DNA from: Sphingomicrobium sp. | Lineage (GTDB): Bacteria > Pseudomonadota > Alphaproteobacteria > Sphingomonadales > Sphingomonadaceae | Reading direction: 5' to 3' | DNA length: 64,000 nucleotides | NCBI GenBank assembly: GCA_036563485.1 | Contig: DATCMI010000001.1 | Span: 248,001 to 312,000 of the forward strand | Part shown: positions 1-64,000 of the stretch, one piece after another | Layout: every line of letters begins with the position of its first letter | Position numbering within the stretch: the first letter of the stretch is position 1 | Translations under genes and position numbers: made by a program | The notes under the pieces: model-generated | Told to the model about the DNA's origin: nothing | Database searches by the model: none | The model's input: the letters and a program-made list of their open reading frames with translations, nothing else

Positions 1-1
1 A

Positions 2-151
2 ATCAACGCCAACCCCCGTGACACCGCCGACTGGCCTGACGGAGTCTGGACGCTGCCGCCCTCGCTGCGGCTGAAGGACAAGGACCGCGAGCGCTACCTG
101 GCAGTCGGCGAAAGCGACCGCATGACGCTGAAGTTCGTCAAGCCGCGCTGA
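2..151 (+). CDS. C-terminal end of a class I SAM-dependent methyltransferase (COG4798-like), partial
   Basis: Only the last 49 codons are inside the window; the gene begins upstream. The visible tail contains GVWTLPPSLRL, then a charged stretch and the ending GESDRMTLKFVKPR. This resembles the C-terminus of the COG4798 'predicted methyltransferase' proteins common in Sphingomonas and Caulobacter, which are usually exported and of unknown substrate. The SAM-binding domain is not visible, so the call rests on tail similarity alone. The gap to the next gene is about 70 bases and shows no clear terminator. Confidence 0.5.
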   Translation: MNANPRDTADWPDGVWTLPPSLRLKDKDRERYLAVGESDRMTLKFVKPR

Positions 152-223
152 CGGTCGGCGGCGAGCCGCAATTTAGGCTCTTTGTAGAACGGAACTGCGC
201 TCGTGCGGGGGCATTTCGCCTGC

Positions 224-1294
224 ATGAGCAGTGGGCAGAAGATCGGCGTCCTCACCTTTCACAAGTGCATCAACTACGGCTCCTACTGGCAGGCGCGCTG
301 CCTCGCAGAAGGCCTGCGCGCGCGAGGCCATGACGTCGAACTTCTCGATCACGACTGCGAAGCGGTGCGCCGCGCCGAGATCCGCTGTGCGCTTCAGCCG
401 ACCCTGCCTGAGCGGACGCCGCGCGACCAAGTGAAGGCCTATGCCGCCAAGACGCGGCGGTTCGTGCGCGCCATATCCGGCCTCCCGCTGTCGAAAAGCT
501 TCCCGCTTCACCAGCCGGAACGCGCCGGCGAATATGATGCAATCGTGGTCGGCAGCGACGAGGTCTGGAACTTCCGCCACCCCTGGTACGGCAGCAAGCC
601 ACTGTTCTTCGGCGAAGGGGTGAAGGCGAAACGCTTGCTTTCCTACGCCGCAAGCTTCGGCAACCACAGCGCCTGGGACGGAATCGATCCGGGCTGGGCC
701 CGCAAGCTCGACCGCTTTTCCGCGATTTCCGTCCGCGACAGCAACAGCTGGCACCTTGTCCGCAACGGCACGCAACGCGAACCGGACATGGTTCTCGATC
801 CGGTCCTGCAATTCTCAAGCGCGCTGCCCGCGCATTCCGCCGATGAAGGGGAACCCTACGCGCTCGTCTACGGCCACGGCTTCCCCGACTGGCTGAAGCA
901 CAAGGTGCGCCAATGGGCCGACGACCGCGGCATTCGCCTGATCAGCGTCGGCTATTCCAATGAGTTCGCCGACGAACAGCGCATCGACGCGGACCCCCAC
1001 GAGTTCGCGCGGCTGATGGCGGGATCGTCCGCGGTCATCACCAACTTCTTCCACGGCTGCGTCTTCGCTTTGGTCAACGGCAAGCCCTGGGCATCCGCCC
1101 CGAGCGATTACCGATCGATCAAGATTCCCGACCTCGCATCGAGCCTCGGCGCCGAGCACCGGCTGATCGACCAGGAAACCTCCGCGACCAAGCTCGCCGA
1201 TCTCCTCGAGATGCCGGTCATTCCCGCGGTCGTCGCAAACATCCAGCAAGCCCGCGCCCGCTCCAACGCTTTCCTCGATGCGGCACTTTCCTGA
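224..1294 (+). CDS. Polysaccharide pyruvyl transferase family protein
   Basis: Predicted to transfer a pyruvyl (ketal) group from phosphoenolpyruvate to a sugar of a surface polysaccharide, in the cytoplasm. The 356-residue protein opens with GVLTFHKCINYGSYWQ, typical of the family. It has a VGSDEVWNF motif near residue 108 and ITNFFHGCVFALVNGKPW near residue 272, which match the conserved GSDxVW and xxxRxHG-like regions of pyruvyl transferases. I chose the ATG at 224; a GTG at 203 would add seven residues. Its 3' end overlaps the next gene by 17 bases, so the two are probably translated together. The donor and the acceptor sugar cannot be told from sequence. Confidence 0.8.
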   Translation: MSSGQKIGVLTFHKCINYGSYWQARCLAEGLRARGHDVELLDHDCEAVRRAEIRCALQPTLPERTPRDQVKAYAAKTRRFVRAISGLPLSKSFPLHQPERAGEYDAIVVGSDEVWNFRHPWYGSKPLFFGEGVKAKRLLSYAASFGNHSAWDGIDPGWARKLDRFSAISVRDSNSWHLVRNGTQREPDMVLDPVLQFSSALPAHSADEGEPYALVYGHGFPDWLKHKVRQWADDRGIRLISVGYSNEFADEQRIDADPHEFARLMAGSSAVITNFFHGCVFALVNGKPWASAPSDYRSIKIPDLASSLGAEHRLIDQETSATKLADLLEMPVIPAVVANIQQARARSNAFLDAALS

Positions 1295-2675
1295 GCCGCG
1301 GCCGGACGGGGCCAACCGCCTCGTCAGCCCGGACGAGATCGTCCGGTCGGGTCTCTGCATCGGCTGCGGCAGCTGCGCGGCGACGCAAGGCGGCGCGATG
1401 CAATGGGACCGCGACGGCTTCTTGAAGCCGCAGCTGCCCTCGCCTCGCGAACCGTCCGAAACCTTCTCGCATCAATGCCCCTTCTCGCCCGCTGCGGCCA
1501 ATGAAGACCAGATCGCCGGCGAGCGCTTCCCCGCTCCTGCAGAAATCGATCCACGCATCGGCCGCTTCGTCGCCGCTTATGTCGGTCATGCCGTCGAGGA
1601 CCCGTTCCGCCGCAACGGCAGCTCCGGTGGCCTGACCAGCTGGGTTGCCGCCGAGCTTCTGCGCAGCGGCGCGGTGGACGGCGTTGCGCACGTCGCGCCA
1701 ACCGATCCTGCGAACGAAGGCTTCTTCGCCTACCGCATCTCGCGGAACCTCGAAGACCTCAGCCGGGGCGCGAAGTCGCGCTACTATCCGGTCGAACTAT
1801 CCTCGGTGCTGCGCGAAATCCGCGACACGCCGGGACGCTACGCCGTGGTCGGCGTCCCCTGCTTCATCAAGGCGATCCACTTGCTTCGCCGCCTCGACCC
1901 GGTAATTCGCGAGCGCGTCACGCATACGCTTGGGCTGTTCTGCGGCCACCAGAAGAGCGCGGCGATGGTCGAAAGCTTCGCCTGGCAGCTCGGCACGGAA
2001 GTGCAACGCGTCCGCGCGCTCGATTACCGGATCAAGGACGAAAGCCGCCCTGCCAATTGGTATCGCGCGCACCTCGAGCTGGACGATGGCGGCGTGGCCG
2101 AACAGGATTGGTGGCACTTAGCGGACGGCGATTGGGGCGCCGGTTTCTTCCAAAACCCGGCATGCAATTGGTGCGACGACGTCGTCGGCGAAACTGCGGA
2201 CGTCAGCTTCGGTGACGCTTGGGTCCAGCCTTATTCGTCGGACGGGCGCGGCACCAATGTCATGATCGTGCGCTCCGCCGAAGTCGCCGAGTTGGTCGAT
2301 GCCGCGCGACTCGACGGGCGTCTCCAGCTCGAACCCGTAAACGCGGATTTCATCGCCGGGACGCAAGCGGCCGGCCTGCGCCACCGGCGCGACGGGCTGG
2401 CCTACCGCCTGACCTGGCGCAAGCGCGGCATCAAGCCGCCAAAACGCGTCGCGCCCAGCGCCGACCTGCCGCTCCGGCGCAAGCTGGTTTACCGCCTCCG
2501 CTTCGCGATCGCAGCGCGCAGCCACCAGATGCTGCGCCTTGCCCGCCGCCTCGGCCGCCCGGGCCTGTATACCCGCTGGGCGCGGGCATCGCTGCACCTT
2601 TACCAGTCGGTGACCTGGTCGCAAGGTCGGCTGGGCAAGTTGCTCGATCGCATCCTGCCGCAACCGGAGCGCTGA
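1278..2675 (+). CDS. Coenzyme F420 hydrogenase/dehydrogenase beta-subunit (FrhB) family iron-sulfur protein
   Basis: The 465-residue protein has an N-terminal ferredoxin-like cysteine cluster (C27, C30 and C33 in LCIGCGSC), then the FrhB signatures GVPCF (near residue 192) and LGLFCGHQK. A second cysteine pair lies in NPACNWCDD near residue 295, followed by SFGDAW. The family transfers electrons through Fe-S clusters and a flavin. Members beside pyruvyl transferases occur in polysaccharide gene clusters and are thought to act on a sugar or a nucleotide sugar, not on F420. It overlaps the pyruvyl transferase gene by 17 bases, which supports a shared pathway. The C-terminal 100 residues are Arg-rich. 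The exact reaction is unknown. Confidence 0.75.
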   Translation: MRHFPEPRPDGANRLVSPDEIVRSGLCIGCGSCAATQGGAMQWDRDGFLKPQLPSPREPSETFSHQCPFSPAAANEDQIAGERFPAPAEIDPRIGRFVAAYVGHAVEDPFRRNGSSGGLTSWVAAELLRSGAVDGVAHVAPTDPANEGFFAYRISRNLEDLSRGAKSRYYPVELSSVLREIRDTPGRYAVVGVPCFIKAIHLLRRLDPVIRERVTHTLGLFCGHQKSAAMVESFAWQLGTEVQRVRALDYRIKDESRPANWYRAHLELDDGGVAEQDWWHLADGDWGAGFFQNPACNWCDDVVGETADVSFGDAWVQPYSSDGRGTNVMIVRSAEVAELVDAARLDGRLQLEPVNADFIAGTQAAGLRHRRDGLAYRLTWRKRGIKPPKRVAPSADLPLRRKLVYRLRFAIAARSHQMLRLARRLGRPGLYTRWARASLHLYQSVTWSQGRLGKLLDRILPQPER

Positions 2676-2736
2676 CAAACGGCCATTGCGGCGAACGCTT
2701 CTTCTTGTATCGTGAGCAGCTCACGAGGAGAGCGGC

Positions 2737-3828
2737 GTGGCGAGCCTTGAACTGAAGGGCATCTCGAAATCGTTCGGCGCAACGCCGATCCTCGACCATG
2801 TCGACCTGTCGATCGACGCGCGCGAGTTCATCGCTTTCCTCGGTCCGTCGGGCTCCGGCAAATCGACGCTGCTGCGCATCATTGCCGGTCTCGAGACGGC
2901 AGACAGCGGCGAAGTCTGGCTCGAAGGCCAGCGCATCGACCAGCTTCCTCCGGGCAAGCGCGGCGTCGCGATGGTCTTCCAGCATTATGCGCTCTACCCG
3001 CACATGAGCGTGCGCGAGAACATGGCGTTCGGGCTCAAGAACGCGCGGGTCGCTCAGGACGAGATCGAGCGCCGGATCCTGGATGCGGCGCGGGTGCTCG
3101 AAATCGAACCATTGCTCGATCGCAAGCCTGCCGAGATGTCCGGAGGCCAGCGTCAACGCGTCGCCATCGGCCGCGCGCTGGTCAAGGAACCCAAGCTGTT
3201 CCTGCTCGACGAACCGCTGTCGAACCTGGACGCCGCGCTTCGCCTGCGCACCCGCGTCGAGCTTGCTCAGCTCAAACAGCGCGTGGACGCCGCCGTGATC
3301 ATGGTCACGCACGACCAGGCGGAAGCCATGACTCTCGCGGACCGCATCATCGTCATGAACGACCGTCGCATCCAGCAGGTCGGAGCGCCAATGGAAATCT
3401 ACAGCAAGCCGGCCAACACCTTCGTCGCGCAGTTCGTCGGCTCGCCGGCGATGACCCTGATCCCCGCGGCACCGAAGGCCGCTGACGGTGAGTTCGCGAC
3501 TCTCGAGCTCGGCGACGGCACGGTCGTCGACACCAAGGTGCCCCGTGCCGAACTGAAGAACGGCGACCTGCGTGTCGGGCTTCGCCCCGAGGCCGTGCGC
3601 GTTGGCGGCCGCGGCAAGGGCGTCACGAAGGCGAAGGTCGACCTTGTAGAGCGCCTCGGCGAACGCACGCTGATCTACGCCCGGCTCGGCAATGGCCAGG
3701 CCATCACCGCGGAGGACGAAGGCTATAGCCGCGTGAAGATGGGCGACGAAGTCCCACTGAAAATCGACGGCAGCGCCGCCCATGTGTTCGACGCCGACGG
3801 CAACGGCTATCACGGGACTGCCGCATGA
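2737..3828 (+). CDS. Sugar ABC transporter ATP-binding protein (MalK/UgpC type)
   Basis: ATPase of a carbohydrate importer. The 363-residue protein has Walker A GPSGSGKST at 36-44, signature MSGGQRQR near 134, Walker B LFLLDEP near 155 and the switch histidine in VTHDQAE near 190. A C-terminal TOBE/OB domain (about 235-355) is the feature that sets MalK/UgpC-type subunits apart. The GTG start is supported by GAGGAG at 2725-2730. It is the first gene of a four-gene operon in which every junction overlaps (ATPase, two permeases, binding protein). The likely cargo is an oligosaccharide; MalK-like subunits can serve more than one importer. Confidence 0.92.
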   Translation: MASLELKGISKSFGATPILDHVDLSIDAREFIAFLGPSGSGKSTLLRIIAGLETADSGEVWLEGQRIDQLPPGKRGVAMVFQHYALYPHMSVRENMAFGLKNARVAQDEIERRILDAARVLEIEPLLDRKPAEMSGGQRQRVAIGRALVKEPKLFLLDEPLSNLDAALRLRTRVELAQLKQRVDAAVIMVTHDQAEAMTLADRIIVMNDRRIQQVGAPMEIYSKPANTFVAQFVGSPAMTLIPAAPKAADGEFATLELGDGTVVDTKVPRAELKNGDLRVGLRPEAVRVGGRGKGVTKAKVDLVERLGERTLIYARLGNGQAITAEDEGYSRVKMGDEVPLKIDGSAAHVFDADGNGYHGTAA

Positions 3829-4703
3829 CCAGTGAGCGGGATTGGCGCGGCTTCCTGTTCGTCGCGCCGTTTCTGTTCCTCTATTCCGTCATCCTGATCT
3901 TCCCGCTGCTGCGCGGCATCTGGCTCAGCCTCAACCAGGTCGACCTGTTCGGCGACGGCCATTTCGTCGGCTTCGGCAATTACTTGCGGCTGCTCGAAGA
4001 CCCGATCTTCGGCCAGTCGCTGATCAACACCTTTGTCGTCACCTTGATGATCGTGCCGCCACTGACGATCATTGCCCTTGCCTTGGCGATGGCGCTCAAC
4101 CGCGCGACCAGGGGCGCGGCGATCTTCCGCGGGATCTTCTTTTCATCGGCCGTGCTGTCCGTGACCATCGTCACGCTGATCTGGCGCTTCATGCTTGCAC
4201 CAGACGCAGGTTTCCTCGGCTTCGTCGCGACGTCCGTCGGCGCGCAGCCGCTGCCGTTCCTCAGCGACGTCGACCTGGCGCTCCCCGCGATCGCGATCAC
4301 GACCATCTGGTGGTCCGTTGGCTTCCCGATGCTTCTGTTCCTCGCCGGGCTTCAGCAAATTCCGGAGGACATGTACGAGGCCGCGGCGCTCGACCAGGCG
4401 AACCGCTGGACGACCTTCTTCCGCATCACTTTGCCGTCGCTCCGCCGCACGGTCGTGCTCGTCGTGATGCTGCAGACGGCGGCCCAGCTGCAGCTGTTCG
4501 GCCAGTCTCAATTGCTGACCGCCGGCGGTCCGAGCGGCGCGTCGCGCACCGCCGTGCTGTTCCTGTTCGAAACCGCGTTTGGACGCTGGGAGCTCGGCTA
4601 TGCGAGCGCGGCGGCGGAGATCCTGTTTCTGATCATCCTTGCCGTGACTCTCACCCAATATTGGCTGACCGGCCGAGCGACGGGAGCGGCCGTTGAGCGC
4701 TGA
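3825..4703 (+). CDS. Sugar ABC transporter permease, MalF type
   Basis: First inner-membrane permease of the importer. The 292-residue protein has about six hydrophobic segments. The cytoplasmic EAA loop, EAAALDQANRWTTFFRITLP, starts near residue 184 and docks onto the ATPase. It starts with an ATGA overlap on the ATPase gene and its end overlaps the next permease by 11 bases, so the subunits are translationally coupled. It is shorter than E. coli MalF and resembles the minimal CUT1-family permeases (LacF/UgpA-like). Confidence 0.9.
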   Translation: MTSERDWRGFLFVAPFLFLYSVILIFPLLRGIWLSLNQVDLFGDGHFVGFGNYLRLLEDPIFGQSLINTFVVTLMIVPPLTIIALALAMALNRATRGAAIFRGIFFSSAVLSVTIVTLIWRFMLAPDAGFLGFVATSVGAQPLPFLSDVDLALPAIAITTIWWSVGFPMLLFLAGLQQIPEDMYEAAALDQANRWTTFFRITLPSLRRTVVLVVMLQTAAQLQLFGQSQLLTAGGPSGASRTAVLFLFETAFGRWELGYASAAAEILFLIILAVTLTQYWLTGRATGAAVER

Positions 4704-5529
4704 TGTCCGCCGCGGCCGCCTGACGCCGCTCGGCTGGGCCGGGCTGATCCTCGGCGCCATCATCATGCTCGCGCCGCTAATCTGGACGGTGCTGCTGTCG
4801 CTCAAGGCGAATGCGGATCTCGTCGGGCACAGCGAAGCGGCGCTCAAGCCGCCGTACACGCTGCAGAATTACGTCGCGATTTTCGGCAACAGCCTGACGA
4901 CGCGCTGGCTGCTCAACAGCGCCATCGTTGCGCTCGGCCAGACCGCCGGCGTGCTGATCCTTGCCAGCCTCGCGGGCTACGGCTTCTCGCGCCTCGACTT
5001 CCCGTTCCGCCGCACCCTCTTCATCTTCGTGCTCGTCGGCCTCGCAATCCCCAGCCAGGCGGTGATCCTCGTCCAGCACCAGCTGTTCGCCTGGCTTCAC
5101 CTCCACAACAGCTATCCCGGCCTCATCCTTCCAGGATTGATCGCGCCTTTCGGCGTCTTCTTCATGACCACCTATATGCGGGGCATCCCGCGCGAGCTCG
5201 ACGAAGCCGCGATGCTCGACGGCGCGTCGCGGTGGCGGATCTTCTGGAAAGTGATCCTGCCGCTGACGATCCCCGCGCAATCGACGCTCGCGGTCTTCAC
5301 CTTCCTCGGCGCCTGGAACGATTATTGGTGGCCGCTGATCAGCGCGACGCGCAGCGACATGTACACGCTCACGGTCGGTCTCGCTGCGGCGCAGATGAAC
5401 TATGCACAGACCAGCGGGCTCGGCTATTTGATGGCGCAGGCCGTGTTCGCCTCGATCCCGATCTTCATCGTCTACATCATTTTCCAGAAGCAGATCGTCC
5501 GCGCGATGGCCGGGACGGCGGTACGATGA
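4693..5529 (+). CDS. Sugar ABC transporter permease, MalG type
   Basis: Second permease of the importer, 278 residues, with six hydrophobic segments and the EAA loop DEAAMLDGASRWRIFWKVIL near residue 169. The start is a TTG at 4693 inside the end of the previous gene; no upstream ATG fits and the next in-frame ATG would cut into the first membrane segment. It ends with an ATGA overlap on the substrate-binding protein gene. With the MalF-type partner it forms the translocation channel for a saccharide. Confidence 0.9.
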   Translation: MSADVRRGRLTPLGWAGLILGAIIMLAPLIWTVLLSLKANADLVGHSEAALKPPYTLQNYVAIFGNSLTTRWLLNSAIVALGQTAGVLILASLAGYGFSRLDFPFRRTLFIFVLVGLAIPSQAVILVQHQLFAWLHLHNSYPGLILPGLIAPFGVFFMTTYMRGIPRELDEAAMLDGASRWRIFWKVILPLTIPAQSTLAVFTFLGAWNDYWWPLISATRSDMYTLTVGLAAAQMNYAQTSGLGYLMAQAVFASIPIFIVYIIFQKQIVRAMAGTAVR

Positions 5530-6833
5530 AGCGTGCACTGCTGGCCATGTTGTGCGCGCTGTCACTCGGCAGCTGCGCCAAGTCCGACGACAAGACGCAC
5601 ATCTACCTGCAGCGCTTCTTCGGCGAGTGCGGTGCCGAATATGGCGGCAGCACCGACGTCTCCAAGGCGGAGGGCGAATGCGGGATCATCACGACGATGA
5701 TCGACAAGTTCAACGCCGAGAACCCTGATGTCCGCATCGACGTCAACGTCGTTGCCTGGCCCGGCTATCCGCAGCTCACCGCCCAGGTAGCCGCGCGCGA
5801 CCCGCCCGATCTGGTGACGATGCATTCAGGCGTGATCGGCGACTATGCCACGAAGGGGCTGGTCGAACCGGTCGAACCCTATCTCGCCGCCGCCGGCATT
5901 CCTGCCGACGGCTTCACGGAAGCGGCGCGCCAGGGCGTGACGATCGGCGGCCATGTCTACGGACTTCCGTGGGACACGCACGGCGGGCTCTTTCATGTGA
6001 ACACTGCGCTGTTCGCGAAAGCCGGGCTGATGCGCGGCGGCAAGCCGATTCTTCCAACCTCGGCTGACGAGTTGATCGCGCAAGCCAAGCAGTTCCAGGA
6101 GCGGACCGGCAAGCCGTACCTGATTCAGAGCAACGTCGGCGACACCGCTTATGCCGCGCGCAACCTGTGGACCTATATGATGGCCAATGGCGCGGTGCTG
6201 TTTCCCGATGCCAAGCACACCCGCCTCAACACGCCGCTCGGCCTCAAGGTCGCGACCTTCTTCAAGCGCATCAATGACGAGCGGCTCGGCACCTTGAACA
6301 TGGATACGCCGGCGGCGATCGCCGCGTTCATCAACGGCGAAGGCGGCATTTACCCGACCGGCACGTGGATGATCGGCTCGTTCCAGAAGGAGGCCGAAAC
6401 GCCGGGGCGTCCGCTGCACAACAGCTACGCCGTATTTCCTTATCCGCGGCTGTGGGGACAGCATGTCGAGTTCGTTTCCGGCCACGCGTGGGTCGTCCCG
6501 GCGCGGGAGCGGACGCAGCGGCAGCGGGACGCGATCGCGCGTTTCTTCAAGTTCATGGCCGCGCACAATTTCGATTGGGCGCGCACGGGTCACATCCCTG
6601 CGTTCAAGGCGGTGCTTCAGGATCCGCGTTTCAAGGCGCTCCCGCACCGCAGCGACATTGCGCCGCTCGCCGACATCGGCCGTCCGCTGCCCGGCACCGT
6701 GCTGCGCCAGAATGCGATCGAGGGGATTGTCGGCGAAGAAGCGGTTGCGGGCTTCACCGGCCAGAAGCCGCTGCCCTACGCGCTGTCGCAAGCCGAAAGA
6801 CGCGTGAACCTGCTGCTGGCGCAGGCGGAGTAA
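5526..6833 (+). CDS. Sugar ABC transporter substrate-binding lipoprotein (CUT1 family)
   Basis: Periplasmic binding component of the importer. The 435-residue protein begins with a lipoprotein signal, MKRALLAMLCALSLGSC, with the lipid-anchored cysteine at C17. The mature part follows the extracellular solute-binding protein family 1 pattern: NAENPDVRIDVNVVAWPGY and DLVTMHSGV early, then FINGEGGIYPTGTWMIG near residue 280. The start ATG overlaps the stop of the upstream permease. Unusually for this family, the mature N-terminus carries two extra cysteines within an insertion (GECGAEYGG and EGECG). The neighbouring GH172/GH43 enzymes suggest an arabino- or fructo-oligosaccharide as cargo, which is inference. 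Confidence 0.88.
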   Translation: MKRALLAMLCALSLGSCAKSDDKTHIYLQRFFGECGAEYGGSTDVSKAEGECGIITTMIDKFNAENPDVRIDVNVVAWPGYPQLTAQVAARDPPDLVTMHSGVIGDYATKGLVEPVEPYLAAAGIPADGFTEAARQGVTIGGHVYGLPWDTHGGLFHVNTALFAKAGLMRGGKPILPTSADELIAQAKQFQERTGKPYLIQSNVGDTAYAARNLWTYMMANGAVLFPDAKHTRLNTPLGLKVATFFKRINDERLGTLNMDTPAAIAAFINGEGGIYPTGTWMIGSFQKEAETPGRPLHNSYAVFPYPRLWGQHVEFVSGHAWVVPARERTQRQRDAIARFFKFMAAHNFDWARTGHIPAFKAVLQDPRFKALPHRSDIAPLADIGRPLPGTVLRQNAIEGIVGEEAVAGFTGQKPLPYALSQAERRVNLLLAQAE

Positions 6834-6957
6834 TCGCACCCGTACAACATGCGTTAGTGTTGCTTCTTTGCCGCTTGTAAGTTCGCGCAACAGCGTCATA
6901 AAAACACAACACAAACCGGCTGACGTGGTCGGCATTGTCGCTGAGGGGGACTCATTT

Positions 6958-9954
6958 ATGCGGCGCACTCATTCCTTGCTTTGGTCTACCACTGGGCTGA
7001 CGGCGATGTTCGCCGCCGCCGCGCCTGCCCTTGCGCAGGAAGTTGTCGTTCCACCGAACCCGGGAGCGGAGGCGCAGCAAAGCCCTGCCGATCCGATCCA
7101 GAGCCCGGACGCGCCGCAGAGCCCGCAGGCCGCGGCTCCGGGCGAGGACACTGCGATCGTCGTGACCGGTCTTCGCCGTTCGCTGCAGTCCGCACGCAAC
7201 ATCAAGCGCAACAGCGACCAGGTCGTCGATGCGGTTGTCGCCGAAGACATCGGCAAGCTGCCGGACATCACCGTGTCCGACACCGCCGCCCGCATCCCGG
7301 GCGTGCAGGTCGAGCGCGCACGCGGTGAGGCCGGGCGCGTACTGCTTCGCGGCCTCGACAACACTTATTACACGACGACCTATAACGGTCGTGAGATCTT
7401 CACGGCGGAAACGCGTTCCGTCGCGCTGCAGGACTTCCCCGCCGGCGGCATCGCAGCCTTGGAAGCGTTCAAGACCTCGACCGCAAATCTCGTCGAGCCG
7501 GGCATCGCCGGGCTGATCAACGTCCGTTCGCGGCGGCCGTTCGACTTCAGCGGCTTCGAAGTGGCGGGCTCCGTCTGGGCCAATTACCCGCGCCAGTCGC
7601 GCGAGCTGAAGCCGAATGCACAGCTTCTGCTCACCAACCGTTGGGAGCTCGGGAACGGTCAGGAAATCGGCGCGCTGATCAACTTCTCCTACACGCGCCT
7701 TGCGTACCAGGACTCGATCCGCCGTCATGGCTTCTTCATCGCCAACCTCGCCGGCGCGCGGTCGCCGGACTGGCCTGAAATCCACTACGACCAAGCCGAT
7801 CGCTGGCGTCCGTCGGTCAATGGCGCGCTGCAGTGGCGTCCGTCGTCCGACCTGGAACTCTACGCCGAAGGCCTGTGGCAAGGATATCGGGAAGAAAATA
7901 CCGACGCCATGTGGTCGCAGCCGCTCTGGGGCGCAGCGCCGGAGAACTACCAGAACATCGTTCTCGACGGAAACAGCAACCGGATCGTCAGCGGTACGGT
8001 CATCAGTCCGCGCCGTGCGGAAGGTTTCCAGGGCGCCACCAAGCGCCGCACCAACACCTACCAGTTCGCCGTCGGCGGCCGTTACGACGCAGGGCCGCTG
8101 CGCCTGACCGCGGACCTCGCCCGCACCAGCAGCGAATTCAACCTGCGTACCGAAAGCGTCGATTTCTACATCAACCGGAATGATTATTCGGTCGACTGGT
8201 TCACGGGCACGATCGGCAGCGAAGGCCCGACCTTTGCGGTCAACGGCCTCGATTTCTCCGATCCCGGCAATTACGCCTATCGCGGCTTCTTCGAAGATTA
8301 TCTGACCGCCAAGGGCGACGACTGGCAAGGCCGGCTCGACGCCGAATACAAGCCTGCCGGCATTGATTGGTTGCCGGTCATCCAGGCCGGTGTCCGCTAC
8401 ACCAACCGCGACGCGAGCCGGTCCGGTGGCGCTCGGTACTGGAACGCCAACGACATGGGCATTCCGATCACCGACGTGCCGCTCGACTACCGTATGCTCC
8501 ACTCGGCATTCCGCGGCGACCCGCTGAAGCCGACGCCGCTGAGCTGGCTTGCACCCACGTTCGACAGCGTCTGGTCGAACCTTGAAGCGCTGCGGCAGTT
8601 CAACGTCGACCGTGGCGTGCCGATCGATCCGAACCGCGATCGTGCGCAGAACAACGACGCCAACCCGCCGGTCCCGGTGCCGACTCGCAACTTCTCGATC
8701 AACGAGAAGACGCTCGCCGGCTACGGCCAGATCAAGTTCAACTTCGACGGCAGTCTGCCGGTCGACGGTATCATCGGCGTGCGCGTCGTTCGTACCGAGG
8801 ACGACATCAAAGGCTTCAGGGCGGATCCGGGTGCTGCGGCGCTGCCCGTCGGTGTGAAGAACAATTACACCACCGTGCTGCCCAACCTGAACGTCAATAT
8901 CGGGCTCAGCGATGACCTGAAGCTGCGCCTTGCAGCGACCAAGACGATCACCCGCCCGCAGTTCGAGCAGCTCAACCCGGGCCTCGTGCTCGACACGGCG
9001 CCGACCTGCACTCCCGCCCAGGCAAACTGCATTCGGACGGGTCGGGGCGGCAACCCGTTCCTCGATCCGCTGCGGTCGCGGAACTACGACGCGAGCCTCG
9101 AATATTACTTCTCGCGTACGGGCTTTGCCTCGGTCGCTGCGTTCCGCCGCGACATGAAGGGCTTCATCGTCAATCGCGCGGTGACCTATCCGGAGCCTGA
9201 CGAAGCCACCGGCTTGCCGATCCAGATCACTGGTCCGGTCAACACCAACAATGGCCGCATCCAGGGCCTCGAAGCGCAGGTCAGCACCTTCTTCGATTAT
9301 GATTTTGTGCCGACATGGGCGCGGTCGTTCGGCGTTCAGGCGAACGCTACCTATATCGACGCGAAGATCGACTTCCCGCTGTTCTGCGCTCCCACGGCGG
9401 CGGAATGCGTACCCGGACCAGCGGGCGCGAATGCGACGGTCGTGCGGACTCGTATTCCGGACGTATCGAAGTGGACCTTCAACCTTGTCGGCATGTACGA
9501 GAACGGGCCGCTCAGCGCTCGTCTCTCCTACAACCACCGCACCAGCTATCCGGAAGGCACGCTCGACCCGCGCGACGGCTTCTTCACCCTGCAGGGCCGC
9601 GGGCGCGGCACCGGCCGCCTCGACTGGTCGAGCAGCTACAATATCCGCGACAACCTGACCGTGTTCTTCGACTGGACCAACATCCTCAATGTCCCGTTCC
9701 GCTCGGATATCGTGCGCGTCGATTATGCCGCGGGCGTGCCGACCGGGCGCGAAGAATTCCCGATGGTGGTCCGGTACAACGAATCGGTGATCTCGGGCGG
9801 TATCCGCTTCCGCTTCGGCGGGCGGAAGGCCGCGCCGCCGCCGCCGATGCAGGTTGCGCCTCCTCCCCCGCCGCCGGTGGTGGAGCAGCCGGCTCCGCCG
9901 CCGCCTCCCCCGCCGCCGCCGGCGCCGGTGGAGCGCGGAGAGCGCGGCAACTAA
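6958..9954 (+). CDS. TonB-dependent receptor with a proline-rich C-terminal extension
   Basis: Outer-membrane, energy-coupled importer. The 998-residue protein has a signal peptide ending near APALAQ (residue 27), a Pro-rich spacer, and a plug domain with DIGKLPDITVSDTAARIPGV. The long beta-barrel is of the TonB-Xanth-Caul (TIGR01782) type used for carbohydrates in Caulobacter, Xanthomonas and sphingomonads. The start ATG follows GAGGGGGA at 6943-6950. The barrel appears to end at SGGIRFRFGG, but about 45 more residues follow, almost all Pro with Ala, Val, Glu and a final Arg/Gly-rich tip. Most receptors end on the last strand with an aromatic residue. The context (sugar importer upstream, halogenase-like protein and glycosidases downstream) points to glycan uptake. 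Confidence 0.92.
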   Translation: MRRTHSLLWSTTGLTAMFAAAAPALAQEVVVPPNPGAEAQQSPADPIQSPDAPQSPQAAAPGEDTAIVVTGLRRSLQSARNIKRNSDQVVDAVVAEDIGKLPDITVSDTAARIPGVQVERARGEAGRVLLRGLDNTYYTTTYNGREIFTAETRSVALQDFPAGGIAALEAFKTSTANLVEPGIAGLINVRSRRPFDFSGFEVAGSVWANYPRQSRELKPNAQLLLTNRWELGNGQEIGALINFSYTRLAYQDSIRRHGFFIANLAGARSPDWPEIHYDQADRWRPSVNGALQWRPSSDLELYAEGLWQGYREENTDAMWSQPLWGAAPENYQNIVLDGNSNRIVSGTVISPRRAEGFQGATKRRTNTYQFAVGGRYDAGPLRLTADLARTSSEFNLRTESVDFYINRNDYSVDWFTGTIGSEGPTFAVNGLDFSDPGNYAYRGFFEDYLTAKGDDWQGRLDAEYKPAGIDWLPVIQAGVRYTNRDASRSGGARYWNANDMGIPITDVPLDYRMLHSAFRGDPLKPTPLSWLAPTFDSVWSNLEALRQFNVDRGVPIDPNRDRAQNNDANPPVPVPTRNFSINEKTLAGYGQIKFNFDGSLPVDGIIGVRVVRTEDDIKGFRADPGAAALPVGVKNNYTTVLPNLNVNIGLSDDLKLRLAATKTITRPQFEQLNPGLVLDTAPTCTPAQANCIRTGRGGNPFLDPLRSRNYDASLEYYFSRTGFASVAAFRRDMKGFIVNRAVTYPEPDEATGLPIQITGPVNTNNGRIQGLEAQVSTFFDYDFVPTWARSFGVQANATYIDAKIDFPLFCAPTAAECVPGPAGANATVVRTRIPDVSKWTFNLVGMYENGPLSARLSYNHRTSYPEGTLDPRDGFFTLQGRGRGTGRLDWSSSYNIRDNLTVFFDWTNILNVPFRSDIVRVDYAAGVPTGREEFPMVVRYNESVISGGIRFRFGGRKAAPPPPMQVAPPPPPPVVEQPAPPPPPPPPPAPVERGERGN

Positions 9955-9972
9955 GTTCTCTAATCAAGGAAA

Positions 9973-10002
9973 GGAGCGGCCACTGCGCCGCTTCTTTTTT
10001 TT
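9973..10002 (+). terminator. Rho-independent terminator of the TonB-receptor gene
   Basis: An eight-pair stem (GGAGCGGC with GCCGCTTC, one G-T pair) with a six-base loop is followed by eight T residues. It lies 18 bases after the receptor stop codon, so the following flavoprotein gene probably uses its own promoter or readthrough. Confidence 0.85.
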
Positions 10003-10060
10003 GTGCCCGCGCGAGTGCCGACCGCTTGCCTAAGCAAGGCCCGCATGCAGGAATGGCCGG

Positions 10061-11575
10061 ATGAACGAACATGCGGTCCGGAAAGTCGTGATCGTCGGCG
10101 GAGGCACCGCCGGCTGGATGGCGGCAGCAGCTTTCTCGGCGCTGCTCGACCCGCATGCGATCGACATCTGCCTAATCGAATCCGACGAAATCGGCACAGT
10201 GGGAGTCGGCGAGGCCACAATCCCGCCGCTGATCGCCTTCAACAATATGGTCGGCATCAACGAGGATGAGTTCCTCGCCTCTTGCCAAGGCACGTTCAAG
10301 CTCGGCATCGAGTTCATCGACTGGGGCGCGAAGGGCGAACGTTACTTCCACCCATTCGGGCCGCACGGACAGGATTTCCGCGGCGTCCATTTCCACCAAT
10401 TGTACCTTCGCGAAGCGCAGCGCAGGCCGATCCAGGACATCCGCTACTGGTCGATGAGCGGCGCCGCGGCCGAGCTTGGCCGCTTTGCCCGGCCTGGGCC
10501 GGATGCGCGCCTGCCGCTGTCGCAGCTGGTTTACGCCTTCCACTTCGACGCCGGTCTCTATGGCCAATTCCTGCGCCGCCACTCCGAAGCGCGCGGAGTC
10601 CAGCGTGTCGAAGGCAAGATCGTCGACGTCTCCCTCGATCCCGACAGCGGCAATGTCGCTGCCGTCACGCTCGCCAGCGGCAAACGGATCGACGGCGACC
10701 TCTTCATCGACTGCTCGGGCTTTCGCGGGCTCCTTATCGAGCAGAAGCTCGCGACCGGCTACGAGGATTGGAGCCACTGGCTGCCGTGCGATCGCGCCTG
10801 CGCCGTGCAGAGCAAGCTCGCGGGCCCGCCCGAGCCCTTCACCCGCTCGACTGCACGTGAGGCCGGCTGGCAGTGGCGCATCCCGCTCCAGCACCGAATG
10901 GGCAATGGCCTCGTCTATTCGAGTGCGCACCTCGAGAAGGCCGCCGCGGAGGACTTGCTGCTCGCGAACCTCGAAGCGGAGCCGCTGACCCAGCCGCGCC
11001 ACCTTGGGTTCACCGCCGGGCGCCGGCGGCTCGCCTGGAACGCCAATGTGGTGTCGCTCGGTCTCGCCAGCGGGTTCGTCGAGCCGCTAGAATCGACGAG
11101 TATCCACCTCGTGCAGGTCGGCTTGTCGAAGTTGCTCGCGCTGTTTCCGGACCGCCGCTTCAACCCCGCCGAACGCGACGAATATAATCGGCAGATTCGG
11201 GACCTCTTCGAAGACATCCGCGACTTCATCGTGCTTCACTACAAAGCGACGCGCCGCGACGATTCCGAATTCTGGAACTACTGCCGGACCATGGAAGTGC
11301 CGGACAAACTCGCAACGAAGATCGAGCTCTGGCGGTCAAAGGGTCGCGTGTTCCGCGAAGGCGCCGAACTATTCGGCACCGCGAGCTGGGTTGCCGTCCT
11401 GCTCGGCCAAGGGATCGTCCCAGAAGCGCCGGAGCCCGCGGTCGGTGCCATCGATGCGGACTATGCCGCGGATGCGCTGGAGAAGATGCGGCTCAGCTAT
11501 CTTCGCATGGCGGAGCACATGCCGACGCATGCCGATTTCATCGCCCAGGCCTGCCGCGCCGAAGCGGCGGCATAG
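10061..11575 (+). CDS. Tryptophan 7-halogenase-like flavin-dependent protein
   Basis: The 504-residue protein has the FAD-binding GGGTAGW at 13-19, the GVGEATIPPL segment, a lysine at position 80 in TFKLGIEF (equivalent to the catalytic lysine of PrnA-type halogenases) and WQWRIP near residue 270, the WxWxIP motif of flavin-dependent halogenases. Family knowledge: many sphingomonad and Caulobacter genomes carry several such genes next to TonB-dependent receptors with no natural-product cluster, and their substrate is unknown. It follows the receptor gene after a terminator. A role in modifying or sensing a glycan-linked aromatic is possible but unproven. Confidence 0.85.
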   Translation: MNEHAVRKVVIVGGGTAGWMAAAAFSALLDPHAIDICLIESDEIGTVGVGEATIPPLIAFNNMVGINEDEFLASCQGTFKLGIEFIDWGAKGERYFHPFGPHGQDFRGVHFHQLYLREAQRRPIQDIRYWSMSGAAAELGRFARPGPDARLPLSQLVYAFHFDAGLYGQFLRRHSEARGVQRVEGKIVDVSLDPDSGNVAAVTLASGKRIDGDLFIDCSGFRGLLIEQKLATGYEDWSHWLPCDRACAVQSKLAGPPEPFTRSTAREAGWQWRIPLQHRMGNGLVYSSAHLEKAAAEDLLLANLEAEPLTQPRHLGFTAGRRRLAWNANVVSLGLASGFVEPLESTSIHLVQVGLSKLLALFPDRRFNPAERDEYNRQIRDLFEDIRDFIVLHYKATRRDDSEFWNYCRTMEVPDKLATKIELWRSKGRVFREGAELFGTASWVAVLLGQGIVPEAPEPAVGAIDADYAADALEKMRLSYLRMAEHMPTHADFIAQACRAEAAA

Positions 11576-11586
11576 CGGCGAGAGCC

Positions 11587-12819
11587 TTATTTCTTTTCGG
11601 CTGGTTTCCTGATCGCGGCCATCCGCTCTGCGGCCGGCTGGATCGGAGGAAGCTGCCCATCCGGCCGATCGAGGTAGAAATAAGCGACGGCCGCTACGTC
11701 ATCGCTGCGATGATAATTCGTATGCCCATCGGGCAGCGCCGGATCGTCGAGCCGCTTGCCGCTCTCCAGCAGCTTCTGGAAATTGTTTCTCGAGCCCGGG
11801 TCGATGGTCACCGGAATCATCGGCGCACCCTTCGCGAGCAGGCCCTGGACGATGTTCTTCCGCGCGCCGCCGATCATCTGCAGCGACACCTGGACATCCT
11901 TGTGAAACCAGATTGGGTCGGGGACGTGGAAGCGGTAGAAGGTCCACCGTCCCTCATCGTCCCAGGTGGCAATCGGCGCGCCCTGGTAGCGGTTGATGGA
12001 GGCACCCTGGCCCCAGGCGGTGCCGATATAATCTTCGGTGCCGGTGCCGACGAGCGACGGCGCGTTGCTGCGGTCGCCGTCGAGCGCAATCTTGACCTCG
12101 CCCTCGCCCCACCAGGTCTTTTCATAGACCGGGTTCGTGAGCACGGTGACACTTGCGCCCAGGAAGCGGCCCCTGCCGCTGACCCGAGGCAGGATGGCGA
12201 AATCCTGTCCAAGCTTCGTCGCGCGGTCGCGGTGCCACCAGGCATGGAAGTAGAGCGTGTCCGGCGCCTGCGCCCGGACCGCACGGTAATTCACATCGAA
12301 GAAGATCAGGTTGACCGGTTTCAGCGACTCGTTCGTGATCACGATCCGCGCCCCCGTTCGAAACGGCATCGGCACGTAGGATACAAACGAGCGGCCCTCG
12401 GGACTGGCAAAGAGGGCGGTTTCCATCGCCACCATCTCGCCGGCGCCGTGAAGGAAGAAGTCGCCGAGCGGTACCGACACGGCCGGCGTGCGCGCGCCGT
12501 CCCAGAACATCTCGAGCTTGAGACCCCGCAATGCCTCCGGCGACCGGTCTTCGATGGTCATCCACATCCGGTCGATCGTGCCTGCACCGCGGATGTCCGC
12601 GATGACGTAGGACCCGCCGACAGCAATCGTGTCGAACGCATGGCCCTTTGCGCCCTTGTTCTCGAGCCCACCCGCACCTTTCGCCCCGGACCGGTTTTCG
12701 GGGCTGATCCAGCGCGTCTGCTCGCCGGCGCGGTAACGGCTGAGGTCGGATAGGTCCTGGGCTCCCGCCGCCCCGCTGATGAGCGCCGCGGCCGCGACCA
12801 AAGCTCGGAGCGGCCTCAC
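11587..12819 (-). CDS. DUF2961 / glycoside hydrolase family 172 protein
   Basis: A 410-residue secreted protein. The GTG start overlaps the stop of the upstream GH43 gene (GTGA). The signal peptide runs VRPLRALVAAAALISGAAGAQ. The mature protein has WISPENRSGAKGAGG near the start, then MWMTIEDRSPEALRGLKLEMFWDG and SVPLGDFF, which are typical of DUF2961. That family is now placed in GH172, whose characterised members act on alpha-D-arabinofuranosides or fructofuranosides (difructose dianhydride-type enzymes). A FHAWWHRD segment and NPVYEKTWWGEGEVK follow, then GTGTEDYIGTAWGQG. It sits in a two-gene operon with a GH43 enzyme, so removal of furanose side chains or ends from a glycan is likely. 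The substrate is inferred. Confidence 0.8.
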   Translation of the reverse strand: MRPLRALVAAAALISGAAGAQDLSDLSRYRAGEQTRWISPENRSGAKGAGGLENKGAKGHAFDTIAVGGSYVIADIRGAGTIDRMWMTIEDRSPEALRGLKLEMFWDGARTPAVSVPLGDFFLHGAGEMVAMETALFASPEGRSFVSYVPMPFRTGARIVITNESLKPVNLIFFDVNYRAVRAQAPDTLYFHAWWHRDRATKLGQDFAILPRVSGRGRFLGASVTVLTNPVYEKTWWGEGEVKIALDGDRSNAPSLVGTGTEDYIGTAWGQGASINRYQGAPIATWDDEGRWTFYRFHVPDPIWFHKDVQVSLQMIGGARKNIVQGLLAKGAPMIPVTIDPGSRNNFQKLLESGKRLDDPALPDGHTNYHRSDDVAAVAYFYLDRPDGQLPPIQPAAERMAAIRKPAEKK

Positions 12820-13868
12820 CCGCGTTCGCCCCTCCGCGCCGCCGTCGGGCGCATGCTCGGGCCGATCACCCATTTGCCGTCCTTCCAGAACAAGGGCGCG
12901 ACATAGAGATAGCGGGCGTCCTCGCCCTTGCGGCACGACGCCGTCGCGGCCCAGGCGTGGAAGCTCATGAAGGTGCGGTTCCCGACCGTGAAGATGCTCT
13001 GGTGCCCGGGCCCGCTGAGGCAGCCGGCGCCACGGTCTTTGAAGCTGTGCAGGATCGGGTTCTCGCGAAACGGGGTGCACGGCCCCAGCGGCCCCGAGCA
13101 GCTCGCATAACCCAGCGCGTAGGGCGACAGCCCACCCTCGTCCGGGTTCCAGCCGAAGAAGCCGCCCGAATAGAACATGCTGTAGCCGCCCGGGCCGCGG
13201 ACCATGGTCGGCGCCTCGATCACCCGCTCCTGCCACTTTTCATTGTCCTTGAGCAGCTCGACCGGCTCGCCGACGAGGCGCAGGCCGTCCGGGGTCAGCG
13301 CCTGCCCCCACAAGCTGGTCCGCGCGCGCACCCGGTTCCCGTCATTCTTGAAGTAGAGGTAGAGCTTGCCGTCGGCATCGCGGAAAGGATTGGCGTCGAT
13401 CGTCCCACCGAGCTTCGTCTGGCAAACGATCGGGTCGGCATTGCTGTCGACGAACGGACCGAGCGGATCGGACGCGACCGCCACGCCGATGCACTGGGCG
13501 TCGCGCTTGCGATCACTGGCTGTATAGTAAAGCAGGTACTTGCCGTTGAGCTCGAGCACTTCAGGGGCCCAGGTGAACCCTTCCTTCGCCCAGCTGCCGA
13601 GCTTCGGCATCGCATCATGTTTCTTCTTGGGGTCAGTGCGATCGGCGACGAGGGCCCAGTTCTTCAGGTCGCGTGACGTGGCGACCGGCACATTGGCACC
13701 GTCGTTGGTCGCATAAGCGATGAAGTCGCCCCCTCGCTGCAGCACGAACGCGTCGGGGAAATTCGTCTCCAGGACCGGAACGAAGGACGGGTCCGCAGCT
13801 GGCGCGGCGGCGACGAGGAACAGGCTTGCCGCGGCTGCGAACGCCCTTGCCAACACGCGCGAGGTCAT
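12816..13868 (-). CDS. Glycoside hydrolase family 43 protein, secreted
   Basis: A 350-residue enzyme with a five-bladed propeller family pattern and a signal peptide ending near VAAAPAA. The start is the ATG at 13868 with AAGGAG seven bases upstream; longer in-frame extensions run into the divergent gene. Candidate catalytic residues are the Asp in NFPDAFV (base), the Asp in TIDANPF (pKa tuning) and the Glu in VIEAPTMV (acid). GH43 enzymes mostly cleave alpha-L-arabinofuranosides or beta-xylosides. It is the upstream partner of the GH172 gene and is divergent from a second GH43 gene, with 84 bases between them that must hold both promoters. Confidence 0.85.
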   Translation of the reverse strand: MTSRVLARAFAAAASLFLVAAAPAADPSFVPVLETNFPDAFVLQRGGDFIAYATNDGANVPVATSRDLKNWALVADRTDPKKKHDAMPKLGSWAKEGFTWAPEVLELNGKYLLYYTASDRKRDAQCIGVAVASDPLGPFVDSNADPIVCQTKLGGTIDANPFRDADGKLYLYFKNDGNRVRARTSLWGQALTPDGLRLVGEPVELLKDNEKWQERVIEAPTMVRGPGGYSMFYSGGFFGWNPDEGGLSPYALGYASCSGPLGPCTPFRENPILHSFKDRGAGCLSGPGHQSIFTVGNRTFMSFHAWAATASCRKGEDARYLYVAPLFWKDGKWVIGPSMRPTAARRGERG

Positions 13869-13952
13869 CCGACGTCTCCTTGAGAACTGGCCGGTGAAGG
13901 TAGCAAGTGCGTGCCGCTTCCGCAAAGGACCTCGAGCGCTTATGGTGGGCGC

Positions 13953-14996
13953 GTGCGTTTTGTGATCGCCATCGCCGCCGCCATCGCGCTTCAAAGCTGC
14001 GCGCCGGCGCCGCGCGCCGCCACAGCCGCCAGCTTCGCCAATCCGGTGCTCGACGCCGACTTCCCGGACCCGACGGTCATCAGGGCGCCCGACGGGCAGT
14101 TCTACGCTTATGCGACGCAGAGCGAACGCGCGGGCAAGATGGTCAACATCCAGGTCGCTCGCTCGCCCGACCTCGTCCACTGGACCTATTTGGGCGATGC
14201 ACTTCCGGCCAAGCCGGGCTGGGCCTCGACGACTCAGGACTTCTGGGCGCCCCATGTCGAGCGCGATGGCGGCCGCTACATCATGTATTATTCGGCCAAG
14301 CCCGACAATGCCGACGACAAGCGCGGGCTGTGCCTTGCGATCGCAACCGCGAGCTCGCCGGCGGGCCCATTCACCGACATCGGCCATCCGCTTCAGTGCG
14401 GCGAAGGCTTCGTCAACATCGACCCGATGAGCTTCGACGATCCCGCCACCGGCAAGCGCCTCCTGTACTGGGGCTCAGGCTTCAAGCCGATCAAGGTGCA
14501 GGAACTCGGCCCCGATCGGATCTCGTTCGCACCCAGCAGCAAGGCGATCGATCTCGTCTGGCCAAACCCGGTCAAGGACGCGTTCCCGGCCCTTGTCGAG
14601 GGCGCGTGGGTCGTGCGCCGCAACGGCTATTATTACCTCTTTTATTCAGGCGACAATTGCTGCGGGGCAAAGGCGAATTACGCGGTGATGGTCGCGCGCT
14701 CGCGAAGCGCGACGGGACCGTTCGAAACTCTGGAACAGGCGACCGGCAAGCCGCACAGCATCATTCTCGAAAAGCGCGGCCATTGGTTCGCGCCGGGCCA
14801 CAATTCGATCGTAACCGACGCTGCCGGCCAGGACTGGATCGCCTATCACGCGGTCGACACGGCCAAACCGCGCGAGAAAGCCAGCGACGATATCAACACC
14901 CGCCGCATCATGCTGATCGACAAGATCAAATGGGTCGACGGCTGGCCGGTGGTGGAAGGCCCCACCGAAACAGCTCAGGCGGCGCCCGCGCTCTAA
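13953..14996 (+). CDS. Glycoside hydrolase family 43 lipoprotein (arabinanase-like)
   Basis: A 347-residue enzyme with a lipoprotein signal, VRFVIAIAAAIALQSC, which fixes the GTG at 13953 as start; an in-frame ATG at 13911 would put 14 polar residues before the signal. The family triad is visible: Asp in DADFPDPTVI, Asp in VNIDPMSFDD and Glu in LVEGAWVVRRNG. The layout, with an aromatic-rich YYYLFYSG blade, is close to endo-arabinanase and arabinosidase members. It is probably tethered in the outer membrane or periplasm and works on the same glycan as the divergent GH43-GH172 pair. Confidence 0.85.
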   Translation: MRFVIAIAAAIALQSCAPAPRAATAASFANPVLDADFPDPTVIRAPDGQFYAYATQSERAGKMVNIQVARSPDLVHWTYLGDALPAKPGWASTTQDFWAPHVERDGGRYIMYYSAKPDNADDKRGLCLAIATASSPAGPFTDIGHPLQCGEGFVNIDPMSFDDPATGKRLLYWGSGFKPIKVQELGPDRISFAPSSKAIDLVWPNPVKDAFPALVEGAWVVRRNGYYYLFYSGDNCCGAKANYAVMVARSRSATGPFETLEQATGKPHSIILEKRGHWFAPGHNSIVTDAAGQDWIAYHAVDTAKPREKASDDINTRRIMLIDKIKWVDGWPVVEGPTETAQAAPAL

Positions 14997-15024
14997 TTCA
15001 AGTCGCTGATCGAAAGAGGAAAAA

Positions 15025-15099
15025 TGGTGGGCGTGGCAAGGATTGAACTTGCGACCCCTGCGATGTCAACACAGTGCTCTACCACTGAGCTACACGCCC
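15025..15099 (-). tRNA. tRNA-Val (anticodon GAC)
   Basis: Read on the minus strand, the acceptor stem GGGCGTG pairs with CACGCCC, followed by A and an encoded CCA. The D arm is GCTC-AGTGGTA-GAGC. The anticodon arm is CTGTG-TTGACAT-CGCAG with anticodon GAC. The T arm contains GTTCAATCC. No integrase or duplicated 3' end was seen next to it. Confidence 0.95.
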
Positions 15100-15209
15100 A
15101 CCCGGCCGTCCGCAGCCGCCTCGGGCCGCGTTCGGAGAGCGGCATTTAGGTGGGCAGGCGACGGCACGCAAGCCCGAAGCGTGTGCCGCCTGCCCCTGCC
15201 ATTCGCGCC

Positions 15210-15935
15210 TTAGGCGAAGCTCTTGCGGTTGAGGTCCAGGACCATGAGCGCCAGCGCCGCAATGCCGCCCCACAGGCCGAGCTGAATCGCGAATTCACCA
15301 CGCGCCGGGTCGGAGGCGAGCGCGTTCGTCGGGATCAGCCACGGGAACCACACGCCCTGCTTGGCGCCGGTCGCAACCACCGCGACGAACGTCCCGCCGA
15401 TGCCGATCACCAGCGGCGGCACGAAGCTCCGAAACCTCAGGGCCGCCCACAGCTGAACGGCGATCAGCAGCAACGAACCCTTGAACATCGTCGCGAGCAG
15501 TTCGACGAACTGCCACATATCCAGCGTGCCGGTCAGCTGCTGACCCGATGCCAGCGCTTCGCCGAGCCGCCCGGCAAGCGGCATCAGGATCGCAAGCCCC
15601 GCCATCATCGCGGCGACAAGCAGCACCACCACCAACGCCTTGGCCATGAAGATCCGCCAGCGGGGCACCGGCAGCGCGAGCAAATGGTTCCAGAAGCGCG
15701 GACCGTGCTCCATCTGCGCAATCAGCACCGTCAGTGCGGTCACCGTCATCGGCAGCATGAAGAACGACCACAGGCCGGTGCTTCCGATGGCGAAGGTCTG
15801 CCAGTCGGACGGCTTGTCGCGGTCCATCAGCATCACGGTTGCAAGGATCGCAACCATGCTCGGTGCGGCGACGCACAGCAGCAGCGCAAGCGAGCGGCGG
15901 AGCTTGATGATCTCGGTGGTGAAAGCGGCAATCAT
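15210..15935 (-). CDS. ABC-2 type transporter permease
   Basis: A 241-residue membrane protein with about six hydrophobic segments, opening MIAAFTTEIIKLRRSLALLL. This matches the lantibiotic-immunity/ABC-2 permease type, which begins with a short cytoplasmic helix. EHGPRFWNHLLALPVPRWRIF is the usual loop between the first segments. It lies 14 bases after the ATPase gene (15950-16894) on the same strand, forming a two-gene exporter. The substrate is unknown. Confidence 0.8.
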   Translation of the reverse strand: MIAAFTTEIIKLRRSLALLLCVAAPSMVAILATVMLMDRDKPSDWQTFAIGSTGLWSFFMLPMTVTALTVLIAQMEHGPRFWNHLLALPVPRWRIFMAKALVVVLLVAAMMAGLAILMPLAGRLGEALASGQQLTGTLDMWQFVELLATMFKGSLLLIAVQLWAALRFRSFVPPLVIGIGGTFVAVVATGAKQGVWFPWLIPTNALASDPARGEFAIQLGLWGGIAALALMVLDLNRKSFA

Positions 15936-15949
15936 GTCCAGTCGCTCCT

Positions 15950-16894
15950 TCAGGCCGCGATCGCGAGTTCGGGCGCGGCCGGCTCCGCGCCGACTACGGA
16001 GACGAACAATTGCTCGAGGCTCGGTTTGATAAGCTCGACGCCGCTGACCGCCAGTCCGCCGCCGACGAGCAAGGCGTTGAGCCGCGCCGCTACGGTGCCG
16101 CTCAACACTTCGCCAGAAGGAAGGACGGTCACGAAGCCGCCCTCGCGCTCGGCGCGGACACCGGCAGCCGAGAGCAGGGAGAGCGCCGCTTCGAGCCGGT
16201 CGACTTCGAAGCGGATGGTCCTCGCCTGCCGCGCCTTGAGCTCGCCGATCGTCCCTTGGGTCAATAGCCGCCCACGATGCATGAGGCCGAGATGGGTCGC
16301 GAACTGCTCGACTTCGGCCAGCACATGGCTGGAGACGAGGACGGTCACGCCTTCGCGCTGCGGCAGGCCGGCGATCAACGAGCGCATATCGCGAATGCCG
16401 TTCGGATCGAGGCCGTTGGTCGGCTCGTCGAGGATCAGAACCTTCGGCCGCCCGAGCAGTGCCCGAGCAACGCCGAGCCGCTGGCGCATGCCGAGCGAAT
16501 AGCCGCCGACGCCGCGATCGGCCGCTGCCGCGAGGTCCACGATTTCGAGCACGCGGTCGATCTCCGCCTGCTCGCAGCCGAGCAGGCGGCGCGTCACGTC
16601 CAGGTTTTCGCGCCCGGTCAGGTGATCGTAATGCGATGGCGTCTCGACCAGCGCCCCGACCAGCCGCGCCGCCTGCCGCCGCTCACGGGCGACGTCGTGG
16701 CGGAAGATCGCCGCCGTCCCGGCGGTCGGCTTCAACAGCCCCAGCAGCAGCCGGATCGTGGTCGTCTTCCCCGCGCCATTCTCGCCGAGGAAGCCGTAGA
16801 CACTGCATTCCGGCACCGCGATGTCGACGCCGTCCACCGCCCACTGATCCTTGAACCTGCGCTTCAGCCCGTGAGTCTCAATCGCGTTCATCAT
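15950..16894 (-). CDS. ABC transporter ATP-binding protein (CcmA/BcrA type)
   Basis: A 314-residue ATPase with Walker A GENGAGKTT near residue 39, signature YSLGMRQRLGVARALLG near 133, Walker B VLILDEPTNGLDP near 154 and VSSHVLAE near 189. The extra C-terminal domain (about 220-314) is typical of drug or peptide export ATPases such as BcrA. Two ATG codons stand in tandem at the start. It is divergent from the DUF2975/HTH operon across 87 bases of AT-rich DNA, so the HTH protein might control both; this is inference. Confidence 0.85.
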   Translation of the reverse strand: MMNAIETHGLKRRFKDQWAVDGVDIAVPECSVYGFLGENGAGKTTTIRLLLGLLKPTAGTAAIFRHDVARERRQAARLVGALVETPSHYDHLTGRENLDVTRRLLGCEQAEIDRVLEIVDLAAAADRGVGGYSLGMRQRLGVARALLGRPKVLILDEPTNGLDPNGIRDMRSLIAGLPQREGVTVLVSSHVLAEVEQFATHLGLMHRGRLLTQGTIGELKARQARTIRFEVDRLEAALSLLSAAGVRAEREGGFVTVLPSGEVLSGTVAARLNALLVGGGLAVSGVELIKPSLEQLFVSVVGAEPAAPELAIAA

Positions 16895-16921
16895 GCACGT
16901 CCTTCTTGCGCAACGTTCGAT

Positions 16922-16970
16922 TCGGTTTAAGTTAGACCTAAATTCTATTTAAGTGCAAGTTAAACGTCTG
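16922..16970. promoter_or_regulatory. AT-rich divergent promoter/operator region
   Basis: This segment is far richer in A and T than its surroundings. It holds two direct copies of TTTAAGT (16926 and 16948) and a nearby inverted GTTAAAC (16959-16965). It lies between the divergent ABC exporter genes and the DUF2975-HTH operon, so it is the natural place for their promoters and for binding by the downstream HTH protein. The binding assignment is inference. Confidence 0.45.
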
Positions 16971-16981
16971 GAGGTCCGCAG

Positions 16982-17518
16982 ATGGTCGATATCGAGCGTC
17001 TTCGGCGGCAAAGCCGCTGGTTCGCGCAGCTTACGCTGACCCTGCTCGTCCTGACCGCGTTGGTCATCGTCGTGCCAACCGCTATCGGGCTGGCCGTGCT
17101 GGAGCGCCGCGGCGGCCCCTCGATGCAGCTCCTCGCCTGGTCGCTGCTCACCTGGGCGCCCTCCGTTTTCTACCTCTATGGGCTCGCGGCAATCCGGGGC
17201 GCATTCGCCAGCTTCGCCGCGGGCGGTGTTTTCGGCCCGGCCATCGCCAGTGGCTGCACCCGGGCGGGCGCCGCCGTGGCGGCCGGCGCGACCATGAGCG
17301 CGGTCGGCGTGCCGAACCTCTACCGCATCCTCGACCTGCGCGGCATGCCCGGCGGCTCGATGCAGCATGTCGGCAGCGTCCTCCACTTCGACACAGCCTA
17401 TCTCGCGGTGGGCGTGGTCGGCCTCGCGCTGATTCTGCTCGGGCGACTGCTGGCGCGTGCAGCCGAGCTGCAGGGTGAAGCCGCTCGCCTCAAGGGCGAG
17501 CTGGACGAGATCTTCTAA
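16982..17518 (+). CDS. DUF2975 domain membrane protein
   Basis: A 178-residue protein with four hydrophobic segments and the family ending LLARAAELQGEAARLKGELDEIF. GAGG at 16971 supports the ATG at 16982. DUF2975 proteins are typically encoded directly before a YozG-like HTH regulator, exactly as here: the TAA stop overlaps the ATG of the next gene (TAATG). The molecular role is unknown; a membrane sensor working with the HTH protein is commonly supposed. Confidence 0.85.
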   Translation: MVDIERLRRQSRWFAQLTLTLLVLTALVIVVPTAIGLAVLERRGGPSMQLLAWSLLTWAPSVFYLYGLAAIRGAFASFAAGGVFGPAIASGCTRAGAAVAAGATMSAVGVPNLYRILDLRGMPGGSMQHVGSVLHFDTAYLAVGVVGLALILLGRLLARAAELQGEAARLKGELDEIF

Positions 17519-17760
17519 TGGGGATGATCGTCACGCTCGACGAAGTGCTGGCCAGACGCCGAATGAAGGCCAAGGACCTCGCGCAGCGGATGGGGATCAG
17601 CGAGACGCAGCTGTCCCTGTTCCGCACGGGAAAGGTGAAGGGCATCCGCTTTTCGACGCTGGCCGCCATGTGCCGCGTGCTCGACTGCCAGCCAGGAGAA
17701 TTGCTCGCGTTCGACCCGGACTCAGACGAGCCGGAAGAGGAGGGAGCCGGCGCCGCTTAG
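17518..17760 (+). CDS. Cro/CI-type HTH transcriptional regulator (YozG-like)
   Basis: An 80-residue DNA-binding protein made almost entirely of one HTH_3-type domain: VLARRRMKAKDLAQRMGISE and LSLFRTGKVKGIRFSTLAAM form the helix-turn-helix. CRVLDCQPGELLAF matches the family ending, with an acidic tail after it. It is translationally coupled to the DUF2975 gene and converges with cpdR, overlapping its 3' end by four bases. Likely regulates its own operon and perhaps the divergent ABC exporter. Confidence 0.88.
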   Translation: MGMIVTLDEVLARRRMKAKDLAQRMGISETQLSLFRTGKVKGIRFSTLAAMCRVLDCQPGELLAFDPDSDEPEEEGAGAA

Positions 17761-18134
17761 AGGCGGCCGTGCTGGTCCTCGGTCTGGAAGATCCGGTCCA
17801 CTTCCATGACCAGGTCCTTCAGGTGGAACGGCTTCGACAGAAGCTTGGCTTCCGGCGCCGTGCGGCCGCCCTGCAAGGCCACGGCGGCAAAGCCGGTGAT
17901 GAACATCACGCGGATCGACGGGTCGATGGCGCTCGCCTTCTGCGCCAGCTCGATCCCGTCCATTTCCGGCATGACGATATCGGTCAGCAGCAGATCGAAC
18001 TGCTGCGATTCCAAGAGCGGCATCGCCTCGGTGCCGCAGCCGACCGACTCCACCTCATAGCCGACGCGCTGAAGCGCGCGCTGGAGGTACTCGCGCATCG
18101 ACGTATCGTCTTCAGCCAGCAGGATTCTCGCCAT
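17757..18134 (-). CDS. cpdR: CpdR-like response regulator
   Basis: A single receiver domain of 125 residues. The acidic pair is D9/D10, the phospho-acceptor is D52 in LLTDIVMPEMDG, and the conserved Lys is in LLSKPFHLKDLV near residue 101. GFAAVALQGG matches Caulobacter CpdR (FITGFAAVAL) closely. In Caulobacter, unphosphorylated CpdR primes ClpXP for degradation of cell-cycle proteins and is phosphorylated through the CckA-ChpT relay. There is no output domain, which fits an adaptor role. Confidence 0.88.
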   Translation of the reverse strand: MARILLAEDDTSMREYLQRALQRVGYEVESVGCGTEAMPLLESQQFDLLLTDIVMPEMDGIELAQKASAIDPSIRVMFITGFAAVALQGGRTAPEAKLLSKPFHLKDLVMEVDRIFQTEDQHGRL

Positions 18135-18255
18135 CGTCTTTCTATGCTCTCACCGAGGTTCTTTTTCTAGAAGCGATTATTGGCGTCGCGCGTTGCAGCT
18201 CTTCAGTGCCAGTCCTAAACTGGCACAAGTATCAGGATCGGCCCGCATCAGACAC

Positions 18256-19098
18256 GTGACGGCACTCGCCTCCCCAATCGTCCATCCGCTGCGCGGTTCC
18301 TTGCCCGTCCTGCTGTCGGTCCCGCACGCGGGCCGCGATTATCCCGACTGGCTGGTCGACAATGCGCCGGCGGGCAAAGCGGCGCTCCGTTCGCTCGAAG
18401 ACCCGCTCGTCGACAGGCTGGTGTGGCGCGCGCTCCAGCGCGGCTGCGGCGCTGTGGTCGCAAGGACTCCGAGGGCGGCGATCGACTGCAACCGCGGCGA
18501 AGAGGATGTCGACCCTTCCGTCGTCGACGGTGCGCCACGCGGCCGTGTTACGGCGCGTGCGCGCGGCGGCCTCGGCATCGTCCCCGCCCGCACTCAGCAG
18601 CATGGCTATCTGTGGCGGCGCCCGATCACCTCACTCCAGCTCGATGAGCGGCTCGATCAGGCGCATCGCCCCTATCATCGCGCAATTGCTGAGCTCCTTT
18701 CGGAAACAGTCGACCGCTTCGGTTGCGCGCTGCTGCTCGACTGCCACTCGATGCCGCCGCCTCCGAAAGGGGTGGCGCCGATCGTGTTCGGGGACTGCCG
18801 GGGACGAACCGCCGACGGATGGATCGTCCGTGAAGCGGTCGCGATCGCGCAGAGTTGCGGGTTCGAAGCTGCCGTCAACGACCCGTTTGCCGGCGGTCAT
18901 GTGGTCGCCCGCCACGGCGCCCCCGCACAGGGCGTCCACGCCTTGCAGATCGAGGTCGACCGCCGCTGCTATCTAGACGACAGCATGCACGAGCCCGGTC
19001 CAGGGTTCGACCGCGTCGCGGCCTTCCTCGACCGCCTGGCGCTCGAGCTTGGTGAAGCCCTGCTAGACCGCGACGGTTACGCAACCGCGGCGGAATAA
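18256..19098 (+). CDS. N-formylglutamate amidohydrolase
   Basis: A cytoplasmic hydrolase family that releases formate from N-formylglutamate (histidine degradation). The 280-residue protein has the metal- or substrate-binding motifs LLSVPHAGRDYP near residue 20, DCNRGEEDVDP near 78 and LLDCHSMPPP near 160. The GTG at 18256 gives the usual family length; a TTG at 18193 would add 21 residues with no family match. No hut genes are adjacent, so a specific role in histidine use is uncertain. Confidence 0.82.
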   Translation: MTALASPIVHPLRGSLPVLLSVPHAGRDYPDWLVDNAPAGKAALRSLEDPLVDRLVWRALQRGCGAVVARTPRAAIDCNRGEEDVDPSVVDGAPRGRVTARARGGLGIVPARTQQHGYLWRRPITSLQLDERLDQAHRPYHRAIAELLSETVDRFGCALLLDCHSMPPPPKGVAPIVFGDCRGRTADGWIVREAVAIAQSCGFEAAVNDPFAGGHVVARHGAPAQGVHALQIEVDRRCYLDDSMHEPGPGFDRVAAFLDRLALELGEALLDRDGYATAAE

Positions 19099-19104
19099 GC
19101 CTCT

Positions 19105-19896
19105 TTAGGCGTTCACCGGCGCCGGCTGCTGGACCTGAGCCGGGCCCTTGCCCTGCTGCATTTGGCGGCCGAACACGTTCCGCATCTCGCTGAGCGAGAA
19201 GAGGTGCGCGTAGATCAGCGGCAGCATGCCGTTCTGGTTCATCTTGCGCAGTTCGTCGCCGCGCAGGTTCCGCAGCTTCTCTTCGTCGATCATGCGGAAA
19301 CCGCGATAGATGAAGGGCTGCTCGGCGCCTTCGGGCTGGATGGCGACTTCGCCCTCCATCAGCAGTTCGGACTTGTTCAGCTCGTCCATGAAGCTGCCGG
19401 TCCGCTGTCCCGCCGTTTCGAACTGCTCGCAGAATTCGAGGATAGCCTTGGTCGCCTCACTCGGCTTGTCACCATCGAACAGCGGCTCGCCGTCCTCGAA
19501 GTCGCCGACGGCTTTCGATGTCGGATCGAAGCATAGCGACAATTCGTCGCTGTCGGGCCGCAGACGGGCCAGGAGGAACGGGTATCGGCGCAGGTAGGCC
19601 GGGATGTAGACATTGGGATCGAGCGGCCGGCCCTGATCGTCCAGGAACACGTTCACGCCCTCGTTGAGGCCCATGAGCGCGAGCGGCACGGAATTTTCGC
19701 CGACCGAGAACACGATCGGATAGTGCCGCTGGACCAGCGGAAATTCATCCACGGTCAGCGGGATCGCATGTGTACGTGCCACTTGCGACATGTCCTCCAC
19801 CGCGCGAACGTGCATGCTGCCATGCTCACTCGTGCTGAGCGGCTGGAGCTCCTTGTAGAACATCGGCAAGTTCTGGCTCGGCGCGGCAGTCGCCAT
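19105..19896 (-). CDS. SapC family protein
   Basis: A 263-residue protein with the SapC pattern: FYKELQPLSTSEHGSM near the start, HAIPLTVDEFPLVQRHYPIVF and LMGLNEGVNVFLDDQGR. The ATG at 19896 is preceded by AGGAGA. SapC proteins in Caulobacter and sphingomonads are often encoded near TonB-dependent receptors and halogenase-like genes; here it stands alone, about 9 kb from the receptor. There is no signal peptide, and the function is unknown (the name comes from an S-layer-related gene). Confidence 0.82.
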   Translation of the reverse strand: MATAAPSQNLPMFYKELQPLSTSEHGSMHVRAVEDMSQVARTHAIPLTVDEFPLVQRHYPIVFSVGENSVPLALMGLNEGVNVFLDDQGRPLDPNVYIPAYLRRYPFLLARLRPDSDELSLCFDPTSKAVGDFEDGEPLFDGDKPSEATKAILEFCEQFETAGQRTGSFMDELNKSELLMEGEVAIQPEGAEQPFIYRGFRMIDEEKLRNLRGDELRKMNQNGMLPLIYAHLFSLSEMRNVFGRQMQQGKGPAQVQQPAPVNA

Positions 19897-20090
19897 CCTG
19901 GTCTTCTCCTGGGGTGCGGACGTCCGGGGGATCCCCAAGAACGGCCAATATCTGGGTGGTCGGGCCTCTATTGCCGTCCGCCGGATTAGGCAAGCCGGGG
20001 CGCGGCAAGCACCGGCTGGAGAGCGGCTAGTTCATTGAACATTCAACGCTTTGCTGCAAGGCAGCTCCCCATGCGAGCGATCAGCAGCCA

Positions 20091-20522
20091 ATGATGCCTG
20101 GTGCCGTCTTCGGCCTGATCCCGCTGATGCTCGGCCTGTTCGCAGCGCACGGCGGACTGATCGGCCAGTCCGTGACGCGGCTGACCGTCCAAGACCAGGT
20201 CATCCTGCGGGTCCCGGTACAGCCGCGCACCTCTGCGCCGAGGGTCGAGTGGATCGAGCGGAAGGGACCGAAATGCCTGCCGGTCGGGGCCATTCACCGG
20301 GCGATGCTTTCGGGCGATGACCAGGTCGACTTCATCGTCGCAGGCCGTGGGCGCGTCCGTGCGGAGCTCGACGAGGACTGCCCGGCGCTCGATTTCTACG
20401 GCGGCTTTTACCTGCAGTTGCGGGACGACCGGATCTGCGCCGACCGCGACGAAATTCACTCCCGCGAGGGCGGAAGCTGCCGGATTCACCGTTTCCGACA
20501 GCTCGTCCCTAAGGAACGCTAG
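20091..20522 (+). CDS. Conserved hypothetical protein, membrane-anchored or secreted
   Basis: A 143-residue protein with a hydrophobic N-terminal helix (GAVFGLIPLMLGLFAAHGG), then a charged domain with KCLPVGAIHRAML, VDFIVAGRGRVRAELDEDCP and ALDFYGGFYLQ. Four cysteines (CLP, DCP, RICAD, SCRI) may form disulfides. Similar proteins recur in sphingomonads with no assigned function. Two ATG codons stand at the start and no strong ribosome site is seen. Confidence 0.65.
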   Translation: MMPGAVFGLIPLMLGLFAAHGGLIGQSVTRLTVQDQVILRVPVQPRTSAPRVEWIERKGPKCLPVGAIHRAMLSGDDQVDFIVAGRGRVRAELDEDCPALDFYGGFYLQLRDDRICADRDEIHSREGGSCRIHRFRQLVPKER

Positions 20523-20645
20523 GCGCTCGGCAACTTGTAACCAGGCGCCCGAAAGCCCACATTTCTTGACAAGACAAGGGCGTTCGCACACCCATTTTCC
20601 TGCGCCGGCGCGTTACGCCGCAGCCCACCCCAACCGGAAGAATTT

Positions 20646-21977
<1,332 letters not shown>

Positions 21978-22054
21978 CGGGCACACGCCTGACACTGGAA
22001 AGCCGCTCGGGCGGTTCCTAGCTCGCCTGCCTAACGCGACGCGAGGATAGCCAC

Positions 22055-25085
<3,031 letters not shown>

Positions 25086-25103
25086 TGCACGCCCAGGATC
25101 GTT

Positions 25104-25577
25104 CTAATCCTTCTCGTCATTCCTGATCCGGATGCCGGCCTCTGCGCCGAGTGCGCTCAATTTTCCTTCGTCGAAATTCTTTCCGAGCGTTTCCAATTCA
25201 GCGTCGACTTGCGGTGACTGGAACATCTGCCGGGCAGCCGCTTGACCGAGTTGATTGAAGGTCCCGAACGTCGCACTTGTGCCTTCCGCCTTTAATGAGG
25301 CCACTGTCTCCTTGCGGCAGTCCACGAGCAGAAGACGCTGGAATACCCCTGCGGCAGCTTTGCCGATTTGATCTCGCTTCGCGCGGTCCAACGTACTGAA
25401 CTGTTGGAGCCTTGGATCGGCAGAGATCGCCGAAAACATCCACGCCATGAAGGCATGATGATCGCTGTCGGTCGCCTTTGTTACCAGGCACCTGCTGAGA
25501 TCGTCCGCGATGACTCCCGCTTGTAACGGCGCCGCGACTCCTGCCGCCGATATCGCCGCAATGATGTGAAAACGCAT
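25104..25577 (-). CDS. Hypothetical exported protein
   Basis: A 157-residue protein with a signal peptide (MRFHIIAAISAAGVAAPLQAG) and a mostly helical mature part. Two cysteines (SRCLV and LVDCRKE) could form a disulfide. ADDLSRCLVTKATDSDHHAFMAW begins the mature domain, a pattern seen in unnamed sphingomonad periplasmic proteins. It sits between queA and the sulfotransferase gene. The base composition appears lower in GC than the neighbours. No function can be assigned. Confidence 0.65.
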   Translation of the reverse strand: MRFHIIAAISAAGVAAPLQAGVIADDLSRCLVTKATDSDHHAFMAWMFSAISADPRLQQFSTLDRAKRDQIGKAAAGVFQRLLLVDCRKETVASLKAEGTSATFGTFNQLGQAAARQMFQSPQVDAELETLGKNFDEGKLSALGAEAGIRIRNDEKD

Positions 25578-25622
25578 CTGCTCCCCTTCTTCCCCGAGCA
25601 GACCGTTTACAACAGCCAGAAC

Positions 25623-26651
25623 TTACCTCGGCAACAGCAAACTGGAATCGCCGTAGCTATAGAAACGGTAGCCCCGCTCGATCGCGTGTGCGTACGCCGC
25701 TTTCATCACCTCGAGGCCCATTAGGGCACTGACCAGCATGAAGAGCGTCGACTTGGGCAGGTGGAAGTTGGTGACCAGCCCGTCGACCGCCTTGAACCGG
25801 TAACCAGGCGTGATGAAGATCGCCGTATCGCCCTCGAACGGCTCGATCCTGCCATCCTCGCGAGCCGCGCTTTCCAGCAGGCGCAGGCTCGTGGTGCCGA
25901 CGGCGATCAGGCGTCCGCCCGCCTTGCGCACGGCGTTCAAGCGCTCAGCCGTCGCCGCGTCGATGCGGCCCCATTCGGCATGCATCTTGTGCTCGGCCAC
26001 TTGCTCGCTCTTGATCGGCAGGAAGGTGCCGGCGCCGACGTGAAGCGTCAGCGTCTCGCGAGCGATGCCGCGTGCGTCGAGCGCCTCCAAAAGCCTCGGC
26101 GTAAAGTGCAGCGCCGCGGTCGGCGCCGCGACTGCGCCCTCCTCGCGGGCGAACATCGTCTGGTAATCGTCGCGATCGGCTTCATCGACGCCGCGCTTGG
26201 ACGCGATGTAGGGCGGCAGCGGCATTCGTCCGGCTTTCTCAAGCAACAGCTCGAGCGCCTCGCTGCCGTGGAACTGGAGCAGGACCGAGCCGTCGTCCGC
26301 CTTCTCGACGGCGGACGCGGCAACGCCTTCGCCGAAGTGGATCGTGTCGCCGGCGCGGACACGCTTGGCATTGCGCAGGAAGGCTCTCCACTCGCGCGGT
26401 CCCTCCCGCTTGTGCAGCGTCGCGCCGATGCTCGCCTCTCCGCGGCGCCCCTCGAGCTGCGCCGGGATAACCTTGGTGTCGTTGAAGACCAGCACGTCGC
26501 CGGGCTGCAGAAGCTCCGGCAAATCGAGCACAGCCCGGTCCGAAAGCTCGCCCCCGCGGACCAACAACAGTCGCGCACTGTCGCGCGGCCGCGCCGGGCG
26601 CAGGGCGATCCGCTCGGGCGGAAGCTCGAAATCGAAGTCGGCGACACGCAT
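25623..26651 (-). CDS. queA: S-adenosylmethionine:tRNA ribosyltransferase-isomerase
   Basis: Makes epoxyqueuosine in tRNA, downstream of Tgt. The 342-residue protein starts [19 protein letters not shown] and has [19 protein letters not shown] near 52, [14 protein letters not shown] near 180, [22 protein letters not shown] near 203 and [15 protein letters not shown] near 298, all family signatures. It lies 11 bases downstream of the peptidyl-prolyl isomerase gene, at the end of the xseB-polyprenyl synthase-coaD-PPIase-queA series. Confidence 0.95.
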
Positions 26652-26661
26652 CAGCGGCCGC

Positions 26662-27231
26662 TTAGCCGCCGAGGCGCGCCCTCACAATTTTGGTCGGCTC
26701 GGCGGGCGGTTCGCCGGGCGCGATCGCGTCCACGGCGTCCATGCCTTTCACCACACGGCCGATCGCCGTGTACCGTTTGTCCAGGCTGGCCGTCCAATCG
26801 TACATGATGAAAAACTGGCTGTTGGCGCTGTTCAGGTTGTTCGCCCGGGCAGCGCCTACGACGCCCCGCAGGAAGGGCACGGACGTGAATTCGGCAGTGA
26901 GGTTCGGCAGATCGGACCCGCCCTCGCCGGTCCCTTGCGGGTCGCCGCCCTGCGCCATGAATCCAGGGATCACGCGGTGGAACTTCAGCCCGTCGTAGAA
27001 GCCGCGACGGACCAGTGTTTGGATCCGCTCGACATGGCTAGGCGCGAGATCTGGGCGCAGGACGATCTCGACCGTGCCGCCGTTCGAAAGCTCAAGGAAC
27101 AAATGGTTCGCCGGGTTCGCGGCGATCTCCGCCGGCGCAACCAGGCTCGGCTTCGCGACCGGCGCCGGCGCCGGTGCAGCGGCCATCAACAGAGCGGCAA
27201 AAGGCAACGCCGCCAAAGCTTTGATCAACAT
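26662..27231 (-). CDS. Peptidyl-prolyl cis-trans isomerase, cyclophilin type, exported
   Basis: A 189-residue cyclophilin with a signal peptide ending near [10 protein letters not shown]. The ATG at 27231 has GGGAGGA directly upstream. The catalytic-site motifs [15 protein letters not shown] and [12 protein letters not shown] are present, with [18 protein letters not shown] before them. It probably assists protein folding in the periplasm. It stands between coaD and queA on the same strand. Confidence 0.92.
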
Positions 27232-27281
27232 GTTCCTCCCCGCAAAATCACTCCGCCCGTGCCGTACGACGGCTGAGCGGC

Positions 27282-27773
27282 TCATGAACCCCGTTCCAGA
27301 TGGCGCCGCACGTCCTCGGCCACGGCCGGCGTCACGAAGCGGTCGATGCAACCGCCGTAGCGCGCGATCTCCTTGACCAGCTTCGACGCGATCGGCTGCA
27401 GCGACACGTCTGCCATCAGGAAGACGGTCTCAATGTCGTCATTCAGCTGCTGGTTCATCCCGGCCATCTGGAACTCATATTCGAAATCGGCGACCGCGCG
27501 CAGTCCGCGCAGGATCATCGACGCACCCTGCGCTTCGGCGAAGTTCATCAGCAGAGAATCGAATTCGACGACCTCGATATTGCCGCTCAGGCCGGCAACT
27601 TCGCGCCGCACCATCTCCATCCGCTCGGCGACCGAGAACATCGGCTCCTTGGACGGATTGGTGGTGACGCCCACGACCAGCCGGTCGACCAGGTGCGCGC
27701 CGCGCCGAACGATATCGAGGTGCCCCAGCGTCATCGGGTCGAAGGTCCCGGGATAGACGGCGATTCTCTTCAT
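27282..27773 (-). CDS. coaD: Phosphopantetheine adenylyltransferase
   Basis: Catalyses the fourth step of coenzyme A synthesis. The 163-residue nucleotidyltransferase has the TxGH motif in YPGTFDPMTLGHLDIV near residue 7, ILRGLRAVADFEYEFQMA near 88 and FLMADVSLQPIASKLVKEIA near 122. I chose the ATG at 27773, which overlaps the stop of the polyprenyl synthase gene by one base (TGATG); a TTG one codon earlier is possible. Confidence 0.95.
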   Translation of the reverse strand: MKRIAVYPGTFDPMTLGHLDIVRRGAHLVDRLVVGVTTNPSKEPMFSVAERMEMVRREVAGLSGNIEVVEFDSLLMNFAEAQGASMILRGLRAVADFEYEFQMAGMNQQLNDDIETVFLMADVSLQPIASKLVKEIARYGGCIDRFVTPAVAEDVRRHLERGS

Positions 27774-28687
27774 CAATGGTTTCTCTCGATCGCGAAGCGG
27801 GCGATGGCGCGCAGCAGGTCGGCTTCGCGGCCATGGTCCGACAGATGCTCGACCGCCTGCTCGACCAGGAACCGCGCCTGCTGCCGCGCCCGTTCCTCGC
27901 CGAGCAGCGACACGAAGGTCGCCTTGCCGGCATCCGCATCGCGCCCAGTCGGCTTGCCCGCGGCACCCGCGTCGCCGCTATGGTCGATCAAATCGTCGGC
28001 AATCTGGAACGCCAAGCCGATGTTGCGCGCATATCCGCGATAGGGCGTGCGCGCCTCGACCGGCTTTTTGGCCATGATGCAGGCCGCCTCAACCGCATAT
28101 TCAATCAACGCGCCGGTCTTCAGCTGTTGCAACCTGGTAATCGCGGGCAGGTCGAGTTGCTCGTTCTCGGCCGCAAGGTCCATCATCTGCCCGCCCGCCA
28201 TGCCGTTCGGCCCGGCGGCGCGCGCCAGCTGAAGCACCAGGTCGGACCGAACCCAGGGATCCTCATGAGTTGAAGGGTGGGCGAGGATGTCGAACGCCAT
28301 CGCGTGAAGGCTGTCGCCGGCGAGCACCGCGGTGGCCTCGTCAAAGGCCTTGTGAACGCTCGGCTTGCCGCGGCGAAGCTCGGCATCATCCATGCACGGC
28401 AGGTCGTCGTGGATCAGCGAGTAGACGTGGATCGCCTCGATCGCGCAGCCGACCCGCACCGCGCGCTCCGGATCGATCGCGAACAGGCGCGCCGCGGCCA
28501 CGGTCAGCAGCGGCCGGAGCCGCTTGCCGCCGCCGATCGCGGCATGGCGCATCGCTTGGTAATAAGGGTCGCGGCTATCGCCGGGCAGCGTCAGCAGCGC
28601 GTCAAAGAAATCGTCGACCTCGGCGGCGACGGCTTTCGCCGCCACCTCCAGCTCCTCGCTCAGGCGATCAAGCGTCTCAACCGGCAT
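27773..28687 (-). CDS. ispA: Short-chain polyprenyl diphosphate synthase (farnesyl/geranylgeranyl type)
   Basis: Condenses isopentenyl diphosphate with allylic diphosphates. The 304-residue protein has GGKRLRPLL near 52, the first aspartate-rich motif in DDLPCMDDAELRRG near 92, and the second in LAFQIADDLIDHSGD near 232. YSLIHDDLPCMDD places Tyr and Ser before the first motif, compatible with a farnesyl or geranylgeranyl product; sphingomonads need both for carotenoids and quinones. Its start overlaps the xseB end by 11 bases and its stop touches the coaD start. Confidence 0.9.
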   Translation of the reverse strand: MPVETLDRLSEELEVAAKAVAAEVDDFFDALLTLPGDSRDPYYQAMRHAAIGGGKRLRPLLTVAAARLFAIDPERAVRVGCAIEAIHVYSLIHDDLPCMDDAELRRGKPSVHKAFDEATAVLAGDSLHAMAFDILAHPSTHEDPWVRSDLVLQLARAAGPNGMAGGQMMDLAAENEQLDLPAITRLQQLKTGALIEYAVEAACIMAKKPVEARTPYRGYARNIGLAFQIADDLIDHSGDAGAAGKPTGRDADAGKATFVSLLGEERARQQARFLVEQAVEHLSDHGREADLLRAIARFAIERNH

Positions 28688-28928
28688 CGAATGGCTTAAG
28701 GCCTGCGGGCTTGCCGTTGCTGCCGAAGGCGATCTGGTCGATGCGCGCCTGCGCGTCCCTCAGCCGCCCTTCACAGTGGCGGCGCAGCCGGTCACCCTCC
28801 TGGTAAAGCTCGATCGACCTATCGAGCGGCGCTTCGCCCTTCTCGAGCGTGCGCACGATCTCCTCGAGCCGCCGCAGCGCGTCCTCGAAGCTCAGCTGCT
28901 CGACGGCACTCGTGTCCCCATCTGCCAT
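28677..28928 (-). CDS. xseB: Exodeoxyribonuclease VII small subunit
   Basis: The 83-residue protein shows the family core LSFEDALRRLEEIVRTLEKGE and PLDRSIELYQEGDRLRRHCE, a helical hairpin that binds XseA. The ATG at 28928 gives the normal length; the longer in-frame reading adds unrelated residues. It is the first gene of the isoprenoid/coaD operon, an arrangement (xseB-ispA) shared with many proteobacteria. xseA is not in the window. Confidence 0.92.
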   Translation of the reverse strand: MADGDTSAVEQLSFEDALRRLEEIVRTLEKGEAPLDRSIELYQEGDRLRRHCEGRLRDAQARIDQIAFGSNGKPAGLKPFDAG

Positions 28929-28971
28929 GGCGCGATTGTGACCCTCGACCGGGTTCAACGCAAGCGAGCGG

Positions 28972-29691
28972 CTATTCGATCGGGCGGTTGGTGAACGGGT
29001 CGCGGATGCCCGGCACGACCTCATCGCGCAGCGCCTCGTCGCCCGCTTGGGCAAGCGCCGCCTCGGCGTCGCGCACATGCTGCTCGCGCTCGCGGCGCAG
29101 CTCTTCGATCAACGCCTCGCGGTCGCCTTCGAAGCGCGTGTCGGTCGGCGCCTGAATGCCCGCGGCCTTCGCGGCCTTGGCGACCGCCGCGTCGAGCTCG
29201 CGCTGCGTCGTCAGGCCCAGCGTCACCGGATCCTTCGGCGTAATGTTCGCCATGTTCCAGTGCGACCGGTCGCGGATCGCCGCGATGGTCGTCCGGGTCG
29301 TGCCGATCAGCTTGCTGATCTGGCCGTCGCTGACTTCCGGATGGTTCTTGATGATCCAGGCGATGCCGTCCGGCTTGTCCTGTCGCTTGCTGACCGGCGT
29401 GTAGCGCGGGCCCTTGGTGCGGCGCACAGCTTCGGGCGCCTTATGCATCTGCAGCACATAATCAGGGTCGTTCTGGCCCTTCTCGATTTCCTCGTGCGTC
29501 AGCTCGCCGGCGCGGATCGGGTCGCGGCCCGTCAGCTTCGTCGCTGCCGTATCGTCGGCGATCGCCTGGACTTCGAGGATGTGAAGGCCGCAGAATTCGG
29601 CGATCTGGTCGAAGCTGAGCGACGTATTGTCGACCAGCCAGGCGGCGGTCGCATGGGGCATCAGGGGCTGGGCGGCAGCGGCCACGGGCAC
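28972..29691 (-). CDS. trcR: DUF1013 family cell-cycle transcriptional regulator (TrcR-like)
   Basis: A 239-residue protein with MPHATAAWLVDNTSLSFDQI near the start, FCGLHILEVQAIADD, KGPRYTPVSKRQDKPDGIAW and KLIGTTRTTIAAIRDRSHWN, which together match the alphaproteobacterial DUF1013/TrcR family. Family members carry HTH-like segments and are tied to cell-cycle control in alphaproteobacteria. The start is GTG at 29691 with GGAG upstream; an ATG ten codons later is an alternative. The C-terminal 60 residues are charged and probably coiled. Confidence 0.85.
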   Translation of the reverse strand: MPVAAAAQPLMPHATAAWLVDNTSLSFDQIAEFCGLHILEVQAIADDTAATKLTGRDPIRAGELTHEEIEKGQNDPDYVLQMHKAPEAVRRTKGPRYTPVSKRQDKPDGIAWIIKNHPEVSDGQISKLIGTTRTTIAAIRDRSHWNMANITPKDPVTLGLTTQRELDAAVAKAAKAAGIQAPTDTRFEGDREALIEELRREREQHVRDAEAALAQAGDEALRDEVVPGIRDPFTNRPIE

Positions 29692-29783
29692 TTCTCCGAA
29701 CTTACAAATGAATAGGGCCGCCCCTCACGGAGCGGCCGGTCTGCCGGGCGATGTAAACCCGCGGCCCCCGCGGGGCAAGCCGG

Positions 29784-30755
29784 TTAGGAACCGGCCTCCA
29801 GAACGATCTTGCCGACATGCTCGCCGCCTTCCATCCGCTCGTGCGCGGCCGCGGCCTCGGCAAGCGGGAAGATGCTGTCGATCACCGGTTTCAGCCGCCC
29901 GCCCTGCACATAGGGCCAGACCGTCCTCGCGATCTCGTCGGCGACCATCGTCTTGAACTGCACCGAACGCGGCCGGAGAGTCGACCCGGTCAGCGTCAGC
30001 CGCCGCCGCATGATGTCGAAGATCTGCACTTCGGCGCTGGCGCCCCGCTGCACCGCGATCGATACGTGGCGCCCTTCCTCGGCGAGGCAGGCGAGGTTAC
30101 GCGGCACATAGTCGCCGCCGACCATGTCGACGACGACGTCTACCCCCCGGCGTCCGGTCACCCGGTGCACTTCGCCGACGAAATCCTGCTCGCGATAGTT
30201 GATCGCCGCCTCGGCGCCGAGCTCCAGCGCCCGCGCGCACTTCTCGTCGCTTCCGCAAGTGACAATCGTCTTGAGCCCGAACAGCTTGCCCAGCGCGATC
30301 GACATGGTGCCGATGCCGCTGGTGCCGCCATGGACCAGCGCCCAGTCGCCGTCCGCCGCGAAGCCGCGCTCGAACAAATTCACCCAGACCGTGAACAAAG
30401 TCTCCGGCATCGCCGCCGCGTCCGTCATCGGCAGGATCTCGGGCACGATCAGGCACGTGCCGGCCGGCGCGACGCAATATTCGGCATAGCCGCCGCCTGC
30501 AACCAGAGCGCAGACTTTCTGCCCCACCAGCTCGCCGTCGCCGCCCACAACCTGGCCCGCGACTTCGAGGCCGAGGATGTCCGGCGCACCGGGCGGCGGC
30601 GGGTACATGCCTTTGCGCTGAAGGATGTCGGGCCGGTTCACGCCCGCGGCGGCGACCTTGATCAGCACCTCGCCGGGGCCCGGCCGCGGCACCGGCCGCT
30701 CGACCACCGCCAGCTCGCCGTCGCCGTCCGGATGCGACGCGATCACGGCCATCAT
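29784..30755 (-). CDS. NAD(P)H-quinone oxidoreductase, PIG3-like zinc-free MDR family
   Basis: A 323-residue medium-chain reductase. It begins MMAVIASHPDGDGELAVVERP, has AAAGVNRPDILQRKGMYPPP (PIG3 signature), LGLEVAGQV near 70 and the NADPH-binding VHGGTSGIGTMSIALGK near 145. There is no structural zinc cysteine cluster. The start is one of two tandem ATG codons (30755 or 30752), 73 bases from a divergent small gene. It probably reduces quinones by one electron using NADPH. Confidence 0.9.
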   Translation of the reverse strand: MMAVIASHPDGDGELAVVERPVPRPGPGEVLIKVAAAGVNRPDILQRKGMYPPPPGAPDILGLEVAGQVVGGDGELVGQKVCALVAGGGYAEYCVAPAGTCLIVPEILPMTDAAAMPETLFTVWVNLFERGFAADGDWALVHGGTSGIGTMSIALGKLFGLKTIVTCGSDEKCARALELGAEAAINYREQDFVGEVHRVTGRRGVDVVVDMVGGDYVPRNLACLAEEGRHVSIAVQRGASAEVQIFDIMRRRLTLTGSTLRPRSVQFKTMVADEIARTVWPYVQGGRLKPVIDSIFPLAEAAAAHERMEGGEHVGKIVLEAGS

Positions 30756-30828
30756 TGACGAAGGAATGGAGCTGCTCACCTGCCCGAGCTTATTGACTTG
30801 GCCCCGCCCACGGTCAACGAATTCGTCC

Positions 30829-31029
30829 ATGGACATCGACGACCTGTTCCCCAGCAAGCCCGACGATCCGCTGACCGCGCTCGGCAAGCAGGACCTCGAC
30901 CCCTTCTCGATCGACGAACTTCACGCCCGCGTCGAGGCGCTAAAGGCGGAAATCGCCCGTACCGAAGCCCACATGGACCGCGCCACCAAGCACCGTTCGG
31001 CGGCCGAAGAGCTGTTCAAGAAGTCGTAA
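30829..31029 (+). CDS. DUF1192 domain small protein
   Basis: A 66-residue protein, MDIDDLFPSKPDDPLTALGK at the start, then LDPFSIDELHARVEALKAEI and a charged helix. The spacing of the DLDPFSxxEL motif matches DUF1192, a small alphaproteobacterial family of unknown function with a predicted coiled coil. It is divergent from the quinone oxidoreductase gene, 73 bases between starts. Confidence 0.82.
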   Translation: MDIDDLFPSKPDDPLTALGKQDLDPFSIDELHARVEALKAEIARTEAHMDRATKHRSAAEELFKKS

Positions 31030-31030
31030 G

Positions 31031-31106
31031 CGTCACTGCGAGCGCAGCGAAGCAATCCAGCCGGCACCTGGATTTGCCGCGGCCGCACCGCGGCCTCGCA
31101 ATGACG
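31031..31106. repeat. Palindromic intergenic repeat (REP-like)
   Basis: The outer arms CGTCACTGCGAG (31031) and CTCGCAATGACG (31095) pair with one mismatch. Inside are GCGAAGCAATCCAG and, offset, CTGGATTTGC, then a GC hairpin CCGCGGCC/GGCCGCGG-like core. This pattern (CGTCATTGCGAGCG...GAAGCAATCCAG) is a known type of dispersed intergenic palindrome in alphaproteobacteria. It lies just after the DUF1192 gene and could act as a transcript end or mRNA stabiliser. Confidence 0.7.
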
Positions 31107-31258
31107 GTGGGCGACCGCCTCATTCAGCCCCCGCACAGCCGCGATCCGATATTTGGGGATAAGCGCGGCACCCGCCCTTGATTGCGGCGTTCCGGCATAT
31201 GACATTGATTTGAAAGCCCGTGGGGCTCCCTTCCCTCGGGCATGGAGTACCAGCCTAC

Positions 31259-33601
<2,343 letters not shown>

Positions 33602-33619
33602 GGCGCCGATTACCTAACG

Positions 33620-33652
33620 AAGGGCGGGAGGCGACTCCCGCCCTTTTCCTTT
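33620..33652 (+). terminator. Rho-independent terminator of clpA
   Basis: An 11-base perfect stem (AAGGGCGGGAG with CTCCCGCCCTT) with a GCGA tetraloop, followed by TTCCTTT, lies 19 bases after the clpA stop. Confidence 0.85.
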
Positions 33653-33734
33653 GCGCCGGCAGCTTGCGCCTTGGCCTTTCCCGAGGCACGTGGCCCGATA
33701 ATCCGAACCGCACTCCCGAAGCCATGGAGACGAT

Positions 33735-34352
33735 GTGACTCTCGACGAGCTGGGCCAGAAGCATGGCACCGACAAAGCCTCTCACGCCCACAATCACCTT
33801 GAGGCCTATGACGCGCTGCTCACGCCGTACCGCGACAGGTCACCGCTGACGCTGATCGAGATCGGCGTGCGCGACGGCGCGTCGGTGCGCATGTAGCAGG
33901 ACTATTTCCCCTCCGCCCAGATCGTCGGCGTCGACATCGTCGAAAGCTGCCGCGATCATGCGGACCCGCGCATCACCATCGAGATCGGCGACGGATCGGA
34001 TGCCGGCTTCCTTGACGACCTTGCGTCCACATATCCGCCAGACATCGTCTTCGACGACGGCTCCCACCTCTGGAGCGACCAGATCGACACCTTCCGCCGC
34101 TTGTTCCCGCGCATCAGTGCAGGCGGGCTGTTCGTTTGCGAGGACCTCCACACGTCGCGGTCAAAATGGGTGGCGAAATACGGCCGCGCCTACACCGACG
34201 CCGCCGCTGGCTACTTCGGCCGCCTTGCCGCGGAAGTTGCGGCCGAGGGCCATGTCTACGGCACCATGTTCGACCAGGAAGTGAAGGACATCCAGCGCGA
34301 CATCGAATGGGTCCGCTTCGGCCGCGGGTTCGTCGCCATCAAGAAGAAGTAA
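33735..34352 (+). pseudogene. Class I SAM-dependent methyltransferase interrupted by an in-frame TAG
   Basis: The reading frame from GTG 33735 gives MTLDELGQKHGTDKASHAH, then LTLIEIGVRDGASVRM, a TAG stop at 33894-33896, and continues QDYFPSAQIVGVDIVES, DIVFDDGSHLWSDQID and ISAGGLFVCEDLHTS to a stop at 34352. The part after the stop is clearly the same family, with the SAM-binding (IEIGVRDG) and acidic (VGVDIV) motifs on either side. Related proteins have Trp at the interrupted site (RMWQDYFP), so a single TGG to TAG change explains it. GGAGA at 33726 would be the ribosome site. It may be a recent pseudogene or a sequence error. Similar enzymes modify sugars or macrolides. Confidence 0.8.
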
Positions 34353-34381
34353 TCGCAGCCGATCCGCGCGCGGGGACCTTC

Positions 34382-34861
34382 TTAGTCGTCGGCCCCGTCG
34401 AGCCGGATCGTCCCCTTCGCGCCGCCGCCCTCGCCTGGCCCGACCTTGATAGTGAACTTGTCGCCGTCCTTGGACGTGCCCGTGATCGTGTCGCCGGTGA
34501 CTGCCGCCTCGACCTTCCTCTCCCGGAACTCGTCCGCGAAATAAGCGCGCACCTTTTCCGGCGCGTTCGGGTCCTTGAACCCGATGTTCACTATCGACCG
34601 GCCGCCCGTCGCCTCGACATGGAAGCTGTTGACCGATGCGCTCGGGGGCATCTTCACCCCGTCGATATCGATGTCGCTGCTGCTCAACGCGCCTTCCGGC
34701 AGCTTCACCTGCCCCTTTGCGACCGGCAGGTCGAAGGACACATTGCCTTCCGCATCGCCGCTGATCGTGACATTGTCGTCGCCCTTGGCCCCATCGTGCT
34801 TCGCCTGGACGTTGCAGCCCGCGAGCAGCAGCGGGAAGAGGATGAGTGCCGATCGATTCAC
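34382..34861 (-). CDS. Hypothetical lipoprotein
   Basis: A 159-residue protein with a lipoprotein signal, VNRSALILFPLLLAGC, from a GTG start at 34861 that has AGGAGG eight bases upstream. The mature part is rich in Gly, Asp and Lys, with repeated beta-type stretches (NVTISGDAEGNVSFDLP and TGDTITGTSKDGDKFTIK), and an ending TIRLDGADD. No family is recognised; the pattern is that of a small beta-structured envelope protein. Confidence 0.7.
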   Translation of the reverse strand: MNRSALILFPLLLAGCNVQAKHDGAKGDDNVTISGDAEGNVSFDLPVAKGQVKLPEGALSSSDIDIDGVKMPPSASVNSFHVEATGGRSIVNIGFKDPNAPEKVRAYFADEFRERKVEAAVTGDTITGTSKDGDKFTIKVGPGEGGGAKGTIRLDGADD

Positions 34862-34992
34862 ATGAGCCTCCTGTGTGTTGCAAAAACAATACAGCACAGA
34901 TGCAGGCCGTCAACGTCCCCGCCGCACGCGCGTCTTCTCGCCAGGCTGCTTGCCTGCTAGTTCGTGGGTAGAGCTCAATCGGGGGAGTGAGC

Positions 34993-36216
34993 ATGGCCAC
35001 CATCGCAGTTCCCGTCACCGGCCCGCTCGTCGAACCGCAAGCCGGCGGCGGCCTGACCCGGGCCGGCCAGGCGCGCATCGACACGATCGACATGCTGCGG
35101 GGCCTGGTGATCGCCATCATGGTTCTCGACCATGTCCGCGACTTCTTCCACGCCAGCGTCAACAGCTTCGACCCAACAGATGCGGCGCGCAGCTGGCCCC
35201 TGCTCTACCTGACGCGCTGGATCACCCATCTGTGCGCGCCGACCTTCGTGCTTCTGTCCGGCGTGTCCATTTACCTGCAAAAGGCCAACGGCAAGACAGG
35301 CGCCGACCTCAGCCGCTTCCTCGTTTCCCGCGGCCTTTGGCTGGTGTTGCTGGAATGCACGATCATCATGTTCGCCTGGAACTTCGGGAAGCCCTTCTGG
35401 CTGCTTCAGGTGATCTGGGCGATCGGCTGGGGGATGGTCGGCATGGCTGTGCTTGCCCATCTTCCACACCGCGCCGTCCTCGCAATCGGCGTCGCCATCA
35501 TCGCCTTGTCGCCCTTCGTCTTGCCGCCGTTCGCGCCGGCCGCGAGCGCTTCCGAGATCCTCCGCCAGCTGCTGTTCGGCACTGCTCCAGTCGCGGGCGC
35601 GCCAATCTTCATCGCTTATGCGATCGTCCCCTGGTTTGGCGTCATGGCGATCGGCTTCGGCCTTGGACCTTTGTTCGCGGCCCCGCGGCAACGCCAGTTG
35701 CGCACACTGCTTCCGCTGGCGCTCGGCTTGATCGCGCTGTTCGCATTGCTTCGCGGGCTCAACGGCTACGGCAATCCGGTGCCGTGGCGCGCGTTCGGCG
35801 ATCCGGTGCGCACGGCGATGAGCTTTTTCGACGTGTTCAAATATCCGCCGAGCCCCGACTTCGTCGCCATCACCATCGGTTTTTCGCTGCTGCTGTTCCT
35901 GGCCATCGCCCACCTGCGCGGTGCCCCTGCCCGCGTTCTCGGCGACTTCGGTCGAACGCCGCTCTTCACCTACATCGCCCACCTCTACATCGCCCGCATC
36001 CTGATGCTGGCGGCGGCAATCGCAATCGGCCGGCCGGAGGCCGCGCTCAACCTCTTCACCCAGGTGTTCGGCGGCAATGCCCCGCAGGACTGGGGCTGGT
36101 CGCTAGGCGTGGTCTATGGCGTCTGGGCACTGGTCATCGCCATTCTCATCCCGCTCTCCCGCTGGTTCGCCCAGCTGAAGCGCAGGCGGCGCGATTGGTG
36201 GATGTCCTACCTCTGA
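34993..36216 (+). CDS. DUF1624 / heparan-alpha-glucosaminide acetyltransferase-like membrane protein
   Basis: A 407-residue polytopic protein with about ten hydrophobic segments. RIDTIDMLRGLVIAIMVLDHVRDFF near the start carries the family's D-x-x-R-G and D-H-x-R-D motif, and a second region reads LFTYIAHLYIARILM. The family shares its core with acyltransferases that move acetyl groups across a membrane. I chose ATG 34993 with GGGGGAG upstream; a GTG at 34987 is equally possible. Substrate unknown. Confidence 0.78.
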   Translation: MATIAVPVTGPLVEPQAGGGLTRAGQARIDTIDMLRGLVIAIMVLDHVRDFFHASVNSFDPTDAARSWPLLYLTRWITHLCAPTFVLLSGVSIYLQKANGKTGADLSRFLVSRGLWLVLLECTIIMFAWNFGKPFWLLQVIWAIGWGMVGMAVLAHLPHRAVLAIGVAIIALSPFVLPPFAPAASASEILRQLLFGTAPVAGAPIFIAYAIVPWFGVMAIGFGLGPLFAAPRQRQLRTLLPLALGLIALFALLRGLNGYGNPVPWRAFGDPVRTAMSFFDVFKYPPSPDFVAITIGFSLLLFLAIAHLRGAPARVLGDFGRTPLFTYIAHLYIARILMLAAAIAIGRPEAALNLFTQVFGGNAPQDWGWSLGVVYGVWALVIAILIPLSRWFAQLKRRRRDWWMSYL

Positions 36217-36300
36217 CCTAGACCGGCCCCGCGAAACTTTTTGCCGCCTCGGCGCGTCTCGCGCATGTGGGTGCGTATCGTTTCGGGGAGACTATCGATC

Positions 36301-37992
36301 GTGAAGACTAGCCGCTGGCTCATTGCGGGCGCGTTCGCCCTCACCACCGTTCCTGCCGCCGCCCAGACCTTCAGCCCGGCCCGGCTCTCGCAACATGTGA
36401 AGACGCTTGGCTCCGACGCGTTCGAAGGCCGTGCGCCCAACACGCGCGCCGAAACCAAGACCGTCGACTATATCGTGCGCAACTTCCGCGCCGCTGGCCT
36501 GCAGCCCGGCGGAGACCTAGAGAACGGCAAGCGCAGCTGGACCCAGAAAGTGCCGCTGCTGCAATCGCAATGGACTGCAACGCCGCAGCTTTCGATGAAC
36601 GTCGCCGGCCAGCCGCTCGCCCTCACCCAAGGCGAGGAGATGGTCGTCCGCTCGCCGATGAACGGCACCAAAGCGATCGACCTCGCCAATGCGCCGCTCG
36701 TCTTCGCCGGCTATGGCGTCAAGGCGCAGGAGCGCGGCTGGGACGACTTCAAGGGCCAGGACCTCAAGGGCAAGATCCTCGTCGTCCTCGTCAACGATCC
36801 CGACTTCGAAGGCGGCGAAGGCGACTTCGGCGGCAAGGCCATGACCTATTACGGCCGCTGGACCTACAAATATGAGGAAGGCGCGCGCCAGGGCGCCGCC
36901 GGCGTGCTTGTCATCCACGAAACCGAGCCCGCCTCCTACGGCTGGAACACGGTCAAGAATTCCAACACCAACACCATGTTCGACATCGTCCGCGACAATC
37001 CGGCGGCCGATCATCCGCTGGTCGAAGGATGGATCCAGCGCGACATCGCCCACCGGCTGTTCGCCGCTTCGGGCCTCAACTTCGACGCGATGAAGGCGGC
37101 GGCGCGGCGCAAGGACTTCCGCCCGGTGCCGCTCAAGGCCGCGCTCAACGTCCGCGGCAATGCGTCGGCCGAAGTCATCACCTCGCACAATGTCGTCGGG
37201 CTTCTGCCTGGCAAGAAATATCCCGACGAGACGATCATCTATTCGGGCCACTGGGACCATCTCGGCATCGGCAAGCCGGATGCGAACGGCGACGCCATCT
37301 ATAATGGCGCACTCGATAATTCGACCGGCATCGCCCACCTGATCGAGCAGGCTCGCGCCTTCGCGCGCGCGCCGCGTCCCGACCGCTCGATCGTCTTCCT
37401 CGCCGTCACCGCGGAGGAGAAGGGCCTGCTCGGCACCAAATATTATGCCAGCAACCCGCTCTATCCGCTCGGCAAGACCGTCGCCGTGCTCAACACCGAC
37501 TCCATGGGCGTGTTCGGCCCGGCGCGCGACTTCAGCATCTCCGGCACCGCGCGCCTCGGCCTGCTCGACGTGCTGGTCGAAGAGGGCAAGCGTCTCGGCA
37601 AAACCTTCACGCCCGACGCCCACCCCGAAACCGGCGGCTTCTACCGCTCCGACCATTTCGCCATGGCGCAGGCCGGCGTTCCCGCCGTCTCCTACGAATC
37701 CGGCTCCGACCTTGTGAACGGCGGCAGGGCTCGCAGCGAGCAGATCGGCCGCGACTATGTCGAGAAGCGCTACCACCAGCCCGACGACGAATGGGAGCCG
37801 AGCTGGGACTTCCGCGGCATCGCCGCCGATGCGCTGCTGCTGCACCGGGTCGGCATGCGGCTCGCCAATTCGCGCGAATGGCCGAACTGGTCCGAGGACA
37901 GCGAATTCCGCGCCACCCGCGACGCCACTGCCGCCGAGCGCAGCGGCGACGCGCCGCCCGCCCCTGCGCCGCAAAAGGGCGAACGCGGTTGA
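36301..37992 (+). CDS. M28 family metallopeptidase, secreted
   Basis: A 563-residue zinc aminopeptidase-like protein. The signal peptide is VKTSRWLIAGAFALTTVPAAAQ from a GTG start at 36301 with GGGGAGA upstream. Zinc-site motifs are SGHWDHLGIG near 314, GALDNSTGIAHL near 337, TAEEKGLLG near 370 (catalytic Glu), NTDSMGVFG near 398 and YRSDHFAMAQAGVP near 448. A PA-like domain (VFAGYGVKAQERGWDDF) sits before the catalytic part. The last 25 residues are Ala/Pro-rich. It probably trims peptides in the periplasm. Confidence 0.9.
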   Translation: MKTSRWLIAGAFALTTVPAAAQTFSPARLSQHVKTLGSDAFEGRAPNTRAETKTVDYIVRNFRAAGLQPGGDLENGKRSWTQKVPLLQSQWTATPQLSMNVAGQPLALTQGEEMVVRSPMNGTKAIDLANAPLVFAGYGVKAQERGWDDFKGQDLKGKILVVLVNDPDFEGGEGDFGGKAMTYYGRWTYKYEEGARQGAAGVLVIHETEPASYGWNTVKNSNTNTMFDIVRDNPAADHPLVEGWIQRDIAHRLFAASGLNFDAMKAAARRKDFRPVPLKAALNVRGNASAEVITSHNVVGLLPGKKYPDETIIYSGHWDHLGIGKPDANGDAIYNGALDNSTGIAHLIEQARAFARAPRPDRSIVFLAVTAEEKGLLGTKYYASNPLYPLGKTVAVLNTDSMGVFGPARDFSISGTARLGLLDVLVEEGKRLGKTFTPDAHPETGGFYRSDHFAMAQAGVPAVSYESGSDLVNGGRARSEQIGRDYVEKRYHQPDDEWEPSWDFRGIAADALLLHRVGMRLANSREWPNWSEDSEFRATRDATAAERSGDAPPAPAPQKGERG

Positions 37993-38501
37993 GCGAAACG
38001 CTCCAGCCGGCGCTCCCCGACGCGCTGGACGAGCAAGCCGAGCGGCTGATGCGCCGCGTCTGCGAAAGGGAGCTGAAGGTCGCCACCGCTGAAAGCTGCA
38101 CGGGCGGGATGCTCGCCGCGCTACTGACGGACATCGAAGGCGCAGGGCACGGCTTCGACCGCGGCTTCGTCACCTATGAAAAGGAGGCGAAGACCAACCT
38201 CCTGGGCATCTCTCCCGCACTCGTCGAGCAAAACGACGCGGTTTCCGAAGCTGTCGCCAGGGCCATGGCCGAAGGGGCGCTGTCGCGCTCCCAAGCCGAC
38301 CTCGCCTTCGGCGTCACCGGCTTTGCGGGCCCCGCCGGCGAAGGCAGCGAGGAAGGCCTCGTCCACATGGCGCTCGCCCGCCGCAACGGCGCCACCATGC
38401 ACCGCGTCGGCCACTTCGGCGCGATCGGCCGTGGCCCGGTGCGGGTGAAAAGCCTCGAGGTCATGCTCGACATGCTTGAGAAGGCGCTCGAGGAAGAGTA
38501 G
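37989..38501 (+). CDS. CinA family protein (nicotinamide-nucleotide amidohydrolase type)
   Basis: A 170-residue stand-alone CinA C-terminal domain: VATAESCTGGMLAALLTD near residue 35, VTYEKEAKTNLLGIS, GVTGFAGPAGEGSEEGLVHMA. Enzymes of this kind deamidate nicotinamide mononucleotide (PncC-like). The TTG at 37989 overlaps the stop of the peptidase gene, giving translational coupling; an ATG 20 codons later (38049) is an alternative that still keeps the domain. Confidence 0.85.
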   Translation: MSETLQPALPDALDEQAERLMRRVCERELKVATAESCTGGMLAALLTDIEGAGHGFDRGFVTYEKEAKTNLLGISPALVEQNDAVSEAVARAMAEGALSRSQADLAFGVTGFAGPAGEGSEEGLVHMALARRNGATMHRVGHFGAIGRGPVRVKSLEVMLDMLEKALEEE

Positions 38502-38544
38502 TTCCCCCTTTGTTCCAGCGGAGTCGCAACGGAGGGAGAGCGCC

Positions 38545-39162
38545 ATGTCCGACCTGATTTTCTACACCAACCCGCAGTCGCGCGGTCAGACTATCCGCTG
38601 GATGCTCGAGGAGGTCGGCGCCCCCTACGAGACGCGGATCCTGGATTACGGCACGACCATGAAAAGCGACGAATATCTGGCGATCAACCCGATGGGGAAG
38701 GTTCCGGCCATCGTCCACAACGGCAAGGTGGTCACCGAGGTCGCGGCGATCTGCTGCTACCTCGCAGACGCCTTTCCGGAAGCAAACCTCGCACCACCGG
38801 CGACACAACGTGCGGATTATTACCGCTGGATCTTCTTCTGCTCTGGCCCGGTCGAGGCAGCCTTCACCAACAAGGCGCAGGGCTGGGACGCACCCGACCG
38901 CCAGGCGATGCTCGGCTACGGCAATTACGATCTAACCATGGCCACGCTGGAGAAGGCGATCGGCGGGAAGCCGTACATCGCCGCCGACCATTTCACCGCC
39001 GCCGATCTGTTCGTCGGGGCGATGATCAACTTCATGCTGACCTTCAAGCTGCTCGAGCCGAAACCGGTATTCAGCGACTATGCGCAGCGGATGACCGAGC
39101 GCGACGCCTACCGCCGCGCGCAGCAGATCGACGCCGACCTCATCAAGGCCGCAAGTCAGTAA
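38545..39162 (+). CDS. Glutathione S-transferase family protein
   Basis: A 205-residue protein: thioredoxin-like domain with LIFYTNPQSRGQTIRWMLEE near the start, NPMGKVPAIVHNG and VTEVAAICCYLAD, then a helical domain with HFTAADLFVGAM. The residue after Asn-Pro-Gln-Ser in the first motif would be the glutathione-activating serine. The ATG at 38545 has GGAGGGAG upstream. It follows the cinA-like gene by 43 bases. Confidence 0.88.
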   Translation: MSDLIFYTNPQSRGQTIRWMLEEVGAPYETRILDYGTTMKSDEYLAINPMGKVPAIVHNGKVVTEVAAICCYLADAFPEANLAPPATQRADYYRWIFFCSGPVEAAFTNKAQGWDAPDRQAMLGYGNYDLTMATLEKAIGGKPYIAADHFTAADLFVGAMINFMLTFKLLEPKPVFSDYAQRMTERDAYRRAQQIDADLIKAASQ

Positions 39163-39235
39163 CACGCCTCCATGTGGCGCTGCTCGCAAACTCTTCCCGC
39201 TTGTGATTGGCGGGCAAGGGTTCCACACACCGCCG

Positions 39236-41449
39236 ATGGACGCCGTCACTCCTGCGCACCTTCGCACGACCGCCTTCCTCGACGGCGGCGGTGAACTCGG
39301 GCGGCTGATTGCCGAATTCGATTGGGCCGGCACCTCGGCGGGCCCGATCGAAAGCTGGTCGCAGGTAATGAAGACCACCGTCGGGCTCGTGCTGCGGTCG
39401 CCGGTTCCGATCGTCACTCTGTGGGGCGCAACGGGAGTGATGATCTACAATGACGGCTATGCGGCCTTCGCCGGCCGCCGTCATCCGCAGATCCTCGGCA
39501 TGGATGTCCTCGAGGCATGGCCGGAAGCCGCCGACTGGAACCGCCGGATCATGGACGACGTGTTCCACGGCGGTGGGACGATTTCGGTCCAGGACATGGT
39601 CCTCGAACTGGATCGCCGCGGCACAGCGGAGCCCGCTTGGCTCAACCTCGACTATTCACCTGTTCTCGATGAGCAAGGCGCGCCTTGCGCGGTGATTGCG
39701 ATCGTCGTCGAGACGACCGCCAAGGTCCGCGCCGAGCGACAGCTGAGCGGCGAGCGGGCGCGTCTGGAACGCATGTTCCACCAGGCGCCCGGCTTCATGG
39801 CGCTGCTGGAAGGGCCTGAGCATCGGTTCACGATGGCGAACGAGGCCTATTCAGCGCTCGTCGGAGGGCGCGAGGTGCTCGGGAAGACGGTGGTGGAAGC
39901 CTTGCCCGAGGTTGCCGAGCAGGGTTTCGTTGCGCTTCTTGGCGAAGTCTATCGTTCGCGCCAGCCCTATATCGGCAGAGCAACGCCGGTCGTGCTCAAC
40001 CGGGTCGACGGTGCAGCGAGCGAGGAGCGCTTCGTCGACTTCGTCTACCAGCCGCTTCTCGACGACCAGGGCGAACTGACCGGCATCTTCGTCCAGGGGC
40101 ACGACGTGACCGAGCAGCAGCAGGCGGTTCGCGCACTCCAGGAGACCGAGGAACGCTTCCGCCTGGTCGCGGAGCGCGCGCCGGTCATGCTCTGGATGGG
40201 CGACCAGGACGGCAAGTGCCTCTACCTCAACAAGGCCCAGCGCGACTTCTGGGGCCTGACCGAAGCGGACATTGCCGGTTTCCAATGGGGCAGCAGCCTG
40301 CACCCCGACGACCAGCAAAAGCTTTACGCTCCGTTCGCCGAGGGCATGGCGAACCACACCCCGTTCACGGTCGAAGCCCGGTACAAGCGCGCGGACGGCC
40401 TCTATCGGCGGATGCACACCCACGCCGAGCCGCGCTTCGATGGCGACGGGCAATTCCTCGGCATGATCGGCGTCAACACCGACATAACCGACGTTCGCGA
40501 AGCCGAAGAGCGCTATCGCCGCTTGTTCGAGCAGGCGAGCGACTTGATCCTCACCGCCGACCTCCAGCAACGGATCACCGACTGCAACCCGGCCGCCGCA
40601 GCAGCGGTCGGTCTTGCTCGCGAGCAGGCGATCGGCCGCAACATTGCGGAGTTCATCAGCGAGGAAGATTACGGCCGCACGACGGAGATGCTCCGCAACA
40701 AGCTCGAAGGCGGGGGCACGACGCAATATGACGTGCGCGTGCGCAGCAGCACCGGCGAATGGCTGTTCTGGGAGATCAATTCCGGCCTGACGTTTGACGA
40801 CGGCGGCAGTCCGGTCGGCCTTCATGTCGTCGCCCGCGATGTTACCGAGCGCAAGCGTTTCGAGAGGCACCAGCAGCTCCTCGTCGGCGAGCTCAACCAC
40901 CGCGTGAAGAACACGCTCGCGATCGTCCAGAGCCTCACGCACCAGAGCTTTCATTCCGACGTGCCCGCGGACGAGGCGATCCGCCGCTTCGAAGGCCGCC
41001 TCCAGGCACTTGCCGCCGCCCACAACCTGCTGACGCACCGCAATTGGGATTCGGCGTTGATGACCGATGTCGTGTCGGCGGCCATGGCGCCTTTCTGCAG
41101 CAACGAGCGCTGCGCCATCTCCGGTCCGCCGCTGTTCATTCCGCCCCAGACGGCGGTCAACCTTGCGCTCGCTCTGCACGAGCTGGCGACGAACGCCGCC
41201 AAATATGGCTCGCTTTCTAACCGCGACGGCAGGATCGACGTGCATTGGACGACCGAAAGCGGCCGGCTTCACCTCACCTGGCGGGAAAGCGGCGGCCCCG
41301 AAGTGACGCCGCCGGACCGGCGCGGCTTCGGTTCACGCATGATCGAGCGCACCCTCGCCTCGGAATTCGGCGGCACGGTCGAGCTCCGTTTCGAGCCCTC
41401 GGGCGTCACCTGCCAGGTCAGCGCTCCACTGCCTCAGCCGCTCGCCTGA
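39236..41449 (+). CDS. PAS-domain HWE-family sensor histidine kinase
   Basis: A 737-residue soluble kinase with no membrane segment. Four PAS-like units precede the kinase part; clear ones begin ERMFHQAPGFMALLEGPEH, ERFRLVAERAPVMLWMGDQD and ERYRRLFEQASDLILTADL. The dimerisation helix ELNHRVKNTLAIVQSLTHQ has the phospho-acceptor His near 555, and ALHELATNAAKYGSLS (N box) and RRGFGSRMIER (G box) mark the HWE/HisKA_2 ATPase. Start: ATG at 39236; a GTG at 39203 would add 11 residues. In alphaproteobacteria such kinases often feed the general stress response or blue-light responses; no flavin-binding LOV cysteine motif was recognised. Confidence 0.9.
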   Translation: MDAVTPAHLRTTAFLDGGGELGRLIAEFDWAGTSAGPIESWSQVMKTTVGLVLRSPVPIVTLWGATGVMIYNDGYAAFAGRRHPQILGMDVLEAWPEAADWNRRIMDDVFHGGGTISVQDMVLELDRRGTAEPAWLNLDYSPVLDEQGAPCAVIAIVVETTAKVRAERQLSGERARLERMFHQAPGFMALLEGPEHRFTMANEAYSALVGGREVLGKTVVEALPEVAEQGFVALLGEVYRSRQPYIGRATPVVLNRVDGAASEERFVDFVYQPLLDDQGELTGIFVQGHDVTEQQQAVRALQETEERFRLVAERAPVMLWMGDQDGKCLYLNKAQRDFWGLTEADIAGFQWGSSLHPDDQQKLYAPFAEGMANHTPFTVEARYKRADGLYRRMHTHAEPRFDGDGQFLGMIGVNTDITDVREAEERYRRLFEQASDLILTADLQQRITDCNPAAAAAVGLAREQAIGRNIAEFISEEDYGRTTEMLRNKLEGGGTTQYDVRVRSSTGEWLFWEINSGLTFDDGGSPVGLHVVARDVTERKRFERHQQLLVGELNHRVKNTLAIVQSLTHQSFHSDVPADEAIRRFEGRLQALAAAHNLLTHRNWDSALMTDVVSAAMAPFCSNERCAISGPPLFIPPQTAVNLALALHELATNAAKYGSLSNRDGRIDVHWTTESGRLHLTWRESGGPEVTPPDRRGFGSRMIERTLASEFGGTVELRFEPSGVTCQVSAPLPQPLA

Positions 41450-41604
41450 CGCTCGCGAGGCCTCACTGGCCCTGGCCAAGCGAAGATCCGGTCTCTCCAT
41501 TGAAGTGGGGTTGATCGAATCGGCCAACCTCAACGCTCCCGCGACCCGCCTGCGCGACTATCTCATCCACGCCACGAGCTCGAGCGCGGCGTCGCCGCCT
41601 GACG

Positions 41605-41638
41605 CAAAAGAAAAGGGCCGGAGTTTCCCCCGGCCCTT
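41605..41638 (-). terminator. Rho-independent terminator of the Bax inhibitor-1-like gene
   Basis: On the minus strand a nine-base stem (AAGGGCCGG with CCGGCCCTT) closes an eight-base loop and is followed by TTTTCTTTT. It lies 25 bases after the stop of the minus-strand gene. Confidence 0.85.
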
Positions 41639-41662
41639 CCCGTCTGTTGAATGCTGCTTCGC

Positions 41663-42412
41663 TTAGCGCCGATCGCCCATGAAGCTGAGCAGGAACTGGA
41701 ACATGTTGATGAAGTCCAGGTACAGGGTCAGCGCGCCCATGATGACGGTCTTGCCCATCATCTCGGTGCCCTGGACGTAGAAATACATGCTCTTGATCCG
41801 CTGCGTGTCGTAGGCGGTCAGGCCGGCGAACAGCAGGACGCCGATCGCGCTGATTGCCAGCGCCATCGCGCTCGACTGCAGGAACAGGTTGATGAGCATT
41901 GCGACCAGAAGCCCGACGACGCCCATGATCAGGAACGTGCCGAAGCCGCTGAGGTCCTTCTTGGTCGTGTAGCCGTAGAGGCTGAGCCCCATGAACGCGG
42001 CCGCGACGGCGAAGAAGGTCTGCGCGATCGACGTGCCGGTGAAGACCAGGAAGATGGTCGACATCGACAGGCCCATCAGGCCCGCGAACGCCCAGAACAG
42101 AAGCTGCAGCGTCGACGTCTTCATGCGCTGCATGCCGAAGCTCATCGCGAACACGATCGCGAGCGGCGACAGCATGACGATCCAGCCGAGGCCGCTCATT
42201 CCGCCATTGGGCGAACGCAGCACATCGCCGGCATAAGGCGCGAACAGAAGGGCGATGATGCCCGTCAGCAGCACGCCCGACGCCATATAGTTGTAAACCG
42301 AAAGCATGTACGACCGCAGGCCCGCATCGCGGGCAGCGCGCGGAACGCCGACCGTGGCGGCGGCGGGGTTCATCCCTGTCGTCGTCGTACGCGGGTCTTG
42401 CCAATTGGCCAT
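41663..42412 (-). CDS. Bax inhibitor-1/YccA family membrane protein
   Basis: A 249-residue inner-membrane protein with seven hydrophobic segments. YMLSVYNYMASGVLLTGIIALL, followed by the Ala/Gly/Leu-rich segments and LTAYDTQRIKSMYF near 200, matches the family; the final LTLYLDFINMFQFLLSFMGDRR is the usual C-terminus. The family members (YccA, YbhL) interact with the FtsH protease or form pH-sensitive calcium leak channels. It is monocistronic with its own terminator. Confidence 0.92.
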   Translation of the reverse strand: MANWQDPRTTTTGMNPAAATVGVPRAARDAGLRSYMLSVYNYMASGVLLTGIIALLFAPYAGDVLRSPNGGMSGLGWIVMLSPLAIVFAMSFGMQRMKTSTLQLLFWAFAGLMGLSMSTIFLVFTGTSIAQTFFAVAAAFMGLSLYGYTTKKDLSGFGTFLIMGVVGLLVAMLINLFLQSSAMALAISAIGVLLFAGLTAYDTQRIKSMYFYVQGTEMMGKTVIMGALTLYLDFINMFQFLLSFMGDRR

Positions 42413-42546
42413 TCTATCTCCTTTGCGCGGGGCAATTGGCCCTGTCGCTAGCTGCGAATATCGTGGATGCTCTATGGGGATTCAAGCAAAACCGGACATC
42501 AAACATCCCTGAAACGCCCAAAAGCCGAGGTGCAGCAGCAGACACT

Positions 42547-42993
42547 TTGCTGCGGATCTTTGTGACTGCTGCTCACAAGGTTCTGCAGCTGAGTTGGTAC
42601 GTGCGCCGCCCCCGCACGTACGGCGCTCATGCCTTGGCCCTGACTCCTCAGCGCAAGATCGTTCTCGTGAAGCTTCGTTATGCGCATGGCTGGCGCGTCC
42701 CCGGCGGCGGCCGCTCGCCCGACGAAGATCCCGTAGCCGCGGCACTTCGCGAACTGCGCGAGGAAATCGGCATGATGTCGCACGGCCGCGTGCGTGTCGT
42801 CGGCGAGGAGGACGACAGCATCGACTATAAGCGCGACCGCTCGACGCTGCTGATCGTCGAGGACGTCCGCTACCGTCCGCGCAGATGGTCCCTCGAAGTC
42901 GAGCGCGTAGGCGAATTCGACCTTGCCGACCTCCCCGAAGACACGCACCACACCACCCGTCGCTGGGTCGCGCAGTTAGCGCCGGGAAGCTAG
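42547..42993 (+). CDS. NUDIX hydrolase
   Basis: The Nudix box GGxxxxxExxxxxxxREUxEExGU is complete in GGRSPDEDPVAAALRELREEIG near residue 56, with Met after it. The start is uncertain: I chose TTG 42547, which gives 148 residues and begins just before the family's first helix; TTG 42436 and GTG 42562 are alternatives and no ATG is in frame. A conserved WYVRRPRTYG precedes the box. It probably hydrolyses a nucleoside diphosphate derivative. It ends three bases before the ThpR start. Confidence 0.82.
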   Translation: MLRIFVTAAHKVLQLSWYVRRPRTYGAHALALTPQRKIVLVKLRYAHGWRVPGGGRSPDEDPVAAALRELREEIGMMSHGRVRVVGEEDDSIDYKRDRSTLLIVEDVRYRPRRWSLEVERVGEFDLADLPEDTHHTTRRWVAQLAPGS

Positions 42994-42996
42994 CCG

Positions 42997-43530
42997 ATGC
43001 ACCGCCTGTTCGTCGCCATCCGCCCGCCGGAGCCAATCCGCGATCTGCTGATCGACGCGATGGACGACGGCGCCGATTTCCGCTGGCAGGACGAGGAGCA
43101 GCTGCACCTTACCCTGCGCTTCGTCGGCGAGGTCGAGCGCCCCGTTGCCGAGGATCTCGCCCACGCATTGTCGCGCATCAGCGCCGACGCGTTCGAGTTG
43201 CGCATCGCCGCCGCCGGCCGCTTCGAACAGCGCAGCTCCGGCGCGCTTTGGGCAGGTGTCGAACCGAAGCCGCCCGTGGCCGCGCTCGCCGCCAAGGTCG
43301 AGCGAGTCTGCCAGTCCGTCGGCCTCGAGCCCGAGCGCCGCGCCTTCCACCCCCACATCACGCTTGCGCGCTGGAAGGGCCGCCGCACTCGCGAAGTCGC
43401 CGACTTCCTCGACCGCAACCGCGGCCTTTCATCGGACCCGTTTACCGTCGATTCCTTCGCTTTGTTCGAAAGCCGCCTGTCCCGCCACGGCGCCCAATAT
43501 CAAACCGTCGAGACCTACCCGCTCGGCTGA
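42997..43530 (+). CDS. thpR: RNA 2',3'-cyclic phosphodiesterase
   Basis: A 177-residue 2H-family enzyme with the two His-x-Thr motifs: LHLTLRFVGEV near 35-45 and HPHITLARWKG near 123-133. It starts MHRLFVAIRPPEPIRDLL, typical of ThpR/LigT. It opens 2',3'-cyclic phosphate RNA ends to 2'-phosphates. It follows the NUDIX gene with a three-base gap, so they are likely one operon. Confidence 0.92.
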   Translation: MHRLFVAIRPPEPIRDLLIDAMDDGADFRWQDEEQLHLTLRFVGEVERPVAEDLAHALSRISADAFELRIAAAGRFEQRSSGALWAGVEPKPPVAALAAKVERVCQSVGLEPERRAFHPHITLARWKGRRTREVADFLDRNRGLSSDPFTVDSFALFESRLSRHGAQYQTVETYPLG

Positions 43531-43653
43531 TCCAACTCGCGTCGTGCCCGTAACAATTGCAACAAATTTCCCGCGTGCCCGGCGAACGATTGCGATGCGC
43601 CGCCTCCAAATGCCCCGCCATCAAATCACATCAAATCAACCGGGGACAAGACA

Positions 43654-44292
43654 ATGCACGCACAACAAATCGACACCGGCGCCCTCCGCCGCGTCGCCAC
43701 CATCATGCTCTCGCTGTCATGCGCAAGCGTGATGCTCGCCGCCGCGGTGCCGGTCTTCGCCGCCGAGCAGCCGCAGCGCATTGAAGCCGTCGCGCCGCAC
43801 TCGCCGGTCGGCGTCGTCATCGAGGCCCAGACGCTGCCGGCGCGGCAGGCGCCCGCGACTCCGGTTGCTGCCGAGCCCGAGCCCGACGACGAGCTGCGCG
43901 CGAAAGAACTGAAGCCCGGCACCTTCGTCTGGGCCGAAGAGCAGGCAAGCGGCGACGCGGCCCTCCACGTCTCGATCTCCGAGCAGCGCGCCTACCTGTA
44001 TCGCGGCGGCAAGCTTGCGGCGGTGACCACGGTCTCGACCGGCCGTAATGGCCATGCGACGCCGACCGGCACCTTCCGCATTACGGAGAAGCGCGCCGTC
44101 CATTTCTCGAACAAGTATGACAATGCGCCGATGCCGTTCATGCAGCGCCTGACCAACGACGGCGTCGCGCTTCACGCCGGCCACATTCCCGGCAAGCCCG
44201 CCAGCCACGGCTGCGTCCGCCTGCCGCGCGACTTCGCGCAGAAGCTGTTCAAGGTGACCAAGGTCGGCACCGAGGTGGTGATCGCCGCCTGA
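43654..44292 (+). CDS. L,D-transpeptidase family protein, exported
   Basis: A 212-residue protein with a signal region ending near VFAAEQPQ, an Ala/Pro-rich linker, and a YkuD domain: VSISEQRAYLYRGGKLAAV near 110, STGRNGHATPTGTFRITEK, and the catalytic SHGCVRLP near 187-194 with its active-site Cys. It makes L,D-crosslinks or links peptides to peptidoglycan. About 120 bases upstream carry no gene. Confidence 0.9.
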   Translation: MHAQQIDTGALRRVATIMLSLSCASVMLAAAVPVFAAEQPQRIEAVAPHSPVGVVIEAQTLPARQAPATPVAAEPEPDDELRAKELKPGTFVWAEEQASGDAALHVSISEQRAYLYRGGKLAAVTTVSTGRNGHATPTGTFRITEKRAVHFSNKYDNAPMPFMQRLTNDGVALHAGHIPGKPASHGCVRLPRDFAQKLFKVTKVGTEVVIAA

Positions 44293-44298
44293 GCCCCA

Positions 44299-44333
44299 AG
44301 AAAAGGGGAGCCGCCGGTTAAGGCGACTCCCCC
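44299..44333 (-). terminator. Terminator of the M13 peptidase gene
   Basis: On the minus strand GGGGAGTCGCC pairs with GGCGGCTCCCC (one mismatch) around a six-base loop, followed by TTTTCTT. It lies just after the M13 stop codon; the stem could also stop the convergent transpeptidase transcript. Confidence 0.75.
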
Positions 44334-44355
44334 AAACGCGTTCATCCCTGGCAGC

Positions 44356-46404
44356 TCACCAGATGCGGACGCGCTTTTCCGGTGCCACGTAGAACTTGCT
44401 GTCCGGTCCGATGTCGAACGCCTTGTACCAGGCGTCGAGGTTCCGCAGCGGCCCAATGATCCGATAGCGGCGCGGGCTGTGCGGATCGCTCGCCACCTGC
44501 GTCTTGATCGCTTCCGGACGCTGGTTCCCGCGCCACGCCTGCGCGAACGCCAGGAAAAAGCGCTGGTCGCCGGTCAGCCCGTCGATCACCGGCGCTTCCT
44601 TGCCGCCCAGCGACATACGGTAAGCGTCATACGCGACCTGCAGGCCGGACATGTCGCCGATATTCTCGCCCATCGTGAATTCACCGTTGATGAAGATCCC
44701 GGGCGCCGCTTCGTAGGACGAATATTGCTTGCCGAGCTCGTCGGTCAGCGCCTTGAACCGGGTCGCATCCGCCGGCTGCCACCAGTCCTTGGCGGCGCCG
44801 TTGCTGTCGAACTTGCGCCCCTGGTCGTCGAAGCCGTGCATGATCTCATGGCCGATGATCGCGCCGATCGCGCCGTAGTTGACGGCCGGATCCGCGCTCG
44901 GCGCGAAGTAGGGCGCTTGCAGGATCCCCGCCGGAAAGACGATCTTGTTCTCGAAGAAGGCATTGTAGGCATCGACCGTTGCCGGGCTCATGCTCCACTT
45001 CTTCTTGTCGACCGGTTTGCCGATCTGGTCGACCTCGTCCGCCCACTCGAACGCGCTCGATCGCTTCACATTGCCGTACAGGTCGCCGGCTTTCATCGTC
45101 AGCTTGGAATAGTCGCGGAATTTCTCCGGATAGCCGACCATCACTTGCATCTTGTCGAGCTTCACGAGCGCGGCCTGCTTGGTCGCTTCGCTCATCCAGC
45201 TATTGCCCTTGATGCGCTCGGCCGCGGCCAGCTTCAAATTGCCGACCAGGGCTTCCATTTTCGCCTTCGAATCCGGCGAGAAATATTGCTCGATGTAGGT
45301 CTTGCCGAGCAGTTCGCCGAGCCGGTTGTCGACCTGGTCGATGCCGCGCCGCCAGCGGGGACGCAGTTCCTTGACGCCCGACAGCGCCTTCTGGAACTCG
45401 AACTTATTGTCGATGAAGCGCTTCGACAGATAGGGCGAAGCCTGGTCGGCGACCTTGAACCGCTGCCAGGTCTTCAGCGTCGACAGCGGCGTCTTCGCAT
45501 AAAGCGCCGCAAGCGCCTTGATCGCCGTATTATCGCTGACCAGCACGTCGTTGACCGGCGGGATCCCCGCGTTGCGAAGATAGGCACTCCAGTTCAGCCC
45601 CGGCGCATAAGCGGCGAGCTCAGCCGGCGTCATGTGATTGTTGAGCTTTTCGATCTTGCGCAGCTCGGTGCGCGGCCACGAAAGCTTGGCGATCTCGGTC
45701 TCGAACCCAAGCACCTGGTCCGCCGCGGCAGCCGGCGCCGGCGTGCCGATCATCTTCAGCGTCCGCTCGACATAAGCGCGATAGGCCTCGCGCTGCGGCT
45801 TGTACTTGTCGTCGAGATAATAGTCCCGGTCCGGGAGCCCCATGCCGGACGTGCCCAGATAAAGCATGTTGGTGGCCGGATTGTTCGGGTCCGGGATCTT
45901 GCCCATGCCGAACAGGGTCGATCCGAAGTCGCTGAGCGTCTTCGCCATGTAGCGCGTGAATTCCGGCTTCGTCTTGATTGCGTCAACGCGTGCGAGGTCG
46001 GCCTTTAGCGGCTTGGCGTCGAGCGTCTCCAGCAGCGGCTCGTCCATCCAGCTGGCGTAAAAGGCGCCCAGCTGGCTGTCTTTCGGCGCGCTGGTGACGA
46101 TCTTCTGCAGCTGGTCCTGAGTCCGGTCATAGACTTCGGAGCCGCTGCCATTGCCCTGCTTGTCCGCAGGCACCGGATTGGCATCGAGCCATTTGCCGGA
46201 AGCGAAGCGCTGAAAATCGTCCCCGGGCTTCACCGACGGGTCGCGCGCATCCAGGTCCACGCCCCAGGTGCCGTACCGGACAGGCTGGCTCGCGGCCGAT
46301 TGCGCGGCGGCCTGCCGGGCGACGGCCGGCGCGCTAACCGCGGCACAGCCGGCAAGAAGAACGGCGGCGCCTCGAAGACCCCAAGCGCCAAGTCGAACAG
46401 TCAT
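44356..46404 (-). CDS. M13 (neprilysin-like) metallopeptidase lipoprotein
   Basis: A 682-residue zinc endopeptidase. The lipoprotein signal MTVRLGAWGLRGAAVLLAGC ends in the lipidated Cys. The mature part opens YGTWGVDLDARDPSVKPGDDFQ; the zinc site is IGHEIMHGFDDQGRKFDSNG near 511, with the third ligand Glu in GENIGDMSGLQVAYDAY near 574, and HSPRRYRIIGPLRN and PEKRVRIW at the end. I chose ATG 46404, correctly spaced from GGGGG; ATG 46410 adds two residues. It probably digests periplasmic peptides. Confidence 0.92.
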   Translation of the reverse strand: MTVRLGAWGLRGAAVLLAGCAAVSAPAVARQAAAQSAASQPVRYGTWGVDLDARDPSVKPGDDFQRFASGKWLDANPVPADKQGNGSGSEVYDRTQDQLQKIVTSAPKDSQLGAFYASWMDEPLLETLDAKPLKADLARVDAIKTKPEFTRYMAKTLSDFGSTLFGMGKIPDPNNPATNMLYLGTSGMGLPDRDYYLDDKYKPQREAYRAYVERTLKMIGTPAPAAAADQVLGFETEIAKLSWPRTELRKIEKLNNHMTPAELAAYAPGLNWSAYLRNAGIPPVNDVLVSDNTAIKALAALYAKTPLSTLKTWQRFKVADQASPYLSKRFIDNKFEFQKALSGVKELRPRWRRGIDQVDNRLGELLGKTYIEQYFSPDSKAKMEALVGNLKLAAAERIKGNSWMSEATKQAALVKLDKMQVMVGYPEKFRDYSKLTMKAGDLYGNVKRSSAFEWADEVDQIGKPVDKKKWSMSPATVDAYNAFFENKIVFPAGILQAPYFAPSADPAVNYGAIGAIIGHEIMHGFDDQGRKFDSNGAAKDWWQPADATRFKALTDELGKQYSSYEAAPGIFINGEFTMGENIGDMSGLQVAYDAYRMSLGGKEAPVIDGLTGDQRFFLAFAQAWRGNQRPEAIKTQVASDPHSPRRYRIIGPLRNLDAWYKAFDIGPDSKFYVAPEKRVRIW

Positions 46405-46410
46405 TATCAT

Positions 46411-46765
46411 CCCCCGTCTAAAGCAGCTTTGAACGGGTGGAACCGCGCGCCTCCATGCGCCAGCCGCTGTCGACAAGCGTCACGAGTCCATCGACGAACC
46501 CTCTGCCGCGCCTTTGGATTTTTGGCTCGATCGCCGGATCAACAACCTGTGTCTCCCGACCGCTACAGGAGCCGAACGACAGGTCAGTGAACAACGGTGG
46601 GGTTTCCGACGCTCCTGAGCGCGGGAACATCGTTAGCAGACTCATCTCAGGGGAAAGAATACTCGAGGTTTCCGGCGACCTGAGTACAGCTAAAGCGCTG
46701 AGTTCCGCTCGATAGCTCCCTACGGCTCACCGTCGCTTACTGCCGTACCGGCCAGCAATTCACTT
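46411..46765. other. Intergenic stretch with no convincing gene, left edge of the accessory segment
   Basis: About 355 bases between the M13 peptidase start and the accessory operon. Two overlapping open frames exist: plus 46437-46715 and minus 46418-46645. The minus frame contains TQVVDPAIEPKIQRRGRGF and WRMEARG, which may be a degraded coding remnant. Neither has a clear start signal or a family I recognise. The promoter of the M13 gene must be here. Confidence 0.5.
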
Positions 46766-47008
46766 TCAGCTTTGCTCACTCTGCATTTTACTGGCTTCGT
46801 CGTTGATTTGCTCATTCATTCTCGCCAGCTCCTGCCGATAACCCTGAAGCGCGCTTTGATGAGAAGTTATGGCAGACTCGTAATCCTCGATGTTGCGCTC
46901 GTGAGCATTCAAGAACGCTTTGTTGCGCTCCGGAGCAAACGGACGTCTGTCGGTCTCCATCGTGTCATCGAGCGGCATCTCAACAAACGAAGGTCTTCGG
47001 CGCTTCAA
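46766..47008 (-). CDS. Hypothetical small helical protein of the accessory operon
   Basis: An 80-residue, highly charged protein, probably one long coiled coil: ERNIEDYESAITSHQSALQGY and ELARMNEQINDEASKMQSEQS near the end. The TTG start overlaps the stop of the upstream gene (TTGA), which argues that the frame is real and translationally coupled; an in-frame ATG ten codons later is an alternative. Base composition is lower in GC than the flanking genes. No family recognised. Confidence 0.6.
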   Translation of the reverse strand: MKRRRPSFVEMPLDDTMETDRRPFAPERNKAFLNAHERNIEDYESAITSHQSALQGYRQELARMNEQINDEASKMQSEQS

Positions 47009-47379
47009 CTCAATTTGTCGCCCGTAACTTCCGGCAGGCTGCTGAGAGCTCGGAATGCTATGTCGAGCTCATGTTCCAACAGCCGAACGTCATGCGTTGC
47101 TTTCCCGCTTAGCGGGCCTTGCCATAGGTTCCTCACGTACTGCCGGTAGCTGGCCAAGGTGTGCTCTGCCTCGCCAACCCTAGTAGTGATGCTTTCGATC
47201 AGACGGTCAAGGTGATGCTTGGAGCCTTGCAGGTTGAGCCATGGCGTCTCTGGGACGGCAAGCGGTTCCGGCGTCGCAACCGGTAGAGGCTGCTCCACGA
47301 CGAGGTTGAACTGGAGCTGGCACCGCTTGCTTGATCGGATTCCGTCTCTCCGGCCACACGCTCCAAATAAGGAGCCCAC
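47005..47379 (-). CDS. Hypothetical protein of the accessory operon
   Basis: About 124 residues from a GTG start at 47379; an in-frame ATG at 47412 would add 11 residues and overlap the preceding gene by 14 bases. The visible parts are a beta-like QLQFNLVVEQPLPVATPEP, then a helical segment (HLDRLIESITTRVGEAEHTL, YRQYVRNLWQGPLS) and DVRLLEHELDIAFRALSSL. Its end overlaps the next gene by four bases. Codon use is unlike the neighbours and GC is lower. No known family. Confidence 0.6.
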   Translation of the reverse strand: MGSLFGACGRRDGIRSSKRCQLQFNLVVEQPLPVATPEPLAVPETPWLNLQGSKHHLDRLIESITTRVGEAEHTLASYRQYVRNLWQGPLSGKATHDVRLLEHELDIAFRALSSLPEVTGDKLS

Positions 47380-47398
47380 CGAAAGGGATGTACATAAA

Positions 47399-47695
47399 TC
47401 ACCCGGGGGCATGCTCAAGCATTCGCACGACCCACCGTGCGTCTTCTGGCACCCCCTCGGCGGTCTGCAAGTGAGAGTATGCATTCCAGGCGAGCACAAG
47501 AAACGAACCGATGCCCCCCGCCTTACCGGATCTTCGGTGAGTGAAGAGCTGCACGGCAATATCCTGCCCGTTAGGAACCCCGCTGTGGAGTCCGCATACT
47601 AGAGCAGCGCATTGCATGTCTCCGACGGAATAAACCCGCTCGAATTGCAACACGCCGTCGGGTCCGAGCATCCGAGGGCGACACAAAGCTGCCAT
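47399..47695 (-). CDS. Hypothetical protein, first gene of the accessory operon
   Basis: A 98-residue protein: GPDGVLQFERVYSVGDMQCA, ALVCGLHSGVPNGQDIAVQL and GSFLVLAWNAYSHLQTAEGV are well-ordered alternating stretches, unlike a random frame. No strong ribosome site was seen. It is divergent from uvrA with 120 bases between starts, so its promoter shares the LexA-box region. Function unknown. Confidence 0.55.
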   Translation of the reverse strand: MAALCRPRMLGPDGVLQFERVYSVGDMQCAALVCGLHSGVPNGQDIAVQLFTHRRSGKAGGIGSFLVLAWNAYSHLQTAEGVPEDARWVVRMLEHAPG

Positions 47696-47788
47696 TGAAG
47701 ACGTGCGTCGTCAAACGCTTGCGCAGGCGGCACCCGGCACCCACATCCAACAGCCGCGTTGACCGGGGGAGCCGCCTCGCGCTACTCA

Positions 47789-47803
47789 GAACATAAACGG
47801 AAC
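47789..47803 (+). promoter_or_regulatory. LexA (SOS) operator upstream of uvrA
   Basis: GAAC-ATAAACG-GAAC is an exact GAAC-N7-GAAC, the reverse complement of the alphaproteobacterial LexA site GTTC-N7-GTTC. It ends 12 bases before the uvrA ATG, and uvrA is a classic SOS gene in this class. It also lies in the divergent intergenic region of the three-gene accessory operon. Confidence 0.8.
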
Positions 47804-47815
47804 GAACGCGCCAAG

Positions 47816-50776
<2,961 letters not shown>

Positions 50777-50833
50777 CACGTCCTGAGTTATCGCAGGGCA
50801 GGTGTATCGGCTGGAGCCCCGAAGGGGGCGACA

Positions 50834-50852
50834 CCCCGGGCTGGATCCGGGG
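50834..50852. repeat. Short palindrome between uvrA and its second tail
   Basis: CCCCGG-GCTGGAT-CCGGGG is a perfect six-base inverted repeat with a seven-base centre, preceded by the GC-rich GGAGCCCCGAAGGGGGCG. It resembles the dispersed CCCGGATCCAG-type intergenic palindromes of alphaproteobacteria. It sits exactly between the uvrA stop and the second uvrA-like tail. Confidence 0.6.
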
Positions 50853-50854
50853 CC

Positions 50855-50953
50855 CTGCTAGACCGGGCGTCCGTGGAGCCTGAGGTGGTGAGTGCGGCGC
50901 CGAAGAAGGTGAAACGCGCGCGTAAGGCTCCGGTGGATTACGCAGCGAAGTAG
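50855..50953 (+). pseudogene. Diverged second copy of the uvrA 3' end
   Basis: In one frame this reads LLDRASVEPEVVSAAPKK, then VKRARKAPVDYAAK and TAG. The uvrA tail reads [17 protein letters not shown], then [14 protein letters not shown] and TAG. Both the order and the stop position match, yet the DNA differs at many sites, so this is not a fresh tandem copy. It has no start codon and is not expected to be expressed. It is probably the remnant of a former uvrA 3' end left after recombination. Confidence 0.75.
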
Positions 50954-51025
50954 GGCGAAGGCTAATCTTCTGACTTCACAAGGCAAGTCGTCGGTCTAAA
51001 CTGCAAAAGCCGAATAGGGGGAACT

Positions 51026-52150
51026 ATGGCGACGATTAATGTACCTGCCGCGCGCGTTCAGCAGGGCACTCTTTCGCTGTTTGCCACGGCGATTCGGGTG
51101 AAAGATCTTTTAGAGCCGGGCTTTTACAGCGTTGACACTCTGGACCCGGAAAGCGGCGACAAGGGGTATCAACGCCTCTTGAACACTGCCCGAGCAAAGC
51201 GGCTGGCGGATTACGTCATCGCCGGACAGGACACTAAAGATGCCTTCCTCCCCACCTCGGTCTTCCTCGCCACAGACAAGCAACTCTACATAAATGAGAG
51301 CAACAACACGCTTACGATCGATACCGATGCAGTCGGTCCTTTCAGCGTTGTCGATGGCCAACACCGCTTGGAGGGGCTGCGGCTTGCAGCTGGTAAAGAC
51401 GCGCGCGTGCTTGATTTCGAGGTACCCGTAAACATCGCGACCAATCTCAATCAGCTTGCGCAGATGTGCCACTTCCTCATTGTCAACACGACTCAAAAGA
51501 GCGTCGACAAGGCCGTCGAACAGCAGATCGTCGCTAGGCTCAGTGACGCGATTGAGTTTGAAGATGTCCCGAGCCTTCCTCGCTGGATTCGGCGCATTGT
51601 CGAGCGCGGAGAAGTTGATCGTGCACTCAAGATGATCGAGTACCTCAACACGACCGCAGACTCGCCTTGGCATTCGAAGGTTCAGATGGCGAACGCGCAG
51701 GGGGGCGGTTTCGCCATCAAACAAGACACATTCGCCAAGGCGATCATCAAATACGTCCTAACGGCGAACAACCCAATCACAGCGCTAAAAGATTTCGATC
51801 GCGAAAAGAAGGTATATTTGAACTACTGGAAAGCAGTTGCCAGCCTCCTCGACGACGGCGACTCAGATACACTGTACAAATACAATGGCGTTGAGCTGTT
51901 CTCCCGCTTTTCTGTGCCGTTCTTCATGAGAATGATGGATAAGGGGAGCTTCAAAGTAGAAGACATGAAGGGCGCTCTGGAACGCTGTTTTGAGAATATG
52001 GACGGTGAGTTCGCCGGTGTAGGTCATCCGGAGTTTTGGAAGACCGGCGGGAAAGCGGGAATGTTGAATGCCGCCGCGATTGCCGCGATGGTGCAGGAGA
52101 TGGCTGGCGCGCTTCACAAGAGCGGGATGTCAGCCGAAATCGAGATTTGA
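51026..52150 (+). CDS. DGQHR domain protein (DndB-like)
   Basis: A 374-residue protein with FSVVDGQHRLEGLRLA near 110-124, the signature of DGQHR/DndB proteins, preceded by RLADYVIAGQDTKDAFLPTSVFL and followed by LIVNTTQKSVDKAVEQQIVARL, both usual around the fold. DndB binds DNA and controls phosphorothioate modification, but stand-alone relatives occur in phage and defence islands. GGGGGAA precedes the ATG. It overlaps the next gene by four bases. No dndA/C/D/E is nearby. GC is lower than in the surrounding core genes. Confidence 0.82.
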   Translation: MATINVPAARVQQGTLSLFATAIRVKDLLEPGFYSVDTLDPESGDKGYQRLLNTARAKRLADYVIAGQDTKDAFLPTSVFLATDKQLYINESNNTLTIDTDAVGPFSVVDGQHRLEGLRLAAGKDARVLDFEVPVNIATNLNQLAQMCHFLIVNTTQKSVDKAVEQQIVARLSDAIEFEDVPSLPRWIRRIVERGEVDRALKMIEYLNTTADSPWHSKVQMANAQGGGFAIKQDTFAKAIIKYVLTANNPITALKDFDREKKVYLNYWKAVASLLDDGDSDTLYKYNGVELFSRFSVPFFMRMMDKGSFKVEDMKGALERCFENMDGEFAGVGHPEFWKTGGKAGMLNAAAIAAMVQEMAGALHKSGMSAEIEI

Positions 52151-52485
52151 ACGTTCGCGAGCTTAGGCCGGCGCCGACCGGAGTTGAACCCTTCCGCAGA
52201 GACACATCAAAGTTCGTGCCGACTGGCTCCGGATGCTATGCTCTTACGACGGCAACCGGTCACGTCCTGTACGCCGGGCTTGCCTCACACCTGCAATCCA
52301 GGATGCTCCAACACCTGGATGACCCTGCGAAAATCTCGTCGACCGCGGAAGGTCGAGCTGTTTGCTTTCATTGGCTACAGTGCGAGGAAATAAATGCCGT
52401 GGAACGGGGGTGGCTCAACATGCACCGGGTCAGGCACCGGCGCTTGCCAGTTCTAAATACCTTGGATTCTCCCGTTAGCTACTAG
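52147..52485 (+). CDS. Small GIY-YIG nuclease-like protein
   Basis: A 112-residue protein with a TTG start overlapping the DGQHR stop (TTGA). SGCYALTTATGHVLYAGLAS reads as the GIY...YIG core (GCY and YAG), followed by SRMLQHL with the conserved Arg and His positions, and EEINAVERGWLNMHR with a candidate catalytic Glu. It is shorter than most GIY-YIG proteins and lacks other domains. It is translationally coupled to the DGQHR protein, so they probably act together. Catalytic activity is not certain because both core tripeptides are non-standard. Confidence 0.6.
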   Translation: MNVRELRPAPTGVEPFRRDTSKFVPTGSGCYALTTATGHVLYAGLASHLQSRMLQHLDDPAKISSTAEGRAVCFHWLQCEEINAVERGWLNMHRVRHRRLPVLNTLDSPVSY

Positions 52486-53093
52486 GCCGCCCGCGCCTTG
52501 CTCCAAGCGTCAGCGAACTGGCCCAAATCCTTGAACGTCAAGTCCGTTACGTTTGCGCCTGTTTCAGCGGCAAGCTCAGGGAGCGCGGCAGCGAATTCGT
52601 TATAGCTGTCGATAATCAGCTGCGCCGCAGGAATCGTGCGCCTTCGCGATGCCGTTTGCAGCCAGTTCCTCACAGCCCTAATTGCATCATTGGTGTCGTT
52701 GTTATGCGTAGTAACATCCACGCCGCCGAGATCAGATATGAATTGCTGAAAGCGGTGCGGTTCCCGGTCCAACACCAAACAGTTTTTCCTCTTCTGATCT
52801 GCATCGCCAAAGCGTTTCGCTCCTAAGAAAACGCCGAGTTCGAGGGGCATGTTGAATCTGGGCAGTTGGCTGCTTTCGTCCACCTCAGTCCGCGAGAGGT
52901 CATGTATACCGAGGCGAGCCTCACCGATGATTCGATAAAGCTTGTCAATCCGGTTTTCAGTCGCATCTGAATACTCAAGGGCTGACCGAGCGCGGAATCC
53001 GCAAGCGATAACAGCAAAGGTGATTGCATCGAACAGCGGGCGGTACTGATCGTCGAACGGGCAGTTTATGAAAACGTCCCTGGCTCGAGTCAC
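52482..53093 (-). CDS. Conserved protein with TIR/nucleoside-deoxyribosyltransferase-like features
   Basis: A 203-residue protein of a widespread unnamed family: VFINCPFDDQYRPLFDAITF at the start, GIHDLSRTEVDESSQLPRFN near 62, then MPLELGVFLGAKRFG and KNCLVLDREPHRFQQFISDL. The layout (N-terminal strand and helix, DLS motif, Glu in PLELGVFLGA) parallels TIR and nucleoside 2-deoxyribosyltransferase folds, whose Glu cleaves N-glycosidic bonds. That link is inference. The GTG start overlaps the DUF3606 stop by four bases. It converges with the GIY-YIG-like gene. Confidence 0.65.
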   Translation of the reverse strand: MTRARDVFINCPFDDQYRPLFDAITFAVIACGFRARSALEYSDATENRIDKLYRIIGEARLGIHDLSRTEVDESSQLPRFNMPLELGVFLGAKRFGDADQKRKNCLVLDREPHRFQQFISDLGGVDVTTHNNDTNDAIRAVRNWLQTASRRRTIPAAQLIIDSYNEFAAALPELAAETGANVTDLTFKDLGQFADAWSKARAA

Positions 53094-53359
53094 CGCCGAC
53101 CGCCTCGGTGTCCCTTGAGATACTGTTCAACAGCGCGCGCCGCTTTTGCGGCGCTCACGCGGTCATAGCCCGAGACGCCGCTGAGGCGTTCCGCGGCGGC
53201 ATTGAGCTTCTCGCGATCGTTCCCGACCTTTGTAATGAGCGCGCGCGCTTGATCGCGGCTGAGCCCGTGTTTGCGAGCGAAATATCCGAGTTCATACCCC
53301 TGCCCGCCAGCGGCCCGGCTGCGGTCACGGCCGCCTCGCTTGCTTTTATTGTCAGCCAC
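53090..53359 (-). CDS. DUF3606 domain small protein (copy 1)
   Basis: An 89-residue basic protein: RGGRDRSRAAGGQGYELGYF, then ARKHGLSRDQARALITKVGN and DREKLNAAAERL, the DUF3606 core. A 28-residue extension (SGYDRVSAAKAARAVEQYLK and a Gly/Arg end) is absent from copy 2 at 56005. The GTG start is followed by a normal first codon series. Its stop overlaps the start of the TIR-like gene, a sign of translational coupling. DUF3606 function is unknown. Confidence 0.8.
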   Translation of the reverse strand: MADNKSKRGGRDRSRAAGGQGYELGYFARKHGLSRDQARALITKVGNDREKLNAAAERLSGVSGYDRVSAAKAARAVEQYLKGHRGGRR

Positions 53360-53495
53360 GCACGTCTCCTACTGCGTTCAATATGCGCGTTCGCCGAGAG
53401 CAAACAACACCTGCAATGGTGGGCGCTTTGTTCCCCGCCGCTAGCATTGGTGAATGTCCTAGTAGCATGTCGGCACAGCTGCCGCTGCTTCAGTC

Positions 53496-53864
53496 CTAAG
53501 CCAACCGATGCGGCGTCGGGTCGCCTAGCTCCTTGATCAGCGCCGTCCGCGCCTCCGCCGAGCAGCGGACGTAGAGGCGGCGCAGCTCCGCCGGCGGCTG
53601 CGGCACCTGCTCCTCGAGCCAGGCGAGCACCTCCTCGTCGCTGCCGCGCGCGGTCCGTTTCACCACCGCCGCTTCGTCCATCCCCAGCGCCCGCGCCAGC
53701 AGCCGGAACGTCCGCGCGCGGTGACGGAACTCAAAGTCCATCAGACGCGCGGACTCATGCTCCTGCTTCTTGAGCATCGCCCTGCCGAGATCGAACGCCA
53801 TGGTGCCGATATGGGCAGCATGCATCGGGATTGAAGCGCTTGACCGCGCCGCTTCTTCTGCCAC
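53496..53864 (-). CDS. Conserved hypothetical protein
   Basis: A 122-residue protein, mostly helical: MAFDLGRAMLKKQEHESARL, MDFEFRHRARTFRLLARALG and LRRLYVRCSAEARTALIKEL, ending GDPTPHRLA. Similar proteins are seen in sphingomonads with no assigned role. The start is uncertain: GTG at 53864, or ATG at 53825 or 53801, the last giving the most conserved N-terminus. It is divergent from the secreted protein gene at 53911. Confidence 0.65.
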   Translation of the reverse strand: MAEEAARSSASIPMHAAHIGTMAFDLGRAMLKKQEHESARLMDFEFRHRARTFRLLARALGMDEAAVVKRTARGSDEEVLAWLEEQVPQPPAELRRLYVRCSAEARTALIKELGDPTPHRLA

Positions 53865-53910
53865 TCTGCTGCTGCTCGGAAGTCATCCGACATCAGGGGG
53901 ATAAATCGAA

Positions 53911-54417
53911 ATGAATCCGCGTGTTCTCGCGTGCGCGCTGTTGCTCGCGCCAACGTCTTCTTACGCTTACGCCCAAGCCGCGACAGCGGGCCAGCCGGGG
54001 CCGACCCTTGTGCAGCTCGCGCAGCGCTCGTTGCCAGGCGGCACCCAGGTGCAGCTCGCCGCCATGCAGGAACTCAGCAGCAAGCACATCACGGAAGGCG
54101 AGCGCTATAAGTTCACGGTCGTCAATGACGTGGTCGACAATGGTGTCGTGGTGATTCCACGCGGCTCGATCGCAACCGGCGTCGTCACAATGAAGACCGG
54201 CCGCGCGATCGGCGGAAAGTCGGGCAAGTTCGACATCACGTTCGAAAGCGTCGCTGCCAATGGCAAGACCTTCCCGCTGATGGGCGTTCACCGGCAGGAA
54301 GGCAGAGGCAACACGGTCGGCGCCTTGCTCGGATCGATCCTGATCACTGGCCGATCCGCCGTCATGCTGCCGGGCCAGATCGTCACGGCGATGGTCAAAG
54401 AACAGACCGCCTATTGA
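53911..54417 (+). CDS. Hypothetical secreted protein
   Basis: A 168-residue protein with a signal peptide (MNPRVLACALLLAPTSSYAYAQ) and a compact mature domain: LPGGTQVQLAAMQELSSKHI, EGERYKFTVVNDVVDNGVVV, GSIATGVVTMKT, ending TAMVKEQTAY. The repeated Gly- and Val-rich strands suggest a small beta-barrel. Similar proteins are common in Sphingomonas with no known role. GGGGG at 53896 fits a ribosome site. Confidence 0.7.
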   Translation: MNPRVLACALLLAPTSSYAYAQAATAGQPGPTLVQLAQRSLPGGTQVQLAAMQELSSKHITEGERYKFTVVNDVVDNGVVVIPRGSIATGVVTMKTGRAIGGKSGKFDITFESVAANGKTFPLMGVHRQEGRGNTVGALLGSILITGRSAVMLPGQIVTAMVKEQTAY

Positions 54418-54499
54418 TAAAGCTGCCGGCGCCCAGTGCGCCGGCACCTCCTAGTGGCGCCGCCCGCCCGGTGCGGACCGCGCCTCGGCCGCTAGGACC

Positions 54500-54874
54500 T
54501 CAGCCCGCGCCGCCGCCCGGCCGCGCGCTGCCGCCGCTGGGGCCGCCGACCTTTTGCGGGTCGCCGCCGCCGAGGTCACCCTTGTCGCCTGCGGTTCCCG
54601 ATCCCTGGTCGAGCCCGGCGCCGCCGTGGATGGAATCGCCGATCGTCCGGCCGCCCTGCGCCTGCGCGCGCACCGCCTCGGCGTCGCCCTCGCTCAGCAC
54701 CTGATCGGCGGGGCCTGCCTCGCCTTCGCCGCTCGGCACCTCCTGGGCGGAGGAATCGCCGCCGCCGCGGCTGTCCTGCTGCTCGCTCGACATCGCGCCG
54801 CCGCGCACCTCGTCGAGCGGTTCATTGTCGATCGTCTGCGGATGATCTGTCGTGTCTTCCCGGTCTTCGGTCAT
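54500..54874 (-). CDS. Hypothetical acidic Gly-rich protein, probably disordered
   Basis: About 124 residues beginning MTEDREDTTDHPQTIDNEPL and becoming Gly-, Asp-, Ser- and Gln-rich, with no hydrophobic core. GGDSSAQEVPSGEGEAGPAD is typical. It stands 22 bases after another small disordered protein gene on the same strand. Longer in-frame upstream starts are rejected because they are Arg-rich and unlike the rest. No family recognised. Confidence 0.5.
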   Translation of the reverse strand: MTEDREDTTDHPQTIDNEPLDEVRGGAMSSEQQDSRGGGDSSAQEVPSGEGEAGPADQVLSEGDAEAVRAQAQGGRTIGDSIHGGAGLDQGSGTAGDKGDLGGGDPQKVGGPSGGSARPGGGAG

Positions 54875-54896
54875 GTTTGCCCTCTCCTCGCCCGGC

Positions 54897-55118
54897 CTAG
54901 CTGTTGGTCCGGCCGAGCTGGGCCGGGTTGGCGCCCTGGCCGAGCCCGGCGTCATTCTCGACGTCGCCTTCGACCGTATTGTCGCCTTCCGCTGTCTGCG
55001 GGTCTTCGCCGGTCGCTGCGAATGCGCCCTTGCTCTCGCCGATACCCGGGTTGCGCTCCAGGTCGTCCGCGAGGTCCGCTTCGCCGGCCTGGTTCGGATC
55101 ATGCTTGCTGCTGGTCAT
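54897..55118 (-). CDS. Hypothetical small disordered protein
   Basis: A 73-residue hydrophilic protein, MTSSKHDPNQAGEADLADDL at the start and VENDAGLGQGANPAQLGRTN at the end. AAGGAGG sits three bases before the ATG at 55118. The composition (Gly, Asp, Asn, Glu, no Cys or Trp) suggests an intrinsically disordered stress-type protein. It pairs with the gene at 54500. Confidence 0.6.
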   Translation of the reverse strand: MTSSKHDPNQAGEADLADDLERNPGIGESKGAFAATGEDPQTAEGDNTVEGDVENDAGLGQGANPAQLGRTNS

Positions 55119-55355
55119 GCGTCCTCCTTCTCTCATGGCTTCGAACGCACGAGCCGCGGCTTGAGTTTAGCGGCCCGCCTGCCCCGTCGCCCGGCTCGGC
55201 TGATGCGGAGGCTGCTGCGCGGCGACGCGGTCCTCGGCAGTCCCCCGGACTGCCGAGCATGGTTGTTGTTTTCAGTTCATGCGGCGTTTCGCGCCTGGCT
55301 TCGTTCTGTACCCGAACTCACCGGCGCTTTTCGGTCGAGAACGGAAGATTTCACC

Positions 55356-55952
55356 ATGCACAGCATCATCAAATATCTTGCCGGCGCAGCAGCGGTCGGC
55401 GGCCTGGCCGTCCCGGCGGCGGCGCAGAGCACTTACTATCCGCAATATCAGCAGCCCTACGCCCAGCCGTACGCCCAGCCGTACGCGCAGCCGTATGCAC
55501 AGCCCTACGCGCAGCCATACGCGCAACCTTACGCCTATGGGCAGTCCCAGAACCCGGTCCAGCAGATCATCGATAGCTTGCTCGGTAACCGCTATGCGGT
55601 GAACGACCGCACCGCGGTGACCCAGTGCGCGACCGCTGCACTTGCCCAGGCGCAGGCGCAGTATCGCGGCACCAACCAGGGCTACGGCTATGGTCAGCAG
55701 GGCTATGGCTACAACCGGCCGATCGCCGCCCCGGCTATGCGGATCACCGCCATCTCCAATGTCGAACGCCGCAACAACGGGCTGCGCGTTCGCGGCCTGA
55801 TCAGCAGCGGCTATAACCAGGGCTATCAGAACGGCTACGGTTATCAGAACCAGGCCTATGCCCAGGGCGACCTCAGCTTCCGCTGCAGCGTCGATTACCG
55901 CGGCGCAGTGACCGGCGTCCGCGTCACCCAGGCCGATCGTCGCCGCTACTAG
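55356..55952 (+). CDS. Secreted Tyr/Gln/Pro-rich repeat protein
   Basis: A 198-residue exported protein. The signal peptide runs MHSIIKYLAGAAAVGGLAVPAAAQ. Seven QPYA units follow (residues 33-60), then Gly/Tyr/Gln-rich stretches (YGYGQQGYGYN, GYQNGYGYQNQ) and a folded-looking end (AMRITAISNVERRNNGLRVRG, LSFRCSVDYRGAVTGVRVTQ). Two cysteines (TQCATAAL and FRCSVDY) could form a disulfide. It may be an envelope or matrix protein. The function is unknown. Confidence 0.75.
   Translation: MHSIIKYLAGAAAVGGLAVPAAAQSTYYPQYQQPYAQPYAQPYAQPYAQPYAQPYAQPYAYGQSQNPVQQIIDSLLGNRYAVNDRTAVTQCATAALAQAQAQYRGTNQGYGYGQQGYGYNRPIAAPAMRITAISNVERRNNGLRVRGLISSGYNQGYQNGYGYQNQAYAQGDLSFRCSVDYRGAVTGVRVTQADRRRY
55452..55535 (+). 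repeat. Seven tandem 12-bp repeats encoding QPYA
   Basis: Units are of the type CAGCCGTACGCC with silent third-base differences between copies (CCC/CCG/CCA/CCT; TAC/TAT). The silent variation argues that the copies have been kept for the protein sequence, not recently expanded. It lies inside the secreted repeat protein gene. Confidence 0.85.
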
Positions 55953-55957
55953 CACAT

Positions 55958-55990
55958 CGGCGGCGGGGCGCTACGGCTGCCCCGCCGCCG
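55958..55990. terminator. Long perfect hairpin between convergent genes
   Basis: CGGCGGCGGGGC (55958-55969) pairs perfectly with GCCCCGCCGCCG (55979-55990) around a nine-base loop. It starts six bases after the stop of the secreted protein gene and 15 bases before the end of the convergent DUF3606 gene. There is no T tract, so it may be a bidirectional hairpin or an mRNA-end stabiliser. Confidence 0.6.
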
Positions 55991-56004
55991 AAATCGGCGA
56001 GCGT

Positions 56005-56190
56005 CTACCGCTTCAGCTTCTCCGCCGCCGCGTTCAGCTTCTCCCGGTCGTTGCCGACCTTTTCGATCAGCTTGCGCGCTTCCTCGCGCGGGATGCCGTG
56101 CTTGCGGGCGAAATAGCCGAGCTCATAGCCCTGACCCGCCGCAACCCGGCTGCGGTCGCGCCCGCCGCGGTTGTTCTTGTCGTCTGCCAT
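56005..56190 (-). CDS. DUF3606 domain small protein (copy 2)
   Basis: A 61-residue protein, MADDKNNRGGRDRSRVAAGQ, then GYELGYFARKHGIPREEARK and LIEKVGNDREKLNAAAEKLK. It is the plain DUF3606 core and is closely similar to residues 1-60 of copy 1 (53090). Tandem ATG codons lie at 56193 and 56190; GGGAGA fits the second. The family is linked to stress in some bacteria but has no proven function. Confidence 0.82.
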   Translation of the reverse strand: MADDKNNRGGRDRSRVAAGQGYELGYFARKHGIPREEARKLIEKVGNDREKLNAAAEKLKR

Positions 56191-56328
56191 CATCGATCTC
56201 CCTCTTGTCTGGCGCACCAACGCCGCCGGGATTCCGGCTGTTCCCGCTGTCGCGGCGCGCACCCCGGCCAAATAGCCGTAGGAACGCCCTCTCCTCCCCG
56301 CCCGTTCGGCCGGTGAAGGAGCAAGAGC

Positions 56329-56475
56329 ATGGCCAATGAAGCACCGAGCGAAGCCCCGTCCGCCCATGGCGAGGGCGACAGCGCGACCAAGCAGGGCGGA
56401 TGCCTCGACCTCGGCTGGGGCTGCCTGCCGGTGCTGGCGCTGGTCGCGCTGATCCCGACGCAGCTGTTTTTCTAG
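56329..56475 (+). CDS. Small membrane protein
   Basis: A 48-residue frame. It has a hydrophilic start (MANEAPSEAPSAHGEGDSAT) and one hydrophobic segment, CLPVLALVALIPTQLFF, at the end. AAGGAG lies seven bases before the ATG. It is followed 17 bases later by another small gene with its own ribosome site, which supports both. No family recognised. Confidence 0.6.
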   Translation: MANEAPSEAPSAHGEGDSATKQGGCLDLGWGCLPVLALVALIPTQLFF

Positions 56476-56492
56476 AGCAAGGAGCTAAGACG

Positions 56493-56657
56493 ATGATCGA
56501 CCAGCAGCGCGAGCCAGGATCGTCCGGCGAGCCGGGAAGCCCACCGCAGGACGACAGCGACGAAGACGTCGGGCAGCAGCAGGGTCAGGAGCAGGCGCTC
56601 GAGCAGGCGCAGGAGGATGCGGCCCAGGAGCGCGAGGAAGAAGGCGGCTACCAATAA
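56493..56657 (+). CDS. Hypothetical small Gln/Glu-rich protein
   Basis: A 54-residue disordered protein: MIDQQREPGSSGEPGSPPQD, then DSDEDVGQQQGQEQALEQAQ. AAGGAG is eight bases before the ATG at 56493. It has no hydrophobic core and no cysteine. It belongs to the same cluster of small charged genes. Confidence 0.6.
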   Translation: MIDQQREPGSSGEPGSPPQDDSDEDVGQQQGQEQALEQAQEDAAQEREEEGGYQ

Positions 56658-56720
56658 GGCGCGCCGGCACAGAAAGTCCTGTCCTACACGGCCCCGCTTG
56701 TGGCTTAAGCTTACCAATGA

Positions 56721-56802
56721 TCTTGGGTGCCTCGAATCTTCGCATCGACGCTACGTCACCGCGAAGATTCGGATTTTCGAGGGCCACGGGCCGTACCCAA
56801 GA
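56721..56802. repeat. Nested inverted repeat between small genes
   Basis: Three sets of arms pair in nested order: TCTTGGGT (56721) with ACCCAAGA (56795), CCTCGAA (56730) with TTCGAGG (56776), and CGAATCTTCGC (56733) with GCGAAGATTCG (56761), the last two being alternative partners for overlapping bases. The centre is 17 bases. It lies in a 208-base gap between the small gene ending at 56657 and the gene starting at 57060. It could form a large RNA or DNA hairpin. Confidence 0.65.
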
Positions 56803-56865
56803 CGGGCGTGGCACCGCAAAAATTGTCAAAACTCTAAGGGGGGTCTGTCCTATTCGCCCGCCGGG

Positions 56866-57060
56866 TCAGGCGAGCTTCCGCTCGCCCAGCTCCGCGACCA
56901 GCCGGCGGCCTTCCCAGACCTCGCAGCGGCTGCCGTAACCGGCTTCTTCGGCCAGCGCGACGGCCTGCTCGTCGCTCTCGGCTTCTATCATGTCGCTGGT
57001 CAGCATCTTGTGGACGCCGTCGTAACAATAGACGCGATAGGTCTTGGTGGGGGAGGACAT
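56866..57060 (-). CDS. Hypothetical small protein
   Basis: A 64-residue protein: MSSPTKTYRVYCYDGVHKML, then TSDMIEAESDEQAVALAEEA and GSRCEVWEGRRLVAEL. The alternating strand-helix layout resembles the small DUF-type alpha/beta proteins found in sphingomonads. The ATG at 57060 follows GGAGCC. No known function. Confidence 0.65.
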   Translation of the reverse strand: MSSPTKTYRVYCYDGVHKMLTSDMIEAESDEQAVALAEEAGYGSRCEVWEGRRLVAELGERKLA

Positions 57061-57252
57061 AGAGAGGCTCCAACAAACAGCGGGAGCACGATCCATTGTC
57101 TCTCAGTCACCGCTGCGCTGAGGCAAGTGGCGGTGATGCAGTCCTTATAGCACGCCGCGATGAGCCTACGGTTAACTTAAGTTACATGGACGCCCTTAGT
57201 TCGGGGGCACTGAGAGCAGTGTTGCGCGTTGGGCGTCGAAACGGAGTGCCGA

Positions 57253-57438
57253 TTGCCCAAGGACCGGATCATTGCCGTAGGTCTGCTCACGCAGCGCGAT
57301 GTCACCCTTCTCGGGCCGACGTTCGACCGCTTGTGGCCGGTCGAGGACGCGCCCGAGTTCGAGGATCTGCTCAAGGCGATCGATGACGCAGAGCGCCAAG
57401 CGGCGCGTGAGAAAGGCGCCTCGAAAAAGTCTTCCTGA
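57253..57438 (+). CDS. Conserved hypothetical small protein
   Basis: About 61 residues. The frame from TTG 57253 reads MPKDRIIAVGLLTQRDVTLL, then GPTFDRLWPVEDAPEFEDLL, a pattern seen in sphingomonad proteins of unknown function. GGAG is six bases upstream. A TTG eight codons earlier (57229) is an alternative. The end is a Lys/Ser-rich tail. Confidence 0.65.
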   Translation: MPKDRIIAVGLLTQRDVTLLGPTFDRLWPVEDAPEFEDLLKAIDDAERQAAREKGASKKSS

Positions 57439-57506
57439 AACCGATGAGTCGTTTCGCTGCCGCAAATCGGTTATAGTCCGAGTCGCCGCAATCGGGGGCG
57501 GCCGCT

Positions 57507-57680
57507 ATGGAAAACAGGCGTTCTTATTTCATGAGACGGGCCGCGCAGGAGCGTTCGGCGGCCGACCACGCATCCGGCGACAAGGCGCGCCAGGCTCATC
57601 TCGAGCTCGAACAACGCTATCGCGAGCTGGTCCGCGGCGCTGCCGTCAGCGAAACCGGGGAAATCGCCCCCGCCGCTTGA
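57507..57680 (+). CDS. Small basic helical protein
   Basis: A 57-residue frame: MENRRSYFMRRAAQERSAAD, then HASGDKARQAHLELEQRYRE and LVRGAAVSE. It is very like short proteins seen elsewhere in sphingomonads, where the RRAxQE and QRY-type motifs recur. GGGGGCGG precedes the ATG. Its function is unknown. Confidence 0.6.
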   Translation: MENRRSYFMRRAAQERSAADHASGDKARQAHLELEQRYRELVRGAAVSETGEIAPAA

Positions 57681-57856
57681 TCCGGCCGCATACGGCCTTT
57701 GGACCGTACGCCCTCTCTGCCGCTCTGTCCGGAACGGCGTTCGTCTTGTGAACCTGTTAACGACACTCGTGTAAGCGGGAACTTGCCGTACAGCCGTTGA
57801 TTGATGGCAGTGCGCCTGGGTGTGGGTGTGGGTTAACAGGGCAAGGTAAGCGACGC

Positions 57857-59220
57857 GTGGCATCAGTCGCCGAGCAAGCCGCGCCGCAGGTCAAGCGGCG
57901 GCGGTATTTTCCGGTCAGGATCAAGTTCGCAATCGCGGTCGCGGTTGCACTTGCCTGGACGATGCTCAGCGTCTGGCTGTCGCAGGTCTGGGTCGACGAG
58001 CTCGGCGCCGCCACGCACCCGTTGTTCGCGCTCTTCGCCATTACGTTCATCGCCTACGTCCCCGGCTTCATGAACGCCTTTCTGGTGACGACCTTGCTGC
58101 TCGACCGCCGCCCGCGCCGGCACGTGCTCTCCGAATATCCCGGCGTTACAGTGCTGATCGCCGCCTACAACGAAGCCGACGCCATCGCCGACACCATCGA
58201 TAGCGCCGCCCACGAGGAATATCCCGGACCGCTCGAGATTCTGGTTCTGAACGACGGCTCGAAGGACAACACGTCGCCGTCGCTGAGGAGGCCAAGCGCA
58301 ACCTGCGGGCCCTGCCGAACGTCACCGTCCGGATCATCGACTACAAGGTGAACCGCGGGAAGGCGGCCGTGCTCAATGCTGGGCTGCTCGAGGCAAAGCA
58401 CGAGCTGATCGTCACCATCGATGGCGACACCCGGCTGAAGCCGGACGCCTTGAGCTACATCGTCGAGCGGCTGATGTCCGACCCGCAAGGTACGGTCGCG
58501 GTCGCGGGCGCCGTGCTGGTCCGCAATTCGCGCGCCAACCTCATGACCGGCGCGCAGGAATGGGATTATTTCCACGGCATCGCCGCCGTGAAGCGCATGC
58601 AGAGCATGTACCACGGCACGCTCGTCGCTCAGGGCGCCTTCTCCATTTACCAGAAGTCGGCGCTGCTCGAAGTCGGCGGCTGGCCGGAATGCGTCGGCGA
58701 GGACATCGTCCTCACCTGGGGACTGCTGAAGAAAGGCCACGGGATCGGCTACGCCGAAGACGCGATCGTCTTCACCAATGCGCCGACGACCTTCAAGCAG
58801 TTCGCGCTTCAGCGGAAACGCTGGTCGCGCGGGCTGATCGAGGCCCTGCACCACCACGAAGACCTGCTGTTCGTGCCGCGGCTGAGCGTCATGTTCATCT
58901 GCTGGAACCTGCTCTTCCTGCCGCTCGACCTCGTCTACACCTTGATCTTCATCCCGGGCGTGATCGCGGCCATCTTCTTCCAGATCTACTGGATTGCCGG
59001 GCCAATGACTCTCGCCGTGCTGCCGCTCGCGGGATTCTGGAACCTGGTCATCTACCGGATCCAGAGCCGGATGATGACGGCGCAAAATCTCAAGGTGCGA
59101 CACAATCCCGGCGGACTGTTTTTCTATCTGCTCGTTTATACGATCCTCATGCAGCCGGTGTGCGTATGGGGCTATTGGTCCGAGCTTCTGGGACTGACGA
59201 AGAAATGGGGGACCAAGTGA
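57857..59220 (+). pseudogene. Processive GT2 glycosyltransferase gene with a one-base frameshift
   Basis: Family 2 membrane glycosyltransferase of the hyaluronan/poly-N-acetylglucosamine/cellulose type. The first part (from GTG 57857) has two hydrophobic segments, then TVLIAAYNEADAIADTI and LEILVLNDGSKDNT. At about 58272 the frame is lost by one missing base; the next frame resumes VAVAEEAKRNLRALPNVTV, then DGDTRLKPDAL, GEDIVLTWGLLKKG and QRKRWSRGLIEAL, and three hydrophobic segments. All catalytic motifs are present on the two pieces. Likely an indel or a sequencing error. The TGA of the second piece overlaps the next gene's ATG. Confidence 0.85.
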
Positions 59221-60128
59221 TGCGGGTGTCGGTCTTGCTCGGATGCGCCGCGGCGCTGTTTGCCGCTCCCGCCATGGCGGCAGACGAGCCCCGGCGCGGC
59301 GCGGTTGGCAGCGACCTTTTCTTCTCGACGGATGCGGAGGACACCAGTGTCATCAGGGCCGGTCTCAACCTCGACTTCGTTCACGAGGGGCCGGAGAAAT
59401 ATTATGGCGTTCGCGTCGAGAAAGCCTGGTTCGAGCCGCTAGGCGGTGAGCGCGAAGGGCGCACGCGCGTCTATCTCCGCGCAGCCGACGATAAGGGCCC
59501 GTGGAAATGGAATGCGACCATCGGCACGGACGGTGACACGGTGCTCGGTTCTGCCACGATTCACGACGAAGCGAAGTTCAGGAAGGAGCTCTTCATCGAG
59601 CGCGAGATCCTGGAAACGCCGCTCGGGCTGAAGCGCGGGATCTACTATACCTTCCTGGGCGCGGCGATCGACCTGCCGGCTGACGACCGCAACGTCGTGA
59701 CGTTGGTCGGCGGCGTCCAGAAGTTCACCGGCGACAATGTGCGCACGCACCTGCGCGCGACCGCCGTCCACGTTTTCAACCCGGACCAGGGACTAAGCGT
59801 CCAGCTGCGCACCCGTTACTTCCACAACAGCGATCCGCGGGAGTTCGATTATTATTCGCCGCGCTGGTATGTGTCGGCAGTGCCGGTCCTTCAGATCCGC
59901 CGGTTCACGGCTTCAGGTTGGCGCTATCTGTTGGCGGGCGGCGTGGGCGTTCAAAGGGATGCCGACACCGACTGGCGCCGGTCCAGCTATTTCAATGCAC
60001 AGGTGAGCACGCCGGTTCGCCGCGCCTGGTCGGGCAATGCGTCGCTACTGTTCAGCGAAACGCCGACCACAAGCGGGCAGTCGTACAATTACCTGCAATT
60101 GACGTTCGGAGTAAGCCGGGCCTTCTAG
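59220..60128 (+). CDS. Outer-membrane beta-barrel partner of the glycosyltransferase
   Basis: A 302-residue protein with a signal peptide ending near APAMAADEPR. The mature part is a series of alternating strands (FFSTDAEDTSVIRAGLNLDF, RTRVYLRAADDKGPWKWNAT, SVQLRTRYFHN) ending in Phe (LQLTFGVSRAF), the mark of an outer-membrane barrel. The ATG overlaps the stop of the GT2 gene, so the pair is coupled. It probably exports or secures a polysaccharide, as PgaA/YaiO-like porins do. Confidence 0.75.
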   Translation: MRVSVLLGCAAALFAAPAMAADEPRRGAVGSDLFFSTDAEDTSVIRAGLNLDFVHEGPEKYYGVRVEKAWFEPLGGEREGRTRVYLRAADDKGPWKWNATIGTDGDTVLGSATIHDEAKFRKELFIEREILETPLGLKRGIYYTFLGAAIDLPADDRNVVTLVGGVQKFTGDNVRTHLRATAVHVFNPDQGLSVQLRTRYFHNSDPREFDYYSPRWYVSAVPVLQIRRFTASGWRYLLAGGVGVQRDADTDWRRSSYFNAQVSTPVRRAWSGNASLLFSETPTTSGQSYNYLQLTFGVSRAF

Positions 60129-60349
60129 AGACGGAGCGACGGGAACTCGTCGTGGACGAGTTCGGCGGCATAGCGATCGCCGGAGAGGTCGCGGAACATC
60201 TCGCTCGTTAGTGCAATTGCCCCGACGGTCGCGGCGACGGCGACGAATGCCAGCGGCACCACGCGCCACGGCTTCGACTGCCGTTCGAAGGTCGCGCTTC
60301 CGCCTGAGCGACGTGTGTTAACACGCTCTTTTGATTGAATATTCGGCAC
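60125..60349 (-). CDS. Hypothetical single-pass membrane protein
   Basis: A 74-residue protein: basic start MPNIQSKERVNTRRSGG, one hydrophobic segment VVPLAFVAVAATVGAIALTS, and an acidic end. The start is GTG at 60349. It converges with the barrel gene, overlapping by four bases. No family recognised. Confidence 0.5.
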   Translation of the reverse strand: MPNIQSKERVNTRRSGGSATFERQSKPWRVVPLAFVAVAATVGAIALTSEMFRDLSGDRYAAELVHDEFPSLRL

Positions 60350-60393
60350 GCGATAGACAATGCCGAACAGCTATGTTTGTTCCAAGCTGGACT

Positions 60394-60975
60394 TTAGGCG
60401 AGACGAGCCATCAGCAGGTCGAAGACGGCCGGATGGATCATCCGTTCGAACCTCAACCCTGCGGTCGGACCCTCGATCCAGCACACTTCCGCCTCAAGCG
60501 TTTCGAGCCCTTCGAACTTGACCAGCACATGCTCTTCGACCCGCGGCCGGTCGACAAGTTCGAGGCGGCAGCCGCTCGGTGACAGGTCGTAGATGCGCAC
60601 CCGAAAGTTGGAATTGCCGAGGCGGCGCATCGACACTTCGGCCGTTAGCGGCGTGCGGCTGTGGCGGCGCGGCCAATGTTGCTTCGCGACGGGCTCTTCG
60701 GCCTTGAACACCAGCCCCGCGCGGCCGCCTCGACACCAGCGCACTTCAGCGTCGATCGCGCCGCGCTGCATGACCGAAAGCTTGATCTTCTCACCGGCGG
60801 CGAGTTCGGCCGGAGTCTCGATGCCGCAGCCTTCGTACGACAGGTCGAGAAGGAGAACCTCGACGTTCGAGCCGTCCTCGCGGACCGCGTAGCCGCGCAG
60901 GCTGACCGGGCGACGTTCACGCCGCTCGACCGGTGTCTCGCCCAGCCTTTCCGCTGCCGCCGATTTCCCGTTCAC
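60394..60975 (-). CDS. Tandem PilZ-domain protein
   Basis: A 193-residue protein with two PilZ domains. The first has RRERRPVSLRGYAVRED, LDLSYEGCGIETP and KIKLSVM; the second has PRRHSRTPLTAEVSMRR, YDLSPSGCRLELV and HVLVKFEGL. The RxxxR and D/NxSxxG binding motifs for cyclic di-GMP are complete in the first (RRERR, DLSYEG) and nearly complete in the second (RRHSR, DLSPSG). It may regulate the nearby polysaccharide synthase pair. Confidence 0.85.
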   Translation of the reverse strand: MNGKSAAAERLGETPVERRERRPVSLRGYAVREDGSNVEVLLLDLSYEGCGIETPAELAAGEKIKLSVMQRGAIDAEVRWCRGGRAGLVFKAEEPVAKQHWPRRHSRTPLTAEVSMRRLGNSNFRVRIYDLSPSGCRLELVDRPRVEEHVLVKFEGLETLEAEVCWIEGPTAGLRFERMIHPAVFDLLMARLA

Positions 60976-61055
60976 ACTTCAGCCCCCTGCCTGTGCCGCT
61001 ACAGGCTGTCCCACGACGCCGTTTACTGCTCGCTCGTAAACAGATGTTTAACGGA

Positions 61056-61571
61056 TCAGCGCATCTCTGCGTTCGGGGTAATTACCGCGCAGGCGATCCG
61101 CCCGCCGCTGTTGCCGCTCGGATCCGTCCGATAGTCGTCGGCCGTCGCATGAAGGACAAGCGCGGCTCCGTCCGCATCGAGCAGGCTCGCCATGGTAGCG
61201 CCCGGAAGCGTGACCGTCGCCGTCAGCGCACCGTTCGCGGCGACATCCACGTTCGGCAGGTCACCAGCGTGCGGCCCTTCCGGATTGTTCATCCCATGCT
61301 TGTGCGCGGTTGGGTTCCAGTGCCCGCCGGCGCTGGCGAAATCGGGCACCTGGCACTGACCGACCGAATGGACGTGAAGCCCATGGATTCCGTGCGGCAG
61401 GCCGGCGGCATTAATGCGGAAACTCACACCGCCCGCGCTCTGCCAGGCGACGACGCTGCCGATCGACTGGCCCGAGGAATTGACGAGCGCCATCGGTGCG
61501 CCCCCAGTCGGCTCGAGAGTGACGCATCCGGCAAGCAAGGCCGACGCGGCAATTGCAATCATTGTACGCAT
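61056..61571 (-). CDS. sodC: Cu/Zn superoxide dismutase lipoprotein
   Basis: A 171-residue periplasmic enzyme that converts superoxide. The lipoprotein signal MRTMIAIAASALLAGC ends in the lipidated Cys. The metal-binding set is visible: GLHVHSVGQC near 65, GGHWNPTAHKHG near 83, PHAGDLPNV near 100 and ALVLHATADDY near 137, followed by GGRIACAVI with the second disulfide Cys. It is followed 14 bases later by the carboxylase gene on the same strand. Confidence 0.92.
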   Translation of the reverse strand: MRTMIAIAASALLAGCVTLEPTGGAPMALVNSSGQSIGSVVAWQSAGGVSFRINAAGLPHGIHGLHVHSVGQCQVPDFASAGGHWNPTAHKHGMNNPEGPHAGDLPNVDVAANGALTATVTLPGATMASLLDADGAALVLHATADDYRTDPSGNSGGRIACAVITPNAEMR

Positions 61572-61585
61572 GCCAGGAAAACCCC

Positions 61586-63454
<1,869 letters not shown>

Positions 63455-63658
63455 GCGCGCAAGGTCACAAAGTTCGCGCCCGAACCGCCGTTTTCGAGCC
63501 CGGCTGCTAGAGCCGAATACAAGCCAGCCTGTGACCTTCGCCAGAGGAGGGGCAGGATATTCATGCTGTCATCCTTATGTGCATCGATGCCGTGTAGGAC
63601 AGCGTTTTCGCGCCTTCGTCGCTGAACCGTCGGCCACCCGCGACGTCGACCTAATCCA

Positions 63659-64000
63659 TCACTTCGGGCAGCCGGTCTTTTCGACCGTGAAGCTGAGATT
63701 GACGATCCGCCATTTGCCGGCGAGCCGCGCGAGATCGAAATGGTCGTAGCCGCAATGCGAGAATTTCCCGTCAATATGGAAGGTGTAGGCCGACCAGACG
63801 GATGCCATGTTGCCGCGGATCCGAACTTCCGGATTTTGCATGCGCTCGTCGAGACGCTCCTTGCCTTGGCCGAGGTCAGTGACCCAGGCCGGCCAGCTGT
63901 CGGTAAACGACTGCGCCTTTCCGGCGCGTTCGCCATGACCGCTGATGCTGCCCTTGGCGACGACGAGATCGAGGATCTTCTTCTGGTCGCGCGCGGCGAG
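63659..64000 (-). CDS. NTF2-like (SnoaL-type) protein, truncated at the window edge
   Basis: The 3' end of a gene that starts beyond position 64000; 113 codons are visible. The frame has HGERAGKAQSFTDSWPAW, then NPEVRIRGNMASVWSAYTFH and HFDLARLAGKWRIVNLSFTV, a curved sheet and helix pattern of nuclear transport factor 2-like proteins. The function is unknown; such proteins often act as small enzymes or binding proteins. Confidence 0.7.
   Translation of the reverse strand, partial: LAARDQKKILDLVVAKGSISGHGERAGKAQSFTDSWPAWVTDLGQGKERLDERMQNPEVRIRGNMASVWSAYTFHIDGKFSHCGYDHFDLARLAGKWRIVNLSFTVEKTGCPK

What the first reader, a model, noticed from the sequence alone, without database searches (positions are those of the whole stretch)
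51026..53359. Accessory cassette: DGQHR + GIY-YIG-like genes facing DUF3606 + TIR/deoxyribosyltransferase-like genes
Seen: two short operons with four-base overlaps at both internal junctions (TTGA, GTGA) converge, in lower-GC DNA just after uvrA. One carries a DGQHR (DndB-like) protein and a small GIY-YIG-like nuclease candidate; the other a DUF3606 protein and a member of a widespread unnamed family with a Glu-containing motif like TIR or nucleoside deoxyribosyltransferases. Known: DndB-like, GIY-YIG and TIR-type genes all occur in defence islands. Inference: a compact defence or DNA-damage module combining DNA recognition, cleavage and nucleotide or NAD depletion.
Basis: partly seen in the sequence, partly recalled or inferred. 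Interest (0 to 1): 0.78.

Follow-up and report, generated by a model that had tools for sequence, protein, structure and literature searches.

The report
Two adjacent two-gene defence-like modules
Four foreign-looking genes beside uvrA appear to be two separate mobile gene pairs, a candidate DNA-cutting pair and a toxin-like TIR-fold enzyme with a small partner protein, and each pair recurs on its own elsewhere.

Summary
The four ORFs and both four-base overlaps are real, and the domain calls hold: DGQHR (ParB-like fold), GIY-YIG, TIR/NDT fold, DUF3606. The four-gene cassette does not hold: in 53 loci with relatives of the TIR-like gene, none of the other three was found in the flanks held. 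Two independent modules converge here.

Module 1, DGQHR + GIY-YIG: in 8 of 8 judgeable close DGQHR relatives (five plasmids, two chromosomes, one phage contig) the GIY-YIG gene follows in the same register. Best reading: a nucleotide switch plus nicking nuclease, a split analogue of GmrSD/BrxU/SspE.

Module 2, a TIR-fold enzyme (invariant Glu85) preceded by a small ORF in 49 of 52 loci (controls 132 of 346). The partner's head varies: DUF2188 in 13 of 55 relatives, DUF3606 only in the window. The window partner looks chimeric: a DUF3606 head plus a 30-residue tail resembling the partners of the two nearest TIR-like genes. Best reading: a toxin-antitoxin-like, NAD- or nucleotide-cleaving module.

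All activities are inferred.

The parts
51026..52150 (+). Module 1, gene 1: DGQHR protein, 374 aa, ParB/Srx-type fold; motif VVDGQHR
   Evidence: TIGR03187 1.7e-26, PF14072 3.5e-12; model pLDDT 85, pTM 0.60; Foldseek Noc/PadC/ParB, E 1.9e-3 to 1.4e-2, prob 0.96-1.00
52147..52485 (+). Module 1, gene 2: small GIY-YIG nuclease, 112 aa, TTG start, 4-nt overlap with gene 1
   Evidence: PF01541 7e-4, 9 of 9 members match; C30-Y31, Y42, G44, H56, E86, N104 invariant in 9 rows; UvrC 1yd6 1e-4 by profile
52482..53093 (-). Module 2, gene 2: TIR-fold enzyme, 203 aa, invariant Glu85 on the helix after strand 3
   Evidence: model pLDDT 89, pTM 0.88; Foldseek SPARTA TIR 8oz6 4.5e-4, NDT 9emx 6.3e-3, both prob 1.00; 36-row alignment
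53090..53359 (-). Module 2, gene 1: small partner, 89 aa; DUF3606 head (about 1-59) plus 30-residue C-terminal tail; 4-nt overlap with the TIR-like gene
   Evidence: PF12244 3e-9 over residues 4-54; tail/head boundary; tail match to L026 and L009 partners

Best explanation
Two unrelated mobile two-gene modules sit tail to tail. Module 1 (DGQHR + GIY-YIG): the DGQHR protein has a ParB/Srx-type fold and probably binds and hydrolyses a nucleotide when it recognises a feature of incoming DNA; the GIY-YIG subunit, translated by coupling, then nicks or cuts that DNA. It would work like a split GmrSD/BrxU/SspE with a GIY-YIG nuclease in place of the HNH nuclease. Module 2 (small partner + TIR-like enzyme): the enzyme cleaves an N-glycosidic bond of NAD+ or another nucleotide through Glu85 and is held in check, or aimed, by a small basic partner encoded just upstream. 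The partner has an exchangeable head (here DUF3606; elsewhere often DUF2188 or a TGRF-type head) and usually a short helical motif that probably contacts the enzyme. Shown here: coordinates, predicted folds, conserved active-site residues, recurrence of each pair, non-recurrence of the four in the loci read, head/tail make-up of the partner. Inferred: all biochemical activities, the antitoxin or sensor role of the partner, the DNA target, anti-phage function.
For: Pair 1: GIY-YIG follows DGQHR in 8 of 8 judgeable relatives at 55-64% identity; no other gene is shared by all nine neighbourhoods. Active-site residues kept; ParB-type fold. Pair 2: small upstream ORF in 49 of 52 loci vs 132 of 346 controls, regex motif in 30 of 52 vs 4 of 346, within 10 nt in 40 of 52 vs 38 of 346; 14 of 14 further loci with a hit have one; motif finder 723 bits vs 504-545 in 8 shuffles; DUF2188 in 13 of 55. 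TIR fold, Glu85 invariant. Separateness.
Against: No activity was measured. The DGQHR model has pTM 0.60 and no PDB match at E<=1e-3; BrxU and SspE score E 0.14-0.54 with probability 0.25 or less. The TIR-like family has almost no sequence-level TIR support. The motif model puts its best site in the window partner inside DUF3606 (13.5 bits) rather than in the tail (8.6 bits). Three loci (L011, L012, L013) have no small upstream ORF by my rule. 3 of 8 plasmid records with the GIY-YIG gene have no DGQHR match. Control ORFs are mechanical, not verified genes.
Confidence: 0.6

Rival explanations
1. One integrated four-gene defence or DNA-damage system.
For: Adjacency, similar low GC and convergent ends.
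Against: None of the other three genes was found beside the TIR-like gene in 53 loci or in 15 more with short flanks; none of the eight DGQHR-GIY relatives shows the TIR-like or DUF3606 gene in the flanks held.
Confidence: 0.05
2. The TIR-like protein is a nucleoside deoxyribosyltransferase-type salvage enzyme rather than a toxin, and the small partner is a regulator or chaperone.
For: NDT structures match the model with probability 1.00.
Against: Patchy (15 of 346 genomes of the order), found across many phyla, plasmids and IMG/VR contigs; 5 of 37 copies broken (assembly errors not excluded); best fold match is the SPARTA TIR.
Confidence: 0.15
3. The DGQHR-GIY pair is a selfish mobile element (homing-type nuclease with a DNA-binding/regulatory partner) or an autoregulated pair, not a restriction system.
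For: GIY-YIG domains occur in homing endonucleases (general knowledge); the pair moves between plasmids, chromosomes and a phage structural block; DndB is reported as a regulator of phosphorothioation (PMC4507180, passages; PMC10853773, passages).
Against: Insertion contexts differ and no common target gene was seen, although target sites were not searched directly; a GajB-like helicase and a PD-(D/E)XK gene flank it in Sinorhizobium.
Confidence: 0.2

Closest known systems
GmrSD / BrxU / SspE (DUF262 NTPase + HNH nuclease; modification-sensing restriction)
   Same: ParB/Srx-type domain with a DGQ[Q/H]R motif plus QR and FxxxN (PMC4619093, passages; QR49-50, DGQHR110-114 and F150/N154 are invariant in A6), paired with a nuclease, in mobile or defence-rich places
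   Different: Nuclease is GIY-YIG and a separate gene; PF03235 is far below cut-off (E 0.2); fold match to BrxU/SspE weak
DndB / DpdB / DGQHR_dnd_1
   Same: DGQHR domain over the domain cut-off
   Different: Far below the equivalog cut-offs (50 of 450, 48 of 300, 14 of 328 bits); no DndC in the genome. A 2024 analysis reports URI/GIY-YIG nucleases at the edges of Dnd operons (PMC10853773, passages), so a DndB-GIY-YIG neighbourhood is not wholly without precedent
Bacterial TIR effectors (SPARTA TIR-APAZ, TIR-STING, Thoeris ThsB, CAP12/PCTIR)
   Same: TIR fold, Glu on the helix after strand 3
   Different: No APAZ, STING, SAVED or sirtuin partner seen; stands with a small basic protein instead
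Type II toxin-antitoxin pairs (for example the NAD-degrading RES-Xre, named in the references of PMC9503650)
   Same: Small basic first gene, closely coupled enzyme second, mobile, with broken copies
   Different: Different folds; head domain of the partner exchanged; neutralisation untested

Membership tests
GIY-YIG nuclease | Pfam PF01541 profile match | tested here: met
   Window protein 20.2 bits, below the 22.6-bit cut-off, but 9 of 9 members match at E<=0.01, best 1.3e-9; profile hits UvrC at 1e-4
GIY-YIG nuclease | Active-site Tyr, Glu and Asn | tested here: met
   Y31, Y42, G44, E86, N104 invariant in 9 rows; the motif Arg is not among the invariant columns
DGQHR domain (TIGR03187) | Score over curated cut-off and DGQHR pentapeptide | tested here: met
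   93.6 vs 58.85 bits; DGQHR at 110-114
Dnd or Dpd system component (DndB, DpdB, DGQHR_dnd_1) | Equivalog cut-off | tested here: not met
   14.2 of 328, 47.9 of 300, 50.2 of 450 bits
Dnd system component | dndC in the genome | tested here: not met
   0 matches at E<=0.01; none of the 14 control genomes was over the cut-off either, so there was no strong positive control
GmrSD/SspE-type restriction | DUF262 (PF03235) plus DUF1524/HNH | tested here: not met
   PF03235 12.2 of 33.2 bits, no HNH gene in the pair
GmrSD/SspE-type restriction | NTP-dependent, modification-dependent cleavage | not testable with these tools
   needs biochemistry
TIR domain | TIR fold | tested here: met
   SPARTA TIR 8oz6 E 4.5e-4 prob 1.00 TMq 0.56; it is the only match at E<=1e-3
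TIR domain | Recognised by TIR sequence profiles | tested here: inconclusive
   2 of 36 members at E<=0.01 for PF10137 and for PADLOC TIR
TIR domain | NAD+ cleavage | not testable with these tools
   needs an assay
Toxin-antitoxin pair | Two coupled genes that recur together | tested here: met
   49 of 52 with a small upstream ORF vs 132 of 346; within 10 nt 40 of 52 vs 38 of 346
Toxin-antitoxin pair | Enzyme toxic, partner neutralises | not testable with these tools
   needs co-expression
DUF3606 | Score over cut-off | tested here: met
   37 vs 24.3 bits, residues 4-54; tail lies outside

The most novel reading that the evidence does not exclude
A multi-phylum TIR-fold effector module, undescribed in the literature searched, in which one enzyme family is wired to exchangeable head domains (DUF2188, DUF3606, TGRF-type) through a short common helix in the small partner. 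The heads would be sensors or anchors that decide when the NAD- or nucleotide-cleaving enzyme is released, giving DUF2188 and DUF3606 a defence role. Beside it lies a minimal two-gene restriction system that couples a ParB-type nucleotide switch to a GIY-YIG nickase.
Probability: 0.35. Interest if true: 0.8.

Novelty: new variant of a known kind. Interest (0 to 1): 0.6.

Why it matters
If right, two gene pairs become testable defence modules. The TIR-like family, called 'hypothetical protein' in the 12 of 17 plasmid records where a gene is listed under the match, would gain a fold, a likely active site and a regular partner. DUF2188 and DUF3606 would gain a context as heads of that partner. 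The DGQHR-GIY pair would suggest that a ParB/Srx-type restriction switch can work with nucleases other than HNH.

Tried and rejected
Single four-gene system: rejected on co-occurrence. Dnd/Dpd membership: rejected on cut-offs and on no DndC match. A fixed defence neighbourhood: not found; PADLOC hits among nine neighbours tested were a GajB-like UvrD helicase (L083) and a partial PDC-S07 match (L087). Profile searches of PDB sequences for the TIR-like and DGQHR families gave nothing meaningful. DGQHR in IMG/VR with the single protein: none; with the alignment: two close contigs. Annotated phages: no TIR-like match, one distant DGQHR. A recent copy of the local DUF3606 gene as origin of the partner head: not favoured (78% DNA identity, GC3 0.68 vs 0.885).

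Literature, open-licence library only: 'DGQHR' with 'GIY-YIG' 1 paper; 'DUF3606' 2, by listing unrelated; 'DUF2188' with 'TIR' 0; 'DGQHR' 6; 'DUF2188' 7, by listing unrelated; others. 'Undescribed' means not found by these searches.

Caveats on counts: the regex motif was written after seeing the partners, so 30 of 52 is optimistic. In the motif finder the real set had 3 starts of 60 rounds and each of 8 shuffled sets 2 of 30, which favours the real set somewhat. In one search controls are maximal ORFs of 250 aa or more on either strand, not verified genes. Rows dropped: from alignment A1, 8 of the 37 loci (five broken: L012, L031, L041, L044, L045; three near-duplicates: L017, L024, L039); L041 from the partner counts (52 of 53); six near-duplicates before the motif run (43 of 49); further near-duplicates and L041 before (58 loci, 55 with a small ORF); from the 36 loci, those not used for the DGQHR model (same contigs, near-duplicates, longer proteins), leaving 22 plus L096 and the window.
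Full report
What is there. GC is 0.534-0.566 over 51-53 kb against about 0.65 around it; GC3 is 0.62-0.67 in the four genes against 0.90 in uvrA. The first gene is a DGQHR protein over the family cut-off. The second has a GIY-YIG domain. The fourth has DUF3606. The third has no family over cut-off.

The four genes are not a set. Relatives of the TIR-like gene: 37 loci in genome contigs (by record title Pseudomonadota, Acidobacteriota, Verrucomicrobiota, Planctomycetota, Bacteroidota, Gemmatimonadota, Chloroflexota, Poribacteria and a Desulfobacteraceae), 17 plasmid records (6 fetched) and 10 IMG/VR contigs. In these 53 loci none of the other three genes was found by tblastn (E<=1e-3; E<=1e-2) in the flanks held, at most about 6 kb a side and shorter where contigs end. 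Nor in 15 further loci from the window's order with about 1.5 kb flanks (one, L211, gave no hit to the window protein itself). Apart from the TIR-like gene itself, neighbouring ORFs of 100 aa or more recur in at most 3 of the loci compared.

Module 1. DGQHR relatives at 55-64% identity lie on five plasmids (three Sinorhizobium, one Rhizobium, one Cupriavidus), in two other genomes among 385 of the class (3 of 385 with our own, E<=1e-20) and on one IMG/VR contig. In 7 of the 8 the GIY-YIG gene begins with the same four-base overlap; in the eighth (L096) the match starts at residue 6 in the same register. A further contig (L097) ends inside DGQHR and cannot be judged. Searching 8 and 16 family members of the two genomes added none. 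All-against-all comparison of nine neighbourhoods finds DGQHR in 9, GIY-YIG in 7 (in L087 and L096 it was hidden by my ORF filter but is there by tblastn), a helicase-type gene in three Sinorhizobium loci and one gene in two. Contexts differ: UvrD/GajB-like helicase and PD-(D/E)XK gene; Tn3 transposase, lepA, a NUDIX-phosphorylase protein, and baseplate-hub and tape-measure genes of a phage. The 34 other viral-contig DGQHR loci show no such GIY-YIG gene within about 3 kb. Conversely, of 8 plasmid records with the GIY-YIG gene, 3 (Rhizobium etli and R. phaseoli) have no DGQHR match in the record at E<=1e-5 (one read).

GIY-YIG residues C30-Y31, Y42, G44, H56, E86 and N104 are invariant in nine rows; the profile finds UvrC in the PDB at 1e-4. 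The DGQHR model (pLDDT 85, pTM 0.60) has no PDB match at E<=1e-3; its seven best are Noc, PadC and ParB chains (E 1.9e-3 to 1.4e-2, prob 0.96-1.00, TMq 0.20-0.27), then BrxU (E 0.14, prob 0.25) and SspE (E 0.17-0.54, prob under 0.1). A published analysis relates GmrS to the DGQHR domain through QR, DGQ[Q/H]R and FxxxN and proposes NTP binding (PMC4619093, passages); the same residues are invariant in our 24-row alignment. For SspE, a 2026 paper's title names GTP hydrolysis as an allosteric switch for cleavage (PMC13251355, title and start of abstract). Hence the proposed nucleotide-gated recogniser plus nicking nuclease. The genome has no DndC match, so self phosphorothioation is an unlikely signal; that search had no strong positive control.

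Module 2. The TIR-like model matches the SPARTA TIR first (8oz6, E 4.5e-4, prob 1.00, TMq 0.56; the only match at E<=1e-3), then TIR-STING, plant TIRs and nucleoside deoxyribosyltransferases at E 2e-3 to 4e-2. Glu85 is invariant in 36 rows and sits on the helix after strand 3, where the TIR-DrHyd-SLOG class has its active site (PMC9503650, passages). Five of 37 genome copies are broken or truncated, one (L012) by an in-frame stop at the position of that Glu; some may be assembly errors.

The small partner. A small ORF (45-180 aa) ends between 60 nt before and 45 nt after the start in 49 of 52 loci, against 132 of 346 control ORFs; with the regex motif 30 of 52 against 4 of 346; within 10 nt 40 of 52 against 38 of 346. 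All 14 further loci with a hit have one. L011, L012 and L013 have none by this rule. Partners are more basic than control small ORFs (0.153 vs 0.097 net charge per residue). A motif finder gives 723 bits on 43 partners and 504-545 on 8 shuffled sets, with more rounds for the real set. Of 55 relatives' partners, 13 carry DUF2188 and none DUF3606; 15 of 56 match a TGRF-type pattern.

The window partner looks chimeric. Residues 1-59 are 80% identical (78% DNA) to a stand-alone DUF3606 protein about 2.7 kb away, and the match ends where the tail begins; the genome has only these two DUF3606 matches. DUF3606 relatives occur in 9 of 70 genus genomes including our own. Of ten distinct copies read to their stop besides the partner, eight end within about ten residues of position 57; L219 runs on into a long extension, through which tblastn extends the partner match to residue 87 at 47% overall identity, and L222 matches poorly. 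All 16 plasmid matches stop by residue 64. The tail scores best against the partners of L026 and L009 (47 and 43; 2 of 1000 shuffled tails reach 47), whereas the head has no significant match among partners (16 of 300 shuffles reach its best). L009 and L026 also carry the TIR-like genes nearest to ours by path, though the exact branching is not resolved. Against the tail as contact site: the motif model's best site in the window partner is inside DUF3606 (13.5 bits) and the tail comes second (8.6 bits); the stand-alone protein has the same DUF3606 site (14.7 bits). DUF3606 may thus itself hold a helix of this kind.

Arrival. A second, displaced uvrA 3' end lies at about 50852-50953 between uvrA and module 1. 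Of 20 genus genomes read downstream of uvrA (out of 70 searched), G022 has two such fragments and G026 a weak one. This suggests exchange at the uvrA end. Because a partner from a genome of the window's own family (L197) equals that of records named Sphingomonadaceae (L023, L024), the window probably belongs to Sphingomonadaceae (inference).

Verdict. Observation confirmed, interpretation partly supported. Two real, separately mobile, defence-like pairs, each a new variant of a known kind; the partner with swapped heads is the least expected part.

Noticed in passing
window 50852-50953; L176 (G022) and L188 (G026) downstream of uvrA: A displaced second uvrA 3' end follows uvrA (47759-50776). 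G022 has two such fragments and G026 a weak one, so the uvrA end may be a recombination hot spot.
   Followed up: partly
window 56005-56190 (-): Stand-alone DUF3606 protein, 61 aa, 80% identical to the head of the TIR-like gene's partner.
   Followed up: yes
window 17981-18066 (-): ARAGORN reports a tRNA of unknown type with a four-base anticodon (gcgg).
   Followed up: no
L096 (IMG/VR UViG_3300049811_000823) 2324-8842: The DGQHR-GIY pair sits between baseplate-hub and tape-measure genes of a phage, like a cargo gene pair.
   Followed up: partly
L086 (Sphingomonas aliaeris plasmid) 679-6621: The TIR-like pair follows TniA/B/Q-type transposition genes, an HU gene and a serine protease.
   Followed up: no
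L087 10278-11660: NUDIX domain fused to a nucleoside-phosphorylase domain beside the DGQHR-GIY pair; partial PADLOC PDC-S07 match.
   Followed up: no
L041 4345-5031; L012 around 6238-6240: In L041 the small partner runs in frame into a TIR-like gene that lacks its N-terminal part; in L012 an in-frame stop falls at the position of the conserved Glu.
   Followed up: partly
L095 4902-5267 (Rhizobium etli plasmid): Orphan GIY-YIG gene of the same family with no DGQHR match nearby.
   Followed up: partly
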